Source: a bacterium
Lineage (GTDB): Bacteria > Bacteroidota > Bacteroidia > Flavobacteriales_D > Crocinitomicaceae
Assembly (NCBI GenBank): GCA_024742305.1
Contig: JANSYQ010000001.1
Location: forward strand, 124,001-188,000
DNA length: 64,000 nt
Direction: 5' to 3'
Position numbers and translations under genes: made by a program. This document shows positions 1 through 64,000 of this stretch, one piece after another. Numbering within the stretch: the first letter of the stretch is position 1; the number at the start of each line of letters is the position of its first letter. Under the pieces are notes generated by a model. It ran no database searches and was not told where the DNA came from. It saw only the letters and a list, made by a program, of their open reading frames with translations.

Positions 1-3000
1 AGGTCAAATCCAATTTGCTGGTTTCGTTGACGCTCCTGCACGCGGCTGTCTACCGTTCCCCAGTTAATTCCCGAGTAGTTCGCCGACATATTTACGTTGG
101 CAAAATCGGCAAATTGTACACGCATGCTTGCTGTCGCTGCTGATCCTCCCTCATCTACGAAGTCGGTCAATCGCAACTCATTTACCCAAATCACGGCACA
201 TTTCTCTAGTCCGTCTTCGTTCCACGTGTCAAGTTCGTGAGAATTCTTGCCAGGGTTTCGAACACCAATCATGATGGTCTTCATTCCCTGTAAGTTCGGA
301 TTACCTTTCACACGAATAATGCGTTCTTCATTTGGAATTTTCTTTTCGTATACAACGTTGTTCGCAACTCCCGCTGTACCGGAAAGTACCGCTGCATTAC
401 GATCTTGTTTCAGATCCAATAATTTTTGGAACTCAATGTCAATATTGTTGGCTTCTGGCCAAATTTCGAGGTCAGAACTTGCTCCGGGCTGCGTTAAATT
501 CACCGGTACTTCGTACTCGTAATAGTTGTCGGTAAAATCAGTCCCCAAACGGATGAAAACCGTCACATCTTCATCATTAAGCGGAGTAGATGCACCTGCT
601 ACAGCTTCCCCGTGAACGAACATTTTCAACCGCTTGTAGGTACGAACGTCGAACTGCACATTACGGAAGGCAGCACGAGCATCTCCATCTTGAAGATTAC
701 AAACTTCCAACATCAATGACTGCTCGTTCAAAGGACGTTGAATCGGCTGAGATGGATCAATTTCTTGTTGAATTCCTGGAGGAATTACGTACTGTACTGG
801 CGAACGCTGCTCATTTTCCTGAATGTTTACAGCACCGATATTAAAGGTTGTAAGGTTTGGATCCACAGTAACACCATCTCCCGGCTCTGTCAAATCCTCA
901 GCGTAACGTCTCCATTCTCCACGGATAAACTCCAAACGTGCGAATCGTAAAACAACCTCCTCGTTAAAATCTTTCAGGAACATACGCATGAAGCGAATAG
1001 AGCGGAAGTCAGTAATTCCGTTAATTCGTTTCTCGAAATCTACAATTGGCACTCGGAACTGATACCATGTCTCTACCTTGTTCCCCGTCGGTGTTCCTAC
1101 GGTGTAATCTTGTGAAGAGATGATGTAGTTTTGTCCTACAATCATGTCCTGTGGACGCATACTAATTTTGTACTGGAAGTAGCTCTCCGTTTCTGAAAGG
1201 TTGTTGTCCTGATTGATGTCCTCAATATCCGGCGTATTCGATCCAAGCGTTGGATAGCCTCCTCCATTTGGGTTCATGGCATCCGACATTTCTGTCGTTG
1301 GCGAGTTGCCCTCCATTCCGTTGAATTGCTTGTAGCGCTCCAAAATACTCAAGTCAGCCGCATCATAATCATCATCACGATAATAGTTGTAGTCATCCGA
1401 AGATGGATCGGCTAGCATGCGTGCTTTTGTTGCAGCATCAAGGGTTCCGTTGTTCTGCACCCACGTCACATAGTTTTGATAATGTAGCGCTTCATCGGCA
1501 TTGCTCCATCCATCAATCCCCACATCCTGATTTGCGCGTGTTTCGGGGTCGGCATCAAAAGCATTCACAATTACTTGTTGCGTAGAGACTCGCGCCCAAA
1601 TCGTTGTATCAATATTGTCCGCAGTTGCCGTTGTTGATGTTGGCAAACCGTGCTCAAAACTCTTTCTAGAGTCCGGCAAGATATCCTCTGAAATGTTTCC
1701 GAGGTTGAAATACAAATCTCCTCCTGAGTGATTGCCTGGGTTTTGTGCCTCAGCATCATCATTGAATGGATCCAACAACCAAAACTGAATGTACTCGATG
1801 TTGGTTTGTTCAAAGTTATTGGTGGTCAATGCACGCATAATTCCACCCCAACGGTTTTGCGGATCTGTGAATGTTCCATCGGCATTCACGGTGTTGGTAG
1901 TATCGTAATTATACATTCCGCGTTCTTCCGGATAATACGCCAGGTCCAACACAGGTACGTTTGTTGGTGTTCCGTATTGGTTTACCTGATTCGGCCAAAT
2001 TTCTTGGAACTGCACCAATCGCATTCTACTGTCAGAAATTTGATTTTGGTTCGATGTCCACTCCGATGTTTGATAGAAGTAAGGATCGATTACATACCAT
2101 GCAATTTTAGCCGTTTTGGCACGTGCACTTAAATTATTCGCATTGGCTTCCGGGAAAAGATCCGGTTGCCCTTGAGGTACGGTTGCCAAATTCCATGCAG
2201 TGAAAGATCGAAGGTCGATGGTACTTTGTGCCCCTTCAAAATCGTCAATGTACGAGGTTCCGTCTCGGTTGATCACTCGTGGCTGACCCGGAATCAAGTG
2301 AGCAAACTCTCCTTGGAAGTCAATGGTAGATTTTGCTTTTGTTGAGATTCCCGGTAGGAAGTCGACCATTTTCGTCAGGAACGGAACATCAGCGCTCCAC
2401 TGAATGTCGGCACCCAAAATATTGTTTTTGTACGGCTCGCTACCGATATCTACTTTTTGCGTCACCGGTCGCTCCATCATACGCATCCACGTAGCTCCTA
2501 CATTGAAACGATCACTGAAACGGTGCGATACACGCGATCCAATTAACGATCTCGCTTGGAATCCGAAGACGTTGTTACTCTCTACTGAAATATTGATTGG
2601 AGTTCCTGATTCCAGTACACCTGAATTCAAGATTTTCACTCGACCTAAGTTATAGTCTACTGTGTAATCAACTCCTTCAATAAGTTGCAAACCACCTGCA
2701 GTAACAGTAACACCTCCTTCTGGAACGTTCAGCACATTCAGTGGAATATCCGAACTGATCGACGATTGATACTGTCCCGAGAATGAGAATCGATTCTTGG
2801 CTGGTATCAATTGCGCGGCAATCTGCGTGGAATCATACAACTCCTGGAAGACCACTCCATTTACGATAGATGGTGCCACGCCTTCGGAAAGAAGTTTTTC
2901 CTCCAAGGTAGTTCCGAAAGGTTCAATCGTTGAGAAGTAGACTCGACCGTTCCTTGTGTTTATCGTACCCGCATTTACAATTCTGTTCCTTTCAGTACCG

Positions 3001-4742
3001 TCAAATTCTAGCGGTACGAAGTCAAAGACTCCATCTGAAAAAGGTTGGTAGTTGAAATTGATGCGGTCCATCTCAATTAAGGTTACCAACTGCTCTTCCG
3101 CTAAAGCACTCGTATTTGGATCCAATCCGAAGTTTTCTGCTGGCAAGAACGGTCCAAGAACAGACGTTTCCGGGTTGTTGTACATGACATCCATTCGGAA
3201 CCCTTGCTGATCCAACTGATAGGCACCAATCGAATACACGTTTTTCATCATCAAATCCCACGTATTCGTATTTGGATTCAACAACGTTGGACGCAACATT
3301 TTTAGGATCAAGGCATCTTGTCCGGTGGAACCATCCGTTGATAATTCTCCTACTTGATATGTCTCCCCTCTGTATGTGTACTCGTAAGCAACTCCTAATA
3401 CTTCGTCATTGTTTAATGGCAAGTTCAAGGAGATAAAACCAAGTTGTGCGTTGTAAGTAAATTCTTGTTCCGAAAGCTTTCGCGCGTTCTCTACTTTTTC
3501 GTAGTGAATGGCCTGCTGGAAAGGTCCCGGCTGCACCACCTGAGAGGAGAGCGCAGAAACAGAGTTGACAAAACCGCGAATGGTAGGGTTGGTAGATGCC
3601 CAAGCATACAAACCATTGGCATCATTATCGGGGAGTTCTTCCACCCAAAAACTACCGGGATCTCCTTCACAATTCTCTGACAATGCCTCTCCTAAATCAG
3701 CGAAAGCGATAATATTTCGAGTGTTTTCCGTGGTAGCGTTTCGGTTGGTTACCCAAACTTCAATACGCGTAATATTAATCGTGGTGTTCGCAATTGGCAA
3801 AGTCTCCATCGCTTCATCGTAGTGATCGCGGTGGTAATGGTTGATGAAGTAGTGACGGTTGGCTTCATAGTTGTCTGCCGACACCTCAAAACGTTGCTGT
3901 TGCGCTTCACCTTCAATGGTAATTTCTTTTCGCTGTCCACGCTGCGATGCTGCAATCACATCTACGTAAGTTTTTCCGAAGCGCAATTGCGTGCTGGCTC
4001 CGAATAGTGTTTGCGAACTTGGAATTAGTGCTGTTGGCGGGTTGAATGACACGTTTCCTAGAGCGATTTTCTGAACGATTTGATCTTCGTTCCCGGCGTA
4101 CTCTAGAGTGGAAATGTTATCGAAGTTGAATGCTGCCTGTGTATCGTAACTAGTATTGATTTTCAGCTTCGTACCAATTTGTCCTGTAAGGTTGAGTTTG
4201 ATTTGCTGCTGAAAGTCAAAACGAGTAATTCTTCGCTGCCGTACCGGCAAAATTGGGTTGTCGTATCGGGAAGAGTTTACACCAAATGATAATTCGACAT
4301 TTCCTTGTGGTGTGATGACAATTTCATCTGATCCGAAGAAGCTTTCGAATACTTTGCTGTCGATTTTAATCGGCAATTGGAAGGGCTGACTTTCTTCGGT
4401 TTGTTCGTCAATACGGTCGCGCCAGTTGGCTTGTAATGATTTCTGTCGTTCGTACTCAATGTACTCTTCGAAAGTCATTACGGACGGATTTCGGTAATTT
4501 AAGTCACTACCGATGGTTTCCGTAAAGATGTACGTTCCTGTAATTGGATCATACACAATCGTTTGGTTCACTCCTGTTGGATCACCGAGGTCAAAACTTT
4601 GATTGCCTGATTGCGTTGGATCGTACGTCGGATCGATAGGGTAAATGAGCGAATCAGGGTCTCCTGTTTGCGCATACCCAAACGTTGCCCCGAAAAGGCA
4701 AAGTAGTATTGTTAGTTTCGTGTGTAGTATCTTCGTTATCAA
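1..4742 (-). CDS. sprA: SprA, T9SS outer-membrane translocon (3' end outside window)
   Basis: About 1,580 codons of one continuous leftward frame are visible; the C-terminus lies beyond base 1. SprA forms the giant outer-membrane barrel through which type IX secretion cargo leaves the cell, and in gliding species it also carries the adhesin SprB. The family hallmark, a segment reading PGQPRVINRDGTSYIDDFEG, lies near residues 820-835. The long stretches of alternating aromatic and polar residues are typical of SprA. No ATG is available: the frame is closed by a TGA inside ruvA, and the only common start is TTG at 4742-4740. That start gives a basic N-terminus, a hydrophobic stretch (LTILLCLFGATFGYA) and a signal-peptidase-like AQ site. 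It begins 2 nt after the ruvA stop, so translation is probably coupled. The maeB-ruvA-sprA order is typical of flavobacteria. Identity is very secure; the TTG start is an inference. Confidence 0.96.
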   Translation of the reverse strand, partial: MITKILHTKLTILLCLFGATFGYAQTGDPDSLIYPIDPTYDPTQSGNQSFDLGDPTGVNQTIVYDPITGTYIFTETIGSDLNYRNPSVMTFEEYIEYERQKSLQANWRDRIDEQTEESQPFQLPIKIDSKVFESFFGSDEIVITPQGNVELSFGVNSSRYDNPILPVRQRRITRFDFQQQIKLNLTGQIGTKLKINTSYDTQAAFNFDNISTLEYAGNEDQIVQKIALGNVSFNPPTALIPSSQTLFGASTQLRFGKTYVDVIAASQRGQRKEITIEGEAQQQRFEVSADNYEANRHYFINHYHRDHYDEAMETLPIANTTINITRIEVWVTNRNATTENTRNIIAFADLGEALSENCEGDPGSFWVEELPDNDANGLYAWASTNPTIRGFVNSVSALSSQVVQPGPFQQAIHYEKVENARKLSEQEFTYNAQLGFISLNLPLNNDEVLGVAYEYTYRGETYQVGELSTDGSTGQDALILKMLRPTLLNPNTNTWDLMMKNVYSIGAYQLDQQGFRMDVMYNNPETSVLGPFLPAENFGLDPNTSALAEEQLVTLIEMDRINFNYQPFSDGVFDFVPLEFDGTERNRIVNAGTINTRNGRVYFSTIEPFGTTLEEKLLSEGVAPSIVNGVVFQELYDSTQIAAQLIPAKNRFSFSGQYQSSISSDIPLNVLNVPEGGVTVTAGGLQLIEGVDYTVDYNLGRVKILNSGVLESGTPINISVESNNVFGFQARSLIGSRVSHRFSDRFNVGATWMRMMERPVTQKVDIGSEPYKNNILGADIQWSADVPFLTKMVDFLPGISTKAKSTIDFQGEFAHLIPGQPRVINRDGTSYIDDFEGAQSTIDLRSFTAWNLATVPQGQPDLFPEANANNLSARAKTAKIAWYVIDPYFYQTSEWTSNQNQISDSRMRLVQFQEIWPNQVNQYGTPTNVPVLDLAYYPEERGMYNYDTTNTVNADGTFTDPQNRWGGIMRALTTNNFEQTNIEYIQFWLLDPFNDDAEAQNPGNHSGGDLYFNLGNISEDILPDSRKSFEHGLPTSTTATADNIDTTIWARVSTQQVIVNAFDADPETRANQDVGIDGWSNADEALHYQNYVTWVQNNGTLDAATKARMLADPSSDDYNYYRDDDYDAADLSILERYKQFNGMEGNSPTTEMSDAMNPNGGGYPTLGSNTPDIEDINQDNNLSETESYFQYKISMRPQDMIVGQNYIISSQDYTVGTPTGNKVETWYQFRVPIVDFEKRINGITDFRSIRFMRMFLKDFNEEVVLRFARLEFIRGEWRRYAEDLTEPGDGVTVDPNLTTFNIGAVNIQENEQRSPVQYVIPPGIQQEIDPSQPIQRPLNEQSLMLEVCNLQDGDARAAFRNVQFDVRTYKRLKMFVHGEAVAGASTPLNDEDVTVFIRLGTDFTDNYYEYEVPVNLTQPGASSDLEIWPEANNIDIEFQKLLDLKQDRNAAVLSGTAGVANNVVYEKKIPNEERIIRVKGNPNLQGMKTIMIGVRNPGKNSHELDTWNEDGLEKCAVIWVNELRLTDFVDEGGSAATASMRVQFADFANVNMSANYSGINWGTVDSRVQERQRNQQIGFD

Positions 4743-4744
4743 CG

Positions 4745-5320
4745 TTATAGTATTTTCAACGCTTCCTTGATTAAGCCTTCAACCGATTCATTTCCTGTAC
4801 TCACTTTGTCAATTGCTTTTTCGGCTGATTTCTTGTCGAAACCTAAGGAAACCAATGCAGTTAACGCATCAAAATGCGTTGTATTGTTCGCAGCAAATAT
4901 ATTTTCGGTCGAAAAGGTCATTTTTAACATTTTATCCTTCAAATCGACGATTACACGCTGCGCAGTTTTGGCTCCAATCCCTTTTATACTCTTTATTGTA
5001 GCTACATCTTCTGATTGTATCGCTTGCGCAATTTCTTGCGGCACCAAAGACGACAACATAATCATGGCTGTATTCGGCCCAATTCCGGAAACTGAAATCA
5101 GGTGATTGAACATTTCACGCTCCGTTGTATCGGCAAATCCATACAACAATTGCGCATCTTCACGAACAATCATTTTCGTGTACACCTTCACGGCTTCATC
5201 GCTTCCCAATGCACCATAAGTATTTAGGGAAATAGATACTTCGTATCCAACACCGCCGCAATCGACAATAATTGACGTTGGATTCTTTTCAAGAAGACGA
5301 CCGTTGAGCTGTGCAATCAT
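4745..5320 (-). CDS. ruvA: Holliday junction DNA helicase subunit RuvA
   Basis: The protein is 191 aa, the normal RuvA length. RuvA tetramers bind Holliday junctions and load the RuvB motor during recombination repair. The N-terminal OB-fold begins MIAQLNGRLLEKNPTSIIVD, with VGYEV following. Two helix-hairpin-helix segments follow near residues 70-125 (LISVSGIGPNTAMIML and IKSIKGIGAKTAQRVIVDLK). A C-terminal domain III (ALVSLGFDKKSAEKAI) would contact RuvB. The gene starts 1 nt after the maeB stop and ends 2 nt before the TTG of sprA, so the three genes probably share a transcript. ruvB is not in the window. Confidence 0.97.
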   Translation of the reverse strand: MIAQLNGRLLEKNPTSIIVDCGGVGYEVSISLNTYGALGSDEAVKVYTKMIVREDAQLLYGFADTTEREMFNHLISVSGIGPNTAMIMLSSLVPQEIAQAIQSEDVATIKSIKGIGAKTAQRVIVDLKDKMLKMTFSTENIFAANNTTHFDALTALVSLGFDKKSAEKAIDKVSTGNESVEGLIKEALKIL

Positions 5321-5321
5321 G

Positions 5322-7586
5322 CTATTTGTTTTGAGCGTCTACCGCCGCGATTTTTACCATGTTAATGATTTCACGAACAGACGATCCCATTTGAAGAATG
5401 TGAATCGACTTGCGCAAGCCCACCAAAACAGGCCCAAATGCCTCGCCTTCTGTAATTTCCTGCAATAACTTGTACGCAATGTTTCCGGAAGATAGGTTCG
5501 GGAAAATTAGGGTGTTTACGTTTTTGTTCGCCAACGTTGAGAATGAGAACTTCTCTTGCATAAGTGCGTTGTTCAACGCGAAATCTGCTTGTACTTCTCC
5601 ATCAACAATTAAGTTCGGTTCTTCTTCGTGCAAGATTTCCACTGCTTTTGCCATTTTCTTGGGATCATCGCCAATAGATGATCCAAAGTTGGAGTAACTC
5701 AACAAGGCAATTCTTGGTGTTACTTTGAACTTTCGGATGGTTCTAGCAACGTTGGAAGTAATTTCTGCGATATCCTCTGCTGTTGGATTTAAGTTTACCG
5801 TGGTATCAGCCAAGAACAAAGGACCGCGCTTGGTACTTAAAATGTACATTCCAGCGACTTTGTTCATGTCCTTTTGAATTCCAACAGTTTGAATGGCCGT
5901 TCGAACAAGCTCTCGGTAGTTACGCGTTAGTCCCGTAATCATGGCATCTGCATCGCCCATTTCGACCATCATGGCGCCAAAGTGGTTACGTTCACGCATA
6001 ACTTGAATCGCTTCGAATTCAGTGACACCTTTTCTGTTTCGTTTCTCAAAGAATGCCTGTCCGAATGCGATACGACGATCTCGCTCTTCATCCGACTTCG
6101 GATCAATGATTTCCACCTCAGGAATCTCGATCATGTATTCTTCGATCAATCCTTCAATTTTATCACGGCGACCCAAAAGAATCGGTTGTGCTACACCTTC
6201 CTCCCAAGAAGTTTGAGCAGCTTTTAAAATCTTGATGTTGTCCGCCTCTGCAAAAACGATGCGTTTCGGTGATCGCTGTGCTTTCTCGGTGATATTTCGA
6301 AGAAGCTTGTTATCTAGTCCAAGACGGTTTTTCAATTCCATTTCGTATTCCTCCCAATCTTCAATCGGACTTTTTGCCACACCGGATTCCATTGCAGCCT
6401 TGGCTACTGCCGGAGCTACGTAGTAAATCAATCGTGGATCTAGAGGTTTTGGAATGAATTGCTCGCGCCCAAAAGAGATGTTTTTCTCCCCATAAGCTTC
6501 GATTACTTCTTCCGGAATGGTTTCTTTCGCAAGTTCTGCGATGGCTTTCACGGCTGCAAGTTTCATTTCTTCATTGATCGCCGTAGCACGCACGTCAAGT
6601 GCACCTCGGAAAATGAAAGGGAAACCTAGTACGTTATTCACCTGATTCGGGTGATCGGAACGTCCGGTAGCCATGATAATATCTTTACGCACGGATGTAG
6701 CTTCTTTATAAGCGATTTCCGGCTCTGGATTTGCGAGTGCAAAAACGATAGGATCTTTCGCCATTTTCTTGATCATTTCTCTTGAAACGATTCCTCCAAG
6801 TGAAAGCCCAAGAAAAACATCTGCTTTTTTGAATGCATCTTCGAACGCTACATCTTTTTTGTGCTTACCGAATTGTAACTTGTTTTTGTCTAGGTTGTCT
6901 CTACCTGACCAAATCAACCCTTTGGAGTCGTACATGTAGATATTCTCCAACTTAGCTCCTAAAGCATGGTATAAACGTGCACAAGAAAGTGCCGAGGCTC
7001 CTGCACCAGATACGACGATTTTTACTTTTTCGATCTTCTTATTTGCAAGTTCTAGCGCGTTCAGTAAAGCAGCTGATGAAATGATCGCTGTTCCGTGCTG
7101 GTCATCGTGCATGATGGGAATATCCAACTCTTCCTTCAAGCGTGATTCAATCTCAAACGCCTCAGGCGCCTTAATATCCTCTAGGTTTATCCCCCCAAAG
7201 GTAGGCGCAATGGCCTTTACCGTTTCGATGAACTTATCGGGATCGGACGCATCTACTTCAATATCAAAAACGTCAATGTCTGCGAAGATTTTAAAGAGTA
7301 GTCCTTTCCCTTCCATAACTGGCTTGGAGGCTTCGGGTCCGATATCTCCCAAACCAAGAACAGCTGTTCCGTTAGAAATTACAGCCACCAAGTTTCCTTT
7401 GCTGGTGTACTTATAAACATCTTCTTTCGATTCTGCGATGCGCAAACAAGGCTCAGCTACCCCCGGAGAATATGCCAAGGATAAGTCTCTTTGGGAAGCA
7501 TAAGGTTTTGTTGGAATCACCTCTATTTTTCCCGGCTTGCCTTGTGAATGGTAGTCTAGTGCGTCTTGTTTTCTGATTTTAGCCAT
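5322..7586 (-). CDS. maeB: NADP-dependent malic enzyme fused to phosphotransacetylase-like domain
   Basis: The protein is 754 aa, the length of MaeB-type malic enzymes. It decarboxylates malate to pyruvate with reduction of NAD(P), supplying NADPH and linking the TCA cycle to gluconeogenesis. The N-terminal malic domain (about 1-160) contains the family segment LAYSPGVAEPC and the HDDQHGTA motif. The NAD-binding domain follows with VVSGAGASALSCARL near residue 195. From about residue 430 a phosphate acetyl/butyryl-transferase-like domain begins (RIVFAEADNIKILKAA); in MaeB it is regulatory and binds acetyl-CoA. The gene is first in the cluster with ruvA and sprA. A TAACTTTA box at 7614-7607 on the minus strand resembles the -7 element, but no good -33 was found. 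Confidence 0.96.
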   Translation of the reverse strand: MAKIRKQDALDYHSQGKPGKIEVIPTKPYASQRDLSLAYSPGVAEPCLRIAESKEDVYKYTSKGNLVAVISNGTAVLGLGDIGPEASKPVMEGKGLLFKIFADIDVFDIEVDASDPDKFIETVKAIAPTFGGINLEDIKAPEAFEIESRLKEELDIPIMHDDQHGTAIISSAALLNALELANKKIEKVKIVVSGAGASALSCARLYHALGAKLENIYMYDSKGLIWSGRDNLDKNKLQFGKHKKDVAFEDAFKKADVFLGLSLGGIVSREMIKKMAKDPIVFALANPEPEIAYKEATSVRKDIIMATGRSDHPNQVNNVLGFPFIFRGALDVRATAINEEMKLAAVKAIAELAKETIPEEVIEAYGEKNISFGREQFIPKPLDPRLIYYVAPAVAKAAMESGVAKSPIEDWEEYEMELKNRLGLDNKLLRNITEKAQRSPKRIVFAEADNIKILKAAQTSWEEGVAQPILLGRRDKIEGLIEEYMIEIPEVEIIDPKSDEERDRRIAFGQAFFEKRNRKGVTEFEAIQVMRERNHFGAMMVEMGDADAMITGLTRNYRELVRTAIQTVGIQKDMNKVAGMYILSTKRGPLFLADTTVNLNPTAEDIAEITSNVARTIRKFKVTPRIALLSYSNFGSSIGDDPKKMAKAVEILHEEEPNLIVDGEVQADFALNNALMQEKFSFSTLANKNVNTLIFPNLSSGNIAYKLLQEITEGEAFGPVLVGLRKSIHILQMGSSVREIINMVKIAAVDAQNK

Positions 7587-7716
7587 AGTCGCTATTTTGA
7601 AGCGGCTAAAGTTACGAAGATTCCAGAAGAATACAGGGAATCATGCCTTTTATTCCGTGAAAGATTTAACCCTATGCAGGCGATTTCCTAGATAATGGCA
7701 ATGCTGCGTATTTTTT

Positions 7717-7799
7717 ACCACGTAGTCACAGATAACATTACGATAAGTGCGTAAAAGCTGCTTAAAAGAGGCGCACTAGATTATGGCTTTGTCATAATC
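7717..7799 (+). repeat. 83-bp dispersed intergenic repeat, copy A
   Basis: This copy starts with ACCACGTAGTCAC and ends in a hairpin with arms GATTATGGC and GTCATAATC around TTT. The distance from the ACCAC start to the hairpin end is 83 bp, as in four other copies (13774, 13990, 14206 and 24795). It is the most diverged copy: its middle is poorly conserved, but the GCGCACTAG block before the hairpin is kept. It lies in the 400-bp gap between maeB and the next T9SS cargo gene. I saw nothing else recognisable in 7587-7936. Confidence 0.7.
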
Positions 7800-7936
7800 C
7801 CCCTGCCCGTGAGTAGGCGGAGTGTGGTAGAATTACAATTGTCGGAATTTTGCCAACATCCAATCAAATTCCCCTATGAGGATTAAAGGTGAGTGTACGT
7901 TTGAAGGACGATCAAAGCATGATTGGTACAAAAGCA

Positions 7937-7962
7937 AAAGGGAGGACTTACGCCCTCCCTTT
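7937..7962 (-). terminator. Intrinsic terminator after the T9SS cargo gene
   Basis: A perfect 9-bp stem (AAAGGGAGG at 7937-7945 and CCTCCCTTT at 7954-7962) has an 8-nt loop. On the minus strand it is followed by a short T-rich stretch. It lies 25 bp past the stop of the leftward gene at 7987. Confidence 0.8.
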
Positions 7963-7986
7963 CTAGTTTATTTTTGATTGTTGATC

Positions 7987-9933
7987 TTACTCAACAACTA
8001 CTTTTTTAGTAGCTACTCCGTTCTCAGAAGAAACAAGAACAGTGTAGATTCCTGGTGCCAATGTAGATGCATCTACAACAGTCTCAGACTGACCAGCAGC
8101 ATTTTGAGTTGCTACTACTTTACCTTGTACGTCAATTACTGAGATAGCAACATCAGAAGACTCATCCAACTTCACAGTGAAGTTATCAGTAGCTGGGTTC
8201 GGGTAGATAGCAAACGCTACAGCAGTCTCTTCAGACACTGAACTCAACTCATCAACATTGATGTTATCCAAGAACAAGTTGTTTCCGTATGCAGAAACAA
8301 ACTCGAAACGAACAACTACATCACTCATTCCGTTGTAAGCTGAAAGGTCAACAGTGTTTGTTGTCCAATCTCCAGCAGCAGGTGCGTTGTACTGAGTAGT
8401 ACTTGCTGGCAATGTAGCCAATGCAGATCCAGCCGCTTGGAACTCTTGGTTCCATGTTGCACCACAGTCAGTAGATACGTAAACTGTCAACTGATCGTTT
8501 TCAGACGTATACTGCTTGTACGTGTGATCGAATGCCAACGTTGCGTTGTTCGCAGGCATGTTGATTTTCTGCATAGTCAAGTTCATTGTTCCCGACTGGA
8601 TGCTGTAGAAACGAACACGGATAGAGCGATCAGACTGACCGTATCCACCAATTGAACCGTAGTTGTAAGAAGGTCCATCAAGAACCCCAAATACAGCAGA
8701 CGTCAAAGAAGCATCAGCATCAAAGATTGCAGTAGAAAGATCACGAGAATAACCAGTTCCTGTTTCCAAAGGAGCATTTTCCATTGTTTCCATTACAGGA
8801 GCAGCAACACCGTTAGCGTTCAATTTGTTGTAAATCTCATCTGGAATCGCAACTGCGTTCGGGCTAGACCAAGGCTGACCTCCGTTCGCTGAAACAATTG
8901 AGTAAGAAACTGTAGAAGTTCCTGGGTTCAATGTTGTTGCAGGGAAAGTAATTGTAGTTGAGTTACCACCTGTCAAAGTCCCTGTCCAAGTTTCTTGAAC
9001 TGGAGTACCTCCGTCGATAGAGTACTCAGCAACGATAGAAGTAATGTCTGTTCCTTGATCGTTATTAGTGAATTCAACAGCTGGAGTGAAAGCGTAATCA
9101 CAAAGTCCAGCTCCTGCAGTAGAAGCAGATGCTGCCGCTACGTTTACGATTCCTGGGATTGGAGAATAAACAGACTTAGCCGCTTGGTGAACATCTTTTG
9201 TAGCATCATTTTGGATGTATACTGCAAAACGAACTTGCGCCTTATCAAAAAGGTAAGAAGGCAAGTTAGAGATAGTAAATGAGTAAGACTCAGTTGCGTT
9301 ACCAGCGATAGTTGGCAATGCAGATCCAGCTTCAGCGTTTGAAGTAGATCCAGTAGTTGTATACATCTGACGAAGTACGTTGTAGAAAATTGTTTCTCCG
9401 TTAGATCCTGGAGCTGTACCGTAATCTACTACGTCCTCATACAAGGCAACGTAAATACGATCTGCATCTGAAACTGCAGAACCTGTTGTATTCGTCACGT
9501 CGATGTTTACATCAACAGTGTTAGCATCTTGCCAAGACTGAGTTACTGTGATATCGTATGGAGTAGTTTCCTGAGCTGCAGCAGCCAAAGTTGATGCTGT
9601 AACAATTGTGTTAGGAGCTCCTGGGGAACCACCATTCAATGTAGTGTTTGGAACACCTGATACACCATAGTAATTACGACGTACGTCTGGTCCTGCTGGG
9701 TATGCTGCGTTCATAGGGTCAGTCCCTGGCCAAGATACTTGGTGGGAAACCTTTACGTATTCACCTCCTCCGTTCGCATAATTGTCGAGAGTGGTTTTCA
9801 TTGCTGGGTTCTGAGAGGCGCAAGGTCCACAAGACGCCTGAGTGAAGTGCTCAATCATTGGCGTTCTGCCTACTTGCGAGAAAGCTAACGACGAAGACGC
9901 GATAGCTAAAACTGCTAGTAAATTTCTTTTCAT
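7987..9933 (-). CDS. Secreted Omp28-like protein with T9SS type A sorting domain
   Basis: The protein is 648 aa when started at the ATG in front of MKRNLLAVLAIASSSLAFSQ, a clear Sec signal peptide. The open frame extends 21 codons upstream, but without signal-peptide logic. The mature N-terminus (GRTPMIEHFTQASCGPCASQ) resembles the thioredoxin-like Omp28 family and contains a CGPC active-site-like motif near residue 36. The middle is a beta-rich adhesion-type region with a jelly-roll or MAM-like segment near residues 400-560 (LDNINVDEL). The last ~75 residues are a type A sorting domain (FAIYPNPATDNFTV ... GIYTVLVSSENGVATKKVVV), which directs export through SprA and anchoring or release at the surface. 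The role of the CGPC motif outside the cell is unknown. The gene is monocistronic with its own terminator. Confidence 0.88.
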   Translation of the reverse strand: MKRNLLAVLAIASSSLAFSQVGRTPMIEHFTQASCGPCASQNPAMKTTLDNYANGGGEYVKVSHQVSWPGTDPMNAAYPAGPDVRRNYYGVSGVPNTTLNGGSPGAPNTIVTASTLAAAAQETTPYDITVTQSWQDANTVDVNIDVTNTTGSAVSDADRIYVALYEDVVDYGTAPGSNGETIFYNVLRQMYTTTGSTSNAEAGSALPTIAGNATESYSFTISNLPSYLFDKAQVRFAVYIQNDATKDVHQAAKSVYSPIPGIVNVAAASASTAGAGLCDYAFTPAVEFTNNDQGTDITSIVAEYSIDGGTPVQETWTGTLTGGNSTTITFPATTLNPGTSTVSYSIVSANGGQPWSSPNAVAIPDEIYNKLNANGVAAPVMETMENAPLETGTGYSRDLSTAIFDADASLTSAVFGVLDGPSYNYGSIGGYGQSDRSIRVRFYSIQSGTMNLTMQKINMPANNATLAFDHTYKQYTSENDQLTVYVSTDCGATWNQEFQAAGSALATLPASTTQYNAPAAGDWTTNTVDLSAYNGMSDVVVRFEFVSAYGNNLFLDNINVDELSSVSEETAVAFAIYPNPATDNFTVKLDESSDVAISVIDVQGKVVATQNAAGQSETVVDASTLAPGIYTVLVSSENGVATKKVVVE

Positions 9934-9966
9934 AATTCGTATTTTCCGCCTAAAATAAAACCTTCG

Positions 9967-9994
9967 GTCCAAAGGACACAAAAAAACCTTGGAC
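9967..9994 (-). other. Hairpin in the 5' region of the Omp28-like gene
   Basis: GTCCAAAGG (9967-9975) and CCTTGGAC (9987-9994) can pair with one bulged base around an A/T-rich loop, 33-60 bp upstream of the ATG at 9933. GGACA recurs at 9974, 9991, 10015 and 10044. It could be an mRNA 5'-UTR structure; no function can be assigned. Confidence 0.35.
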
Positions 9995-10093
9995 AATTAT
10001 TGGTTTCCTAACTCAGGACATTTGTGTTCAAATAAGATTCAAAGGACATTGATTCTGTGAAAAATTGTAATTTAAAAGGTAAACATCTCAGCT

Positions 10094-10801
10094 ATGGCGG
10101 CACATAAGCAATTGAATATTTGTGTTTTTTCCGGTGCAGGAATGAGTGCAGAAAGTGGTATTTCAACCTTTCGGGATTCCAATGGTCTATGGGAGAACTA
10201 TAGAATTGAAGAAGTCGCAACACCACAGGCTTGGGCAAGCGACCCTGACCTTGTTACTGCGTTCTACAATGCTAGAAGAAAGAATGTTTTAGAAGCCGAG
10301 CCGAATACTGCTCACAAGGCAATTGCCGCTCTAGAGAAATTTGCTCATGTGCAAGTCATAACTCAAAACATTGACGACCTTCATGAAAGAGCTGGGAGCA
10401 CCAATATTTTGCATTTGCACGGTGAAATTCGCAAAGCTAAGTCCAGTGGGCCTAATCAGGAAAGTGCTTATTATCCGATTGAGGGTTGGGAAATTACGCA
10501 AAATGACCGTTGTCCGGAAGGATATCGTTTGCGCCCGCATGTTGTTTGGTTTGGTGAAGATGTCCCCGCCTATGAAAACGCCGCAAAGTTGTTGTTTGAA
10601 GCAGACGTCTTAATTGTTATCGGAACTTCTTTGCAAGTATACCCTGCCGCAGGTTTGATTCACTTTGCAGAAAATGCTCAAATGAAATACATCATTGACC
10701 CGAAAGCAGATAGCTTAGATGTTCCCAATTCCTTTGAAAGAATCAACGCTACTGCATCCGAGGGAATGCAACAGATCTTAGATTGGTTGGAAAGTAGGTA
10801 A
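10094..10801 (+). CDS. cobB: Sirtuin-type NAD-dependent protein deacylase CobB
   Basis: The protein is 235 aa. Sirtuins remove acyl groups from lysines using NAD+, giving nicotinamide and O-acyl-ADP-ribose. The Rossmann-fold motifs GAGMSAESGIS and FRD are at the N-terminus, TQNIDDLHERAG near residue 95, and the catalytic His is in LHGEI. A YxxR pair (FYNARR, near residue 60) matches the acidic-acyl pocket of class III sirtuins, so desuccinylase activity is plausible. The small domain between LHGEI and RPHVVWFGE has only one Cys (DRCPEG), so the usual four-Cys zinc site is absent. The stop abuts the stop of the convergent hemD-like gene with no gap. Confidence 0.93.
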   Translation: MAAHKQLNICVFSGAGMSAESGISTFRDSNGLWENYRIEEVATPQAWASDPDLVTAFYNARRKNVLEAEPNTAHKAIAALEKFAHVQVITQNIDDLHERAGSTNILHLHGEIRKAKSSGPNQESAYYPIEGWEITQNDRCPEGYRLRPHVVWFGEDVPAYENAAKLLFEADVLIVIGTSLQVYPAAGLIHFAENAQMKYIIDPKADSLDVPNSFERINATASEGMQQILDWLESR

Positions 10802-11554
10802 TTACTTCGCCGCTTTCAGCTCCTCTTTCACGTAATTCTCAATGGCTCCCGTCATGGACGGCGCATTGGGTTGCGGTGCGTGCAAATCCAAACGGAGGTT
10901 GTTCTTCACAATAGCATTGGCCGTTGTAGGACCGAAGGCAGCAATTACCGTGTCGTTTTGTTTGAAATTCGGGAAGTTCTTTAACAAAGACTCTATGCCT
11001 CCTGGGCTATAGAAAACCAACATGTCGTAGTACACATCCTCCAAATCCGAAAGGTCCGCTGCTACGGTTCTGTACAAAATAGCTTTGGTGAACTTTAGGT
11101 TGTTTTCCTCTAGCGTCATTGGAATGCGATCACGAAGGCGATCTGCACATGGTAAAAGGAACGTTTCTTTTTTGTGCTTTTTCAATACATCCACCAAATC
11201 CAAAATAGTTTGTTTTCCGAAGAAAATCTTACGCTTTCGGTAGGTGACATACTTCTGAAGATAGTAGGCAACTGCCTCAGAAATACAGAAGTACTTCATG
11301 GAATCTGGCACCTCAAATCGCATTTCGCCTGCAATTCGAAAGTAGTGATCTACGGCTGTCTTAGAAGTAAGAATAACCGCGGTGTGATCGCTAAGGTCGA
11401 CCTTCTGTGCACGGAACTCTTGCGAACTGATTCCATCGACCTGAATAAAGGATCTGAAGTCGATTTTCAAATCATACTTTTCCGCCAAATCGAAATAAGG
11501 AGATTTCTTTCCCTCAGGTTTCGGTTGTGACACCAAGATTGTCTTTATCGCCAA
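10802..11554 (-). CDS. Uroporphyrinogen-III synthase family protein (HemD-like, DUF4271-associated)
   Basis: The protein is 250 aa with the HemD two-lobe pattern: TAVILTSKTAVDHYF, then LLPCADRLRD near residue 135, VFYSPGGIESLL near 180 and VIAAFGPTTANAI near 205. HemD cyclises hydroxymethylbilane to uroporphyrinogen III. A second family member sits in the hemA-hemC operon at 56053-56733, so this copy may be a paralogue with another role. The only usable start in frame is TTG at 11554-11552, giving an N-terminus (AIKTILVSQPKPEGKKSPYF) like that of flavobacterial relatives. It lies 31 bp downstream of the DUF4271 gene, a pairing common in flavobacteria that suggests a shared transcript. The family call is secure; enzymatic activity is uncertain. 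Confidence 0.82.
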   Translation of the reverse strand: MAIKTILVSQPKPEGKKSPYFDLAEKYDLKIDFRSFIQVDGISSQEFRAQKVDLSDHTAVILTSKTAVDHYFRIAGEMRFEVPDSMKYFCISEAVAYYLQKYVTYRKRKIFFGKQTILDLVDVLKKHKKETFLLPCADRLRDRIPMTLEENNLKFTKAILYRTVAADLSDLEDVYYDMLVFYSPGGIESLLKNFPNFKQNDTVIAAFGPTTANAIVKNNLRLDLHAPQPNAPSMTGAIENYVKEELKAAK

Positions 11555-11585
11555 AGCTCCAATTTTTAGTTTAACTTCTTAGCTT

Positions 11586-12284
11586 TCATCCCCGTAAATT
11601 CTGCGAAACATAGAAATAAACAACTAGGTAAGGCAGGATTTCGAGGGTGCAAAAATACAAAATTATATAATACCAAGTTACGCCTTGACGAAGAACCACC
11701 GAGATACTTTTTAAAATACGCAGCAAACTTTCTCCAACAAAGATCCAAATGACTGTTTGAAAAGTAACGTCCACGTAGTCAGGCTGCAAAATCCAAAACG
11801 TTGCCACTATGAAATAGACGATACCTAAAGCCTGAGATCCTACTATTTTCATAATGATCGGAATTCGAAATGCTTCGAACTCACCTGTGATCCATCCGGA
11901 GAATGAAAGAGACAAAAAATGAAAGAAAAATAGGGCTGCCGGGGCAATTAATGCAATGACTCTTGAGAGAAACAGGTCGATCTCGAGGTATTGCGCCATG
12001 AGGTACGCCAACAATCCAGTTGAAATGCAATAGTTTATCAGTAAAAGTAAAGAGGCCCCGCTTCTCAACGGCATCACGTCACGAAAGAACACTCTTGCCG
12101 ACTGCGTTTTGATCAATCCTACAGAAATTGCGTAATAAACATTTGCTTGTCGCGCTCTCGCCAAAGCGAGTATCATCAAACACGCGAACAGAGCAATTCC
12201 TAAGATCCAATTGAAAGACGTTTCGCGAGGCGATAGCGCTTCAGGAACCTGTACGTTCAGTGCTATTTGCGTCAGAGTATTCAA
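11586..12284 (-). CDS. DUF4271 integral membrane protein
   Basis: The protein is 232 aa with about six hydrophobic segments (for example NWILGIALFACLMILALA near residue 28, and SLLLLINYCISTGLLAYLMAQYL). The short loops contain VFFRDVMPLRSG. It matches the Bacteroidota family DUF4271, usually encoded just upstream of a HemD-like protein, as here. The function is unknown. The frame is closed by TAG shortly upstream and has no ATG before the first membrane segment, so TTG at 12284-12282 is the likely start. The shared operon suggests a link to the HemD-like protein, but that is inference. Confidence 0.8.
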   Translation of the reverse strand: MNTLTQIALNVQVPEALSPRETSFNWILGIALFACLMILALARARQANVYYAISVGLIKTQSARVFFRDVMPLRSGASLLLLINYCISTGLLAYLMAQYLEIDLFLSRVIALIAPAALFFFHFLSLSFSGWITGEFEAFRIPIIMKIVGSQALGIVYFIVATFWILQPDYVDVTFQTVIWIFVGESLLRILKSISVVLRQGVTWYYIILYFCTLEILPYLVVYFYVSQNLRG

Positions 12285-12365
12285 GCTGGATTTCTATTCG
12301 TTTCGGATTCCGTCAAAGTTATGCTTTGAAAGCGATATAAATTTAACAATGCACAAAAATATAGT

Positions 12366-12373
12366 TAAATTTG
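12366..12373 (+). promoter_or_regulatory. Candidate -7 box for gcdH
   Basis: TAAATTTG fits the Bacteroidota -7 consensus TAnnTTTG, 19 bp before the ATG of gcdH. A TTTG at 12335-12338 is too far upstream for a normal -33 spacing, so only the -7 element is proposed. Confidence 0.5.
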
Positions 12374-12392
12374 TGGCTCAATAAACTAGGAT

Positions 12393-13601
12393 ATGAAAAC
12401 TGATTTATACACGCACCCGGACTACTATAACATGGACGACTTACTATCGGAAGAGCACAAGTTGGTTCGAGATGCAGCACGCGCATGGGTTAAGAAGGAA
12501 GTTTCTCCCATTATTGATGAACACTACGAGAATGCAACGTTCCCTAATCACATTTTGGGTGGTTTAGGAGAAATTGGTGCATTTGGTCCGTACATTCCAC
12601 ATGAATATGGTGGACCGGGGTTGGATCAGATTTCGTACGGACTGATTATGCAAGAGCTGGAGCGCTGTGACTCAGGTTTGCGTTCTACTGCATCTGTGCA
12701 GAGTTCCCTTGTGATGTACCCAATTTGGAAGTATGGATCAGAGGAACAAAAGCAGAAATACTTACCGAAATTGGCAACGGGAGAAATGATCGGTTGTTTT
12801 GGATTGACAGAGCCAGATCACGGTTCAAACCCGGCAGGAATGCTTTCCAACTTTAAAGATGCCGGCGACCATGTTGTATTGAACGGTGCGAAAATGTGGA
12901 TTTCCAATGCTCCGTTTGCTGATATTGCCGTTGTTTGGGCGAAGGACGAAAGTGGGCGTATCCATGGATTGGTCGTGGAACGCGGAATGGAAGGATTCTC
13001 TACTCCGGAAATGCACGGAAAACTTTCGTTGCGCGCATCTGCTACGGGAGAGTTAATCTTTGACAATGTAAAGGTACCTAAGGAAAATATTTTGCCAGGG
13101 CGTTCTGGTTTGGGCGCTCCGCTGAGCTGTTTGGATTCTGCTCGATTCGGAATTGCATGGGGTGCGTTAGGTGCTGCTATGGATTGTTACGATCAGGCTT
13201 TGCGTTATTCAAAAGAGCGTACACAATTTGACGTGCCGATTGGTGCTTTCCAATTGACGCAAAAGAAATTGGCGGAAATGATTACTGAAATCACGAAAGC
13301 ACAGTTGTTGACGTTCCGTTTAGGACAGTTGCGAAACGAAGGAAAAGCAACTTCGGCTCAAATTTCTATGGCGAAACGAAACAATGTGGAAATTGCCTTG
13401 AATATTGCTCGTGAAGCGCGTCAGATTCACGGTGGAATGGGAATTACGAGCGAGTATTCAATTATGCGTCACATGGCGAACTTGGAATCTGTGGTAACGT
13501 ACGAGGGAACACACGATATCCACTTGTTAATTACTGGTATGGACGTAACAGGAATTCCTGCATTTACTCGCACTATGCCGGATTTGAGCAAGATGAAGTA
13601 G
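12393..13601 (+). CDS. gcdH: Glutaryl-CoA dehydrogenase
   Basis: The protein is 402 aa. It is an FAD enzyme of the acyl-CoA dehydrogenase superfamily that oxidises and decarboxylates glutaryl-CoA to crotonyl-CoA, late in lysine and tryptophan breakdown. Features that separate it from other family members are FGLTEPDHGSNPAGM near residue 135, KLSLRASATGEL near residue 210 and the C-terminal YEGTHDIHLLITGMDVTGI. The catalytic base is the Glu of YEGTHD, near residue 373. These closely follow mitochondrial GCDH. It is transcribed alone, with its own candidate promoter and terminator. The ALDH7-type enzyme at 41606-43162 would act upstream in lysine catabolism, but the genes are not linked. Confidence 0.92.
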   Translation: MKTDLYTHPDYYNMDDLLSEEHKLVRDAARAWVKKEVSPIIDEHYENATFPNHILGGLGEIGAFGPYIPHEYGGPGLDQISYGLIMQELERCDSGLRSTASVQSSLVMYPIWKYGSEEQKQKYLPKLATGEMIGCFGLTEPDHGSNPAGMLSNFKDAGDHVVLNGAKMWISNAPFADIAVVWAKDESGRIHGLVVERGMEGFSTPEMHGKLSLRASATGELIFDNVKVPKENILPGRSGLGAPLSCLDSARFGIAWGALGAAMDCYDQALRYSKERTQFDVPIGAFQLTQKKLAEMITEITKAQLLTFRLGQLRNEGKATSAQISMAKRNNVEIALNIAREARQIHGGMGITSEYSIMRHMANLESVVTYEGTHDIHLLITGMDVTGIPAFTRTMPDLSKMK

Positions 13602-13626
13602 ATTCTCAACTCAACTACAATAGATT

Positions 13627-13657
13627 AGGCCGCGTCTCAATGACCGGCCTTTTTTTG
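13627..13657 (+). terminator. Intrinsic terminator after gcdH
   Basis: Stem AGGCCG (13627-13632) with CGGCCT (13645-13650), then a run of Ts, 25 bp past the gcdH stop. Confidence 0.85.
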
Positions 13658-13773
13658 TAATAAGAAGAGAAAAGTCAACAGTCAAAAGTGAGCAGTGTGT
13701 TTTTTGGAATGAGTTTTTACCTATCTCTTCTGACTTATCACTTCTTATCATTTTCCATGTATGTTATTTGGCG

Positions 13774-13856
13774 ACCACGGAGGCACGGAGAGCACCAAAA
13801 TATGTTTGATGCTAAGGCAAGTTGAGAGCACTAGGGATTATGACTTCGTCAGAATC
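13774..13856 (+). repeat. 83-bp dispersed repeat, copy B (tandem unit 1)
   Basis: It begins ACCACGGAGGCACGGAG and ends with arms GATTATGAC and GTCAGAATC around TTC (13836-13856). It has the same orientation and length as the other four copies. Confidence 0.8.
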
Positions 13857-13989
13857 TTGTGAATTGTTTGAAGTTTACTCTCTAAAAGAACTCAGTAATA
13901 AAGGTAAAGGATGAGTTTTCAGCGGTGAACTCCTACTTATCTCTTCTGACTTATCACTTCTTACGATTTTCCATGTATGCTATTTGGCG

Positions 13990-14072
13990 ACCACGGAGGC
14001 ACGGAGAGCACCAAAATATGTTTGATGCTAAGGCAAGTTGAGAGCACTAGGGGTTATGACTTCGTCAAAATC
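13990..14072 (+). repeat. 83-bp dispersed repeat, copy C (tandem unit 2)
   Basis: Nearly identical to copy B and 216 bp downstream of it. The hairpin arms are GGTTATGAC and GTCAAAATC. Confidence 0.8.
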
Positions 14073-14205
14073 TTGCGAATTGTTTGAAGTTTACTCTCTA
14101 AAAGAACTCAGTAATAAAGGAAAAGGATGAGTTTTCAGCGGTGAACTCCTACTTATCTCTTCTGACTTATCACTTCTTACCATTTTCCATGTATGTTATT
14201 TAGCG

Positions 14206-14288
14206 ACTACGGAGGCACGGAGAGCACCAAAATATGCTTGATAATGCAGCGAGTTGAGAGCACAAGGGATTATGACTTCGTTAGAATC
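14206..14288 (+). repeat. 83-bp dispersed repeat, copy D (tandem unit 3)
   Basis: It begins ACTACGGAGGCACGGAG and ends with arms GATTATGAC and GTTAGAATC at 14268-14288. It is slightly more diverged than copies B and C. Confidence 0.78.
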
Positions 14289-14411
14289 TTGTGAATTGCT
14301 TATGGGTACTCCCAAAATGAACACAATAAGAATGGAAAAGTATGAGTTTTCAGGGGTGAACTCCAACTTATCTCTTATGACTTATCCCTTCTGACTTCTC
14401 ACCATGATTCT

Positions 14412-17400
14412 TTATTGCATCTGTTGCGGAATGATAGGCAGCATAATGGTAAATGTGGTTCCCTCTTCCACGACGGAATCAAAATCAATGGTTCCATGAT
14501 GGTTTTCTACGATTTGTCTCACCATCGCTAATCCAAGTCCTGTGCCTGTGCTTTTGGTGGTGAAGTAAGGTGTGAAAATCTTGCTTTTCTTCTCAGTTGG
14601 AATTCCAATTCCGTTGTCTGCGACATCAATCTGTACTTGACTTTCAGTTCTCGTAATCACAATGCGAACGTCGGTTGTTCGATTTTCCGGAGTTGCTTGG
14701 ATAGCATTTTTAATCAGGTTATTGAATACCCGAATCATTTGACTTCTATCGGCGCGCACAGTAACTTCTTTGAGTTCAGTAATCACTTTTACTGTCACTC
14801 CATCTCGCACGAATACTTGTTTCGCCGAACGAATCAAGGAAATGATGTCCAAATGTTCTTCAGACGGCCGAGGCATCTTGGCGAAGTTGGAGAATTCGTT
14901 GGCAATGTTAGTCAATGCGTCTATCTGCTCAATGATAGAGTTGGCTACGCGTTTCAGTTTCTCCTCGCTTTTCGGGTCATCAGCATTATAACTTCTTAGC
15001 AATTGCTGTACACTCAATCGCATGGGTGTTAGTGGATTCTTGATTTCATGTGCTACTTGCTTCGCCATTTCTCGCCAAGCTGATTCTCGCTCGCTTCGTG
15101 CCAATTTTTGCGCTGCATACTCCAATTCTTCCAGCTTTTGGTTGTAGTCTTTTACAAGAGAACCAATTTCATCTTCTTTGTTGTATGAAATGCGCTCATT
15201 AGGTGTTCCGAAACGTACCGACGAAAAGCTCTCTTGCAAGATTCGTAGCGGCGCCGTGAGCCAGTTAGAGACGAGAATCGCGATCAGAATGGAAAAGGCT
15301 AGGAGCAAAACAAAAACGTTGACAATTGCCACAAGGAACTCTTGGATTTGGGTTTCAAACTCGTTCTGCTGACCGAAATGTTGCAGGTTGATGTACGCCA
15401 TCAATTTTCCGTCTTTGTTGTAGAACGGTTTGTAGGCAGAGCTATATTCCAAATCACCAATATGTTCATCTCCTAAGTACTCGCTCCTTTCTCCGTAGCG
15501 CATTTCTCGGTAGGCATTCGGATTCATTTGCTCACTGATCAATCCTGAGTTGAAGACTTTCGGCCGCGAGGTAGCCAAAAGGTATCCGTTTACGTCATAA
15601 AGGTTGATGTCCGTGAAGAAAACGCGTGAGAATTTCTCCAAGTAGAATTGCATACGATCACCATTTTCATCAATATCCAATTCTTCCATACCGCCGAGTT
15701 TTGCGCCCACTTCTTTGTTCACAGAGCTCAGTTTTTCGCGGACGACATCGCGCGTATATTCTTTGTGTTGGTTGCTGACGAAAATACCACTACCCCATCC
15801 AAAGGCAAGCAGTGACAGGAATACCAACGCGATAAGTACCAACTGAATTTTCAGTGCCAAACTCATTGTTTTTCGGGATGCCTCGGAACGATTCATGCGG
15901 AACATCAGTGGCAGAAGCATCAGTCCGTAGAAGGAAAACAAGTAGGAAAATGCCGTAAAGCGATCAATCTGTTCGGCATTTTTACTTGAGAGTACTACAG
16001 CGTAATCGGGTGATTTTCTGAGGATGAAATGATTGTATCCTCCAAAGTCCACAAACTTACTTTTGGAGCCGTGATCGTCCAGCTTTGAGAGGTTAGTTGG
16101 ATAATTAAAGTCTCCATACTTGTTCAACAACTTATCGTCGTGAAATTTCGCGATGGAATACTCTTCCAATGACTCAAAAACGGTGGTAGAGCCGCTAATT
16201 AATAGTCTAGGAAAGCCAATTTCCTCCGGAATCTTTGTGGATTTTAGCGTGCAGAATAAAATGGCTGTTGAATCATCGCTTTCCAGCTCTTGACGGATGA
16301 TGTAGCTGTACTGATTCTTGTAATCACTGATGAAATAGATGCTGGAGTCAATTTCTGAGGGCACTCCCGACTGATTGACGATGCTCTGCAATTCGTCGTA
16401 CTCGCGCGTGCTTATTTCTACGCGGTCCACGATGGGTAAATGTTGCTCATTAAAAAGCGAGAATTTCATTTCATAGCGCTCCCAAAACCCGTTGAAAAAT
16501 CGGCGTTCTAGGTTTTCCTGAAAATCTGAGATTCGAATTTTGTAAGGACTCGAAATCAACTTTTTCAAGAATTTATCATCCTTTAGTTGCGGAGCCAAGG
16601 AACTGTATTCTGCCTCGGTAACAATATCTTTCTCCGTTGCCAGTTGATTCGCGTACAACTCCTTCTCGCCCAATTCCTTTTTGCTCTCAAGGTGATTGAT
16701 TGTCACCGACATGGTAATGGCAAAGCTGAACAAAACAAAAAGTCCTGAAGCGAAACCACGATCTGATTTACTCAAAACCACTTGGTACAGCACCGCTCCG
16801 AAATACATCATAGGAAAGAGTGCAGGAAAGAGCAGTCCAAATCCGAAATTGATCTCGTACAAGAGGAAGAAACAAGAAACAGCAAAGTAAATCACAGCGC
16901 TTCGGGAACCAAGAATATTGTTGCGTTTACTCAGTCGGACGATGCTTCCTGTAAAGTGGAAAATTGCATAGAATAGAACACCATATCCCATAAGGGCAAT
17001 GATGGAAAAGGCATTCAATGAAAAGAGTTGATTAATTCCTAAAGGAATCGCAGAGTTCTCTACCAATGTCACCGTGAAATACGTGAGTAAAATCCATGGG
17101 AACAATAAGAATACAGGTAAAATGTAGCTGAGCACCAACCCTACACGTGAAGGCTTCCAAGCATCGACTCTGACACGAAGAATACCCAAAATATACACGA
17201 GAACAATTAGATGAACGGAGTATTCCAAAAAGTTCGGCAACCAATCATTTACCCCATACAGCGCTGGGTTCATCGCCTCCGTTTCCTCCATAAAAGAGAA
17301 CCATCCGGAGTTTAAGGACAGATAGCGGAGAAAAACAATTCCTACAATGGAAATCCACGACCAAATTGATATTTTCTTTACCACGAAGCGATACAAAAGC

Positions 17401-18050
17401 GCTACAAACAAACTGATGGTGATCAGCAAAAGGACTAGAAGAATTACCGATTGTTCTTTGGTAACTGGTTGATCGTCTGACACTTTGATGGAGCAGACAT
17501 AGTCGCCATCCTTGTTTTTAATAGGATAACCGATGTCTTTGTCTGGAACAATTTCAGCGTCGTATTCAAAGGGCAATTGAGGCGAAAAGCTGTTAATCAG
17601 GTGTTGATTTTCGTAGGCGTAATCGTTTCGAATGAGAAAACTGACGCAAATGGTGAATTCGCTTTCAGAAAGAACTTTCGCATAGTACCAACCATTTTGC
17701 AACTTTACGAGACCTTTCGCCGGAAAGTGAATGTCGGCAAAGCGGATAATCGGCAGTTGGTTGGTGTTCCAAAAAATCAGGGAATCGTTTCGGTAAATGT
17801 GGATGTTGACACCTTCTTGACCGTTTACGTTTTCCCAGTGTGGGGAAATTTCTCCGCTGTTAAGACGGGTATTGGTGAATTCTAGCACCTGATCTAAGCG
17901 ATCTTCCTCTTCATGAAAAGACTTTTCGAAAGACGCTACGGCATCTTGAATATCGTGTGTAAATACGCTATTGTAGTAGGAAGCAAATAGAATTGCAGCG
18001 CCAATGGCGGCCACCACAAGGTAGAATCGCTTCAAATACGTCAGAATCAT
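14412..18050 (-). CDS. Giant membrane sensor histidine kinase (NtrY-like output)
   Basis: The protein is 1,212 aa, much longer than most sensor kinases. An N-terminal membrane segment (about 5-25) is followed by a periplasmic region to about 195. A cluster of some seven or eight hydrophobic segments spans about 205-450. A second soluble region of ~260 aa follows, then another membrane segment near 740, a third sensor region (HKEYTRDVVREKL onward) and a last membrane segment near 910. A HAMP-like linker (NWLTAPLRILQESF) precedes the HisKA box VAHEIKNPLTPMRLS (His near residue 1000). The ATPase motifs are NNLIKNAIQA, DNGIGIP and TGTGLGLAM. No response regulator gene is adjacent. The start overlaps the udk stop by 4 nt, so it is the last gene of a three-gene operon. 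The signal sensed is unknown. Confidence 0.9.
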   Translation of the reverse strand: MILTYLKRFYLVVAAIGAAILFASYYNSVFTHDIQDAVASFEKSFHEEEDRLDQVLEFTNTRLNSGEISPHWENVNGQEGVNIHIYRNDSLIFWNTNQLPIIRFADIHFPAKGLVKLQNGWYYAKVLSESEFTICVSFLIRNDYAYENQHLINSFSPQLPFEYDAEIVPDKDIGYPIKNKDGDYVCSIKVSDDQPVTKEQSVILLVLLLITISLFVALLYRFVVKKISIWSWISIVGIVFLRYLSLNSGWFSFMEETEAMNPALYGVNDWLPNFLEYSVHLIVLVYILGILRVRVDAWKPSRVGLVLSYILPVFLLFPWILLTYFTVTLVENSAIPLGINQLFSLNAFSIIALMGYGVLFYAIFHFTGSIVRLSKRNNILGSRSAVIYFAVSCFFLLYEINFGFGLLFPALFPMMYFGAVLYQVVLSKSDRGFASGLFVLFSFAITMSVTINHLESKKELGEKELYANQLATEKDIVTEAEYSSLAPQLKDDKFLKKLISSPYKIRISDFQENLERRFFNGFWERYEMKFSLFNEQHLPIVDRVEISTREYDELQSIVNQSGVPSEIDSSIYFISDYKNQYSYIIRQELESDDSTAILFCTLKSTKIPEEIGFPRLLISGSTTVFESLEEYSIAKFHDDKLLNKYGDFNYPTNLSKLDDHGSKSKFVDFGGYNHFILRKSPDYAVVLSSKNAEQIDRFTAFSYLFSFYGLMLLPLMFRMNRSEASRKTMSLALKIQLVLIALVFLSLLAFGWGSGIFVSNQHKEYTRDVVREKLSSVNKEVGAKLGGMEELDIDENGDRMQFYLEKFSRVFFTDINLYDVNGYLLATSRPKVFNSGLISEQMNPNAYREMRYGERSEYLGDEHIGDLEYSSAYKPFYNKDGKLMAYINLQHFGQQNEFETQIQEFLVAIVNVFVLLLAFSILIAILVSNWLTAPLRILQESFSSVRFGTPNERISYNKEDEIGSLVKDYNQKLEELEYAAQKLARSERESAWREMAKQVAHEIKNPLTPMRLSVQQLLRSYNADDPKSEEKLKRVANSIIEQIDALTNIANEFSNFAKMPRPSEEHLDIISLIRSAKQVFVRDGVTVKVITELKEVTVRADRSQMIRVFNNLIKNAIQATPENRTTDVRIVITRTESQVQIDVADNGIGIPTEKKSKIFTPYFTTKSTGTGLGLAMVRQIVENHHGTIDFDSVVEEGTTFTIMLPIIPQQMQ

Positions 18051-18664
18051 AGTTTGACTGCTTCCATTTTCGTGCCAATTTCATGCGTTAGCTTCAAAAA
18101 GTCTTCATCAGCGTGCGCATCATTTCGGAAACGAAAATCGGCCTGTTCTTCGAAAGGTAGCAAATAATTTCGGTAGCAAGGTTTTACGTGATTCTCCCAT
18201 TGGTAGAGAATGGCCTCTCGAGAATATCCTCGTGATTCTTGATCTCTGTACAGCCGTCGGTCCAACTGAACTTCAGGATCTACCTTTATGAAAATGGAGT
18301 AATCCAAGAGCTTGCGCACTTCTTCAAAATGAAAGAGAAAAAGCCCTTCAACAATTATTAGCTGGGATGGCTCAATGGTTATTAGAATATTTTTATCCGG
18401 AGGTGCATTGAAGTGATACTCCTTTACAACGATGCTTGATCCGGAGACCAATTTTTTCAAATCGCTCACCAGTTTCTCCTCGTTCAAAGCTGTGGGAAGA
18501 TCAAAATTATGAATTCCGTTTTCGTCCAGTTGTTGTTGTTCAATTGGCAAATAATAGTTGTCCATTGAGAAAACGGAAGGTTGCAGGTCACTAAATTTCG
18601 TGCACAGCCTCTTTAGCAAGGTTGTTTTACCAGATCCACTTCCACCACAAATACCTACAATCAT
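18047..18664 (-). CDS. udk: Uridine kinase
   Basis: The protein is 205 aa, the usual Udk size. It phosphorylates uridine and cytidine to their monophosphates in pyrimidine salvage. The Walker A motif GICGGSGSGKTTLLKRL is at residues 4-20. FSMDNYYLP near residue 35 and the segment HNFDLPTALNEEKL fit uridine kinases. IIVEGLFLFHFEEVRKLLDY and RRLYRDQESRGYS complete the fold. It overlaps both neighbours by 4 nt (ATGA), which indicates translational coupling with a secreted protein and a histidine kinase. That combination is unusual for a salvage enzyme. Confidence 0.93.
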   Translation of the reverse strand: MIVGICGGSGSGKTTLLKRLCTKFSDLQPSVFSMDNYYLPIEQQQLDENGIHNFDLPTALNEEKLVSDLKKLVSGSSIVVKEYHFNAPPDKNILITIEPSQLIIVEGLFLFHFEEVRKLLDYSIFIKVDPEVQLDRRLYRDQESRGYSREAILYQWENHVKPCYRNYLLPFEEQADFRFRNDAHADEDFLKLTHEIGTKMEAVKL

Positions 18665-19881
18665 CTTTCCATCAAGAATTTAACCGGTCCAGGTTTGTTT
18701 AGTTGCTCCGTATCAAAGGTCATTACGAGGCCGGGCAAAGTTACCATAAACTCTTGTTTTTCCTTACGATTAAACACACTACTTGGATTGTAGATGGTTC
18801 TTTCTGTGAATGTATTGTGCGATGAAATTTCGCGTGGCTCAAACGGGATGATACTTGCTTTATCGTAACCATTATGATCCAAGTGATATCCAATTCCCTC
18901 ATTCATAGGATATAAACCAAGTCGTAATGACTTTTTCTCGATGAAGTAGTTCAACTCCATTCGGTTAATTTCGGTCCATTCATTGTCTTTCCATTCGTGC
19001 AGAATAAGTCTTGCTCCAGCGCCTTCTCTCTCGCCTCCAACCATGTAAAATTTATCATTGATGAAGCAAACCATTCCTTTGTCTTCCGTGTCACGATCGT
19101 CCATGTAGTATTTACCGGTGGTTCCAAAACCAATATTTTCAACTGTGATGTATTCTTTCGGCGCTTCTAAAAAACTAGTTCCAGTGGGCTTTCCTTTGGA
19201 TGAGAACTCCTTCACCTGCCAGCCTTTCTTTTTGTTGGCTTTTCCACGTGCCGCAAAGCAAATTTTATCCTCCGTAAAGCCGATGTAATCCCAGTAACCG
19301 ACATCCTCGTCCTTTAAGTCATCGAAAGGAATAGCTCCAATTTCTGCTGAGTACGCCAACAGGTTGTGATGCGTAATAAACGTAGCAACTTCCTTCACTA
19401 CTTTTTCCTTTTTGTCTTCGTAGCGAATATGATGTACCAATGCTTTGTCAGTAACAACAATATTAATAACCTCAGCTGCTGTGTAATCTACAATTCCAGC
19501 ACTCTTCAAGGCACTTTTGAGCGACACTTTCGACGTTTTCATGTTTCCTGCCTCGTTCAGCTGTGTAAAAGAAACGTCTGCTTCTTCTAGCTGTAGATTG
19601 TCCAAAAAGTACACATAACGTGCGTTCTCACTGCTGATGTAGTAAAATTCTTCATCACGCGGGGTAAAAGTTTCGTCCCAAATACTCGAATTTTGATCTC
19701 CAACCAAAGTTAGACCGATGCGGCGCGTTGTACCATTCGGGTCTCGATTCATCAAAATAGCCCCTTGTCCTTTCCATTCAATAATGTCGTAGTACGGGTA
19801 TTTCTGTTCTTCGATTTCAATCTCTTGCGCGGAGGCGTTTAGTGCAACGAAGGCACTGAAAATAAGGGCGAGTTTCTTCAT
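18661..19881 (-). CDS. Secreted protein of unknown function
   Basis: The protein is 406 aa. A clear Sec signal peptide (MKKLALIFSAFVALNASAQ) is followed by an acidic start. The remainder has repeated short beta-like segments (YYDIIEWKGQGAILMNRDP, CFAARGKANKKKGWQVKEF, FINDKFYMVGGEREGAG), suggesting a propeller-like or WD-like fold with no named motif. There is no T9SS sorting domain at the C-terminus (PGPVKFLMER), so it may stay in the periplasm. It is first in the operon with udk and the giant histidine kinase. A role in presenting a ligand to the kinase is conceivable but is only inference. I do not recognise the family. Confidence 0.72.
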   Translation of the reverse strand: MKKLALIFSAFVALNASAQEIEIEEQKYPYYDIIEWKGQGAILMNRDPNGTTRRIGLTLVGDQNSSIWDETFTPRDEEFYYISSENARYVYFLDNLQLEEADVSFTQLNEAGNMKTSKVSLKSALKSAGIVDYTAAEVINIVVTDKALVHHIRYEDKKEKVVKEVATFITHHNLLAYSAEIGAIPFDDLKDEDVGYWDYIGFTEDKICFAARGKANKKKGWQVKEFSSKGKPTGTSFLEAPKEYITVENIGFGTTGKYYMDDRDTEDKGMVCFINDKFYMVGGEREGAGARLILHEWKDNEWTEINRMELNYFIEKKSLRLGLYPMNEGIGYHLDHNGYDKASIIPFEPREISSHNTFTERTIYNPSSVFNRKEKQEFMVTLPGLVMTFDTEQLNKPGPVKFLMER

Positions 19882-19934
19882 GATTTTGTATTTTGCAGGT
19901 AGCGTAGAACAATCTTCGTGCTAAAATAAATGTT

Positions 19935-20600
19935 ATGAGTACAAAATCAAAAATGAATCTAGTGAAAGGAATAGGAGCGTTGTTATTGACAGGGGCATTT
20001 GCTTTTGGTTTGAGTAGTTCGCAAAGCACTATATCGGGTGATGAAGGATTGAACATTGGTAAGAAAATGCCGATGTCAAATTATGAAATGGTTGGATCGG
20101 ATGATGAAACCTACACCTTGAGCGAATTGATACAGGAAAATGGTTTGATCGTTGTTTTTTCTTGTAATACATGCCCGTTTGTTGTGGGTAGCAGCAGTTT
20201 TGATGGTTGGGAAGGTCAGTACAATGCTATTTACGAGGAAGCGCAAGCCAACAACATTGGAATGGTATTGGTGAACAGCAATGAAGCAAAGCGCGATGGA
20301 GATGACTCCAAAGAGGAAATGGCAAAGCACAAAGAAAAGCAGAGCTACAACATGCCGTATGTAGTTGACAAAGATTCCAAACTTGCAGATGCTGTTGGAG
20401 CCAAGACAACTCCACATATCTATTTCTTTGATGGTAAAGGAAAATTGGCCTTCAAGGGTTCTATTGACAATAGTTGGGATACAAAACGTGAGAAGTTAGA
20501 AACGTATTTGTTAGATGCCATTGCTGCCGTTGGAAACGGAACAGATATTCCTGTGACCAGCTCGACGCCAAGAGGTTGCAGCATTAAGCGAACTAAATAA
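19935..20600 (+). CDS. Exported redoxin / thioredoxin-fold protein
   Basis: The protein is 221 aa. The N-terminus has a basic start and a hydrophobic segment (IGALLLTGAFAFGLS) that would act as a signal peptide or anchor. The redoxin domain has NGLIVVFSCNTCPFVVG near residue 75. The CNTC motif occupies the redox site, and AVGAKTTPHIYFFDGKGKLAFKG holds the cis-Pro loop near residue 155. This fits the AhpC/TSA-type redoxins of Bacteroidota that act in the periplasm on protein thiols. A downstream ATG at residue 7 is a possible alternative start. It is divergent from the leftward operon, with only 53 bp between the starts. Confidence 0.82.
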   Translation: MSTKSKMNLVKGIGALLLTGAFAFGLSSSQSTISGDEGLNIGKKMPMSNYEMVGSDDETYTLSELIQENGLIVVFSCNTCPFVVGSSSFDGWEGQYNAIYEEAQANNIGMVLVNSNEAKRDGDDSKEEMAKHKEKQSYNMPYVVDKDSKLADAVGAKTTPHIYFFDGKGKLAFKGSIDNSWDTKREKLETYLLDAIAAVGNGTDIPVTSSTPRGCSIKRTK

Positions 20601-20636
20601 TTTTTGCTTTTTGTAATGTGATATTGTTTACATTTA

Positions 20637-20650
20637 GAGCGTAAACGCTC
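20637..20650 (+). other. Short inverted repeat in the leader of the 20655 gene
   Basis: GAGCG-TAAA-CGCTC lies directly after a TACATTTA box (20629-20636, one mismatch from TAnnTTTG) and 5 bp before the ATG at 20655. It could be an operator or a small 5' mRNA hairpin. Confidence 0.4.
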
Positions 20651-20654
20651 ACCT

Positions 20655-21413
20655 ATGAAAACTATTATTACAATGGGAATGCTCTTCCCGCTTTTATCTT
20701 TTGGACAAGTTTCCTACGAAGTAACCGTAACTAGATTACGCGCCTATGCAGACGACTGTGATGGAGGTGCCATAACCTTTTGTGCTAATGCACCGCAGGA
20801 TCCCGTGTACAACATTTGGGTCAATGATGCAGAAGCCAATGAAGAAACAGCCTGCTGGGTATTTGAAGACGACAACGATGCTGCTTATGCCGTATGGACC
20901 GACATCCAAGACTTGCAACTTGCTACGCAAGCGAATGTCAATACAACGTATTTAACCTTTGATATGTCGGGATTTGAAACCGACAATTTGAATCCAAACT
21001 GTACGAGTGCAGTAGGCGATGACGCCGTAATTGACCGTGAGTTCGTCCAGCAGTTTGATTTAAGCACTCTTACCGAAGGAGTTGTCAACACAGTAATAAT
21101 TGACCTTCAAGACACGTATTACGCAGAATTGGAAATAATTTGGAACGACTTAACAGCTTCGAACATAGAATTACCGGCACCTGGGATTACCTTGGCTCCG
21201 AACCCTACAAATGGCTCCTTTACCGTTGCTACAACAGGTGTTTCCGGAGAGCGTACCATCGAAGTTCGTGATATGGCAGGACGCATCATTCAAACAATTG
21301 TGAACACACTGGATGTTACCGAGGTGTACCTAGATAACGTAGAGCCAGGTAACTACTTCGTCTATGTGCATTCAGAGAACGGCACAGCGATTGAGAAGTT
21401 GATTGTTAAGTAG
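20655..21413 (+). CDS. Secreted protein with T9SS type A sorting domain
   Basis: The protein is 252 aa. A signal peptide (MKTIITMGMLFPLLSFGQ) precedes a ~150-aa domain that I do not recognise. It has paired cysteines (DDCDGGAITFCANAP, NPNCTSAVGDD) and many Asp residues (VFEDDNDAAYAVWTDIQDL), which may bind calcium. The last ~75 residues are a type A sorting domain (LAPNPTNGSFTVATTG ... GNYFVYVHSENGTAIEKLIV). The size and layout fit a small surface or released protein exported through SprA. It has its own terminator. Confidence 0.82.
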   Translation: MKTIITMGMLFPLLSFGQVSYEVTVTRLRAYADDCDGGAITFCANAPQDPVYNIWVNDAEANEETACWVFEDDNDAAYAVWTDIQDLQLATQANVNTTYLTFDMSGFETDNLNPNCTSAVGDDAVIDREFVQQFDLSTLTEGVVNTVIIDLQDTYYAELEIIWNDLTASNIELPAPGITLAPNPTNGSFTVATTGVSGERTIEVRDMAGRIIQTIVNTLDVTEVYLDNVEPGNYFVYVHSENGTAIEKLIVK

Positions 21414-21461
21414 ACTAAAAACGAAAGGATAAAAGACTGGTCTTTCGTCTCAGAAACCCGA

Positions 21462-21488
21462 AGCCGGCGATAATCGTCGGCTTTTTTT
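21462..21488 (+). terminator. Intrinsic terminator after the 20655 gene
   Basis: Arms AGCCGGCGA (21462-21470) and TCGTCGGCT (21474-21482) pair with one G-T, followed by seven Ts. A further ACGAAAG/CTTTCGT inverted repeat lies just upstream at 21421-21448. Confidence 0.85.
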
Positions 21489-21498
21489 CTTTCTCACG

Positions 21499-21741
21499 CT
21501 AGTTCATAAGTTGTTCAATTTCTCGACATAAAGCCTCGTCCTTTTCGGTGATGGCATCGGCATCGTGCGTTATTATGTTCAAATGCAGCTTATTATAACG
21601 AATATCCATATCGGCATGGTGTTGCATGTCATCTGACACTTTAGCAATTTTCAGCACGAATGCGGCAAGCTCTGTTTGATTTTTAAACGTAAGCGTGGTG
21701 CTTATTCCACTTTCTGAGGTATTCCAATTAATTGAGTTCAT
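21499..21741 (-). CDS. phhB: Pterin-4a-carbinolamine dehydratase
   Basis: The protein is 80 aa, slightly shorter than the usual 95-110 aa. It dehydrates the 4a-carbinolamine formed from tetrahydrobiopterin by aromatic amino acid hydroxylases, so the cofactor can be recycled. The family signature is clear: DDMQHHADMDIRYNKLHLNIITHDADAITEKD, given here only as its key parts, with the catalytic His pair (HH) near residue 41 and THDA near residue 58. It lies 57 bp downstream of phhA on the same strand, so the two form a hydroxylase/recycling operon. Confidence 0.9.
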   Translation of the reverse strand: MNSINWNTSESGISTTLTFKNQTELAAFVLKIAKVSDDMQHHADMDIRYNKLHLNIITHDADAITEKDEALCREIEQLMN

Positions 21742-21798
21742 AATGGTAGAATATAAAAATTACCATGTAGAAAGAGAACCAAAAAGTCCATTTTCCTC

Positions 21799-22536
21799 TT
21801 ATTTACTACTTTCAATTCCCGACTTTTTGCGGCTCCATTGCTCGGCAACCTTCAAAATGGACTCGAACAACTGCTCAAAACTTTCGATCACTACATATTT
21901 TGACTGCATAACATCCGTTCGAAACGCCGTTTGCATGACCTCGTCCATATCGAATGGTACAATGGGAATTTCACCAGAAATACTCGATATCGATTCTCCG
22001 AATGACGAGGCTATTCCTGCGCCGTAAATCTTCCATCCATTTTGCTGAATGAGTCCAAACTCGATCGTAAACCAGTATAAGCGCTGTAACATTACTACCC
22101 GCTCTGGACTGTCCAAAACCGTGCAACCCAACTTTCCAAACTCGTGCGCAAAATCAGAGAAAATTGGATCGCTCAATAATGGAACATGACCAAAAATATC
22201 GTGGAACATGTCCGGTTCCTCGAGGTAATCCAATTGCTCCATCGTTCTTAACCAAGTAGAAGAACAAAATTTCTTTTCAGCAAGCAACTGGAAAAAGTCC
22301 TCTACGGGAATCAAACCCGGAACGCAATGAATTTCCCAGCCTGTACTTTGCTGAAACCATACGTTAATCTCATCAAAATTCGGCGGTGCATTTGGGTGCA
22401 GCACGGGTTGCATGCGTTCCAGTGCCAACATGTATTCATCGCACGCTTTATCCTGTAAGTTCTCCTTTTGGCGCTCAAAAAGTGTTTTCCACACCAAAAA
22501 ATCTTCGTCTTTGTACTTTTTAAAATCCTGTTTCAT
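21799..22536 (-). CDS. phhA: Phenylalanine-4-hydroxylase
   Basis: The protein is 245 aa, typical of the monomeric bacterial enzyme. It converts phenylalanine, O2 and a tetrahydropterin to tyrosine. The iron ligands are visible: two His in DMFHDIFGHVPLL near residues 112-117 and the Glu of YWFTIEFGLI near residue 158. The pterin-loop region PGLIPVEDFF and LDYLEEPD are also typical. It is co-transcribed with phhB. The start is 5 nt after the T-run of an intrinsic terminator and about 70 nt after a 19-codon leader ORF with four consecutive Tyr codons, so expression is probably controlled by tyrosine-dependent attenuation. Confidence 0.96.
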   Translation of the reverse strand: MKQDFKKYKDEDFLVWKTLFERQKENLQDKACDEYMLALERMQPVLHPNAPPNFDEINVWFQQSTGWEIHCVPGLIPVEDFFQLLAEKKFCSSTWLRTMEQLDYLEEPDMFHDIFGHVPLLSDPIFSDFAHEFGKLGCTVLDSPERVVMLQRLYWFTIEFGLIQQNGWKIYGAGIASSFGESISSISGEIPIVPFDMDEVMQTAFRTDVMQSKYVVIESFEQLFESILKVAEQWSRKKSGIESSK

Positions 22537-22541
22537 ACGTC

Positions 22542-22575
22542 AAAAAAAAAGCCCGATTCAATAATTGAACCGGGC
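22542..22575 (-). terminator. Attenuator terminator (segments 3:4) in the phhA leader
   Basis: On the minus strand GCCCGGTTCAAT (22575-22564, segment 3) pairs with ATTGAATCGGGC (22562-22551, segment 4) with a single non-standard pair, followed by nine Ts (22550-22542). No leftward gene upstream needs a terminator here, because the next gene is divergent. Transcription coming through can therefore only be that of the phhA leader. Confidence 0.9.
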
Positions 22576-22602
22576 CGTTAATACCTTTTATAAAGCACTA
22601 CA

Positions 22603-22662
22603 CTACATCTCCGATTCACCGAGGTGAAAACGATAATAATAGTATGTGTTCTGCTTTTGCAT
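22603..22662 (-). CDS. Tyrosine-rich leader peptide of the phhA-phhB operon
   Basis: A 19-codon ORF reads MQKQNTYYYYRFHLGESEM and ends in TAG. Codons 7-10 (22644-22633) are TAC TAT TAT TAT, four consecutive tyrosines, and a Phe codon comes two codons later. The ATG lies 4 nt after a TACATTTG promoter box, so the mRNA may begin at or next to this AUG. The stop codon falls just past segment 2 of the predicted attenuator, as in classical amino-acid leader peptides. The peptide itself is unlikely to have a function; ribosome position on it would be the signal. Confidence 0.8.
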   Translation of the reverse strand: MQKQNTYYYYRFHLGESEM

Positions 22663-22666
22663 GGTT

Positions 22667-22694
22667 CAAATGTAGCATTTTTCCTTGAAGACAA
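22667..22694 (-). promoter_or_regulatory. Promoter of the phhA leader (TTG-N17-TACATTTG)
   Basis: The -33 TTG is at 22694-22692 and the -7 box TACATTTG at 22674-22667 on the minus strand, with 17 nt between. This fits the Bacteroidota consensus TTG-N17-23-TAnnTTTG. The first base after the usual short spacing falls at or beside the leader ATG (22662). Confidence 0.75.
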
Positions 22695-22743
22695 GCATCC
22701 TTCCTTTCCATAAACAAATATTATACCTATCAGAATGTTTTCT

Positions 22744-22751
22744 TATATTTG
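22744..22751 (+). promoter_or_regulatory. -7 box TATATTTG of the 22757 gene
   Basis: An exact match to TAnnTTTG on the plus strand, 5 nt before the ATG at 22757. No TTG is found at the usual -33 spacing. The position supports the 22757 start over the longer frame from 22685 and suggests a leaderless or nearly leaderless mRNA. Confidence 0.6.
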
Positions 22752-22756
22752 AGTTG

Positions 22757-23068
22757 ATGCGATTGCTACAAATATGTGTGCTTCTGCTTGGGGTTAACTT
22801 GTTGATACCTACCATTGCCTTTCATTTCATGGACGTGGCATCTGACGATGTTGTCTGTGAACTTATCGAGGATTTCGATGAGGAAGAGGAAGATGGGGAA
22901 ACCAACAAGTCCTTAGAAGACGCATGTGTCCATCACGTTTGGAAGGACCAAATCGATTACTCCATCCGAGAGCAAATCTCCTACGAGGCCTATCCAGAAA
23001 ACAATCTTCATTTACGTTGCATCCACCTTGAGGTACAAACGCCTCCTCCACAAAATACAATGAGTTAA
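22757..23068 (+). CDS. Small secreted acidic protein of unknown function
   Basis: The protein is 103 aa from the ATG at 22757. The frame is open from 22685, but that start would lie upstream of the -7 box. The N-terminus MRLLQICVLLLGVNLLIPTI is a signal peptide or anchor. It is followed by a short acidic run (EDFDEEEEDGE) and a polar region with HHVW and two cysteines. I do not recognise the family. The gene ends 72 bp before a SulP transporter gene on the same strand, so the two may be co-transcribed. Confidence 0.6.
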   Translation: MRLLQICVLLLGVNLLIPTIAFHFMDVASDDVVCELIEDFDEEEEDGETNKSLEDACVHHVWKDQIDYSIREQISYEAYPENNLHLRCIHLEVQTPPPQNTMS

Positions 23069-23140
23069 TCCGTTTCGCGTCCTTGAAAAGCAAGAACGCC
23101 AATCCACCGTGGTTTTGCCACATCATCTCATTGTATCCGA

Positions 23141-24748
23141 ATGAAAGATCAATTTTCAATAAAGAATTTAAAGTTTGACGTCGCTTCAGGACTCGTCGTT
23201 TTTTTTGTTGCACTTCCGTTGTGCCTGGGTATTTCGCTGGCATCTACTTCGTATAAAGACATCGATGGACTCAATGATTTCGCAGGAATCGTTATGCCGG
23301 GACTAATTGCCGGGATTGTCGGTGGTATTGTCGTGGGATCGTTGAGTGGCTCTCGCTATGGAGTTAGTGGTCCCGCTGCTGGGTTGATTACCATTGTAGG
23401 CGCGGCGATTATCGAGTTTGGTGGATTTGGTAACGGTGGATTTGAGAAGTTTGCGCTTGCGGTGGCACTTGGAGGCGTTATTCAATTCCTCTTTGGATTG
23501 ATTAAGGCGGGGTTCGTCGCTTATTACATCCCTTTTTCTGTAATCAAGGGAATGCTGGCAGGAATTGGAATCACTATTTTCTTGAAGGAGTTGCCCCATT
23601 TTTTCGGTTATGACGCCAATCCGGAAGGACAGTCAGCCTTGGATCAGCCCGATGGACATAACACCTTCGAAGAGATTTGGCTGATGTTGGACAATGTGCA
23701 TATTGGCGCTACCATTGTCGCTTTCATTTCCTTGATGATTCTTGTTATTTGGGGCATGAAGTTCATTAAAAAGAACAAGTTTTTGAACCTAGTTCCTGGA
23801 CCTTTACTTGCGATTATCGTTTCCATTGGAATTGCAACGGCTCTCATCGGAATATCAGGATTTGAAATCAGTAAAAGTCATCTCGTTAGTGTTCCCCAAC
23901 CGGAAAGCATGAAGGAGTTTACCGCTATGTTCCATTTTCCAAATTTCAATGCGATTTCTGACCCGGCTGTTTGGCGCGTGGCTTTGGTAGTTGCCTTGGT
24001 AGCGTCTATTGAGTCTCTGCTCTGCGTGGAAGCTACAGATAAAATGGATCCGCACAAAGGTCGAACTCCTATGAATCGTGAATTGCGCGCTCAGGGTATT
24101 GGAAACGTTATTTCGGGCCTTTTGGGTGGATTGCCCATTACTCAAGTAATTGTTCGTTCTTCTGCCAACATTGGTGCGGGGGCAAAATCAAAATCTTCGG
24201 CAATTATTCATGGAGTTTTCCTTGTAGTGTTCATCCTAGCTATTCCCGGGGTTTTGAATCTTATCCCACGGGCTTCTTTAGCGGCGGTGCTTCTTCTTAT
24301 TGGGTGGAAGCTGGCTAGTCCGAAATCGGTCATTCAAATGATAAAATCGGGCTGGGAACAATACATCCCCTTCTTTGTCGTCATTGGAGTCATGTTAGCT
24401 ACCGACCTTCTCATCGGAGTTGGTGCCGGACTTGCTGTTGCCATGATTATCATTCTGTATCGCAACTTTGAGATGTCCTTCTTTGTAAAGACGAAAACGG
24501 CTGACGGCAAAATCCATATTCATCTCTCACAGCACACAACTTTCCTTAACAAGGCAAGCATCATGCGTCGTTTGGATGAAATTGCCGACGGGAAGGAGGT
24601 GATCATTGATTTATCAGAAACACTGAGCATTGACTTTGATGTGAAGGAAGCCCTAAATGACTTTATTGAAGGTGCAGCAGATCGAGAACAAACGGTAACG
24701 GTTATCGGAGAAGAAAAACTGATTCAGAATGTGACGATGGGGCATTAA
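23141..24748 (+). CDS. SulP family inorganic anion transporter
   Basis: The protein is 535 aa. SulP carriers move sulfate, bicarbonate or similar anions across the inner membrane, often with Na+ or H+. The N-terminus KFDVASGLVVFFVALPLCLG and the segment SGSRYGVSGPAAGLITIVGAA are typical of the family. About a dozen hydrophobic segments follow, with the conserved region DKMDPHKGRTPMNRELRAQG near residue 305. The C-terminal ~90 residues (KIHIHLSQHTTFLNKASI ... EVIIDLSETLSIDFDVKEAL) form a short STAS-like domain. A second, longer SulP is encoded at 28154-30412. No carbonic anhydrase gene is adjacent, so the substrate cannot be fixed. Confidence 0.9.
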   Translation: MKDQFSIKNLKFDVASGLVVFFVALPLCLGISLASTSYKDIDGLNDFAGIVMPGLIAGIVGGIVVGSLSGSRYGVSGPAAGLITIVGAAIIEFGGFGNGGFEKFALAVALGGVIQFLFGLIKAGFVAYYIPFSVIKGMLAGIGITIFLKELPHFFGYDANPEGQSALDQPDGHNTFEEIWLMLDNVHIGATIVAFISLMILVIWGMKFIKKNKFLNLVPGPLLAIIVSIGIATALIGISGFEISKSHLVSVPQPESMKEFTAMFHFPNFNAISDPAVWRVALVVALVASIESLLCVEATDKMDPHKGRTPMNRELRAQGIGNVISGLLGGLPITQVIVRSSANIGAGAKSKSSAIIHGVFLVVFILAIPGVLNLIPRASLAAVLLLIGWKLASPKSVIQMIKSGWEQYIPFFVVIGVMLATDLLIGVGAGLAVAMIIILYRNFEMSFFVKTKTADGKIHIHLSQHTTFLNKASIMRRLDEIADGKEVIIDLSETLSIDFDVKEALNDFIEGAADREQTVTVIGEEKLIQNVTMGH

Positions 24749-24752
24749 AGAG

Positions 24753-24790
24753 ATAATTGCCGGGAAATTGGCAAGATGCCCATAATTTTG
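24753..24790 (+). repeat. Short dispersed repeat (shared with 34503-34538)
   Basis: TAATTGCC, then about 12 variable bases, then CAAGATGCCCATAATT. The same layout occurs at 34503-34538 with a few substitutions. It lies immediately after the SulP stop and just before copy E of the 83-bp repeat. Confidence 0.45.
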
Positions 24791-24794
24791 GTTT

Positions 24795-24877
24795 ACCACA
24801 GAGCCACAAAGTGCACGGGGCATAAGTAAAGCCCAAAATTAGAAAAGTGCACGGAGGATTATGACTTCGTCATAATC
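24795..24877 (+). repeat. 83-bp dispersed repeat, copy E (perfect hairpin)
   Basis: It begins ACCACAGAGCCACAAAG and ends with perfectly complementary 9-nt arms GATTATGAC and GTCATAATC around TTC (24857-24877). It keeps the 83-bp length and plus orientation of the family. The rest of the 370-bp gap 24749-25118 holds only a GCGGCGAAGGAACTTC stretch like the GCGAAG-rich repeats near 34.6 kb. Confidence 0.82.
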
Positions 24878-25118
24878 TAATGGACCATTCTCAAGAGACT
24901 TTTACACACTTTTCCATGTGCTCTTGCTCCATTGCTGAAGCTTCTCCTTAATAGCTAGCATTGCGGCGAAGGAACTTCACAAATGAATAGCTCCGGCGAA
25001 AGCATCAGTGCCTTTGGTCGGAAAAAATCCAGAATTACCTTCACCTAAGAACTCACCATTAAAGGAGAGTGCTCTCATCTTACAGAGCAGGCATGATTAT
25101 TGCATGATTTACAGCACT

Positions 25119-25640
25119 ATGAAACTATTCTTCTTTATTATCACAGTTAGCTTAGGGACTGTTCTTGTGTCATGTAATCAACAAGAACACCAGGAAAATG
25201 CCATGCTGCAGCAAATGTCGGGTAAGTGGCGATTGAACCGGATAACCAATTTGGAAGATCATTCTTATGAGGTTTCGACGAACTTATATTCTCCGCGGAT
25301 TACCATAGAAAAGACAGATCTGCATTGGGATGAGACCTACTACGAAGGTTTTTCAACCATCAACCTAAAAAAGAAAACTGTAGGAACAGGAGAGTACGAA
25401 TGGGTAGAGGATTCGGAAGGGAACAGTTGTTACGTTGAAATTATGGAAACGACTTACACTACGCCTATTGCCTTCTTTTACGAAGCAAAATCTCCGGAAA
25501 GCTTGCAGAATGACCCCGACCGCGACAGCAGCTTTCGTTCTATTACGTTATCGAATATTCACTTCGAAAACACCCACATGATTTGGACGGGATTTGAAAA
25601 TGGAATTGAGTATGAATACCACTTCTCGAAAACCGAATAA
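25119..25640 (+). CDS. Lipoprotein of unknown function
   Basis: The protein is 173 aa from the ATG in front of MKLFFFIITVSLGTVLVSCN. The open frame reaches back to 25008, but that extension is unlikely because the lipobox (LVSC, Cys at residue 18) needs this start. The mature part resembles small lipocalin-like Bacteroidota lipoproteins (MSGKWRLNRITNLEDHSYEV ... FRSITLSNIHFENTHMIWTG), a pattern of alternating beta strands. No enzyme motif is seen. It would be anchored in the inner or outer membrane. Confidence 0.75.
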   Translation: MKLFFFIITVSLGTVLVSCNQQEHQENAMLQQMSGKWRLNRITNLEDHSYEVSTNLYSPRITIEKTDLHWDETYYEGFSTINLKKKTVGTGEYEWVEDSEGNSCYVEIMETTYTTPIAFFYEAKSPESLQNDPDRDSSFRSITLSNIHFENTHMIWTGFENGIEYEYHFSKTE

Positions 25641-25727
25641 GCAATTTTTTCTTTTCAGGAAATCGTTTGTAAGTCAATGGTGGACTTAGTTTATCCAAAA
25701 TCACGAAAACTCTTCAACGCAATTACC

Positions 25728-25744
25728 TGCCTGCCGGACAGGCA
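25728..25744. repeat. GC-rich inverted repeat (REP-like)
   Basis: TGCCTG-CCGGA-CAGGCA lies in the gap between two lipoprotein genes. It looks like the small CCGGCAGG-type palindromes scattered in Bacteroidota genomes. A related GCCGGCAGGC fragment is at 34671-34681. Confidence 0.5.
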
Positions 25745-25829
25745 CGGTGCGTTTTTGTTTCTTTGCATTCATTGGTTTTTGAAAAAAATAATATGTACAT
25801 TTTCCTATTAATTTACCCAACCCAAAAAC

Positions 25830-26294
25830 ATGAACCTTAACATCTACAAAACGCTGCTTCCACTAGCACTTCTTGCACTCCTAACCTCTAGTTGTGCCAG
25901 CACAAGATCTTACGGTAAAAAATATCCGGAACAGCTACATAAAGAAGTGGACTTTAACATGTCTCTTGCAGATTTTAATTCGTTGAAAGGAACACAAACT
26001 TCTGATATGAAAGATGATTCTTTTCGTTGGGTGTATCTTGAATCCATCGAGGATGAGAAGATGACGGATATTGTCTACTATTTCGATAAGGATGGAGATC
26101 AACCGCTGTACGAGATGATTTTCATCTACAAAGATACCGTGGCTCGCAACGAAGCCGCCGACAAATTACTCGGTGCACCTAATGATGGCGAGGAGTGGCG
26201 TATTGTGCAAGAACCATACACACTTACCGCATGGAAGTATAAAAATAAGCTTGTAATGGCTGCACTTATTCCGAATACAGAGTGGGACGAATAA
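25830..26294 (+). CDS. Lipoprotein of unknown function
   Basis: The protein is 154 aa. The signal sequence ends in a lipobox (LLTSSC, Cys near residue 22). The mature region is mixed acidic and aromatic (SFRWVYLESIEDEKMTDIVY, KDGDQPLYEMIFIYK) with no motif I recognise. A TACATTTT box at 25795-25802 could be its -7 element. It ends 1 bp before the stop of the convergent aldehyde dehydrogenase gene. Confidence 0.75.
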   Translation: MNLNIYKTLLPLALLALLTSSCASTRSYGKKYPEQLHKEVDFNMSLADFNSLKGTQTSDMKDDSFRWVYLESIEDEKMTDIVYYFDKDGDQPLYEMIFIYKDTVARNEAADKLLGAPNDGEEWRIVQEPYTLTAWKYKNKLVMAALIPNTEWDE

Positions 26295-26295
26295 G

Positions 26296-27735
26296 CTAGT
26301 ATTTCACGAAGACATTTTTCGGCTCCGTGAAAAAACGTAACGCTTCCCAGCCTCCTTCTCGACCAACACCTGATGCTTTCATACCACCAAAAGGCGTTCT
26401 AAGGTCTCGTACGAGCCATGAATTGATCCATACGATTCCAGCATCTAACTCATTCGCTATGCGATGAGCTCGTTTCAAGTTCGACGTCCATAGTGTCGCG
26501 CTTAAACCGTATTTCGTGGAATTCGCCATCATTAACGCTTCTTCTTCCGTATCAAATGGCGTGATCGTTACCACAGGTCCAAAAATTTCCTCTTGATTGG
26601 TGCGACAATCGTAGGACAATCCTTCAATGACTGTCGGACGCAAGTAATAACCGTCTTCATAGCCTTCTACAATTACTCGTTCTCCACCACTAAGTACGGT
26701 TCCACCCTCTTCTTTCGCCAATTTAACGTACGAGAGTACTTTCTCCATGTGTGGTTTCGAAACAACGGCGCCCAACTTTGCCTCGGGATTATTCGGATGT
26801 GCTACAACGGTTCCGTCTACTCGTTTGACAAACTCCTCCTTGAATTTATCGTAGATGGAGCGTTCCACAAAGATGCGTGACCCACAAAGACAAATTTGCC
26901 CCTGATTGGCAAAAGAAGATCGAAGGGTCGTACTCAACATCTCTTTGAAATCGCAGTCGGCAAAAATGATGTTCGGATTTTTACCTCCAAGTTCCAAAGA
27001 CAATTTTTTGAACATCGGTGCGGCTGTTCTTGCAATGTATTCACCGGTTGCTGTTCCTCCCGTAAATGAAATCGCTTTAATTTTTGGGTGTTTTACAATC
27101 GCGTCTCCTGCAAACTTTCCTTCACCATGAAGAATGTTCAGCACTCCATCAGGCATGCCGGCTTCTTTCGCAACCTTGCCAAGCAAATATGATGTGTACG
27201 GCGTAATTTCTGAGGGTTTGGCTACCACACAATTTCCAGCAGCGAGTGCCGGAGCGATTTTCCATGAGAACAAATACAAAGGCAAATTCCATGGGGAAAT
27301 ACATCCTACGATTCCTATGGGTTTTCGCAATGTATAGTTGACCCCAACGCCTTCCATGTTGTGCGATTCCGAAGCATAATGAACGATAGCTGTAGCGAAA
27401 AAATGGAAGTTGGATACCGCTCTTGGGATATCGACGTGGGCGGCAAGCGATAACGGTTTTCCGTTGTCTCTAGATTCAGCCTGCACAAATTCATCCATGC
27501 GCGCTTGGATACCTTCAGAAAGTTTCACCATGATAGCACTTCGTTCAGTGGTACTCATGGACGACCAAATGGGAAATGCCTTTTCAGCCGCTGCTACTGC
27601 TAATTCTACATCCTCTTCAGTTGAGTTCGGTATTTGAGAATACACCTTACCCGAAGCAGGTTCGTAGTTATCAATATACTGTCCTTTAACTGGATCGCAG
27701 TAGGCGCCATCAATAAAATTCTGAAGTCGTTCCAT
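26296..27735 (-). CDS. Aldehyde dehydrogenase, 2-aminomuconic semialdehyde (ALDH8A1) type
   Basis: The protein is 479 aa. NAD-dependent aldehyde dehydrogenase: NAD-site segment ISPWNLPLYLFSWKIAPALA near residue 145, FTGGTATGEYIA near 225, catalytic Glu in LELGGKNPN near 250 and catalytic Cys in NQGQICLCGSRIF near 285. The CLC arrangement, AGIVWINSWLVRDLRTPFGG and the closing FFTEPKNVFVKY match the ALDH8A1 / 2-hydroxymuconic semialdehyde branch, which oxidises 2-aminomuconic semialdehyde in the kynurenine route of tryptophan breakdown. No other kynurenine gene is in the window. Substrate assignment within the superfamily is moderate. Confidence 0.88.
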   Translation of the reverse strand: MERLQNFIDGAYCDPVKGQYIDNYEPASGKVYSQIPNSTEEDVELAVAAAEKAFPIWSSMSTTERSAIMVKLSEGIQARMDEFVQAESRDNGKPLSLAAHVDIPRAVSNFHFFATAIVHYASESHNMEGVGVNYTLRKPIGIVGCISPWNLPLYLFSWKIAPALAAGNCVVAKPSEITPYTSYLLGKVAKEAGMPDGVLNILHGEGKFAGDAIVKHPKIKAISFTGGTATGEYIARTAAPMFKKLSLELGGKNPNIIFADCDFKEMLSTTLRSSFANQGQICLCGSRIFVERSIYDKFKEEFVKRVDGTVVAHPNNPEAKLGAVVSKPHMEKVLSYVKLAKEEGGTVLSGGERVIVEGYEDGYYLRPTVIEGLSYDCRTNQEEIFGPVVTITPFDTEEEALMMANSTKYGLSATLWTSNLKRAHRIANELDAGIVWINSWLVRDLRTPFGGMKASGVGREGGWEALRFFTEPKNVFVKY

Positions 27736-27794
27736 GGAAATATTTTGTGGAGTAAAAATACCGATTTTTGAACGGATGTCTTCACCAGCAAGCG

Positions 27795-28157
27795 CTAGAT
27801 TTTCAGCACGCTTCTCAAGGGCTTTGCAACCAGTAGCGATAGAAGTAATCCAATAAGTACCCCGCCGGCATTCGCTAAAAGATCCAATCCTGAGACAGAT
27901 CTGCCGGGAACGAAGAACTGCCCAAACTCCATAAGTCCGCCGTAGATCAGAGCAAATACTACCGAAATGAGGAGATGCTTTCTATTTTCGACAGTAAGAA
28001 TTCCAAGGTTTAACATCAATGTTCCATAAGCGATGAAGTGCCCCACTTTATCATTACTTGCCGTAAGTTTCGGGGAGGGCGATAAACTCAGATATGTGAT
28101 ACCAACGATGACACCTACCAGCGCTAATTGAATCAGTAACTTCCATCCCAGCTTCAT
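27795..28157 (-). CDS. VanZ-like membrane protein
   Basis: The protein is 120 aa with four hydrophobic segments. Family signs are YLSLSPSPKL after the first segment, DKVGHFIAYGTLMLNLGIL with its conserved His, and YGGLMEFGQFFVPGRSVSGLDL followed by NAGGVLIG. VanZ-like proteins are of uncertain function in Gram-negatives. The start overlaps the stop of the SulP gene by 4 nt, so it is translationally coupled to it. Confidence 0.85.
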   Translation of the reverse strand: MKLGWKLLIQLALVGVIVGITYLSLSPSPKLTASNDKVGHFIAYGTLMLNLGILTVENRKHLLISVVFALIYGGLMEFGQFFVPGRSVSGLDLLANAGGVLIGLLLSLLVAKPLRSVLKI

Positions 28158-30412
28158 TTTTCGCTTCCTTTTGGTAGATGTTTCACAAGATCAGCTGTAA
28201 ATCGGACCATGTTTTTTACCTCTCCGGTATTGGCGATTCGCAAGGACTTAAATATGATCAATGCCCTTCCATTGCACTCAATGTGATATACTTCTTCGCT
28301 TTCTAAAAAAGCAATTAACTCGGGGGTGAACAACTGACGAATTGCTTCTTCATCGGGTCCATTTAATTTCACCTTGCTGGAAAATATCGGAGCCTCCTCA
28401 AAGTCGATATCCTTACGATTGGCAATAGAAAGACGCTCGAACAAACGATCGAAAATTCCTTCGCTCTCTAGGGTGAATTCCGCAATTTTTCCGGGCAAAT
28501 GTACCAGCAATAGAGTGGTCTTATACACTTCCTTGGACAACATGGCTCCTTCATCGAAAACGATATCAGACATTTCCCAATCCACTTGATCCTCTTCAAA
28601 TTCACCACCAATCACATTCGATTTCGATTCCAACGGTCGCGAGCGGAAGAACTCAAAATCCAGCAATTCACTGGAATCTACATTCTCTTGCCTCACATAG
28701 TACCACCCGTTATCCGCGGCAATTTTCTTCATGCGTTGTTGGCGCGGAGAGGTTTTCTGAAAATTGGGAATAATGTGCGTTTTCAGTGCAAGTTTGTGGT
28801 TGGATGCCGCAATGTGTTGGTTCAGTCCGATGATATGAACTTTCCCTCCTGTCAGTCTGTGTGCATCCCGGAATTCAAATAGTTTTTCCTGAAACGTAAG
28901 GTCTATCAATCGTGTTTTTGACAGATCGATGGTGAGCTCGGCTCCCGCAGGAATTTTTCCGAGAATTCCGATCAATCGTAATAGTGACAAGAAATTCGCC
29001 ACACCTTTCACTTTCAGCGTATAGGTACCGTCTTTATTTTCTCTAAGTCGTGTACCAGATCTGAAAACCATTTGAATAAACTGTGGAATCGACAAGCGCG
29101 AAATGAGCAAGTGCGCCACCAAGGTAACTCCAATGCCTCCTAAAATTCCAATCAACGGATTTTTATACAACGTAATAATGATGGTTGAAAGGAAAAATAC
29201 TGTTTGCTCGAGCCCTTGTTGATAGATCTCACGAAAGACTCTAGGAGAAGCCAGTTTCACTCCGGTTACGACCAGCACAGCTGCTAAAGCTGCTACTGGA
29301 AACAACTGAATTAAAGGAGTTAGGAATAAAACGAAAAGCGCAATGAACAAGCCGTGGTAGAAATTTGCCCATTTCGTTTTGGCGTTGTTGTGTACATTCA
29401 CCGTACTTCGAACAATCACATTAAGAACTGGCAATCCACCCACTGCGCCGGAAACCATCGTTGCGATTCCCGTGCTGGTCAAATCCTTATTCAAATTGGT
29501 TTTTCGTTTGTAGGGATCGAGCTTATCGATAGCCTTGGCCGCAGCTAATGTAATTACAGATGAAATGAGGTTGATAGAAATCACAGACATCCAAAAAGTA
29601 CCTGTATTTGCCTTCGCAAAACTTGGATAAGCAAGACCGTCCATCCAGTTATTTGGAACATCAATTAGATAGTCTTTTGGCGCTTTGAAAACCTCTCCGA
29701 AAACCGCAATTTGATTCACCTCCAAATAGTCATACAACAAGACAATTGGCACGGTAATTCCTAACACCCAAACAGGTGCTGGAATTAGTCGAAACGCTCT
29801 GTAGCTGATGCGCGCATGAAAAATTAGCAGTATGATTCCAATTCCGGAAATAAAGGCGATATACGGATTTATGTGCGGTACTTTTTCAAAAAGGTGTTGG
29901 ATGATTTCAATGGTGTTGTTTCCATCCGAAGTGGTGCCCATTGCCACATGGAGTTGTTTGGCAAAAATGATGATTCCAATGGAGGCCAGTACGCCTCGAA
30001 TTACCGAGGTTGGGAAAATTTCCGCGATGCGTCCCCAACGTAAAACCCCCACAACAACTTGCAATGCTCCGGCAACAACAATAGCTCCTAAAACGTGGGG
30101 AAAGCCTGAGTAATCTCCCTCTGCTCCCGGATTATCTGAAAGTGCCACTGCCGATGCTCCTACAACAGCAATTAGTCCAGCAGCTGGACCCGTAATGGTA
30201 AGGTGACCACTTCTGTAGATGAGCGTCATCATCCCTCCAATTGCCGCTGTAATCAACCCGGAAATTGGAGGAAGTCCCATACCTTTTGCAATAGCAAGAG
30301 ACAAAGGGAGTGCTACTAACGCAACGCTAATTGCTGCGATAATATCGTTTCTCCAATGTTTCTTTAGTCCCAACCAGCCTTCAGCTGGTGTTTCGTTGCT
30401 ATTAATAGGCAT
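28154..30412 (-). CDS. SulP family anion transporter with extended C-terminus
   Basis: The protein is 752 aa, about 180 residues longer than a standard SulP-STAS protein. The membrane domain (about 1-440) starts with WRNDIIAAISVALVALPLSL and carries HLTITGPAAGLIAVVGASAV and KAIDKLDPYKRKTNLNKDLT. A STAS domain follows near residues 460-565 (AELTIDLSKTRLIDLTFQEK). Beyond it is an extra region (about 570-752) with VYKTTLLLVHLPGKIAEFTLE and YHIECNGRALIIFKSLRIA that I do not recognise. Transport substrate is probably sulfate or bicarbonate. It is first in a two-gene unit with the VanZ-like gene. Confidence 0.9.
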   Translation of the reverse strand: MPINSNETPAEGWLGLKKHWRNDIIAAISVALVALPLSLAIAKGMGLPPISGLITAAIGGMMTLIYRSGHLTITGPAAGLIAVVGASAVALSDNPGAEGDYSGFPHVLGAIVVAGALQVVVGVLRWGRIAEIFPTSVIRGVLASIGIIIFAKQLHVAMGTTSDGNNTIEIIQHLFEKVPHINPYIAFISGIGIILLIFHARISYRAFRLIPAPVWVLGITVPIVLLYDYLEVNQIAVFGEVFKAPKDYLIDVPNNWMDGLAYPSFAKANTGTFWMSVISINLISSVITLAAAKAIDKLDPYKRKTNLNKDLTSTGIATMVSGAVGGLPVLNVIVRSTVNVHNNAKTKWANFYHGLFIALFVLFLTPLIQLFPVAALAAVLVVTGVKLASPRVFREIYQQGLEQTVFFLSTIIITLYKNPLIGILGGIGVTLVAHLLISRLSIPQFIQMVFRSGTRLRENKDGTYTLKVKGVANFLSLLRLIGILGKIPAGAELTIDLSKTRLIDLTFQEKLFEFRDAHRLTGGKVHIIGLNQHIAASNHKLALKTHIIPNFQKTSPRQQRMKKIAADNGWYYVRQENVDSSELLDFEFFRSRPLESKSNVIGGEFEEDQVDWEMSDIVFDEGAMLSKEVYKTTLLLVHLPGKIAEFTLESEGIFDRLFERLSIANRKDIDFEEAPIFSSKVKLNGPDEEAIRQLFTPELIAFLESEEVYHIECNGRALIIFKSLRIANTGEVKNMVRFTADLVKHLPKGSEK

Positions 30413-30447
30413 TCATTGTTTGAGTTGCTCGTACCCATCCTGCCCTT

Positions 30448-30463
30448 CACTGACCTAGTCGAA
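30448..30463 (-). repeat. Short dispersed motif TTCGACTAGGTCAGTG
   Basis: A 16-nt motif between the second SulP gene and the S9 peptidase gene. A close relative (TTCGACTGGCTCAGTG) is on the plus strand at 41564-41579 next to a terminator. Such TTCGACT-CAGTG words are common between genes in Bacteroidota. Confidence 0.4.
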
Positions 30464-30496
30464 GTGTTGGGAAAATGGCATTAGTTTGTTTCGTTT

Positions 30497-33274
30497 TTAT
30501 TCGTAGCGGAGTTCCTTCCCTTTCACGGTCGCCGGAATTCCGTCCGTTAACCATTGTGGTGCTGGCTCATCCATCAAGTAGTGATCAAAAAATTGTCGCA
30601 TGCGGATACTGAGGTCAATACGATTGGCATTGCGCATCAAGTTGTGATTGTCATCGTTGTAATTCAACAGCCAAGTTGGTCTGCCCAATCTCTTCAACCC
30701 AGTAAATAATTCAATTCCTTGATACCATGGAACTGCTCCGTCGGCATCGTTGTGCATGATCATCAGCGGTGTCTGCACATTCGGTAAATGGAACAACGGG
30801 GAATTCTCCACGTACAAATCGGGTCGCTCCCATATCGTGTATCCAATTCGACTTTGCGTTCGCTCGTACTGGAACTGTCGGTTCAAACCGCTTCCCCATC
30901 GAATTCCTCCATAGGCAGAGAACATATTCGCTACGGGAGCTCCTGCCATTGCCGCTTTATAACGGTTTGTCATTGTTACCAATTGCGCTGTCTGATATCC
31001 GCCCCAAGATTGCCCTTGCAAAGCCATTCGCGTTGAATCTACGTTAGGGAGAATATCCAAGACGTGATCTGTACCACTCATGATGCAATCGTAGGCTGAT
31101 TTCGCTGGATGTCCGGGCTTGTAGCGAATGTCCGGCATGAACACCACGTATCCTGCAGAGGCATACTCGGTAGCGTAAATAATGGATGCCGTTGGTTTAG
31201 GAATGTAGTGTGAGTGTAAGCGATCTGCGTACAATTCATAAAAATATACCATCAAAGGATACGACTTGGTTGAGTCAAAATCTTCTGGTTTGTAGATCAA
31301 TCCTTCCAGTTCAAAACCATCGTAGCTCGTCCATTTTGTCAATTCAACAGTTCCCCATTTGTACTCGCTTTGCTGTGGATTGGTCGTTGAAATCTTCTCC
31401 ATCTCCGAAATATCATCTGTAAATGTGTACACTTCGGGGTAGTCTTGGAACGTCATTTTTCGAACGATGTGCCGCTCTTTGTTTTTCGAGCGTTGTAACT
31501 GCATCACATTGGCATCGAAATAGGCTGTTTGCACCAAATCAACGTGGTCGTCATGCTCTTTCAAATCATAGAATCGTGATCCTTTTGTCGTTTTATCGAA
31601 TCCGGTAAAGTACACGTTGGATGGCTCATAATACACACTATCTCGCTCCCATTGTGACAGGCTCAACTCTACGTTGTTGAGTTTTCCTGTATCGTGCGTG
31701 TAGGACGATAGAGTTTTGTCCTCCAAGTCATACTGCCAGTAATCAAATTCTGACTGAATCATCACCTTGGATTCGTCTCTCGTCCAATAACCAGCTACAC
31801 GAGGATATGCCTCCATAGGCATACCGTTCATGTCTTCGGTCCAAACAACATCGGCAGTATTGCACGTAATGCAATCTTCCTGTCCCGTTTCTAAATCTAA
31901 TAAATGATGTTCACCGTCACAGTAGAACTCCATATATTTTCCGGATGGAGCCATGGACGGCCAAAATTTTTGCTCTGAAAGCACGCGTTCTGCTTCCCCT
32001 GTTTCGATATTTACTCGATAGAAATCACGCGGACGTGGCGAAACCCAATTGTAGGTATGGGCATACGTTTCATCGCTTGAACCCATGAGGTACTTTCCTT
32101 TCAAATTGTACTCTTCGTATACGTCCAATGTGTCGTTTTCTAGCTGCACAATTTCATCACTTTTGATATGATAAACGTGCATAAGAGAAGCTTTCAAATC
32201 GTCGTCTTTTTCAAGCAATTGCTGCGGTTGCAATCGTTGGTCCTTGTAGTGCCAAAGATCTAAATGTACTTTCTCATCTTTCGTGAGAGTATCTTCCGGC
32301 TCTTCCTTTTCGCGGTCTCCAATTCCAAAGTACAACACGTCATCGTTCATGGTGTAGCTCAAATTGAAATGCGTGGAAATCGCATGTTCGGCATCAAAGC
32401 CCACTTTCGCAGAATCAATGTGTATGTGAGATGATCCATCTACCGCGAGTAAATGAATATCGTATTGCTTCACTTTTGAAGTGTCGCTTGTTGCATAGAA
32501 TGCTAGCTCGTTTTGTTTTGAATTGAAAGATTGTAGATCCACGTCAGTGTATTGATCCTTCCACGTCCACACGGTGCGATCCGTAAAGGAGAAGAAATTC
32601 AACTTCACCGAATCAATCTCATCCATACTTCGATGCGTTTTAAACGCCAAATGATTGCCTTCATTTGCCATGAAGTAACCGGTAACATTCTCAATTTCTT
32701 GATTGAACTCCGGGTGGAAAACCCATAGCAAATGTCCATCGGAATCGTACTTTGGTTCCTTATCTTTCTTGAACCATTTGCATTTCCTTTTCTTCTTTCC
32801 GGGTGTTTCCTTTTTTTTGTTGTGACCGAACTGAACTGCCATCCAATCGTTGACTTCATTGGTTTTGAATGATTTCAAATCCGGGTATTTCGCGAGAGAG
32901 TCCTGTCCGAGATAGTAAATTCCGAGTGAATCTTTGGGCCACTTTGATCGTTTTACGTCGTTAAGTTGACACGTTCTAAGGGTATCAAACCCGGGCGTGA
33001 TTTTAAAAGCTATGTAACTACTTCCACCTGAAAACTGTGCTCGTTCAGCCCGTGGAATGGTATCGGTTTCTCCAGTTTCAACACTGTAGATGCAAAGTAC
33101 TCCGTCTCCGCGGTGTGGCTCAATTTGATACGAAATGAATTTTCCATCATTCGAGATTTCAGCGCTTTTTAGTGATTTCCAATCGTTGTAAACTGTGTGA
33201 TCGATCACTTTCTTTTCTTGTGCCATCGCACTAATTGAAATGGACACAAGTAGAAGTGCCGTAAGTAGTCGCAT
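30497..33274 (-). CDS. S9 family (prolyl oligopeptidase-type) serine peptidase
   Basis: The protein is 925 aa with a signal peptide (MRLLTALLLVSISISAMAQ). The long N-terminal part is a beta-propeller that limits access to the active site. The C-terminal alpha/beta-hydrolase domain carries the nucleophile in LQGQSWGGYQTAQL near residue 735, the Asp in HNDADGAVPW near 825 and the His in NDDNHNLMRN near 858. Such secreted peptidases cut peptides with proline- or dipeptidyl-type specificity for nutrient uptake. There is no T9SS domain, so a periplasmic location is likely. It is monocistronic. The exact S9 subfamily cannot be fixed from sequence alone. Confidence 0.93.
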   Translation of the reverse strand: MRLLTALLLVSISISAMAQEKKVIDHTVYNDWKSLKSAEISNDGKFISYQIEPHRGDGVLCIYSVETGETDTIPRAERAQFSGGSSYIAFKITPGFDTLRTCQLNDVKRSKWPKDSLGIYYLGQDSLAKYPDLKSFKTNEVNDWMAVQFGHNKKKETPGKKKRKCKWFKKDKEPKYDSDGHLLWVFHPEFNQEIENVTGYFMANEGNHLAFKTHRSMDEIDSVKLNFFSFTDRTVWTWKDQYTDVDLQSFNSKQNELAFYATSDTSKVKQYDIHLLAVDGSSHIHIDSAKVGFDAEHAISTHFNLSYTMNDDVLYFGIGDREKEEPEDTLTKDEKVHLDLWHYKDQRLQPQQLLEKDDDLKASLMHVYHIKSDEIVQLENDTLDVYEEYNLKGKYLMGSSDETYAHTYNWVSPRPRDFYRVNIETGEAERVLSEQKFWPSMAPSGKYMEFYCDGEHHLLDLETGQEDCITCNTADVVWTEDMNGMPMEAYPRVAGYWTRDESKVMIQSEFDYWQYDLEDKTLSSYTHDTGKLNNVELSLSQWERDSVYYEPSNVYFTGFDKTTKGSRFYDLKEHDDHVDLVQTAYFDANVMQLQRSKNKERHIVRKMTFQDYPEVYTFTDDISEMEKISTTNPQQSEYKWGTVELTKWTSYDGFELEGLIYKPEDFDSTKSYPLMVYFYELYADRLHSHYIPKPTASIIYATEYASAGYVVFMPDIRYKPGHPAKSAYDCIMSGTDHVLDILPNVDSTRMALQGQSWGGYQTAQLVTMTNRYKAAMAGAPVANMFSAYGGIRWGSGLNRQFQYERTQSRIGYTIWERPDLYVENSPLFHLPNVQTPLMIMHNDADGAVPWYQGIELFTGLKRLGRPTWLLNYNDDNHNLMRNANRIDLSIRMRQFFDHYLMDEPAPQWLTDGIPATVKGKELRYE

Positions 33275-33328
33275 ATTGCTTTATTTTTTAAAGGACGTTA
33301 AAATACCGATTATTTACGACATTTCGGG

Positions 33329-34453
33329 TCAGGCAATAAAGAGTTCGGAGGCAACGAAGTCCGCACGGAGCCTCCCTTGTTTGGTTAGGAAAATACTTTG
33401 ATTTTTCTGTTCCATCCAACCGCTGTCAATGAATTCAGCGATTTGTATTGAAAAGTTGGAGGGTAGGGGTTGTATTTCCGCGAGTTTCTCTAACGAAACG
33501 CCGTAAATGGTCCGAAGTCCGGTCAAGAGCAACTCATTGAATTGATCCACTGGTGTGAGTTCCTCCACTTCATAGTAGTTTTGTTCGTCCTCCACGAGCT
33601 TGATATACTGTGCGTTATTGGCGATATTCCATTGGCGGGACGTTCCTTGAAATGAATGCGCCGAAGGTCCAATTCCAAGGTAAAGCGCGCCTTTCCAATA
33701 ATTGCTATTATGTTGGGATTCAAATCCGGGTTTGGAGAAGTTGGAGATTTCGTACTGATGAATGCCGTTCGCAGCTAAGGTGTCCACCAAAATCTCAAAC
33801 TGTCGACTTTCCTCTTCATCACTGGCTACGGTCAATTCACCTGATTTCACCCGACGATCCAACAAGGTATTTTCCTCTACCGTTAGGCAATAGGACGATA
33901 TATGCGGTACTCCCCAATCGATGACTTTCTGAATATGATTGCGCCATTCGACTTCCGTAAGATTGGGCAACCCGTACATTAAATCCACGGTGATGTTTGA
34001 AAAACCCACCGATTGCGCCAAAAGAAGACATTGTTCAGCCTCCTGAGAAGTATGCGCCCGATTCATCCATTGAAGATCAGATGATTTAAAGGATTGAATT
34101 CCAATACTCAAGCGATTGATTCCAATGGATTTCCAATCGTGTAACCGCGCTTCGTTGCAGTCGTCTGGATTGGCCTCCAAAGTTATTTCTACGGTTTCAG
34201 CAACTTCAAATTGATCGTAGATTTGGCAAAGAAACTGCTGCAACTCCGATTTGGTGAGCAAACTTGGAGTTCCCCCGCCAAAATAAATGGTTTCAATGAC
34301 TTCTTCTCTGCAATAATCCCTCCGACTATTCAATTCCTTATGCATCGTATTCAACATCCGCGAACGATACTTATCGAAAGTTGTGCTAAAGTGAAAGTCG
34401 CAATAGGTACATTGCTGCTTGCAAAAGGGGATATGAATGTAAATGCCGGCCAC
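33329..34453 (-). CDS. hemW: Radical SAM family haem chaperone HemW
   Basis: The protein is 374 aa. HemW binds haem and a [4Fe-4S] cluster and is thought to insert haem into respiratory enzymes; the family was formerly annotated as oxygen-independent coproporphyrinogen oxidase. The motif PFCKQQCTYCDFHFS at residues 8-22 gives the CxxxCxxC cluster site with the HemW-type context. YFGGGTPSLL near residue 58 and LEANPD near 95 are the SAM-binding elements, and the C-terminal HemN-type domain is present. The start codon is GTG at 34453-34451. It is probably monocistronic. Confidence 0.92.
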   Translation of the reverse strand: MAGIYIHIPFCKQQCTYCDFHFSTTFDKYRSRMLNTMHKELNSRRDYCREEVIETIYFGGGTPSLLTKSELQQFLCQIYDQFEVAETVEITLEANPDDCNEARLHDWKSIGINRLSIGIQSFKSSDLQWMNRAHTSQEAEQCLLLAQSVGFSNITVDLMYGLPNLTEVEWRNHIQKVIDWGVPHISSYCLTVEENTLLDRRVKSGELTVASDEEESRQFEILVDTLAANGIHQYEISNFSKPGFESQHNSNYWKGALYLGIGPSAHSFQGTSRQWNIANNAQYIKLVEDEQNYYEVEELTPVDQFNELLLTGLRTIYGVSLEKLAEIQPLPSNFSIQIAEFIDSGWMEQKNQSIFLTKQGRLRADFVASELFIA

Positions 34454-34779
34454 GAATCAAAAGTACGTAGATTCGATCAACTCGTTCACTTATGCAAAGG
34501 GGTAATTGCCTAGATATAGTCAAGATGCCCACAATTGAGAGCCTGCCACAGCGCCTTTGCCATAGCCATGCCTTCGCGAAGCTTCAGCAAAGCAAGGCTT
34601 TGGCGAAGGAGCTTCGACCAAAGAATTGTGCCTTATTGGTGAAAAAAAGCTTAGCATTGCCTTCTTGACCGCCGGCAGGCGAGTTATCTAGAAAGTCAAC
34701 TGTAAAGGAGGAGAATCACGTTAATTTTTTGGTTTGCGTTGTGTGTGGATACAATTTTTTCTAACTTACAGTCGAAGTC
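34454..34779. other. 326-bp intergenic region with repeat fragments
   Basis: It contains the TAATTGCC...CAAGATGCCC repeat (34503-34538, related to 24753-24790), a GCGAAG-rich segment (34576-34599, related to 35154-35177) and a GCCGGCAGGC fragment (34671-34681). No ORF, tRNA or clear terminator was seen. Confidence 0.6.
34576..34599 (+). repeat. GCGAAG-type dispersed repeat (partner at 35154-35177)
   Basis: GCGAAGCTTCAGCAAAGCAA and the following GGCT match 35154-35177 with four substitutions over 24 nt. Both copies flank the small gene at 34780. Confidence 0.5.
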
Positions 34780-35130
34780 ATGGAATTTGAACGACATAAA
34801 CGTCTATTAAATAAAGAGTTGGATCAATTCAATTTGATTCTCAGCGAAATCCTGCCCCGATATATTTCGTTGATGAAGAAAGACGACATCAATGACAAAG
34901 AGTTAAAAGAATTGGGAGAACTGGAACATTTCCTGATCGAAATCAACGGTAAAATTGCCTCTATAAAAACCAAGTTGGATCACGATTTGTTCGGTGAAAC
35001 GATGGATGAGTATTACCGTGTTAAAGAGCTCGCCGCGCAGGGCGATGCTTTGGCGCGAAAACGCTTGGATCAATTGCGCGAAACCTTCAGTAATTCGATA
35101 AAGGGAGACACGTTTTTTAATTGGAATTAA
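34780..35130 (+). CDS. Small cytoplasmic helical protein of unknown function
   Basis: The protein is 116 aa, highly charged, without signal peptide or membrane segment. Long runs of heptad-like pattern (FERHKRLLNKELDQFNLILS, ELKELGELEHFLIEINGKIA) predict coiled-coil helices. It has no recognised motif. Codon use resembles its neighbours. It is flanked by repeat fragments on both sides and has no operon partner. Confidence 0.65.
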   Translation: MEFERHKRLLNKELDQFNLILSEILPRYISLMKKDDINDKELKELGELEHFLIEINGKIASIKTKLDHDLFGETMDEYYRVKELAAQGDALARKRLDQLRETFSNSIKGDTFFNWN

Positions 35131-35153
35131 CGACATCTCGCAAGCTTGCTTTT

Positions 35154-35177
35154 GCGAAGTTTCAGCGAAGCAGTGCT
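35154..35177 (+). repeat. GCGAAG-type dispersed repeat (partner at 34576-34599)
   Basis: GCGAAGTTTCAGCGAAGCAG and the following TGCT lie just after the stop of the 34780 gene. Confidence 0.5.
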
Positions 35178-35348
35178 CAATGACCTTGCCTTGGATTTAG
35201 AATATTGGGATTCCATATTGGACATTGACCTAAGTCTAGCGTCTTCAAGTCTAGTCTCCCATTGACCAAGAAATGGTCGTTCTGGAGTGATTTCCAATCC
35301 TTGGCACAATTTTTCTATATTCGTTCGGTAAACCAACACCAATCAACC

Positions 35349-36632
35349 ATGAGATTTTTAGTGTCTTTCTTATTGATTTTTAGCGTCTTCATTACACACG
35401 CGCAATCTTCCGAGTTGAAAAAAGGATTTGATTCTTACGAAAATGGAAACTACGAAGAGGCTATCGCAACATTGAGCGAAGTGATGAAAGCTCCGAATAA
35501 GTTGAAATCAAAAGAAGTTCCGGAAGGTTGGTATTATTTGGGGAGGTCCAAACAGATGCTGATCTCCACAGCTATGAGTACTCAAGCTTCAACATTAATT
35601 GTAAAGTACTCAGGGTACAGTGTTGAAGCGTATGAATGCTATAAAAAAGCGTTGGAATCCGACCCAAAGGACGACCTCAAAGAAAGAATTGGTCTTGAGA
35701 TCAACAGTCTTTACTACGTTATTTTCAACTCAGGAAATACACAATACCTACTTGGGGATAATAACGCTGCTCTAAAAAATTACAACGTTGCAGCCGAAAT
35801 AGCAGAGGAGAATGATGTATCAGGAGATTATCAAGTATACAATTTGCGCGGTCAAACGTACTTAGCGTTGAATGACTCAACAAAGGCCTACATGGATTTT
35901 GCCAAAGCCATTGAGCATTATTTATTGGATTTACCCGAAGTTCCCGACGCCAATATTGGGTACGCTTATTACTCCATGGCAATCATTGAGCGTTACAATA
36001 ACAATAATTTGGACAAGGCATTGGAGTTGACTCAAGAGGGAAATGAGCAAATGCAAAAGGAACTGGAGCGACTTCAATCTTTGGTTAATGACGGCAACTC
36101 TGATCAAAGACTAACTCAGTCTCAATCCGAACAGTTTGCAAACATAATGGATGCTTTGAATCGCTTTGAATTGGACATTTACAGCACATCTCCGCAGAAA
36201 TACGATGAGGCAGTTGCAAAGTTTGAGAAGGCCCTGACAGAGAACCCAAAGGATGCCAATTTGTGGTTGGTTTATGGAAATCTTATCGAAAAGAAAGACA
36301 TTGATGGTGCGTTTGACGCGTACAAAAAAGCCGTAGAAATTGCTCCAAACAATTCCATTACTCAATTCAATGCTGGTGCCAATCGAGTGAATAAAGGAAC
36401 CGAGTACGCTTTGAAAGCCAACGAAGAGTTTGATTACGAAAAGGCACAGCAATGGGAAAAGAAAGTGGATGAACAATTCAACTTAGCGCTACCCTACTTG
36501 AAAAAAGCGCACGAATTGGAGCCGGATAACATTTATATTATTGACGCCTTGATGCAAGTGACCATTCAGCTGGACTTGATGGACGATTACAAGCTGTACA
36601 AGGAAAAGCAGAAACAACTTCGTGGGTACTAA
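35349..36632 (+). CDS. Secreted tetratricopeptide-repeat protein
   Basis: The protein is 427 aa from the ATG in front of MRFLVSFLLIFSVFITHAQS, a signal peptide. The frame is open from 35262, but the longer start lacks a signal sequence. At least five TPR-like units are seen: GFDSYENGNYEEAIATLSEV near residue 25, YNVAAEIAEENDVSGDYQVY and ALNDSTKAYMDFAKAIEHY in the middle, and KYDEAVAKFEKALTENPKDA and ALPYLKKAHELEPDNIYIID near the end. TPR proteins of this type scaffold periplasmic or outer-membrane complexes. No partner is visible in the neighbourhood. Confidence 0.85.
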   Translation: MRFLVSFLLIFSVFITHAQSSELKKGFDSYENGNYEEAIATLSEVMKAPNKLKSKEVPEGWYYLGRSKQMLISTAMSTQASTLIVKYSGYSVEAYECYKKALESDPKDDLKERIGLEINSLYYVIFNSGNTQYLLGDNNAALKNYNVAAEIAEENDVSGDYQVYNLRGQTYLALNDSTKAYMDFAKAIEHYLLDLPEVPDANIGYAYYSMAIIERYNNNNLDKALELTQEGNEQMQKELERLQSLVNDGNSDQRLTQSQSEQFANIMDALNRFELDIYSTSPQKYDEAVAKFEKALTENPKDANLWLVYGNLIEKKDIDGAFDAYKKAVEIAPNNSITQFNAGANRVNKGTEYALKANEEFDYEKAQQWEKKVDEQFNLALPYLKKAHELEPDNIYIIDALMQVTIQLDLMDDYKLYKEKQKQLRGY

Positions 36633-37026
36633 TGTCCGATTTCCCAGAATTCGGCTAGAATCGAAGAAAAATTCTCTTTTTGTCCTTTTTTCTTGATAAT
36701 TAAGAACGAAAACTCCTGCGCTAAAGCTTCGGCGGTGGCGCAAAATCAAGGAGTGCTTCAAGCCGTTCAGCGCTGACTTTTCAACAAGTAAAACTAGCGA
36801 ACGAGTGGATGAAACATCCAAACGACAGGCGCCTCCGCTGTTTTTCTAATCTTGAAAAATCAGCTTATTTCCTCACTTCGGAAGCACTCCGGGGGATTTC
36901 GCTTTGAATTTTTCAATTATTCGCAACGATTTCGTTTTGGAAGTTTTGCAAGATCAAGATTTGACAAGGCATTCTGCTAGATCCTTAGCCAAATGCTAGG
37001 AAATAATGTATTAAAACTGGGTTCGC
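36633..37026. other. 394-bp intergenic region, likely a degenerate repeat element
   Basis: It holds GCGCTAAAGCTTCGGC, CAGCGCTGACTTTTCAACAA and AGGCGCCTCCGCTGTTTTTC in close order. These words recall larger intergenic repeats found in other Bacteroidota genomes. A leftward open frame of 110 codons crosses the region but reads into the TPR gene antisense, so it is not called. No tRNA or terminator was seen. Confidence 0.4.
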
Positions 37027-40000
37027 CTACTCTACCATCAACGTAAACACACCCGACTTATCCTTCAATTGCAAATGTAAATAGTACGTTCCAGGAGCCA
37101 CGCTCAGTTGGTATTCCAAGATTTTCACGTCCTCCTTTGATTCTACCAAAATGAGTTTTCCAGCTGCGTCGTATACCTTCACTTCGATGTTTTCTTCCAG
37201 TTCATTAAAGTAAACACTGAAGTTTCCATTCGAAGGGTTTGGAGCCACTACTGCAACATCATCGAGCGTATTTTCATTCAAACTTACTTGGTCGACAACA
37301 AAACACGAGCTGGTATCAGAACAGTTTCCATCTGAAACGATTACGGCATAATTTCCATTCGCAGTGGCAACATAAGATGGATTGGTTGCACCCGGAATTA
37401 TCGCGTTACCATTGTCACAATCGATCCATTGGAAGGTACCTGATGCACTTTCCGCAGTAAGCACGATTCCACCCTGCGTCACATTAGTATTTACGGACTC
37501 AATGGTCAAATTTAAGTTTGCCGTGGAATCACAACCTTGCGCATTTTGCAAGGTAACTGCGTAGCTTCCTGAAGCGGTATACGTGTTTCCATTCCAGTCG
37601 TAACTGTCACAAGCCGTAATGTCTGTAGTTGATGACAAAGGCCCACAACCCGGTATAATGACGATACTGTAATCCTCTACTTCACCGTCGTATCCAATTT
37701 CGCAGGTATCGGGAGATTGGTTGTACTTAGCCGAAACCCGCATGGTTGTGGTTCCAATATAGGCATTGGCTGGCACCGTTACCGTAAGCGGTGATTGATT
37801 CGTCGGTCCATTGGCGGTATTCTGTGCAGAGCCCATATCATATTCTTCACCCGGATCACTAAAATCAAAATCATGGTTCCAATCAATCCATGCTTTTGCA
37901 TAAATGGTGTAGTTTCCATCCGTATTTACGTTCGTTGTTAACGGATATGAATTTCCTACTTCTACCGTCGTAGAATGTGTTGACGTGTAATCCGTATATG
38001 GTTGCGTTTTACCCGTAGCATTTGAAATCGTGTTAAAATCGACCAAAGTTACCGCCGTTTGCCAGCTCATATTTCCCGTGGAGGTACAATATTGTTCAGG
38101 TTTGACAACGTAGGTAAACTTATAGGTTTCGCTGGTATCGCCCGTGCTCCCAACTGCATACACCTTGAAGAAAATGCGCGTTCCAGCCGTTGCATTTGGC
38201 AAAGGTTGATCGGATACCCACGTAGAATCAATGGTGTTTGTCATGGGAATCACATTACCAAATACAGGCGTGTTCAGCGACCATTCGACATAAGCACTAG
38301 AAATAGACCCATCGTAGGAAATAACTGAAGTCACATATTGATCAACTCCTTCCAATGGAGCTACATCCGTTGGTGCGTCTGTAATATCGGTGGTCAAAAT
38401 AGCAGGAAAATTGGCACGCCCATCGAGGGTGAATTCCCACAGACCACGACCCCAAGTAGTAGCTCGTAGTGTATTTGAACCGTACATAACTTCCATTTCA
38501 GAGATCGCCACATTCGGTAAATCGGGGTTGTATAAGGTCCACGTATTATCCGTCATCGCCTTTTTGAAAACACCGATTTCCGTTCCTACGTAAATGGTAC
38601 TTGCATCGGTGTGATCTACCACTACGTTGCGAACAGGAATGTTTCCAAGATTGTACGTGATGTTGGACCATGTAACTCCGTTGTTATTGGAAATATAGAC
38701 TTTCTGACCGTTGTTTTGATACGACGCATAGACTACCAAAATGGTATTGTCGTCACTTGGATCAAAACAAATGTCGGCAATAGAGGCATTCGGAAGTGAA
38801 CCTTGGATATCAAAAAAGATATTCCCTCCATTAAATGAGATCTCAATATTTTCGGAGCGTGATACGACCATTTTTTGTGAATCGCCTTCTGAAATGACCG
38901 CATGAGAGATGGTTCCACTGAAGCTTGGAGTTCCTAATTGTGTCCATGACCCGCCAAAATCATCGCTGCGATAAATCGTGTCACCAAAAGAGTACACCCG
39001 CATGTGATTGTTTGGGTCGTAGACCAATGGAGCTACCCATCCGCCGTTCTGTCCTGGAGGAGTTGCTCCTGATTGCGAAATTCCACCATCTTTGGTCAAG
39101 CGGCGACCGCCATACTGCAAACTTCCCATCATCCAATCGTCGTTCAACGGGTGAATAATTCCTTCCATTCCGTCAGCACCATAAAACTCAATCCAACCCG
39201 TTTCTGTGTGAATGCTGGTGCCGTTGTCCTGAGAACCGGTAATCGTTCTTTCGTGGTTCGATTGACTTACCCCAAGGGAATAGTTTTCTCGAATGGAATG
39301 TCCTTCAAAAATCTCCCAAGTGATTCCGTTGTCATAGCTACGCGCCAAAAATCCATCGGTACTCGCCCAAAAAACACCATTCTGACATCTTGCCCGGCGG
39401 ATATCCGCGTGTACGTAAGCCGAATTTGTGGCGTAGGTAGCATTTCCTTGCGACCAAAATGTTGTTTGGTTAAAGGTTTGACCGCCATCGGAACTCATAT
39501 TTACATCAATGTTTCCCAGCAAGATTTGGCTAGAATCGGTGTCGCTAACCGCAAAGGCTCCATACATTCCTAGCCCGTGATTGGAAATTTCACTGAACGA
39601 CGCTCCTTGGTTTTCCGATTTCCATACGTAGGTTCCGTTTACGGCATAGATGCAGTCGGGACAATCTGCGGTAACTGACAGTCGACTCACGTTTCCTCCC
39701 GGTGTAGTTCCTGAATTAAAGAAACTAAGTCCGTTGTTAGTAGAAACGTAGATGTAGTTGGAATTGTTTCTTCTGACATACATTACATCCGGATCGGTTG
39801 GATGAAAGTGAATTTCATAGGTAGCTGCGGTAAGCACCTGTGTCCAAGTTGCCATATCATCCGTGGAGCGATACAGCCCTTCATTCGATGCCACATAAAC
39901 CAAGTCAGGTATTGTTGGGTGATAAATTACTTCGTAAATCTGACGGTTGGTTCCCAATCCACCCCAACCTAAGTTCGTTGGATTAAAGGCTGTTTCGGTC

Positions 40001-40626
40001 CATGTCAAACCAGCGTCTGTAGAACGGTAAATTCCGTGGGTAGTTCCGTTTCGAGCATTTCGCACATTGATAAGAATGGAATCAGGGTTAGTTGGTCGAA
40101 CCGTCATTGTGTTAACGCCCGTTGCGATTAAGAAATCCGTCGCTCCCTCATTCCAAGTAACGCCACCGTCTAGGGTCTGCCAAAATCCACCACTTCGAGA
40201 ACCAATGTACATTCGATTGGGATCGTTCGGGTCTCCGTAAAAGGTTTCGATACGGCCCAATCCTAAAGAATAATGCCCTGTTACTTGTCCGATATAATGC
40301 GGACCGAGTTGTTCCCAGCCAGCATTGAAAATATTGGATTCGGGTGCATTATTGATGAATTCTTTGTAGGCGTTCTCCGCAAAGTACGGATCAATTTGGC
40401 TGCGATCTCCTGATGGATAATACTTCTTTTCGTTCTCGTAGCGCCATCGTTGGTAACCCTTCCATCCGGAGCCTTTCGCAAATTTATCAATGGTGTCGAA
40501 GTGTGCCTCTGCTTCAGCGACAACATCATAAAAATTCACTTGTGGGTTTTGTGCCAGTTCCTTCCATTTTTGGGAGAAACCAAGGGAAGACAATCCTACG
40601 AAAATTGCAAGAGTTAGGAGTTTCAT
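37027..40626 (-). CDS. Large secreted beta-propeller (sortilin/BNR-like) protein with GEVED region and T9SS domain
   Basis: The protein is 1,199 aa with a signal peptide (MKLLTLAIFVGLSSLGFSQ). The first ~720 residues carry many BNR/sortilin-type repeats with the S-x-D-x-G-x-T-W pattern (RSTDAGLTWTE, STNNGLSFFN, RSDDFGGSWTQ, SNNNGVTWSN), consistent with one or two propellers. A GEVED-like region lies near residues 850-990 (DWNHDFDFSDPGEEYDMG ... GEVEDYSIVI). Next is a Cys-containing module seen in surface proteins (CDSYDWNGNTYTASGSY). The C-terminus is a type A sorting domain (VVAPNPSNGNFSVYF ... PGTYYLHLQLKDKSGVFTLMV). It is probably a surface adhesin or glycan-binding protein; the ligand is unknown. 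Confidence 0.88.
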   Translation of the reverse strand: MKLLTLAIFVGLSSLGFSQKWKELAQNPQVNFYDVVAEAEAHFDTIDKFAKGSGWKGYQRWRYENEKKYYPSGDRSQIDPYFAENAYKEFINNAPESNIFNAGWEQLGPHYIGQVTGHYSLGLGRIETFYGDPNDPNRMYIGSRSGGFWQTLDGGVTWNEGATDFLIATGVNTMTVRPTNPDSILINVRNARNGTTHGIYRSTDAGLTWTETAFNPTNLGWGGLGTNRQIYEVIYHPTIPDLVYVASNEGLYRSTDDMATWTQVLTAATYEIHFHPTDPDVMYVRRNNSNYIYVSTNNGLSFFNSGTTPGGNVSRLSVTADCPDCIYAVNGTYVWKSENQGASFSEISNHGLGMYGAFAVSDTDSSQILLGNIDVNMSSDGGQTFNQTTFWSQGNATYATNSAYVHADIRRARCQNGVFWASTDGFLARSYDNGITWEIFEGHSIRENYSLGVSQSNHERTITGSQDNGTSIHTETGWIEFYGADGMEGIIHPLNDDWMMGSLQYGGRRLTKDGGISQSGATPPGQNGGWVAPLVYDPNNHMRVYSFGDTIYRSDDFGGSWTQLGTPSFSGTISHAVISEGDSQKMVVSRSENIEISFNGGNIFFDIQGSLPNASIADICFDPSDDNTILVVYASYQNNGQKVYISNNNGVTWSNITYNLGNIPVRNVVVDHTDASTIYVGTEIGVFKKAMTDNTWTLYNPDLPNVAISEMEVMYGSNTLRATTWGRGLWEFTLDGRANFPAILTTDITDAPTDVAPLEGVDQYVTSVISYDGSISSAYVEWSLNTPVFGNVIPMTNTIDSTWVSDQPLPNATAGTRIFFKVYAVGSTGDTSETYKFTYVVKPEQYCTSTGNMSWQTAVTLVDFNTISNATGKTQPYTDYTSTHSTTVEVGNSYPLTTNVNTDGNYTIYAKAWIDWNHDFDFSDPGEEYDMGSAQNTANGPTNQSPLTVTVPANAYIGTTTMRVSAKYNQSPDTCEIGYDGEVEDYSIVIIPGCGPLSSTTDITACDSYDWNGNTYTASGSYAVTLQNAQGCDSTANLNLTIESVNTNVTQGGIVLTAESASGTFQWIDCDNGNAIIPGATNPSYVATANGNYAVIVSDGNCSDTSSCFVVDQVSLNENTLDDVAVVAPNPSNGNFSVYFNELEENIEVKVYDAAGKLILVESKEDVKILEYQLSVAPGTYYLHLQLKDKSGVFTLMVE

Positions 40627-40665
40627 ACGTATAGTTTTAGCCTCTGCAATATAAGGAAAAACGGT

Positions 40666-41472
40666 TTACCAAGTTATTTTAGCACTCCATTGGCGGGTTC
40701 CATCCGACACCAATTTTATCGCTTCGTGCTTTCCTGTTTTTGAGATTTCGAACGTAACTTCTTCAAACTTGGGCGTGTATCCTTCTTGCAATGGCTCGTC
40801 ATCTGTGACTCCCGTGTCTATTCGAACCGCTTTTAGCAAGTACTTTTTTCCATACATCGCCGGGATTCCTAACAATCCACTCAATTCGGCTGGTAGCACC
40901 ATTTCATTAAACCCGGAAAGTGCATTTTCGACATCGCTATATATCAGGTCATACGTACGGGTATACGATTGCTTTCCATTAATTTTCACCTGGTTGGGTA
41001 CTTCATTTTCATAGCGATAGTAATATGAAACGAGCGTATCGTTCCCAAAAATATTGTGCTGCGAGGTTATGTTTTCTCCTTCATAGTTGAACATTATTTG
41101 TTGCATGCCTTTGTCGCTGAAAATGCCCATTTTCCTTCCGTTTTCATCATACATGTACTGTATGCGCTGGGTACCGGAGATAATCTCTCGAATTTGTTGA
41201 TCCTTGTTCAACTCGATGCGCGCCTCCACATTTTTCTTGTAGGGTTGAAATTCAATATTGATCACGTTCTTCTCATACGTCATCTTAAGCGTTGTGGTCT
41301 TGCCGAACTCTGTTATTTCAATTTTGGAGATTCGCTGCACTTTTTCTACCTCATCCTTTGCTTTCAATGGCGCTTTGGTAGCATCATTTTTACAGGATAG
41401 TAGACCGATGCCCAATAGTGCAATTAGGTTCAATGCAACGAAAAGTGCAAAGCGAAATAGGATACGGAACAT
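40666..41472 (-). CDS. Lipoprotein of unknown function
   Basis: The protein is 268 aa from the ATG in front of MFRILFRFALFVALNLIALL. A lipobox-like GIGLLSC places the Cys near residue 26. The frame opens 6 codons upstream, but that start only adds residues before the signal. The middle has YMYDENGRKMGIFSDKG and YYYRYENEVPNQVKING, short YD-type beta repeats as in DUF4595-like lipoproteins. No catalytic motif is seen. It ends 40 bp before the start of the propeller gene. Confidence 0.75.
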   Translation of the reverse strand: MFRILFRFALFVALNLIALLGIGLLSCKNDATKAPLKAKDEVEKVQRISKIEITEFGKTTTLKMTYEKNVINIEFQPYKKNVEARIELNKDQQIREIISGTQRIQYMYDENGRKMGIFSDKGMQQIMFNYEGENITSQHNIFGNDTLVSYYYRYENEVPNQVKINGKQSYTRTYDLIYSDVENALSGFNEMVLPAELSGLLGIPAMYGKKYLLKAVRIDTGVTDDEPLQEGYTPKFEEVTFEISKTGKHEAIKLVSDGTRQWSAKITW

Positions 41473-41488
41473 GGAGTAAAGATAGCAC

Positions 41489-41528
41489 AAAAAAAGCCGG
41501 GGTCTCGATTTCGCTCGACCACCGGCTT
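41489..41528 (-). terminator. Intrinsic terminator after the ALDH7 gene
   Basis: On the minus strand GCCGG (41526-41522) pairs with CCGGC (41500-41496), with an extra GGTCG/CGAGACC pairing inside, followed by seven Ts. It lies 78 bp past the stop of the leftward gene at 41606. Confidence 0.82.
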
Positions 41529-41605
41529 ATTACTTTTTATTCCATAGTATCTATCGGCTCACATTCGACTGGCTCAGTGCATCGCCGCTCGAGGTACTAT
41601 GATTT

Positions 41606-43162
41606 TTACAAATCGAATTTGATTCCTTGCGCCAATGGAAGGCTATCGGAATAGTTGATTGTATTTGTTTGGCGACGCATGTAGATTTTCCATGCATCCG
41701 AACCGGATTCACGGCCGCCTCCAGTTTCTTTTTCACCACCAAAGGCTCCACCAATTTCAGCACCGGAAGTACCTATGTTTACGTTGGCAATTCCACAATC
41801 TGAACCTGCTGCTGAAAGGAATGCTTCTGATTCTTTCAAATTGTTGGTCATAATTGCTGATGACAATCCCTGAGGTACGGCATTTTGAAGTGCAATAGCA
41901 TTTTCAACACCTCCAGAGTACTTCATGATATAAAGAATTGGGGCGAAAGTCTCGTGTTGAACAATTTCGAAGTGGTTTTCCGCCTCAACAATTGCTGGTT
42001 TCACGTAACATCCTGACTCGTATCCTTCACCTTCCAAAACACCACCTTCAACGATAATGTTTCCTCCTTCTGCTTTCGCTTTTTCCAAAGCCTCCAAGTA
42101 CATTTGAACTGCTGCTTGGTCGGTAAGCGGTCCTACGTGGTTGCTTTCATCCAAAGGATTTCCAATTTTGATTTGCTTGTATGCGTTTACCAAAGCATCT
42201 TTCACTGTGTCGTACACATCCTCATGAATAATCAATCGACGTGTTGACGTACAACGCTGACCACAGGTTCCCACTGCGCCGAATACGGCTCCTGGAACAA
42301 CCATTTTCAAGTCTGCTGTTGGTGTGATAATGATGGCATTGTTACCTCCAAGCTCCAATAATGATTTGCCCAAACGTGCTCCTACCGCAGCTCCTACGGC
42401 TTTCCCCATACGAGTAGATCCGGTAGCAGATACCAGTGGAATTCGTTTATCGTGTGACATTGCAATTCCTAAGTCGGCCCCTCCAATAACCAAACCGGAA
42501 ACTCCTTCTGGAACGTTGTTTGCTGCGAAAACTTCTTGTGTAATTTGTTGACATGCAATAGCTGTGATTGGTGCTTTTTCGGATGGCTTCCAAACACATG
42601 AATCTCCACACACCCAAGCCAATGCAGTATTCCAGTTCCATACGGCTACTGGGAAGTTAAAGGCAGAAATGATTCCAACTACCCCAAGTGGATGGTATTG
42701 TTCGTACATACGGTGTCCCGGACGCTCAGAGTGCATCGTCAATCCATGCAACTGACGCGAAAGTCCAACAGCAAAGTCACAGATATCAATCATCTCTTGT
42801 ACTTCACCCAATCCTTCTTGGTAGGACTTTCCCATCTCGTAGGAAACCAATTTTCCAAGAGGCTCCTTGTATTCACGTAATTTGGTTGCCAATTGTCGCA
42901 CTACTTCACCGCGCGCTGGAGCTGTCCACTGGCGCCACGCTTTAAATCCTTCCTGTGCTTTCAGCACAACCGCTTCGTAATCCGCTTCTGTGGCAGCGTT
43001 TACCGTTGCGATTGTTGCTCCATCAACAGGAGAAACCGAAGCGATTACTTCGCCTCGCGTGTTGAACCAGCGTCCTCCCGTTGAGGCACCGTTGTTATTT
43101 TCTTCGATTCCAAATTGCTTCAATACGTCAGCAATTCCTACATCTGTCATTGTTTCAGCCAT
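41606..43162 (-). CDS. Aldehyde dehydrogenase family 7 (alpha-aminoadipic semialdehyde type)
   Basis: The protein is 518 aa. Family 7 enzymes oxidise 2-aminoadipate 6-semialdehyde to 2-aminoadipate in lysine breakdown and also betaine-type aldehydes. Family signs are GKSYQEGLGEVQEMIDICDF, AFNFPVAVWNWNTALAWVCG, SATGSTRMGK, catalytic Glu in LELGGNNAII near residue 275 and catalytic Cys in TCGQRCTSTRRL near residue 310. The closing GGAFGGEKETGGGRESGSDA is the C-terminal family-7 motif. A TAGATTTG box sits upstream and a terminator downstream, so it is probably monocistronic. Together with GcdH it suggests lysine catabolism. Confidence 0.93.
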   Translation of the reverse strand: MAETMTDVGIADVLKQFGIEENNNGASTGGRWFNTRGEVIASVSPVDGATIATVNAATEADYEAVVLKAQEGFKAWRQWTAPARGEVVRQLATKLREYKEPLGKLVSYEMGKSYQEGLGEVQEMIDICDFAVGLSRQLHGLTMHSERPGHRMYEQYHPLGVVGIISAFNFPVAVWNWNTALAWVCGDSCVWKPSEKAPITAIACQQITQEVFAANNVPEGVSGLVIGGADLGIAMSHDKRIPLVSATGSTRMGKAVGAAVGARLGKSLLELGGNNAIIITPTADLKMVVPGAVFGAVGTCGQRCTSTRRLIIHEDVYDTVKDALVNAYKQIKIGNPLDESNHVGPLTDQAAVQMYLEALEKAKAEGGNIIVEGGVLEGEGYESGCYVKPAIVEAENHFEIVQHETFAPILYIMKYSGGVENAIALQNAVPQGLSSAIMTNNLKESEAFLSAAGSDCGIANVNIGTSGAEIGGAFGGEKETGGGRESGSDAWKIYMRRQTNTINYSDSLPLAQGIKFDL

Positions 43163-43195
43163 TTCGCTTAAATGTTAAATAAGATACAATTGTTA

Positions 43196-43203
43196 CAAAT
43201 CTA
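43196..43203 (-). promoter_or_regulatory. -7 box TAGATTTG for the ALDH7 gene
   Basis: An exact TAnnTTTG match on the minus strand, 33 bp before the ATG at 43162. No TTG at ideal -33 spacing. The rest of the gap 43204-43458 holds nothing supported. Confidence 0.5.
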
Positions 43204-43458
43204 CGTTAAATAATCAAGTTTTCTAAGGGAATTGGGGGTAGGAATTGTATGGATCGAAGGGAGAATTGAAATGCCAAAAGCTGCGAGGGTTGGAAAGTGA
43301 TTTGGTCCAGTGTGCAGCGATGTTGTCTTTGAGCAATTCCACGAATTTGCTTGTTCGCGAAATGGCGAACAAAAAGTCTCATGAAAAATTTGAGTTGTCA
43401 GCCCAAATGCGTATTTTAAATAGTTTCGTTTACACTCAGTTCTGGACCACGAATCTAT

Positions 43459-44091
43459 TCACTTGCGTTTTACAAGTAATGCAGCACAGATGGCCCCAAG
43501 CGTTGTCGCCGAGAGGTAAATCCAAATATGTGACCAAAGACCGCTGAAAACGGCTGGGGATAGACTTCTCGCAGGATTCATACTGGCGCCGCAATACGGT
43601 CCAGCGAAATATGCTTCCAAGCCAACAATAGCGCCAATCAATAATGCCGCCTGCAACACGGTTGATTTGCTGTGGAAATCGAAAATGACACCCAACATGA
43701 GTACAAACGTGAGTCCAAATTCCAAGGCAAAACTCTGCCATTCGCCAATTTTTGGAAGCGTGTCAGCGTAATGCGGGTGATCGGGGTAAATGGTAGCTAA
43801 ACAAGCTGAAGCCACGATAGCTCCAGCAAACTGGAAAGTCAGATAAAATGGAACTTCTTTACCATCAAACGCACCTTTTACCCAAAGCGCCGTTGTTACC
43901 GCCGGATTCATGTGGGCTCCTGAGGCTTTTCCAAAGAGGAGAATTCCCAAAAACACCGCAAAACCAAAAGCAAGACCAATCCAAAGTTGTGGATATGCCC
44001 AACCTTGCGTTTCGACTAAAAGCACAGAACCTGTCCCAATAAAAACCAATTGAAAGGTTCCAAGAAACTCAGCTGTGTACGAACGCTTCAT
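43459..44091 (-). CDS. aqpS: Aquaporin / MIP family channel of the arsenic operon
   Basis: The protein is 210 aa with six membrane segments and two NPA boxes: GAHMNPAVTTALW near residue 60 and GASMNPARSLSPAVF near 170. In Sinorhizobium an aquaglyceroporin (AqpS) replaces the arsenite pump and lets arsenite made by ArsC flow out of the cell. The start overlaps the arsC stop by 4 nt (ATGA), which fixes it in the arsenic operon. No Acr3 or ArsB pump is present. The symbol rests on context, since ordinary aquaporins share these motifs. Confidence 0.82.
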   Translation of the reverse strand: MKRSYTAEFLGTFQLVFIGTGSVLLVETQGWAYPQLWIGLAFGFAVFLGILLFGKASGAHMNPAVTTALWVKGAFDGKEVPFYLTFQFAGAIVASACLATIYPDHPHYADTLPKIGEWQSFALEFGLTFVLMLGVIFDFHSKSTVLQAALLIGAIVGLEAYFAGPYCGASMNPARSLSPAVFSGLWSHIWIYLSATTLGAICAALLVKRK

Positions 44092-44507
44092 CGCAAATAA
44101 GCCGATGCAAATTCTTTACAGTAAACTTTGATTTGATCTCTCACATCATTGAACACGGCAGCAACCTCCTCGGAGGTTCCGGTGGCCCCAAATGGATCAG
44201 GAAAACTATGATGGAACTTAATTGCCGACGAAGGAAAGTATGGGCACCGCTCTCTTGCACTATCACACACCGTAATGATATAATCAAAATCGATATTGGT
44301 ATATTCATCCACGTTGTTTGATGTATGAGTCGAAATGTCGATGCCCACTTCCTTCATTGCTTGAATTGCCTTCGGATTAACGCCGTGTGTTTCCACACCG
44401 GCAGAGTAAACTTGCGTTCCCTCGGCAGCATACGTTTTTAAAAAGCCGTGAGCCATTTGACTTCTGCAGCTATTTCCTGTGCATAGCACCAATACTGTCT
44501 TTCCCAT
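44088..44507 (-). CDS. arsC: Thioredoxin-coupled arsenate reductase
   Basis: The protein is 139 aa. It belongs to the low-molecular-weight phosphatase-like ArsC family and reduces arsenate to arsenite. The P-loop LCTGNSCRSQMAHGF at residues 8-22 holds the nucleophilic Cys (CX5R). The resolving cysteines are in TVCDSARERCPYFP near residue 80, as in the thioredoxin-linked enzymes. It is 3 bp downstream of arsI and overlaps the aquaporin gene. Confidence 0.94.
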   Translation of the reverse strand: MGKTVLVLCTGNSCRSQMAHGFLKTYAAEGTQVYSAGVETHGVNPKAIQAMKEVGIDISTHTSNNVDEYTNIDFDYIITVCDSARERCPYFPSSAIKFHHSFPDPFGATGTSEEVAAVFNDVRDQIKVYCKEFASAYLR

Positions 44508-44510
44508 ATC

Positions 44511-45065
44511 CTAACAACATCCGGAACCAGGTTCACAGCTCGCTCCTTGTTTATTCAATTCAGACAATCTAATTCTTGGCTTGCTTTCTCGGGCAGTTAC
44601 GCCTGCTTCGGCAGTTGCACTTACAGTATTAGGTGAACAACACACACTGTTTTCTTCTAAAGCGTACTTAGGGTCGTTGAACTCGACATCCTCATGAAAG
44701 TAGTAGACCTCCCATTGATGCCCGTCTGGGTCCGTTGCCCAAAACTTATCTTGCACAGCATAGCAACATGCCGTTCCGATCTCTTCCAAGGATACAATAC
44801 CAAGATTTCTAGCCACGTTCAAACGTTCTTCCATCAATTCTTTGGTTGCCACCTGAATACCAAGATGTCCAAAGTTGGGTTGTACTCGCTCTTCATTCTG
44901 AACAAAAGAAATGATCAATCCGGGCTCTTCTAGCTCGTACTTGGCATAGCCCGCCTTTACTTTGGAAGCAGGTTGACCGAAAAAGGCTGTATAGAAGTTT
45001 ACTGTACTCGCGATATCTTTGACGTACAGAGATACGTGCATCCGCGGATATGTGGTATTTTTCAT
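44511..45065 (-). CDS. arsI: ArsI/CadI-family metalloenzyme (putative C-As lyase)
   Basis: The protein is 184 aa from the ATG in front of MKNTTYPRMHVSLYVKDI. The frame is open back to 45179 but would run through arsR. It is a vicinal-oxygen-chelate (glyoxalase-fold) protein. Likely metal ligands are His in RMHVSLYV (near 10), His in NFGHLGIQV and Glu in HQWEVYYF. The vicinal Cys pair of ArsI lies in GTACCYAVQDKFW near residue 100. Such enzymes cleave carbon-arsenic bonds of trivalent organoarsenicals; CadI relatives bind cadmium. The C-terminus is rich in Cys (SVCCSPN, CEPGSGCC), perhaps an extra metal-binding tail. It lies 10 bp after arsR. Confidence 0.88.
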   Translation of the reverse strand: MKNTTYPRMHVSLYVKDIASTVNFYTAFFGQPASKVKAGYAKYELEEPGLIISFVQNEERVQPNFGHLGIQVATKELMEERLNVARNLGIVSLEEIGTACCYAVQDKFWATDPDGHQWEVYYFHEDVEFNDPKYALEENSVCCSPNTVSATAEAGVTARESKPRIRLSELNKQGASCEPGSGCC

Positions 45066-45075
45066 AGCAATCTTT

Positions 45076-45411
45076 TTAGCAACACTTATCATCGTTGCAA
45101 GTGAGACTTTCGTTGATAAACGGATCAAGAACCTCGCGTAAATACGCCCATTTTTCTTGATCGATACAATAACAAACACTGGTTCCTTCGATGGTTCCTT
45201 TAATCAAACCAACACTCTTCAATTCTTTCAAATGCTGCGAAACGGTAGATTGCGCCAACTCTATTTCAGTGACCAATTCTCCACAAACACAAGACTCTGC
45301 CTTAATGAGTGCTTGAACAATGGCTATTCTAGCCGGATGTCCCAACACTTTCAGCATTTTCGCAAGTTCAATTTGCGTCTCTGAATATTGTTCCGTTTTA
45401 GTGACTCCCAC
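45076..45411 (-). CDS. arsR: ArsR-family arsenic-responsive repressor
   Basis: The protein is 111 aa with a winged helix-turn-helix (AQSTVSQHLKELKSVGLIKG, residues ~50-69). The metal-sensing motif ESCVCGELV sits near residue 40, and two more cysteines are at the C-terminus (NDDKCC). ArsR proteins leave their operator when As(III) binds. The start is GTG at 45411-45409, 18 bp from a perfect 16-bp palindrome. It is first in the operon with arsI, arsC and the aquaporin. Confidence 0.92.
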   Translation of the reverse strand: MGVTKTEQYSETQIELAKMLKVLGHPARIAIVQALIKAESCVCGELVTEIELAQSTVSQHLKELKSVGLIKGTIEGTSVCYCIDQEKWAYLREVLDPFINESLTCNDDKCC

Positions 45412-45428
45412 CGTTGTTTTTGTTATTG

Positions 45429-45444
45429 ATCGTAATATTACGAT
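45429..45444. promoter_or_regulatory. Candidate ArsR operator (perfect 16-bp palindrome)
   Basis: ATCGTAATATTACGAT is fully self-complementary and ends 18 bp upstream of the arsR start. AT-rich dyads of this kind are typical ArsR operators. Apart from the antiporter promoter, nothing else was identified in the 377-bp gap 45412-45788. Confidence 0.7.
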
Positions 45445-45739
45445 TAATCTCGATTACTCTATAAATTTTCCGCGACAAAATTACGCATAATCCCTTTTGC
45501 TTTGAGAGATGTCAGTAGGATCAAATTTCCATAACATTTGAAATTCTACCGATTCGTTTTCTTAGTAATTGACACAAATTCATGGCTTTGTAGAAATAAA
45601 CGTTGATGAATCCCAACTGAATTGCACAGATCCGACCAGTAAAAGACCTTATTCACCGAAAGACTCTTGGAACTCTAATCCTCAATTACGCTTGATTTTT
45701 TGTGAATAACTCGACCGTTTACAGAGCATATGAAGCCAT

Positions 45740-45768
45740 TGTATAACGAAAAAAACAACTATTTTGGC
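45740..45768 (+). promoter_or_regulatory. Candidate promoter of the antiporter gene
   Basis: TTG at 45740-45742, 18 nt, then TATTTTGG at 45761-45768, near the TAnnTTTG consensus with one base missing between. It lies 20 bp before the ATG at 45789. Confidence 0.4.
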
Positions 45769-45788
45769 GGCAAAGCAATCATTCTAGT

Positions 45789-47231
45789 ATGAATACTTAT
45801 GTTCTCATTGTAGGAATTGCAGGAATCATTATTCTGAGCTTTTTCTTCAACATTCTAGCCAAACGCACCAACATTCCATCGGTTTTGTTGTTGATTATTT
45901 TGGGGATGGGACTCAAAGGTATTCTTGGTCACTACAATATTATTGAAGACGATTTACAACTCGGTCCCATACTCGAAATTTTGGGGAACGTTGGTCTTGT
46001 TATGATCGTTCTCGAAGCCGCGCTCGACTTACAACTAGAACGAGAAAAGGCCCCGCTCATTCTTCGGTCTTTCTTGACAGCACTACTCGCGTTGGGTGGC
46101 TCCATGATAGCGATTGGCGCCTTTTTCATGTACATTTTCCCTGATACTCCGGCGTATACGGCGATTCTCTACGCAACTCCATTGAGTATTATGAGTAGTG
46201 CGATTATTATTCCAAGTGTTGGTGGACTTACGGGGGCGAAAAAGGAGTTCATGGTGTACGAAAGTACCTTCTCAGATATTTTGGGGATTATGGTGTTTTA
46301 CTTCATGATTGGTGCCGATGGTGGTGCTGGTGGAGGCTCCATTTTTTGGGAAATTGTTCTCAACATCCTTGCAACAGCAGTTTTGTCTGTTGTAGTCGCC
46401 TATCTGCTGGTATACATGTTCCAACACTTGCAGATGCAGGTGAAACTTTTCTTGATTATCGGGATTTTACTCATGATGTTTGCCCTTGGGAAAATCTTCC
46501 ACCTGTCGTCGCTACTGATCATACTTGCGTTTGGGTTGGTGCTGAACAATACGGATATCTTCTTCCAAGGATTCTTAAAAAAATACTTCGATAGAGAACG
46601 CGTAAAACCCATTTTGCATGATTTCCACAACTTGACTTTGGAGTCTGCTTTTTTGATTCGAACTTTCTTCTTCGTTGTGTTTGGGTTCACTATCACGCTC
46701 TCCTCTCTATACGACTGGGAGGTAGCGGTGAATAGTTTCGCCATTGTTGGGATTTTACTCGCCGTGCGTTGGATCATTCTAAAGTTGGTAGTGCGTAAAA
46801 ACATTATCCCACAACTATGGATCGCTCCTCGCGGATTGATTACCGTGCTTCTCTTCTTCACCCTTGAAGAAAGCAGTGTTTCCATTGAGCAATTCGACGC
46901 TGGATTGCTACTTTATCCAATCTTGATTACGAGCATCATTATGATGGTGGCACTCATCTCCTACCGAGGGGAAAAAGTGACAGATGTCCTCTTTCACACC
47001 GTTCCAATTTTGGGTAAAAACAATGATCCTGAGCAAATTGAGGAGTTCAAAAAGCGCATGGAGGAAAATACCCAAATGCAAGACTTTGATGGATTCAGTC
47101 ATCGAACTGAAGAAGAAGAGGAAGAAAGCGTTTTCAAAGTAGAGGATGAAGGTTCAAATGAGACCATCGTAGATACAAGTGAAGAAGAAGAAGAAGGCGA
47201 AGAAGACGATTCGCCCGATGATGATAAATAA
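45789..47231 (+). CDS. Cation/proton antiporter (CPA family)
   Basis: The protein is 480 aa with about twelve hydrophobic segments from residue 5 to ~395 (NIPSVLLLIILGMGLKGIL near 28, LGNVGLVMIVLEAALDLQL near 65, FMVYESTFSDILGIMVFYF near 155). The conserved acidic residues of CPA exchangers are likely the Glu/Asp of the last two segments. It probably exchanges Na+ or K+ for H+. The C-terminal ~85 residues form a soluble tail that is very acidic, with several Glu runs (TEEEEEESVF, SEEEEEGEEDDSPDDD). Exact CPA1/CPA2 placement is not possible by eye. Confidence 0.87.
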   Translation: MNTYVLIVGIAGIIILSFFFNILAKRTNIPSVLLLIILGMGLKGILGHYNIIEDDLQLGPILEILGNVGLVMIVLEAALDLQLEREKAPLILRSFLTALLALGGSMIAIGAFFMYIFPDTPAYTAILYATPLSIMSSAIIIPSVGGLTGAKKEFMVYESTFSDILGIMVFYFMIGADGGAGGGSIFWEIVLNILATAVLSVVVAYLLVYMFQHLQMQVKLFLIIGILLMMFALGKIFHLSSLLIILAFGLVLNNTDIFFQGFLKKYFDRERVKPILHDFHNLTLESAFLIRTFFFVVFGFTITLSSLYDWEVAVNSFAIVGILLAVRWIILKLVVRKNIIPQLWIAPRGLITVLLFFTLEESSVSIEQFDAGLLLYPILITSIIMMVALISYRGEKVTDVLFHTVPILGKNNDPEQIEEFKKRMEENTQMQDFDGFSHRTEEEEEESVFKVEDEGSNETIVDTSEEEEEGEEDDSPDDDK

Positions 47232-47391
47232 CGTACGGTGTCGTTTTATTCCACCTGTATTCTCTGCGTATTATCCTACTAAAATTTCTCGGACCTTTGT
47301 CTGAATAAGTTATGTCGATAACTAAATATTTTCGATTCAACTAGGGGGGAAATGAAGATTGTTTGTCTCACAACTGAAACAAACATTCGAT

Positions 47392-49734
47392 ATGAAACAA
47401 ATTCTTACCCTCACATTCCTTTTTACCATCACAATTGGGTTTTCTCAAGAACTCAACCAAACTGTTCGTGGTACCATTATCGATTTTGACACGAAAGTTC
47501 CTGTGTACGGGGCAAAAGTGATTTTGGTCGATTCTGACCCTGTTAAAGGTGCTATCTCCGATGAAAATGGAGATTTCAAACTCAACGACGTAGGCATTGG
47601 TCGCGTACAGCTTCAAATTACAGCAATGGGCTATCAAGATATTTTTCTGCCTAATATTTTGGTAGAATCCGGAAAGGAAACTGTTTTGAACTTGGCCATG
47701 CTCAGTGACCTTCAAAAAGTGGAGGAAGTCAAAGTTTCTGCGCGAAAAGACAAATCAGAAGCCTTGAACAAAATGGCATCCGTAAGTGCCAAAACCTTTA
47801 GCGTAGAAGAAACAAATAGATATGCGGGTTCCTTAAACGATCCTGCCAGAATGGTTTCTGGGTTTGCGGGCGTAACTGGAAATCCGGAAGGCGATAATGA
47901 CATTGTTGTTAGAGGAAATTCACCACGTGGTATTCTTTGGCGCTTGGATGGTATTGATATTCCCAACCCCAATCACTTTGCGAATAACGGTGCTACGGGA
48001 GGTCCCATTTCTGCTTTGAACGGTGCTATGTTGGCCAACTCCGATTTCTTCAGTGGTGCGTTCGCCCCCGAATACGGAAATGCGCTATCAGGTGTGTTTG
48101 ATGTCAACCTGAGAAAAGGAAACAATGAAAAGCGCGAATACAGTTTTTCCGCAGGAATCATCGGTATTGACGGAACTTTGGAGGGTCCATTTAAAGAAGG
48201 ATATCGCGGATCGTATATTGCCAACTATCGCTATTCTTCCATCGCACTACTCGACCGCGCGGGTATTTTGGATTTCGATGGAATTCCCATTTATCAGGAT
48301 GGATCTTTCAAATTGTACTTGCCAACCAGCAACGCTGGAACCTTTGAAGTTTTAGGAATGGGAGGGATGAGCAGAATTGATCAAACCGATGAGGATGACG
48401 AAACAGGATTCATTCACTCAAAGTATTCTTTTGGTGCCAATATGGGGATGGTTGCCGTGAAACACTCGTACATTGCATCGCCAAAATTGTACGTGAAAAG
48501 CTACATCTCGGCATCTACTTCAGGAAATTCCGGTGAAGGACAATGGCTAAAATCAGACAGTTCTGGTTTGTTTACTTCGGAGCGCGACAACTTCCGCGAT
48601 CACCAATGGAAAGCACAGTCTATCCTGAATTATAAAATCAATCCAAGGCACTTAGTTCAATCGGGCGTAACGTACACACATTTTATCTACGATTATTTCT
48701 ACGAAGATGACTACGACGACGAAGATGGTGTTATGACAAGGTGGCTCGACTCTCGTGGTTCAGCAGATATGTTGCAATCATTCGCTTCGTGGAAATACCG
48801 AATTTCGAACGATCTCACCCTAATTTCCGGGGTGCATCACACGCATTTCTTCCTGAATCAATCAACGGCGGTTGAGCCCCGTTTAGGATTGAAGTGGGCA
48901 GCAAACAAACGAAGTTCTTTCTCTTTTGGCGCGGGAATGCACAGTCGATTGGAAGCAATTTCCACTTATTTGCGCACCGAGCTGCAGAGTGATGGAACGT
49001 ACTTGGCTCAAAACAAAGATTTGGACTTCTCGAAAAGCGTTCATCTTGTGGCCGGATACAGTCGGAACATCAATGAAAACCTTTATTTGAAAACGGAGAT
49101 TTATTATCAGCACTTGTACAGTCTGCCGGTACACAATGATTCAAATAGCTATATTTCATTGGTCAATTCCTCTTCTGGTATTCCTGATTACGACCTTGTC
49201 AATGAGGGAACCGGAAGAAACTACGGTGTTGAGCTTACCGTGGAACGATTCTTCAACAAAGGATACTACTTCTTATTGACCGGATCGTTGTATAAATCTC
49301 AGTTCAAAGCATTAGACGGCATTTTACGCAGCACTCGATTTGATGCGGGCTATGCCACCAACTTCCTTTTCGGGAAAGAGTGGACGTTTGGTTCTGCAAA
49401 AAACAAAACCTTCGGCGTGAACACGAAAGTTACCTTGATTGGAGGAAACCGTTACACGCCAGTAGACTTAGAAGCTTCGCAAGCAGCAGGCTACACCGTG
49501 TATCATACCGACCAAGGATTCACAGCGAAAGGCGATCCTATTTTCTTTACCAATATCGGACTGACGTACCGCGTTGATAAGAAACGTGTTACGCATGCAT
49601 TCAAAATTGATGTACGCAACGCAACGAACAATCAAGCGCGCATTCGAGAATGGTACAGCAGCAGAACGGAAAGCATTGTGTACGATACGCAACTTTCTAT
49701 GATTCCGAATTTAATTTACACGCTTAAGTTTTAA
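47392..49734 (+). CDS. TonB-dependent receptor with carboxypeptidase-like N-terminal domain
   Basis: The protein is 780 aa from the ATG in front of MKQILTLTFLFTITIGFSQE, a signal peptide; an 11-codon upstream extension is open but unlikely. Residues ~25-100 form a carboxypeptidase-regulatory-like domain (VRGTIIDFDTKVPVYGAKVI). The plug domain follows (NDIVVRGNSPRGILWRLDGI near 185, NGAMLANSDFFSGAFAPEYG near 225), then the beta barrel ending in TQLSMIPNLIYTLKF with C-terminal Phe. Such receptors import siderophores, cobalamin, oligosaccharides or peptides. No SusD partner is adjacent, so the substrate is open. The last 24 bp overlap the convergent Rieske gene. Confidence 0.92.
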   Translation: MKQILTLTFLFTITIGFSQELNQTVRGTIIDFDTKVPVYGAKVILVDSDPVKGAISDENGDFKLNDVGIGRVQLQITAMGYQDIFLPNILVESGKETVLNLAMLSDLQKVEEVKVSARKDKSEALNKMASVSAKTFSVEETNRYAGSLNDPARMVSGFAGVTGNPEGDNDIVVRGNSPRGILWRLDGIDIPNPNHFANNGATGGPISALNGAMLANSDFFSGAFAPEYGNALSGVFDVNLRKGNNEKREYSFSAGIIGIDGTLEGPFKEGYRGSYIANYRYSSIALLDRAGILDFDGIPIYQDGSFKLYLPTSNAGTFEVLGMGGMSRIDQTDEDDETGFIHSKYSFGANMGMVAVKHSYIASPKLYVKSYISASTSGNSGEGQWLKSDSSGLFTSERDNFRDHQWKAQSILNYKINPRHLVQSGVTYTHFIYDYFYEDDYDDEDGVMTRWLDSRGSADMLQSFASWKYRISNDLTLISGVHHTHFFLNQSTAVEPRLGLKWAANKRSSFSFGAGMHSRLEAISTYLRTELQSDGTYLAQNKDLDFSKSVHLVAGYSRNINENLYLKTEIYYQHLYSLPVHNDSNSYISLVNSSSGIPDYDLVNEGTGRNYGVELTVERFFNKGYYFLLTGSLYKSQFKALDGILRSTRFDAGYATNFLFGKEWTFGSAKNKTFGVNTKVTLIGGNRYTPVDLEASQAAGYTVYHTDQGFTAKGDPIFFTNIGLTYRVDKKRVTHAFKIDVRNATNNQARIREWYSSRTESIVYDTQLSMIPNLIYTLKF

Positions 49735-50079
49735 TCCGAAAGATAGACCGAGCACTTCTTTGCCGAGCCAAACTTTGTCGTCTTCTATCTTTACTTCGTA
49801 CTTGTACATGCTAGTAGCCATGCCGCGCCCGTTTTCAATAGAAAAATGAAAGCGATGAAACGGACACACCAAATCGCCTCCATCAATCCAGCAATGATCC
49901 ATTGGCTTGTTTTGATGGGGGCATTTGTTTTTAAAAGCGTGGTAGCCATCCTCAAATTTGACCCACAATATTTTGCCGAAGGAAGATGGTACAATCGCCG
50001 TGTTTTTCAAAGCAAAATGTTCCTCTAGTTCTTCAATTGAACTAAAGGCAAGAGTCCATCTTATTTTGAATTTGAACAT
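49711..50079 (-). CDS. Rieske [2Fe-2S] ferredoxin-like protein
   Basis: The protein is 122 aa, soluble. The Rieske ligands are clear: CPHQNKPM near residue 53 and CPFHRFHF near residue 71 (CxH...CxxH). This resembles the small NirD-like or dioxygenase-type ferredoxins that pass electrons to an oxygenase or reductase. No oxygenase partner is encoded nearby. Its 3' end overlaps the TonB-receptor gene on the other strand by 24 bp. Confidence 0.9.
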   Translation of the reverse strand: MFKFKIRWTLAFSSIEELEEHFALKNTAIVPSSFGKILWVKFEDGYHAFKNKCPHQNKPMDHCWIDGGDLVCPFHRFHFSIENGRGMATSMYKYEVKIEDDKVWLGKEVLGLSFGLKLKRVN

Positions 50080-50167
50080 CTGAAAGAATGTTGAATGAGG
50101 AATATTGAATAAGAAATAGTCTCAATGTAGTTCCTTTCTTACTATTCCTCCACCCGTAATTTCTATT

Positions 50168-50668
50168 CTACTGTACGGCGGCTTTTGCGGCTTCGTAATT
50201 GGGTTCATCTACCGTTTCTGACACTTGTTCGGTATGTACGATGGTTCCTTCGGAATTCACCACAACGATGCATCGCGAGTGCAATCCGGCTAGAGGTCCA
50301 TCGAGTAATTCCAGTCCGTAGGTTTTACCAAATTCCCCTGTTTTAAAGTCGGAAAGCATGTGTACGTTGTCAATTCCCTCTGCTCCACAAAATCGCTTTT
50401 GAGCGAAGGGAAGGTCGCGTGAAATACACAGTACTTTTGTGTTCTCCATATCCGATGCTTCCTGATTGAAGCGACGAACAGACGCTGCGCACGTTCCAGT
50501 ATCTACACTAGGAAAAATGTTGAGAATTACGTTCTGACCTTCGAAATCGGATAAAGTCGCAGAAGAAAGATCATCTTTAACGAGTGCGAAACCGGGTGCT
50601 TTTTCTCCCACTTTTGGAAGCTCTCCTGACGTATGAATTTCGTTTCCTTTTAATGTTACTGTTGCCAT
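50168..50668 (-). CDS. tpx: Thiol peroxidase
   Basis: The protein is 166 aa from the ATG in front of MATVTLKGNEIHTSG; 15 more codons are open upstream but would not fit the family's N-terminus. Tpx is a peroxiredoxin that reduces hydrogen and alkyl peroxides using thioredoxin. The peroxidatic Cys is in PSVDTGTCAASVRRFN near residue 59 and the resolving Cys in DLPFAQKRFCGAEG near residue 93. It is 58 bp downstream of the MDR reductase gene and may share its transcript. Confidence 0.95.
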   Translation of the reverse strand: MATVTLKGNEIHTSGELPKVGEKAPGFALVKDDLSSATLSDFEGQNVILNIFPSVDTGTCAASVRRFNQEASDMENTKVLCISRDLPFAQKRFCGAEGIDNVHMLSDFKTGEFGKTYGLELLDGPLAGLHSRCIVVVNSEGTIVHTEQVSETVDEPNYEAAKAAVQ

Positions 50669-50726
50669 TTGTTCTAATTTTGAATTGTGAATTGTGAATA
50701 TTTCCTTATTCAATATTCTTTATTAC

Positions 50727-51761
50727 TTATTTCTTATTAATTGATACTCCAATTTTTCCTGTCGATTTTCCACTTTCCAGTAATGCGTGTGCCTCTGCTA
50801 GTTGATCTTCGGGAAACATTCCGCCGGATTGGGGCTTCAATGCTCCGGATTGATACATTTTCACCACTTCGTTCAAGCAGCGTTTCATCACTTCGGGTTT
50901 ACTATCTGCAATTTCTAGCATGTTAACGCCAAGAATACTCTTCGACTTACCCATGAGCATTACGGGCATTACTCGTCCCATTTTAAAGACAAAAGAAATC
51001 GCGGATAGAATGCCCCATTTTGCTCCCGATAATTCAGAACCGCCAAAGACGAACATTCGTCCATCAGCACCCAGTAAAGACATATCTTTTTTAAAAGTTG
51101 ACCCTCCGGCTGGGTTAAAACTGACGTCCAATTTCTTCCCGTTCAAGACTTTTCTAACTTGTTCTGCATAGTCGCCAGTTCGGTAATTAACGACATGGTC
51201 GGCACCCAATTCTTTTACCAGGGCTTCTTTTTCCGAGCGCCCTACTTTTGCTATGACAGCTGCACCACGGCGCTTTGCCATTTGAATTAGCAAGGTTCCC
51301 ACACCGCCAGCGGCTGCGTGCACGAGAACGATATCGTTTTCGTGAACTGGAGCAAGATGTTCTGCCATGTAATAGGCAGTTACTCCTTGCGTGCATAGAG
51401 CCAGTAACTCTACAGCATCTTCCTCACCCACTGGAACAACAGCGAAATCCATCGTAACAACATGTCTGGAGTAGGCTCCAAAGCGACAAAACGCCATAAC
51501 TCGTCTTCCCAATAGGTCACTCTGAACATCAGATCCAACCTCAACAATTGTCCCTACGGCTTCGTACCCTAATACACAAGGCATGGGAGGTGCTCCTCTG
51601 TACAATCCATTTCGTGCCATTACATCGGCATAATTCAATCCAAAGGCTTCCACTTCCACCACAACTTCATTTGCTTTTACAGCTGGAAGTTCCAATGAAC
51701 GTAATTCGAAGGCTTGATTGGCATCACCCTTTTTAACTAGAAAATATCCTTCTGTTGTCAT
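50727..51761 (-). CDS. Zinc-independent MDR oxidoreductase (quinone reductase / VAT-1-like)
   Basis: The protein is 344 aa of the medium-chain dehydrogenase/reductase superfamily. FGLNYADVMARNGLY near residue 45, VLGYEAVGTIVEVGSDVQ near 68 and the NADPH-binding segment VLVHAAAGGVGTLLIQMAKR near 147 are clear. The lack of the zinc-ligand Cys/His pattern and the LNYADVMAR motif place it with quinone oxidoreductases and VAT-1-like proteins. It probably reduces quinones or reactive enones using NADPH. With tpx downstream it may be part of a redox-stress response, which is inference. Confidence 0.88.
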   Translation of the reverse strand: MTTEGYFLVKKGDANQAFELRSLELPAVKANEVVVEVEAFGLNYADVMARNGLYRGAPPMPCVLGYEAVGTIVEVGSDVQSDLLGRRVMAFCRFGAYSRHVVTMDFAVVPVGEEDAVELLALCTQGVTAYYMAEHLAPVHENDIVLVHAAAGGVGTLLIQMAKRRGAAVIAKVGRSEKEALVKELGADHVVNYRTGDYAEQVRKVLNGKKLDVSFNPAGGSTFKKDMSLLGADGRMFVFGGSELSGAKWGILSAISFVFKMGRVMPVMLMGKSKSILGVNMLEIADSKPEVMKRCLNEVVKMYQSGALKPQSGGMFPEDQLAEAHALLESGKSTGKIGVSINKK

Positions 51762-51856
51762 GAGTCGCTTTTTGTAAATGTAATGAAGTTCAAACGATCC
51801 TGAATACAGAATTGGAGGAGATTAAGACAAGCGATCTAGAACTTTACCAAACGACT

Positions 51857-52075
51857 CTAATCACGGGAATTCTTACGCTTTCTTTGTAGGAAATCTTGTA
51901 GCATGTTAAAGAACAGGCCACCCAAAAGTGCGCCATAAATTATCATTTTCCATGCGTTAGATTTAATCGGACAGCCATTGACGCATCCCCAAAAATAGTA
52001 GTAGATGTAGCCACCAATAACACCCAAAACTACGCCTGTGAATGTTAACCAGTATTTTTGAAGAAATCGTTTCAT
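51857..52075 (-). CDS. DUF6132 small membrane protein
   Basis: The protein is 72 aa from the second ATG (MKRFLQKYWLTFTGVVLG), the start favoured by comparison with related proteins; two more codons (to 52081) are possible. It has two membrane segments, with the family motif GCVNGCPIKSNAWKMIIYGA between, including two conserved Cys. Function is unknown. Confidence 0.75.
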   Translation of the reverse strand: MKRFLQKYWLTFTGVVLGVIGGYIYYYFWGCVNGCPIKSNAWKMIIYGALLGGLFFNMLQDFLQRKRKNSRD

Positions 52076-52127
52076 ATACAAATATGTTCATCCTATGAAA
52101 CACAAGCTGTAACTGGAGTTACACTAA

Positions 52128-52799
52128 TCACGACTTGCCGGAAATAACTACGACAATTTCTCCTTTTGGAGGGTGCGCTTCGTAATGCGCCTTAACCAAT
52201 GAAACCGGTCCGCGCTGGTATTCTTCAAACATCTTCGTGATTTCTCTTGCGACACAGACTTCTCTTTCTGGTCCCATGAATTCTTCAATCTGTGCCAAAC
52301 ATTTTTGCAAACGATGAGGCGACTCATATACTATTGTAGTGATGTCTCTTTCCGCGATGTTCTTCAATAAGGTTTGTCGGCCTTTTTTATGAGGCAAAAA
52401 CCCTTCGTACCTAAACTTGTCGCAAGGGAAGCCACTGGCAACAACCGCAGGAACAAAAGCTGTTGGTCCGGGCAAACATTCTACCGAAATTCCTTCACGG
52501 ATGCACTCACGAATCAGTAGAAATCCAGGATCGGATATCCCAGGAGTTCCAGCGTCTGAAACCAAAACGGCGCTTTCTACTGAGGCTACTTTATCCACCG
52601 CTGATTTTAAGGATTTGTGCTCGTTGTGCGCATGAAAAGGTTGCAAAGGCTTCTGAATTTCCAAATGTTGGAGCAGTCGCTTGGTAACACGCGTATCTTC
52701 CGCAAAAATGATATCGCATTCCTTTAAAATTCGAATGGAACGAAGGGTAATATCTTCTAGGTTGCCTATTGGCGTCGGTACCAAATAGAGTTTGGGCAT
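52128..52799 (-). CDS. rsmI: 16S rRNA (cytidine1402-2'-O)-methyltransferase
   Basis: The protein is 223 aa. RsmI methylates the ribose of C1402 in the decoding centre of 16S rRNA using SAM. Motifs: LYLVPTPIGNLEDITLRSIR at the N-terminus, FAEDTRVTKRLLQHL near residue 33, LVSDAGTPGISDPGFLL near 80 and YEGFLPHKKGRQT near 128. It is 2 bp downstream of the RDD gene, so the two are co-transcribed. Confidence 0.95.
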   Translation of the reverse strand: MPKLYLVPTPIGNLEDITLRSIRILKECDIIFAEDTRVTKRLLQHLEIQKPLQPFHAHNEHKSLKSAVDKVASVESAVLVSDAGTPGISDPGFLLIRECIREGISVECLPGPTAFVPAVVASGFPCDKFRYEGFLPHKKGRQTLLKNIAERDITTIVYESPHRLQKCLAQIEEFMGPEREVCVAREITKMFEEYQRGPVSLVKAHYEAHPPKGEIVVVISGKS

Positions 52800-52801
52800 A
52801 A

Positions 52802-53587
52802 TTAAGATCGCGTTAGTACTACGTAATCTTGTAGCAAGGTTTGTAGAAACTTCAATCGTTTGTCGGGCGTTTTCTCCAAGCCTATCAATCGTGCTGATTC
52901 ATCCGCCAGTTCAATCGCGAATTTTTTCGTTTCCGGATTTGGATACTTTCGAACGCGCTGGATTGTATTTTTAATCAACAACATGTCTTCGTCTGTGAAG
53001 CGGATAACGTTGGGGTACTCGGGCGTGTAATTTTCCTGACTTTTGATAGAAAGTACATCGCGCAGCGAATACCGAACCGCCGATTTATCTTTAATGACAA
53101 TTGTTCCGGCCATTACATCTCCCATGCGCTGTTTCTTATCAGAAACACTGGAATACATAAATCCAATAATTCCTATTCCGATATGAATCATCCCGAGCTG
53201 TACCAAACTTTGAACGGGCAGGAAAAAACTAAAAGCAATCCAGAAAAAATGTCCTTTGAAAATCCAGCGGGTAAAAATTTCGCGCAAGCCCGGACGTTCG
53301 CCATCAATGGTAACTACGCGAATTCCGATGGCATATTTGCCAAGTGTCTGTCCATGCGTGAGATATTCCAAAATAGGATGGTAAAAAATCCATGGAATTT
53401 TCATGATGATCAGCTCCCAAAGAAGAATGAAATCTGACTGCGTGTTACCGATGATAATTCGCATGATGATCAAGTAAACGGCTACGGTCGTTGCATCGAT
53501 GATGGCTGCAGTGGTACGCTGTATTACGGTAGCATACTCATATTCAACCTTTACGTTTTGGGCAGATACAAATTCGACTGATTTCAT
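52802..53587 (-). CDS. RDD family membrane protein
   Basis: The protein is 261 aa. The N-terminal half is an RDD domain with the defining residues spread as in the family: TTAAIIDATTVAVYLIIMRI near residue 28, TLGKYAIGIRVVTIDGERPG near 85 and RMGDVMAGTIVIKDKS near 155. Three or four membrane segments are predicted. The C-terminal ~100 residues are soluble and charged (RVRKYPNPETKKFAIELADE). RDD proteins are of uncertain function, some being Na+/H+ antiporters. It is first in an operon with rsmI. Confidence 0.87.
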   Translation of the reverse strand: MKSVEFVSAQNVKVEYEYATVIQRTTAAIIDATTVAVYLIIMRIIIGNTQSDFILLWELIIMKIPWIFYHPILEYLTHGQTLGKYAIGIRVVTIDGERPGLREIFTRWIFKGHFFWIAFSFFLPVQSLVQLGMIHIGIGIIGFMYSSVSDKKQRMGDVMAGTIVIKDKSAVRYSLRDVLSIKSQENYTPEYPNVIRFTDEDMLLIKNTIQRVRKYPNPETKKFAIELADESARLIGLEKTPDKRLKFLQTLLQDYVVLTRS

Positions 53588-53922
53588 TCTCAGATTCTTG
53601 AGGTTTAAAGATAGAGAAAAGACTGTAAGTTAAAAGGCTTGGTTTACAAAGATCACTTGAATCAATGTATGGAAAGAAAAAATTTGCGGTGACACAACTC
53701 ACGTAAGCTGCCATACTAATCCTGATTAAACAACTTTATATCAGTGATTTATATACTCGAATTTTGAAGAGACTGAATTGAGGAAATAAAGCTCATGCGC
53801 CATTTACATAATTCCGCGCCCTAAAAGGAATACAGCGCGTTATTTAGACTTTCTCTAAATAAGTTTTAATGACAAAACTATGACACTTTTTAGACAATCC
53901 GTTCCGTTCTTTGTACTGTATT
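53588..53922. other. Regulatory gap between the RDD operon and hemA
   Basis: 335 bp between divergent starts. It holds the 23-bp dyad at 53840-53862 and AT-rich DNA around it. No small ORF, terminator or tRNA was seen. Confidence 0.6.
53840..53862. promoter_or_regulatory. 23-bp dyad upstream of hemA (candidate operator)
   Basis: Arms TTATTTAGA (53840-53848) and TCTAAATAA (53854-53862) are perfectly complementary, with CTTTC between. It lies 60 bp before the hemA ATG. There is no T-run, so it does not look like a terminator, and the two-fold symmetry suggests binding by a homodimeric repressor, possibly iron- or haem-responsive. The regulator is not in the window. Confidence 0.65.
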
Positions 53923-55161
53923 ATGGACAATCAGTTAAATACGCTGCATACGATTGCATTTACGCACAGAAATCTTCCGGTTTCGGAGATCGGTAATTTA
54001 CACATCGATCCGAACGACCAAAAGGAACGACTGACTGCGTTTAAAGAAGCTATGCACTTGGAAGAGCTCATGTTCTTGTCTACGTGTAACCGCGTGGAGT
54101 TTCTGATTGTTACCGAGGAAATTGTAGATCACAGCTTCCTTCACCGTTTCTTCAACGCACTTTATCCTAATCTCTCTGAGGAACAACGCACCTTATTTGC
54201 CGATTCTGCTGAAGATTACACTGGAATCAATGCCGCTGAACACTTGTTTAGTGTGGCTTCTTCTGTAGAGTCCATGGTAGTAGGAGAACGGGAAATTATT
54301 ACTCAAGTGCGCAACGCTTTTGAAGATTGCCGAAAAATGCAATTGACAGGTGATACCATTCGTTTGGTCATGCGTCATACCATTGAAACAGCGAAAAAAG
54401 TATACACCGAAACAAATATCGCTCGAAGACCCGTATCGGTTGTTTCCCTGGCTTATCATAAGTTACGCGACCTTAACGTGCCGATGGATTCTCGAATTTT
54501 GATCATTGGGGCGGGTGTGACGAACACCAACATGAGTCGTTTCTTACGCAAGCACGGATTTGGGCAGTTTCACGTCTTCAACAGAACTTTTGAGAAAGCC
54601 GAAAAGTTGGCGAACGATCTGAACGGAAAAGCGCACAAACTAGGTGATTTGAAAACCTTCGACGAAGGCTTTGATGTAATTATCACTTGTACAGGTGCGG
54701 AGAAGCATATCATCACCAAAGACATTTACGAGCAGTTATTACAAGGTGAAACCGATCGTAAGATTGTAATTGATATCGCTATTCCACAAGATTTGTCGCC
54801 GGAAATCATTGCAGAAAACAATGTGACACATATTTCGGTGGAAGTATTGCAGGAAATCTCTAACGCCAACTTGAAAGAGCGCTCCAAAGAGATTCAACAC
54901 GTTGAGCAAATCATTAAAGAAGCACTGTTTGAGTTCGAGCACATTCACCAAGCACGAATGGTAGAATTAGCTATGCGCTCTGTTCCTGAGAAGGTGAAAG
55001 AAATTCGTAACAATGCTGTGGAGAATGTATTCCACAACGAACTGGCATCACTCGATCATGAATCGCGTGAGGTCGTTGAGAAAATCATGGGGTACATGGA
55101 GAAAAAATACATGAGCATGCCAATGCTCATGGCCAAAGAAATACTCCTTAAAAAACGCTAG
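53923..55161 (+). CDS. hemA: Glutamyl-tRNA reductase
   Basis: The protein is 412 aa from the ATG in front of MDNQLNTLHTIAFTHRNLPV; a TTG four codons upstream also opens the frame. It reduces glutamyl-tRNA(Glu) to glutamate semialdehyde, the first step of haem synthesis by the C5 route. The catalytic Cys is in LSTCNRVEFL near residue 48. VESMVVGEREIITQVRNAF near 115 and IGAGVTNTNMSRFLRKHGF near 190 (NADPH site) are present, followed by the helical dimerisation domain. It is first in an operon with hemC and hemD and lies behind a 23-bp dyad. Confidence 0.96.
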   Translation: MDNQLNTLHTIAFTHRNLPVSEIGNLHIDPNDQKERLTAFKEAMHLEELMFLSTCNRVEFLIVTEEIVDHSFLHRFFNALYPNLSEEQRTLFADSAEDYTGINAAEHLFSVASSVESMVVGEREIITQVRNAFEDCRKMQLTGDTIRLVMRHTIETAKKVYTETNIARRPVSVVSLAYHKLRDLNVPMDSRILIIGAGVTNTNMSRFLRKHGFGQFHVFNRTFEKAEKLANDLNGKAHKLGDLKTFDEGFDVIITCTGAEKHIITKDIYEQLLQGETDRKIVIDIAIPQDLSPEIIAENNVTHISVEVLQEISNANLKERSKEIQHVEQIIKEALFEFEHIHQARMVELAMRSVPEKVKEIRNNAVENVFHNELASLDHESREVVEKIMGYMEKKYMSMPMLMAKEILLKKR

Positions 55162-55163
55162 AA

Positions 55164-56060
55164 ATGAAACACGTGATCATTGGATCGCGAGGTAGTGACC
55201 TTGCACTGTGGCAGGCCCATTTTGTAGAATCAGAATTGAAACGATTGGGCTGCACCGTGGAAATCAAAATAATAAAAACACAGGGAGATCGTATCCAACA
55301 CCTCAGCTTCGATAAGATGGAAGGAAAAGGATTCTTCACCAAAGAAATTGAGGACCACCTACTCAACAAAACGATTGATCTTGCCGTTCACTCGCACAAA
55401 GATTTAGAAACAAACCCACCCGCGGGATTGAGAATTTCGTGTGTTTCTGAGCGCGCTCATCCTTCCGACTTACTATTGATTCGCAAAGAATCAACGGATA
55501 CAAATGAGAAGTGGTCATTGAAGAAAAACGCAGTGGTTGGAACTTCCTCGGCAAGACGGAAATCGCAACTAAAAACTTTGCGCCCGGACATTACTACCGA
55601 TGATTTGCGAGGCAATGTTCCAACACGAATCGACAAGTTGCGCCAAGGAAATTACGATGCCATCGTTCTTGCGAAAGCGGGGGTAGATCGTTTGGAAATG
55701 GACCTCTCTGAGTTTCATGTAACGGTTTTTGATCCAACTGAATTTATTCCGGCTCCTGCTCAAGGGGTACTTGGTTTGCAAATTCGCGAAGATGACGATG
55801 AACTGCATCAGGTTCTACAGAAAATGAATCATCCTGAAGTAGAGAAGCGCATTGCTTTGGAGCGAAAGGTGTTGAATTTGCTCGATGGTGGATGTCAATT
55901 GCCATTGGGAGTATATTGCACGGAAGACGATATGTTGCATGTTGCGTTCGCCTCTAGTGCAGATACCGCTTCGTCTTTCTTACATTACAAAGTGGACGAT
56001 TACGCGACCATGGCAGAAGAAGTGATCGGCGATTTGCAGGAGCTCGTCAGCAATGATTAA
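55164..56060 (+). CDS. hemC: Porphobilinogen deaminase (hydroxymethylbilane synthase)
   Basis: The protein is 298 aa. It joins four porphobilinogen units into hydroxymethylbilane. Motifs: IIGSRGSDLALWQAHFVE at the N-terminus, DLAVHSHKDLETNPP near residue 75, GTSSARRKSQL near 122, DDLRGNVPTRIDKL near 143 and the dipyrromethane-cofactor Cys in DGGCQLPLGVY near 240. It begins 2 bp after the hemA stop and overlaps hemD by 8 bp. Confidence 0.97.
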   Translation: MKHVIIGSRGSDLALWQAHFVESELKRLGCTVEIKIIKTQGDRIQHLSFDKMEGKGFFTKEIEDHLLNKTIDLAVHSHKDLETNPPAGLRISCVSERAHPSDLLLIRKESTDTNEKWSLKKNAVVGTSSARRKSQLKTLRPDITTDDLRGNVPTRIDKLRQGNYDAIVLAKAGVDRLEMDLSEFHVTVFDPTEFIPAPAQGVLGLQIREDDDELHQVLQKMNHPEVEKRIALERKVLNLLDGGCQLPLGVYCTEDDMLHVAFASSADTASSFLHYKVDDYATMAEEVIGDLQELVSND

Positions 56061-56733
56061 GTCGGTTTTTATAACGAAAAACTCAGGTGAAACTGTATCT
56101 CTTCAGCAATTTACAGATGCTCATGGTATACAATTAAGCTCGCAAAGCTTTCTTCAATTTCAACCTGTAGCTTTTAAACTACCATCGCACTTCGATGTGA
56201 TTTTTTTTGGAAGTCCTAGGGCAGTAATGTTCTTCCAAAGTCGATTTTCCATTCCTGATAACGTATCAATTGCCTGCGTTGGAGGAAAAACAGCTGCTTT
56301 GCTTCAATCCATGGGACATCAAGTTGCCTTTAATGGTGAAAACAAAGGAAGTATCACTGATGTGGCTGACAGCTTTAAGGATTGGCTGGGCGATAGATCC
56401 GTTCTTTTTCCTGTGTCAACGAAGTCACTTGGAACGATTTCAAAACGAATCGCTTCCGATCAGTCATACCACGTAGAATGTTATGAGACGATCATTCAAG
56501 AACACGAAGTTTCAGCAGCATATGATGTATATGTTTTCACCAGTCCATCGAATGTGGAAGGTTTTTTTGCCGAAAATACCTTGCCGGAGTCGGCCTCGGT
56601 GATTGCGTGGGGAGAAAGCACACGAAAAGCTTTGGAAGCTCAATATATGGATAACATTACCGTATTGCAGAATCCATCAATGAAAGACCTCATTGATCTA
56701 TTGGAGGACCAAGCTTCGACTAACGGCAAATAA
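56053..56733 (+). CDS. hemD: Uroporphyrinogen-III synthase
   Basis: The protein is 226 aa. It cyclises hydroxymethylbilane to uroporphyrinogen III. FDVIFFGSPRAVMFFQSRF near residue 50, SIACVGGKTAALLQSMGHQV near 75, DVYVFTSPSNVEGFF near 160 and SVIAWGESTRKALEA near 185 follow the family's weakly conserved pattern. The 8-bp overlap with hemC makes this the likely true HemD, in contrast to the HemD-like protein at 10802-11554. Its 3' end overlaps the convergent LamG gene by 14 bp. Confidence 0.9.
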   Translation: MIKSVFITKNSGETVSLQQFTDAHGIQLSSQSFLQFQPVAFKLPSHFDVIFFGSPRAVMFFQSRFSIPDNVSIACVGGKTAALLQSMGHQVAFNGENKGSITDVADSFKDWLGDRSVLFPVSTKSLGTISKRIASDQSYHVECYETIIQEHEVSAAYDVYVFTSPSNVEGFFAENTLPESASVIAWGESTRKALEAQYMDNITVLQNPSMKDLIDLLEDQASTNGK

Positions 56734-57685
56734 CCAACTTTTCTACCGCAACTTCTGCCATCTGAGTTTGAATCATTACGGAGTAAACTCCATTACTTAA
56801 TCCAGATATGTCCACTTTTTGACCTTCAGCAGCATCCTGCAAAATGAGCTCTCCCGCATTGTTATAAATATTCACTTGTGCTAAAGGACTATCAGAAACA
56901 ATGTTGACAGTCTCAACAGCCGGGTTAGGATACAAGGAAACCTGAGGAGTAAAGTCATCTGAGATAATTTCTACATCTGCCAAAGGATCTTCTTCTGCAC
57001 ACAACATATTAATCTCACTTTCTGATAACGTTCGGTTGTAAATTCGAATATCATCTATATCTCCTGTAAAGTAACGTCCTGAAGCTTGGTTAAAGCGACC
57101 AATTGCAAGGTTTTGATCGGGCGCATAGGGTGAACCTTGATATTGTGCTGTGTACACAAGGTCACAATCTATGTATAACGATAAGGTTTGAGTTGATGCG
57201 TCGCGCATGCCCACCATAAAATGCCATTGTCCATCGTTTACTTGTACATTACCTTCAGCTGTATAAGATGAGAACTGAGTAGGCGTGCTGGTCGTGTTTG
57301 TAAAACCAATACTATTTGCCGCAATACTAGGGTGATGATACAGAATACTCCAAGACGACGACTCAAGGTAGGGCAACGCAATGATTCGTGCATGCTGATT
57401 ATCTGTTGATTTAAACCAAACACACACAGATACGTTAGGTGTTCCAAAAGCCGATGATTGATTGACCTCCATATACTCACTTCCATCAAAATAGAAAGCG
57501 CAATTAGTATTTCCGAACCGATCCGTTGAGGGACTTGCTGTATTCAGCGCCACATGATAGTTGTTCCCGCTAAAGTCCGCAGTGTTGGAATTATTAAAAT
57601 TATAGTGTGCAATTAGCCCATTGGTCAATTGCGAAAAGGAAGATGTGGTTAATGTTAAAACAAAAAGGAGTATTAGTGGCTTCAT
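56720..57685 (-). CDS. Secreted LamG/concanavalin-fold protein with T9SS domain
   Basis: The protein is 321 aa with a signal peptide (MKPLILLFVLTLTTSSFSQ). The main domain (about 22-225) is a LamG-like jelly roll (GLIAHYNFNNSNTADFSGNN, YFDGSEYMEVNQSSAF, DGQWHFMVGMRDASTQTLSL, GDIDDIRIYNRTLSESEINM), which in related proteins binds carbohydrates. The C-terminus is a type A sorting domain (VSLYPNPAVETVNIV ... NGVYSVMIQTQMAEVAVEKL). No glycosidase module is attached. It is probably a surface lectin-like protein. Confidence 0.87.
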   Translation of the reverse strand: MKPLILLFVLTLTTSSFSQLTNGLIAHYNFNNSNTADFSGNNYHVALNTASPSTDRFGNTNCAFYFDGSEYMEVNQSSAFGTPNVSVCVWFKSTDNQHARIIALPYLESSSWSILYHHPSIAANSIGFTNTTSTPTQFSSYTAEGNVQVNDGQWHFMVGMRDASTQTLSLYIDCDLVYTAQYQGSPYAPDQNLAIGRFNQASGRYFTGDIDDIRIYNRTLSESEINMLCAEEDPLADVEIISDDFTPQVSLYPNPAVETVNIVSDSPLAQVNIYNNAGELILQDAAEGQKVDISGLSNGVYSVMIQTQMAEVAVEKLVICR

Positions 57686-57740
57686 AAGATTGTTTTAAAC
57701 AAAACTAAGTCAATCCATCGAATGCTGCCAACTTTTAACA

Positions 57741-57769
57741 TTAAAAAGGCACCCCCGAAAGGATGCCTT
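57741..57769 (-). terminator. Second minus-strand terminator-like hairpin upstream of the LamG gene
   Basis: On the minus strand AAGGCATCC (57769-57761) pairs with GGGTGCCTT (57754-57746), one G-U, followed by TTTTAA. It lies 56 bp upstream of the LamG start (57685) and 77 bp past another terminator. Confidence 0.7.
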
Positions 57770-57845
57770 CTCATAAGTACAGTGTAATCTTAGTCAGACT
57801 ACAATGATTGTACATGTTTCGTGCATGCACAATATCTTGAATCAG

Positions 57846-57871
57846 AAAAGGGATGCACCAACGCGCATCCC
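57846..57871 (-). terminator. Intrinsic terminator after the M43 peptidase gene
   Basis: GGGATGC (57871-57865) pairs with GCATCCC (57856-57850) on the minus strand, followed by TTTT. It lies 22 bp past the stop of the gene at 57894. Confidence 0.78.
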
Positions 57872-57893
57872 AACTTCTGCGTATAATTTCGAT

Positions 57894-60077
57894 TTACTTC
57901 ACTACGAATTGTAGCGAGTTACTGCTTCCGTCGATTTTAAGGAAGTACATTCCTGGTGCCATGGACGAAGTTCCAAGAACTACCATGTTTGCTCCAGTAT
58001 TAGCGTTAACGCGGCTTGTGTTAACCACTTTTCCTGTCACATCAACTACTTCCATATTCACTTCCTGAGCACTTGCTACATCAAAACGAACCGTAACGTC
58101 GCCCTCAGTTGGATTTGGATACAAAGTCACGTGATCAATGTCGTCCGTTTCTGTCAGACTTGCTACAAGATTATCAGAAGGTGATCCAGGGTAAATATTG
58201 ATATTATCTAGGTACATGTTGTTTCCTCCGTCGCTTTCAAACTCAAATTTGAAACGGAAGTTTTCTACCCAGTAAGCAGAGGTAATGTTTGTCATGTGAA
58301 CCGTTACCCAGTCAGATTCCGATGCTGGTGCCCATGAAGATGAGGAAACGTCAGACCCCAAAATTGGACCTGTAAGCGTTTTACGCGCTACCCAGGTTTC
58401 TCCACACGTGTTGGAAACATATACTTTCATTGTTTCATCGTTTCCTGTATTGCGCTTGCGATATGCATAACGGAAAGACAAAGTCATGCTTGTTTGAGAC
58501 GTGATTCCCGAAAGGTCGATAGGCTCTGAAACTAATTCATCCATGTTACCAGTCGTCTGCCCGAAGTTTGGCAATACCACAGATTTTGAACTATTCAATC
58601 CAGTCGTAGAGGTGAGCTCCCATTCTGCATTATTTCCGTAGTCAATTACTTGCCATTCGGTAATGTTGTCCAAAGAGTTGTAGTTTTCAAACCCTTCTAG
58701 CACTGGTGGCGCACCGCCGTTTGCAAGAACGCGGATATATCCTGTTTTTGTTTCTGTTAGGGATGTTGTACCATCTGTTGCGGTCATCTCTACTTCGTAG
58801 ATTCCAGGAGTGTTGTATGTTACCGTTGGGTTCTCCGCAGTAGATGTAGCTGGAGTACCTCCTTGGAAGGTCCACGTACGACTTGTTACCGCGTTGAATG
58901 AATCATCAGAGAAATCAACAGACTCTCCAACGCAAACAGATGTTCTGTTCGCTGAAAATCTTGCTTCACACAATTCTAGGTTACCGTCAGCTCCCGTTAA
59001 TGCAAGGTTACTTGCCGATTTCAAGTTGCTGCGTCCTCCAATCGAAGAATTCAAGGCATTTCGCATTTGCTGTGCTTGATCCGGAGTAAACATTTTAGAA
59101 CAGTAAGAGTAATCCATGTAGTTCTCTACGTTATCAACTTGATCAAATCCCCAGTAGTTGTTATCACCGCTACACGTATTCGCTGTCAACTGACATGAGG
59201 TTACTCCTTGGCAATCGGGTGTATCGCCAATTCCGTCATCATCGTTACAGTTTGCTGCCTGACCTGGGTTGTTTGTTCCTCCCCATGGGTGAGGCAAATT
59301 CAACCAGTGACCAACTTCGTGTGTTAAAGCACGACTTGTTCCAGCATTACCTGTTCCAATAGAACCAACGTACTGGTGCAAGATGCGAATTCCGTTATCC
59401 ATTCCAGTTCCGATCCAGTTCGAAGGCAAATAGGTATAACCTGCGGCTCCTCCGATATCTCCAGCGATGAAGATATTGAGGTAGCGATTCCCCGGCCATT
59501 GTCCGTTATATACATCGTTACCGTTAATAATAGCGTTCAAACGAGTATTGTCATTTGAACTGTAAGCCGCTGAGCTAACAGTGTGTGTAATTCCCGTAAA
59601 GCAAGTACCGTCCGGTGCTTTGGTCGCCAAACGAAACTGAATATTCACCGAGTCAGGGATCACTGTAGCTTGGGGATTGCTCGCGTTGAATGCATTTACG
59701 ACGCTATTTGCATCGGCGTTCTGCAACATATAATCGCGATTTAAAATGTTAAACGCATCAATTATCTGCTCATCGGAGATGTGTTCTACACCGTTGTTGT
59801 GCAACAAGTGGAATACGACCGGGATGTACATGATGTGATTTGTTTCCGGTTGTCCATTTGCAGCTTCTTGGGCGCGAATGGCGTCATCATCCGCCAATGA
59901 TTGCACGTAAGCCGGATTATTCAGTAGTTCAGCGTGATACGTATGCTGACGACAGTATTCCACGGATTCGCCTTGGCGACAGTTTTGTGGGTCTATCGAA
60001 TTTGGAGTTGCTTGCTGCGCAGATGCAGCGGATATCAGACCGAAGACGGCCATGATGGAGAGCATAGTTCTTTTCAT
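57894..60077 (-). CDS. Secreted M43 (pappalysin-type) metalloprotease with T9SS domain
   Basis: The protein is 727 aa from the ATG in front of MKRTMLSIMAVFGLISAASA; 18 more codons are open but precede the signal peptide. The zinc site is LTHEVGHWLNLPHPWGG near residue 270 (HExxHxxxxxH), and the Met-turn is likely NYMDYSYCSKMF near 330. A PKD-like domain follows near 390-460 (TRTWTFQGGTPATSTAENPT), then a jelly-roll segment (MYLDNINIYPG) and a type A sorting domain (HVTLYPNPTEGDVTV ... PGMYFLKIDGSSNSLQFVV). It probably degrades proteins outside the cell. A TTG-N20-TATCTTAC sequence upstream may be its promoter. Confidence 0.92.
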   Translation of the reverse strand: MKRTMLSIMAVFGLISAASAQQATPNSIDPQNCRQGESVEYCRQHTYHAELLNNPAYVQSLADDDAIRAQEAANGQPETNHIMYIPVVFHLLHNNGVEHISDEQIIDAFNILNRDYMLQNADANSVVNAFNASNPQATVIPDSVNIQFRLATKAPDGTCFTGITHTVSSAAYSSNDNTRLNAIINGNDVYNGQWPGNRYLNIFIAGDIGGAAGYTYLPSNWIGTGMDNGIRILHQYVGSIGTGNAGTSRALTHEVGHWLNLPHPWGGTNNPGQAANCNDDDGIGDTPDCQGVTSCQLTANTCSGDNNYWGFDQVDNVENYMDYSYCSKMFTPDQAQQMRNALNSSIGGRSNLKSASNLALTGADGNLELCEARFSANRTSVCVGESVDFSDDSFNAVTSRTWTFQGGTPATSTAENPTVTYNTPGIYEVEMTATDGTTSLTETKTGYIRVLANGGAPPVLEGFENYNSLDNITEWQVIDYGNNAEWELTSTTGLNSSKSVVLPNFGQTTGNMDELVSEPIDLSGITSQTSMTLSFRYAYRKRNTGNDETMKVYVSNTCGETWVARKTLTGPILGSDVSSSSWAPASESDWVTVHMTNITSAYWVENFRFKFEFESDGGNNMYLDNINIYPGSPSDNLVASLTETDDIDHVTLYPNPTEGDVTVRFDVASAQEVNMEVVDVTGKVVNTSRVNANTGANMVVLGTSSMAPGMYFLKIDGSSNSLQFVVK

Positions 60078-60191
60078 AAGTACAACAGTTTTGTCCAGAT
60101 TGAACGTGTAAGATACGCACTTATGCACCAAATCGCAAGTTTATTGAGCGAACTGGCACGAATTATGGATGAACGGTAGCAAATGTTGATT

Positions 60192-60893
60192 TTACGGTTC
60201 GAGGCTTCTTACATCCTGAAAAACAGTACACGTAAATGGTATTTGTAATAACCTAAGTACTCGATTCGCAGCTTCCTCTGCACTGTACAATTTACCTTCT
60301 TCTTTCATTTCCACGAATGCGTCCTTGCTGGAGAAGTTTTCTGCCGAGGCACTTCGAATTTCCACTTGCATTCCAGTATCAATTACGCCTGGTGCAATGG
60401 CATAAGCTGTCACTTTTCTACCACGTTCTTGCTCTTCCAAATAGAAGTTTTCTGTCAACCGGTTCAATGCAGCTTTGGAGGCGCAGTAAGCCGCCCAAGA
60501 AGGAATGGAGCGATTGGCGGCGCCCGAACTAATATTGACCAAAGTGAAAGAGTGCTTCTGATCTAGCTGTGCGTAAATTTTCCTTGTTAGAGTCATTGGA
60601 GCGAAAACATTTACTTGCATCACGTGTTCTAGATCTGATGATTCTTGTTCTGAAATACGCTTGATTTCACCAATAATTCCAGCGTTATTGACTAGCGTGA
60701 AGTCTCCTTCCAATTCACCGAACTCGATTTCCGAAACAGCCTTGGGGTCTCCTAAATCGCATGAAATGAATCCAATTGCATCACCGAAAGGGTTGGACCT
60801 GCCCACTCCAATTACCTTTTCATTTTTGGCTAACAGAATCTCTACGATTCCGGCTCCCAATCCTCTTGAAATCCCTGTAATGATATACGTCAT
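60192..60893 (-). CDS. Short-chain dehydrogenase/reductase (benzil reductase-like)
   Basis: The protein is 233 aa from the ATG in front of MTYIITGISRGLGAGIVEIL; a TTG six codons earlier is less likely. NAD(P)-binding TGxxxGxG is GISRGLG at residues 7-13, NNAGIIG near 72, and the catalytic Tyr-Lys is in AAYCASKAAL near 140. VIDTGMQVEIR near 180 matches the sepiapterin/benzil-reductase branch. The substrate is unknown. It begins 4 bp after the stop of the MORN-repeat gene and may be the second gene of that operon. Confidence 0.87.
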   Translation of the reverse strand: MTYIITGISRGLGAGIVEILLAKNEKVIGVGRSNPFGDAIGFISCDLGDPKAVSEIEFGELEGDFTLVNNAGIIGEIKRISEQESSDLEHVMQVNVFAPMTLTRKIYAQLDQKHSFTLVNISSGAANRSIPSWAAYCASKAALNRLTENFYLEEQERGRKVTAYAIAPGVIDTGMQVEIRSASAENFSSKDAFVEMKEEGKLYSAEEAANRVLRLLQIPFTCTVFQDVRSLEP

Positions 60894-60897
60894 TTTC

Positions 60898-63800
60898 CTA
60901 CTCTTCCTCAAGTTCTATTTCGTCGTCCATTTCTTCCTCCTCCAGCTCTATGAACTGATTCATATTGATGTCGTAGTACTCTCGGTTACGCGCACTTCCT
61001 AGTCGGTAATTGATGATTTGAATATCAAGGAAGTTCTCTCGGTAGCGCAGCTCTTCTTCGATATCCGGCATGTTTGGATTCAAGCAGATATCTCCGAGAT
61101 ATTTCGTTTTGGAGAGGTCGCCCATGAGCCAGCGCCCATTTCGTTTCCCCATGGTGTAATTGCCGTATTTGTTCAACTTTCCCGCAGGATCATAGTAGCG
61201 CCATTCACCCTCTGGCAAGCCATTTTTCATCTTCCCGTAGCTCTGAAGTGTTCCGTTGTCGTAATAGTTGAACACTTCACCATTCATGCGACCTAAGGAA
61301 TCGTCGACTTCTGAAATGGTGTAGAATTGTCGCACTTCATAATGGTCCTTGTGGGAACAATCGAAACGTTCTGATTTTTCAATGATGTAAGCCCGGAAAA
61401 GCTCGTTCCCTATACTATCGACATCAGTGTATATTCCTTTTGCCTTGAATTTGATAGAATCGTTTAGTACCAAAACAGTATCGAAGTAGTTGACTTCATA
61501 CAATTTCACACCATCGTAATTGAAAAACTCCCAATAACCAGATTTCTTCCCGTCTTTGATGTCACCATCTCGTGAGATGGTATCGTTCGGGAAATACTTG
61601 GTGAGATGGTAATCCACGTCTGATTTATCTACAAGGGTTCTGCGCCCGTAGTAAGGTCGGTATTCCCAACCGCCGGACAGACCTGCTTCTACAAGTAGGG
61701 CATCTAGCGATTCTGATTCCGTCAAATCTAAAGGAATGAACTGAATGGAATCTTCCCAATTGAAGGTGTAACGAACGCTCAATTCATTTTCCTCCCATAA
61801 CTTTTCCTCAACGGGGAATCCGTATTCAAATTTTACATAATGGTATCGAAAACCGAGGGAGTCATATCCTTCGTAATCTTCAATTGGTTCTCCAGATAGG
61901 AAGAACCCGCGTTTGGAGATTTTACCGTTGGTGTGGTAGGACACAGACTCTCCTTGCAACGCACCATTTTGGAAGTTAAGATCAAACAACAAAATGGAAT
62001 CTTTGCCTGGAAGGGTTAAATACGTTCTGCTATAGCCATCGCGGTATCCGTCGCGGAACTCTGAATAGCTCACCGCTTTATCGTTTCGCTCGGTCGTTAA
62101 CCCATGGCGGTAGCCTTCCTTATAATTCGATTCCATGGTTACTTCTCCGTACCACGTGTACTCGTACGCCGTTCCCTCAAGTAAGTCATTCTTGTAATTT
62201 AACTCAGAGCTTAGGTAGTATGTTTTTTCTTCAGGAAGTGAATCTTCTTCCATTCCGAAATAGTACATATCATCTTCACCAGCAGGATATTCGTATGTGT
62301 AATCCAGCTTTTTCCCATTCAGCATTCCTTTGCTGTAATTCACTTCCGTGCGAATGTTTCCAAATTGATCGTAGCTTCTCCAAATTCCTTCCGGTTTTCC
62401 ATTCAAAAGATATCCTTCAATTGTCGCTGTGTATGGACTTTCATCTTTTCGCGATGGAGGTCCTTCTCCCCAGTAATAATCGCCGTAGAAATTATTGTAC
62501 ACCCCAAATGAATTGGAGAAAATTGCGGAGAAAAAGTCGGAGAATACCATAGAAACTTCATCGTACTCTGAGTATTCGTTATCAAGCAACTCGGCGTAGG
62601 TGCGGTACTTCTTTTTTAGTTTTTTATCGGTGTAGCGATACATGGTCACTGCTTCCACGAACTTGTCCCATTTTTTATAGTTCCTTGGAATGACAACCTC
62701 TTCCTTGCCTAATTTTAGCTTCTTGCCATCGAGATCAAACTTCATGGGGCCAGTGAGCATTTCTCCTTCGTAATACAACGTGTAGTCAGCGTCGACATTA
62801 TAAGCGTCTAACGCCTCAACCATACGCACCGGAACTGAATCTACTTCCGTGCCCTCATAAATTGAAGCAGAACGAATACCCAATGTAGTAAAAGGTCCAA
62901 GTTCTCTTGTTCTTCTTCCGGTCCAACTATCAAATCCTTCGGAATAGATGATTGCAGACTTTGTGAGTGTATCACCGAAGATGTTGTATTCGAAATAGTC
63001 GGCTGTACGTGTTTCCGGGTTGTAGAAACGCTCATGTACCTTGCTTGTATCGATAAGGTTCCAGCGACGACTTAGTACTGTATAAGGATCGGTTGCCGCT
63101 TGCAAAACCGAGTCCGGAATTCCATAATTGTAGGCATCTGAAAAGCCTCCGTGATAGAATTCCAGTCCATCAATTTCCACCAAATCTACATCCCATGGGA
63201 TATCGTCCTGATAAATATATCGCCCAGACGAATCATACAACTGCGTGCCAAATTCTCTCCCGTTGTAGTCGTAAATAGTTCGAACATAATGATTCGAGTC
63301 GGGAACGAAAACGATTTCATCGTGTACTTGACCGTTGTCCCAATAAATGGTTGGTTCAGTTTTCATTGCTCCATCATCGAAATTGTATTGATAGGCTAAC
63401 TGTCCATTCGGATAATACTGCTCATAGACTCCTGTGTAACTTGGGTATGCGCCAAGACTATCGAAAATTTTACCGCGCTCCACACGTTCCTCAGCATTGG
63501 GATCGTAGATGTAATCGTCGAAGTAAGAACCATCCCAGCTTCCTCTACCACCATATTCTCCATAATACTCCTCTTCGTAGTATCCCTCTTCGTAATCGTA
63601 GTAATCTTCCTCATAATAATCCATTTCTGAATAGACATCATCATAGAGTTCTTCTTCCAACTCGAAGTTTTGACTCTTCGGGAATGCAGGTCGATACATC
63701 ACAGGCAGGGACGGGATTCTGTACATTGGATAGAAGTTGAAGGAATCAGGATCGGCACCCCAAGTAGGAAGCAATCCATCGCGGATAACGAACGGATGTA

Positions 63801-64000
63801 CGACAAGTGAATCGTCCGTGTTTAGGGTATAACGGCGTCTCATGGCAAGTGCTCCGTTGTTCTCCTCCAAATATGTGTCGTCGGTTGCCTCGTGGTACGT
63901 TTTCCATTCGCCTGCCATTTGACCGTCGTCGTACTGTCCTTTTTCAATGGTTTTTCCTTCATCAACAAGCTTTTCGAATGGACCTTGCAACACTCCATTC
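60898..64000 (-). CDS. Large MORN/YwqK-type repeat protein (5' end outside window)
   Basis: About 1,034 codons are visible. The frame is already open at base 64000, within a repeat (NGVLQGPFEKLVDEGKTIEK), so the real start is further right and a TTG at 63993 is not a start. At least a dozen MORN-like units are seen, with the pattern NGxxxGxWxxYxxxG (MNGEVFNYYDNGTLQSYG, LPEGEWRYYDPAGKLNKYG, YRHGLTTERNDKAVSYSEF). An acidic Tyr/Glu-rich stretch lies near residues 110-160 (YYEEDYYDYEEGYYEEEYYG). The C-terminus is acidic (DDEIELEEE). No T9SS domain is present. Related YwqK-type proteins have unknown function, some near toxin systems. Confidence 0.82.
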   Translation of the reverse strand, partial: NGVLQGPFEKLVDEGKTIEKGQYDDGQMAGEWKTYHEATDDTYLEENNGALAMRRRYTLNTDDSLVVHPFVIRDGLLPTWGADPDSFNFYPMYRIPSLPVMYRPAFPKSQNFELEEELYDDVYSEMDYYEEDYYDYEEGYYEEEYYGEYGGRGSWDGSYFDDYIYDPNAEERVERGKIFDSLGAYPSYTGVYEQYYPNGQLAYQYNFDDGAMKTEPTIYWDNGQVHDEIVFVPDSNHYVRTIYDYNGREFGTQLYDSSGRYIYQDDIPWDVDLVEIDGLEFYHGGFSDAYNYGIPDSVLQAATDPYTVLSRRWNLIDTSKVHERFYNPETRTADYFEYNIFGDTLTKSAIIYSEGFDSWTGRRTRELGPFTTLGIRSASIYEGTEVDSVPVRMVEALDAYNVDADYTLYYEGEMLTGPMKFDLDGKKLKLGKEEVVIPRNYKKWDKFVEAVTMYRYTDKKLKKKYRTYAELLDNEYSEYDEVSMVFSDFFSAIFSNSFGVYNNFYGDYYWGEGPPSRKDESPYTATIEGYLLNGKPEGIWRSYDQFGNIRTEVNYSKGMLNGKKLDYTYEYPAGEDDMYYFGMEEDSLPEEKTYYLSSELNYKNDLLEGTAYEYTWYGEVTMESNYKEGYRHGLTTERNDKAVSYSEFRDGYRDGYSRTYLTLPGKDSILLFDLNFQNGALQGESVSYHTNGKISKRGFFLSGEPIEDYEGYDSLGFRYHYVKFEYGFPVEEKLWEENELSVRYTFNWEDSIQFIPLDLTESESLDALLVEAGLSGGWEYRPYYGRRTLVDKSDVDYHLTKYFPNDTISRDGDIKDGKKSGYWEFFNYDGVKLYEVNYFDTVLVLNDSIKFKAKGIYTDVDSIGNELFRAYIIEKSERFDCSHKDHYEVRQFYTISEVDDSLGRMNGEVFNYYDNGTLQSYGKMKNGLPEGEWRYYDPAGKLNKYGNYTMGKRNGRWLMGDLSKTKYLGDICLNPNMPDIEEELRYRENFLDIQIINYRLGSARNREYYDINMNQFIELEEEEMDDEIELEEE

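Follow-up and report, generated by a model that had tools for sequence, protein, structure and literature searches.

phhA lies on the minus strand of the 64-kb stretch of DNA analysed here (the window) and codes for a phenylalanine 4-monooxygenase by family (Table 1). Its score against NCBIfam TIGR01267 (phenylalanine 4-monooxygenase; E 1.5e-78, 263.4 bits) is just below the cut-off of 264.75, therefore the substrate of PhhA is assigned from the family. The next gene, coding for a phhB-like pterin-4a-carbinolamine dehydratase, probably belongs to the same operon. phhA is separated from a divergent ORF (ATG near 22757) by a complete leader. The source genome (4.09 Mb, 99.86% complete) has a Fluviicola MAG as its closest named relative among the best 80 of 587, with 80% identity.

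The leader can be read directly from the sequence. A predicted promoter is followed by a short ORF with four Tyr codons in a row, a hairpin (segments 1 and 2) located just after these codons and an intrinsic terminator formed by segments 3 and 4. Segment 3 can alternatively pair with segment 2. The latter starts 14 nt past the last Tyr codon, and the ORF ends 8 nt beyond it with a stop codon at 22605-22603. The nine-T tract of the terminator is followed by five nucleotides and the phhA ATG at 22536. The initial annotation had listed the promoter, the 19-codon ORF with its Tyr run, the 1:2 hairpin, the 8 bp 2:3 pairing, the terminator with nine Ts and the stop codon just past segment 2. This description is correct for every element, base for base, with the ORF confirmed by translation and the 1:2 hairpin present in the minimum free energy (MFE) fold. 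The fold of the stretch 22668-22540 is more stable than those of 200 shuffled sequences (z -4.2), and the 1:2 region of the window has z -1.69 against its shuffles.

Table 1. Features of the phhA locus; positions are those of the window.
Feature	Position	Strand	Basis
Predicted Bacteroidota sigma-A promoter, TTG (-33 type)-N17-TACATTTG	22667..22694	-	Sequence; -7 box at 22674-22667
Predicted +1 at the A of the leader AUG (leaderless transcript)	22662	-	Inferred from the 4-nt gap and the published -7 position
Leader peptide ORF, 19 codons, ATG at 22662, MQKQNTYYYYRFHLGESEM, stop TAG	22603..22662	-	Translation; Tyr-dense ORF in 83/174 loci
Four consecutive Tyr codons TAC-TAT-TAT-TAT, predicted stall site	22633..22644	-	Sequence; Tyr densest of 20 residues across loci
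1:2 hairpin core UUCAC(CUCG)GUGAA	22615..22628	-	MFE folds, with more pairs outside the core
Segment 2, antiterminator 5' arm UGAAUCGG	22611..22618	-	Pairs with segment 3 over 8 bp (shuffle p 0.02)
Segment 3 CCGGUUCA, common to antiterminator and terminator	22566..22573	-	Sequence and pairing search
Intrinsic terminator, hairpin 22576-22550 (3' arm is segment 4) and T9 22550-22542	22542..22576	-	-17.3 kcal/mol
phhA, phenylalanine 4-monooxygenase by family	21799..22536	-	PF00351, E 4.2e-44
phhB-like pterin-4a-carbinolamine dehydratase, next gene, probably same operon	21499..21741	-	PF01329, E 1.9e-17

Tyr-rich ORFs and terminators upstream of phhA

We gathered 220 loci with phhA. They came from named contigs, where the best 80 of 587 relatives were kept, and from genome draws at the order and class levels. 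Among them, 187 were distinct and had enough upstream DNA, 174 coding for the short form of the hydroxylase and 13 for the long form. In the order draw 69 of the 101 phhA-positive genomes were read at phhA, and in the class draw 72 of the 107; the remaining phhA-positive genomes of these draws included fragments, weaker matches and long-form matches. A leader was called when an ORF of 8-40 codons, starting with ATG and having at least three Tyr in five residues, was located within 250 nt upstream of the gene.

Such an ORF is present in 83 of the 174 distinct short-form loci versus about 1.1% of 3480 dinucleotide shuffles; the loci are related by descent, so these counts are not independent events. 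Eighteen of the 34 families sampled through the genome draws have the leader, and in the window's own family it was found in 30 of 38 loci. Among the 91 short-form loci lacking an ATG-started leader by the rule, 18 have a terminator. Ten loci counted as leader-negative (L012, L017, L027, L028, L029, L057, L058, L091, L142, and L149) possess both a terminator and a Tyr-bearing ORF, which has a GTG or TTG start or sparser Tyr. Since the rule accepts ATG starts only, 83 of 174 is likely an undercount. The long-form hydroxylases (L209-L221), which have an open frame of about 590 aa in most cases and are common in other Bacteroidota families, had no Tyr leader by the same rule (0/13). phhA genes closely similar to that of the window also occur in records labelled Glaciecola amylolytica (L038, CP034120.1) and Actinomyces viscosus (L027, CALPVI020000127.1), both of which are probably mislabelled.

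By the same density rule, Leu comes next after Tyr with 31 of 174 loci, followed by Phe (6), His (2) and Trp (0); the shuffle null was computed for the Tyr rule, so the counts for the other residues are raw. Because Phe-dense ORFs precede phhA in only six loci, we argue for Tyr as the signal and reject Phe in this role.

In 81 of the 83 leader-bearing loci, versus 6 of 415 shuffles, a terminator hairpin of -10 kcal/mol or lower that runs into a T-tract lies between the leader stop codon and the gene. The counts below for terminators, pairings and promoters are drawn from these 83 or 81 loci. It could be supposed that an ordinary intrinsic terminator simply precedes phhA and that the Tyr-rich reading frame arose by chance, as intergenic terminators are common, A+T-rich DNA contains many Tyr codons, especially TAT, and the terminator is also found in some leader-negative loci. 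However, the frequency of the ORF in shuffles is far below that in the real loci, and the leader rule was satisfied at just 2 of 284 other ORF starts in real DNA, none of which had a terminator too (this control comprised mechanically called ORFs of at least 120 aa from the flanks of loci L002-L081). In addition, both Tyr codons are used in the 81 leaders (TAT 253 times, TAC 63 times), and the pairing between segments 2 and 3 is locus-specific, as described below. A chance ORF combined with a chance terminator was thus rejected by the shuffles and the other ORF starts, and we find this explanation barely credible.

Alternative pairings

The 1:2 region is more stable than its shuffles (mean z -2.5, with 75 of 81 loci below -1), and in 70 of 81 loci at least half of segment 2 is paired with upstream RNA. 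For the best 2:3 helix the median length is 6 bp; taken singly, this helix reaches p 0.05 in 37 of 81 loci and p 0.01 in 13, and in some loci, e.g., L030, L046, and L137, it is no better than in shuffles. As this helix is picked as the best one, we used an own-versus-other test, in which the segment-2 region of each locus was scored in the same way against the terminator arms of other loci. The arms vary enough for this, with 58 distinct cores in 81 loci. The mean rank of the own arm is 0.24 on the 58 distinct arms (p 3e-8) and 0.26 for all 81 loci, 0.5 being expected in both cases. By this measure, the antiterminator follows each locus's own terminator.

Paired changes within the 2:3 helices are consistent with this. 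One position has C-G in 39 cases, T-A in four and T-G in one; the next outer position has C-G in 22 and T-A in six, while inside there are G-C (41), G-U (7) and A-U (10), although these counts lean to pairing because they were taken on chosen helices. The distance from the last Tyr codon to the start of segment 2 is 14-17 nt in 44 of 81 loci and 9-23 nt in 73, with a median of 16 nt. The comparison of phhA upstream regions suggested in the initial annotation has yielded a conserved Tyr-rich ORF, a terminator behind nearly all such ORFs and matching antiterminators in relatives.

Stable folding of the 1:2 region in most loci would also be compatible with a leader RNA that binds a ligand (tyrosine, phenylalanine or pterin) as a riboswitch or T-box, the ORF being incidental. 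No Rfam family, T-box included, matched at the gathering score anywhere in the window, so known RNA families were rejected for this leader. Moreover, it is the Tyr codons and the complementarity that recur among loci, while the terminator arms differ. We consider a ligand-binding RNA very improbable.

Predicted promoter and proposed control of phhA

The gap between the -7 box and the leader ATG in the window is exactly 4 nt. The -7 box spans positions -12 to -5 in Flavobacterium psychrophilum (PMC9723704, partial text) and F. johnsoniae (PMC6847099, partial text), which together with this gap places the predicted +1 at the A of the leader AUG. In 61 of the 81 loci, an exact TAnnTTTG precedes the leader ATG at a distance of at most 40-45 nt, versus 3.4% of mononucleotide shuffles. 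The box and the first in-frame ATG are 4 nt apart in 25 of these 61 loci and at most 10 nt apart, corresponding to a predicted 5' UTR of at most 6 nt, in 50 of them. The null for the exact 4-nt spacing is 26%, which is an unfair test with the called ATG held fixed, and we give no p-value for leaderlessness. No TTG conserved at a single fixed spacing further upstream was seen across the leader-bearing loci. We predict a leader mRNA with no 5' UTR or almost none. Such a start would be unusual, since leaderless mRNAs constitute 5.5% of those mapped in F. psychrophilum (PMC9723704, partial text) and 87% of predicted leaders in F. johnsoniae are longer than 10 nt (PMC6847099, partial text).

All the parts of a classical attenuator can be recognised here: tandem cognate codons, the 1:2 hairpin, the mutually exclusive 2:3 pairing, the 3:4 terminator and a spacing compatible with a ribosome. 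We hold it to be highly probable that a ribosome-mediated transcription attenuator sensing charged tRNA-Tyr controls phhA and, probably, also the pterin dehydratase gene that follows. For phhA, relief of termination by tyrosine shortage had been proposed in the initial annotation; the preference of segment 2 for its own terminator arm and the stability of the 1:2 region across loci support this reading. RNA polymerase would start at or beside the leader AUG, with a ribosome following it. When Tyr-tRNA is plentiful, the ribosome would run to the stop codon and cover segment 2, permitting segments 3 and 4 to form the terminator, and transcription would end before phhA. When Tyr-tRNA is scarce, the ribosome would halt on the Tyr codons and mask segment 1, leaving segment 2 free to pair with segment 3, so that no terminator forms and PhhA is made. 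PhhA produced under tyrosine shortage would then convert phenylalanine to tyrosine. If the ribosome is taken to cover about 12-15 nt beyond its A site, the distances from segment 2 to the Tyr codons and to the ORF end in the window fit this footprint. From this layout we predict that the ORF is translated, that its translation is coupled to transcription, that ribosomes stall on it and that a lack of tyrosine raises PhhA.

The attenuator might also work with a broader signal, either general slowing of translation or, in some genomes, tyrosine together with tryptophan. Leaders mixing Tyr and Trp do exist in L085 (1330-1389), L091, L092, L095, and L098 (e.g., MKKNYTYWYFNCVHGTSML), but Trp-dense ORFs were found in none of the 174 loci by the rule that gives 83 for Tyr, and the leader of the window has no Trp. 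A broader signal is therefore considered unlikely. The loci with mixed leaders form a sub-group of one family, and the phhA proteins behind them have a distinct N-terminus, MKTYEII... or MKSYEMI...; dual sensing is possible in this sub-group.

We also looked for signs of a wider Tyr regulon. Neither of the two synthetase genes with PF00579 in the own genome, which we take to be TyrS and TrpS, is preceded by a Tyr leader. Within the window, ORFs of at least 100 aa have no further Tyr leader with a terminator upstream. A wider regulon was rejected as far as these two genes and the window are concerned. On the plus strand of the window, at 25600-25830, a hairpin and a short ORF in which Phe residues cluster precede an ORF starting at 25830; they are probably due to chance.

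The Escherichia coli pheA and pheST attenuators have the same layout as the phhA leader: a leader ORF with cognate codons, alternative pairings and a terminator before the gene. The AroR leader of Corynebacterium glutamicum was reportedly first described by Neshat in 2014. The pheA and pheST systems are likewise leader-peptide attenuators, but they sense phenylalanine and control a gene of the chorismate route or a synthetase gene (PMC11802643, partial text), whereas the phhA leader has Tyr codons and its target is a hydroxylase turning one amino acid into another. AroR, located before aroF, has a Tyr codon at the control site (Phe-Tyr-Phe) and in contrast to the proposed phhA leader is unaffected by Tyr availability and responds to phenylalanine (PMC11802643, partial text). 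It is the only described leader with a Tyr codon at the control site that we met in the portions of the open-access literature covered.

Within the same phylum, leader-peptide attenuation was suggested for amino-acid operons of F. psychrophilum, which shares the general mechanism, and a structured element before pheA was named there (PMC9723704, partial text). Unlike the case of the phhA leader, neither tyrosine nor phenylalanine is mentioned in the main text of that work. Leader-like ORFs are mentioned in Bacteroides thetaiotaomicron (PMC7366714, partial text). No Tyr leader appears in the available parts of PMC2965389 and PMC1262725, which deal with other groups, and the word "tyrosine" is absent from the available part of PMC4833913. 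Among the matches listed from the open-access literature, seen in partial texts, there was no Tyr-responsive attenuator and no attenuator of any kind for phhA, in agreement with the initial annotation. The element is real and widely conserved, its proposed mechanism is classical, and its specificity and setting are new within the literature searched. Our best reading is that it adds two twists to classical attenuation, with tyrosine as the sensed amino acid and a leader mRNA predicted to be leaderless or nearly so.

Tyrosine supply and the likely role of PhhA

Neither prephenate dehydrogenase (TyrA, PF02153) nor prephenate dehydratase (PheA, PF00800) had a match in the own genome, while 14 of 14 controls were positive for each. 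Chorismate synthase is present. Given the lack of PF02153 and PF00800 matches, tyrosine formation from chorismate looks unlikely, phenylalanine probably comes from outside, and PhhA fed by imported phenylalanine is the likely tyrosine source of this genome. The combination of phhA with an absent prephenate/arogenate dehydrogenase is the supply-type gene set and fits the role of tyrosine maker given to PhhA in the initial annotation.

At the same time, a 4-HPP dioxygenase gene of the own genome directly follows a distant homogentisate-dioxygenase-like gene (L222:253-2583), so PhhA could also serve breakdown. The latter gene scores 68 bits, the NCBIfam cut-off being 511. Scanned alone, its ORF matches HgmA_N (E 2.7e-13) and HgmA_C (E 1.6e-4), though HgmA_C was not found in the own-genome search at E 0.001. 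Judging from these genes, tyrosine breakdown is possible in this genome.

TyrA is the usual tyrosine-making enzyme. Its occurrence was compared between genomes with and without the leader. A match was called strong at PF02153 E below 1e-20. In the class draw, none of the 23 genomes with leader-bearing phhA had a strong TyrA match versus 16 of 34 others (p 4.6e-5; this and the following p-values are inflated by kinship among the genomes), and among the genomes at least 90% complete the figures were 0 of 17 versus 16 of 24. By the curated cut-off TyrA was present in 1 of 23 versus 16 of 34 (p 4e-4), and with any PF02153 match at E 0.001 accepted the figures were 7 of 23 versus 17 of 34 (p 0.18). 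The contrast thus varies with the match definition used. Partial matches scored as absent under the strong definition belong to Balneolaceae L041, L048, L052, and L060 (E 1e-10 to 1e-12) and to L081/G740 (E 4e-6).

In the named set, strong matches occur in 7 of 22 leader-bearing genomes versus 14 of 26 others (p 0.15), or in 8 of 22 versus 18 of 26 by the curated cut-off. The leader and TyrA are found together in six Psychroflexus and in Flavobacterium gelidilacus of this set. The order draw (1 of 35 leader-bearing genomes versus 0 of 34 others with a strong match) has too little TyrA for a contrast: of 399 genomes in the order, 39 have a PF02153 match at E 0.001, 18 exceed the cut-off and 13 are strong. 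Family f27 includes one leader-bearing genome without a TyrA match and four other genomes with strong matches. A pterin dehydratase homologue is present in 34 of the 81 leader-bearing loci versus 6 of the 93 other short-form loci, the flank lengths being different. As judged by these searches, the same arrangement is found in many Bacteroidota, frequently in those without the usual tyrosine-making enzyme.

PAH as a tyrosine route is known from Dyella, Legionella, and Echinicola, where TyrA is either missing or present alongside (GapMind; PMC7311316, partial text). In contrast to the phhA leader described here, no regulation is reported for these cases in the available part of that paper.

Overall, we lean towards the view that a Tyr-specific attenuator class with leaderless leader mRNAs exists across Bacteroidota and marks phhA genes of the supply rather than the breakdown type, and that in bacteria which have lost TyrA, the hydroxylation of scavenged phenylalanine took over as tyrosine source, as it is in animals, and was placed under starvation control through Tyr-tRNA. 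If so, leader-peptide attenuation would have tyrosine as a further sensed amino acid, and this in a phylum for which little on such control was found in the literature searched; starvation control would act on an interconversion step and not on the pathway from chorismate. The leader may serve as a sequence mark separating supply-type from breakdown-type phhA without growth tests, and the predicted leaderless start would provide a defined site at which the coupling of transcription and translation in Bacteroidota can be tested.

One of the loci with a non-ATG leader, L017 of Psychroflexus curvus, has the leader VINTNIYYYYYPLLNFRIG with a GTG start; a strong TyrA match is present in this genome, as in the other leader-keeping Psychroflexus genomes.
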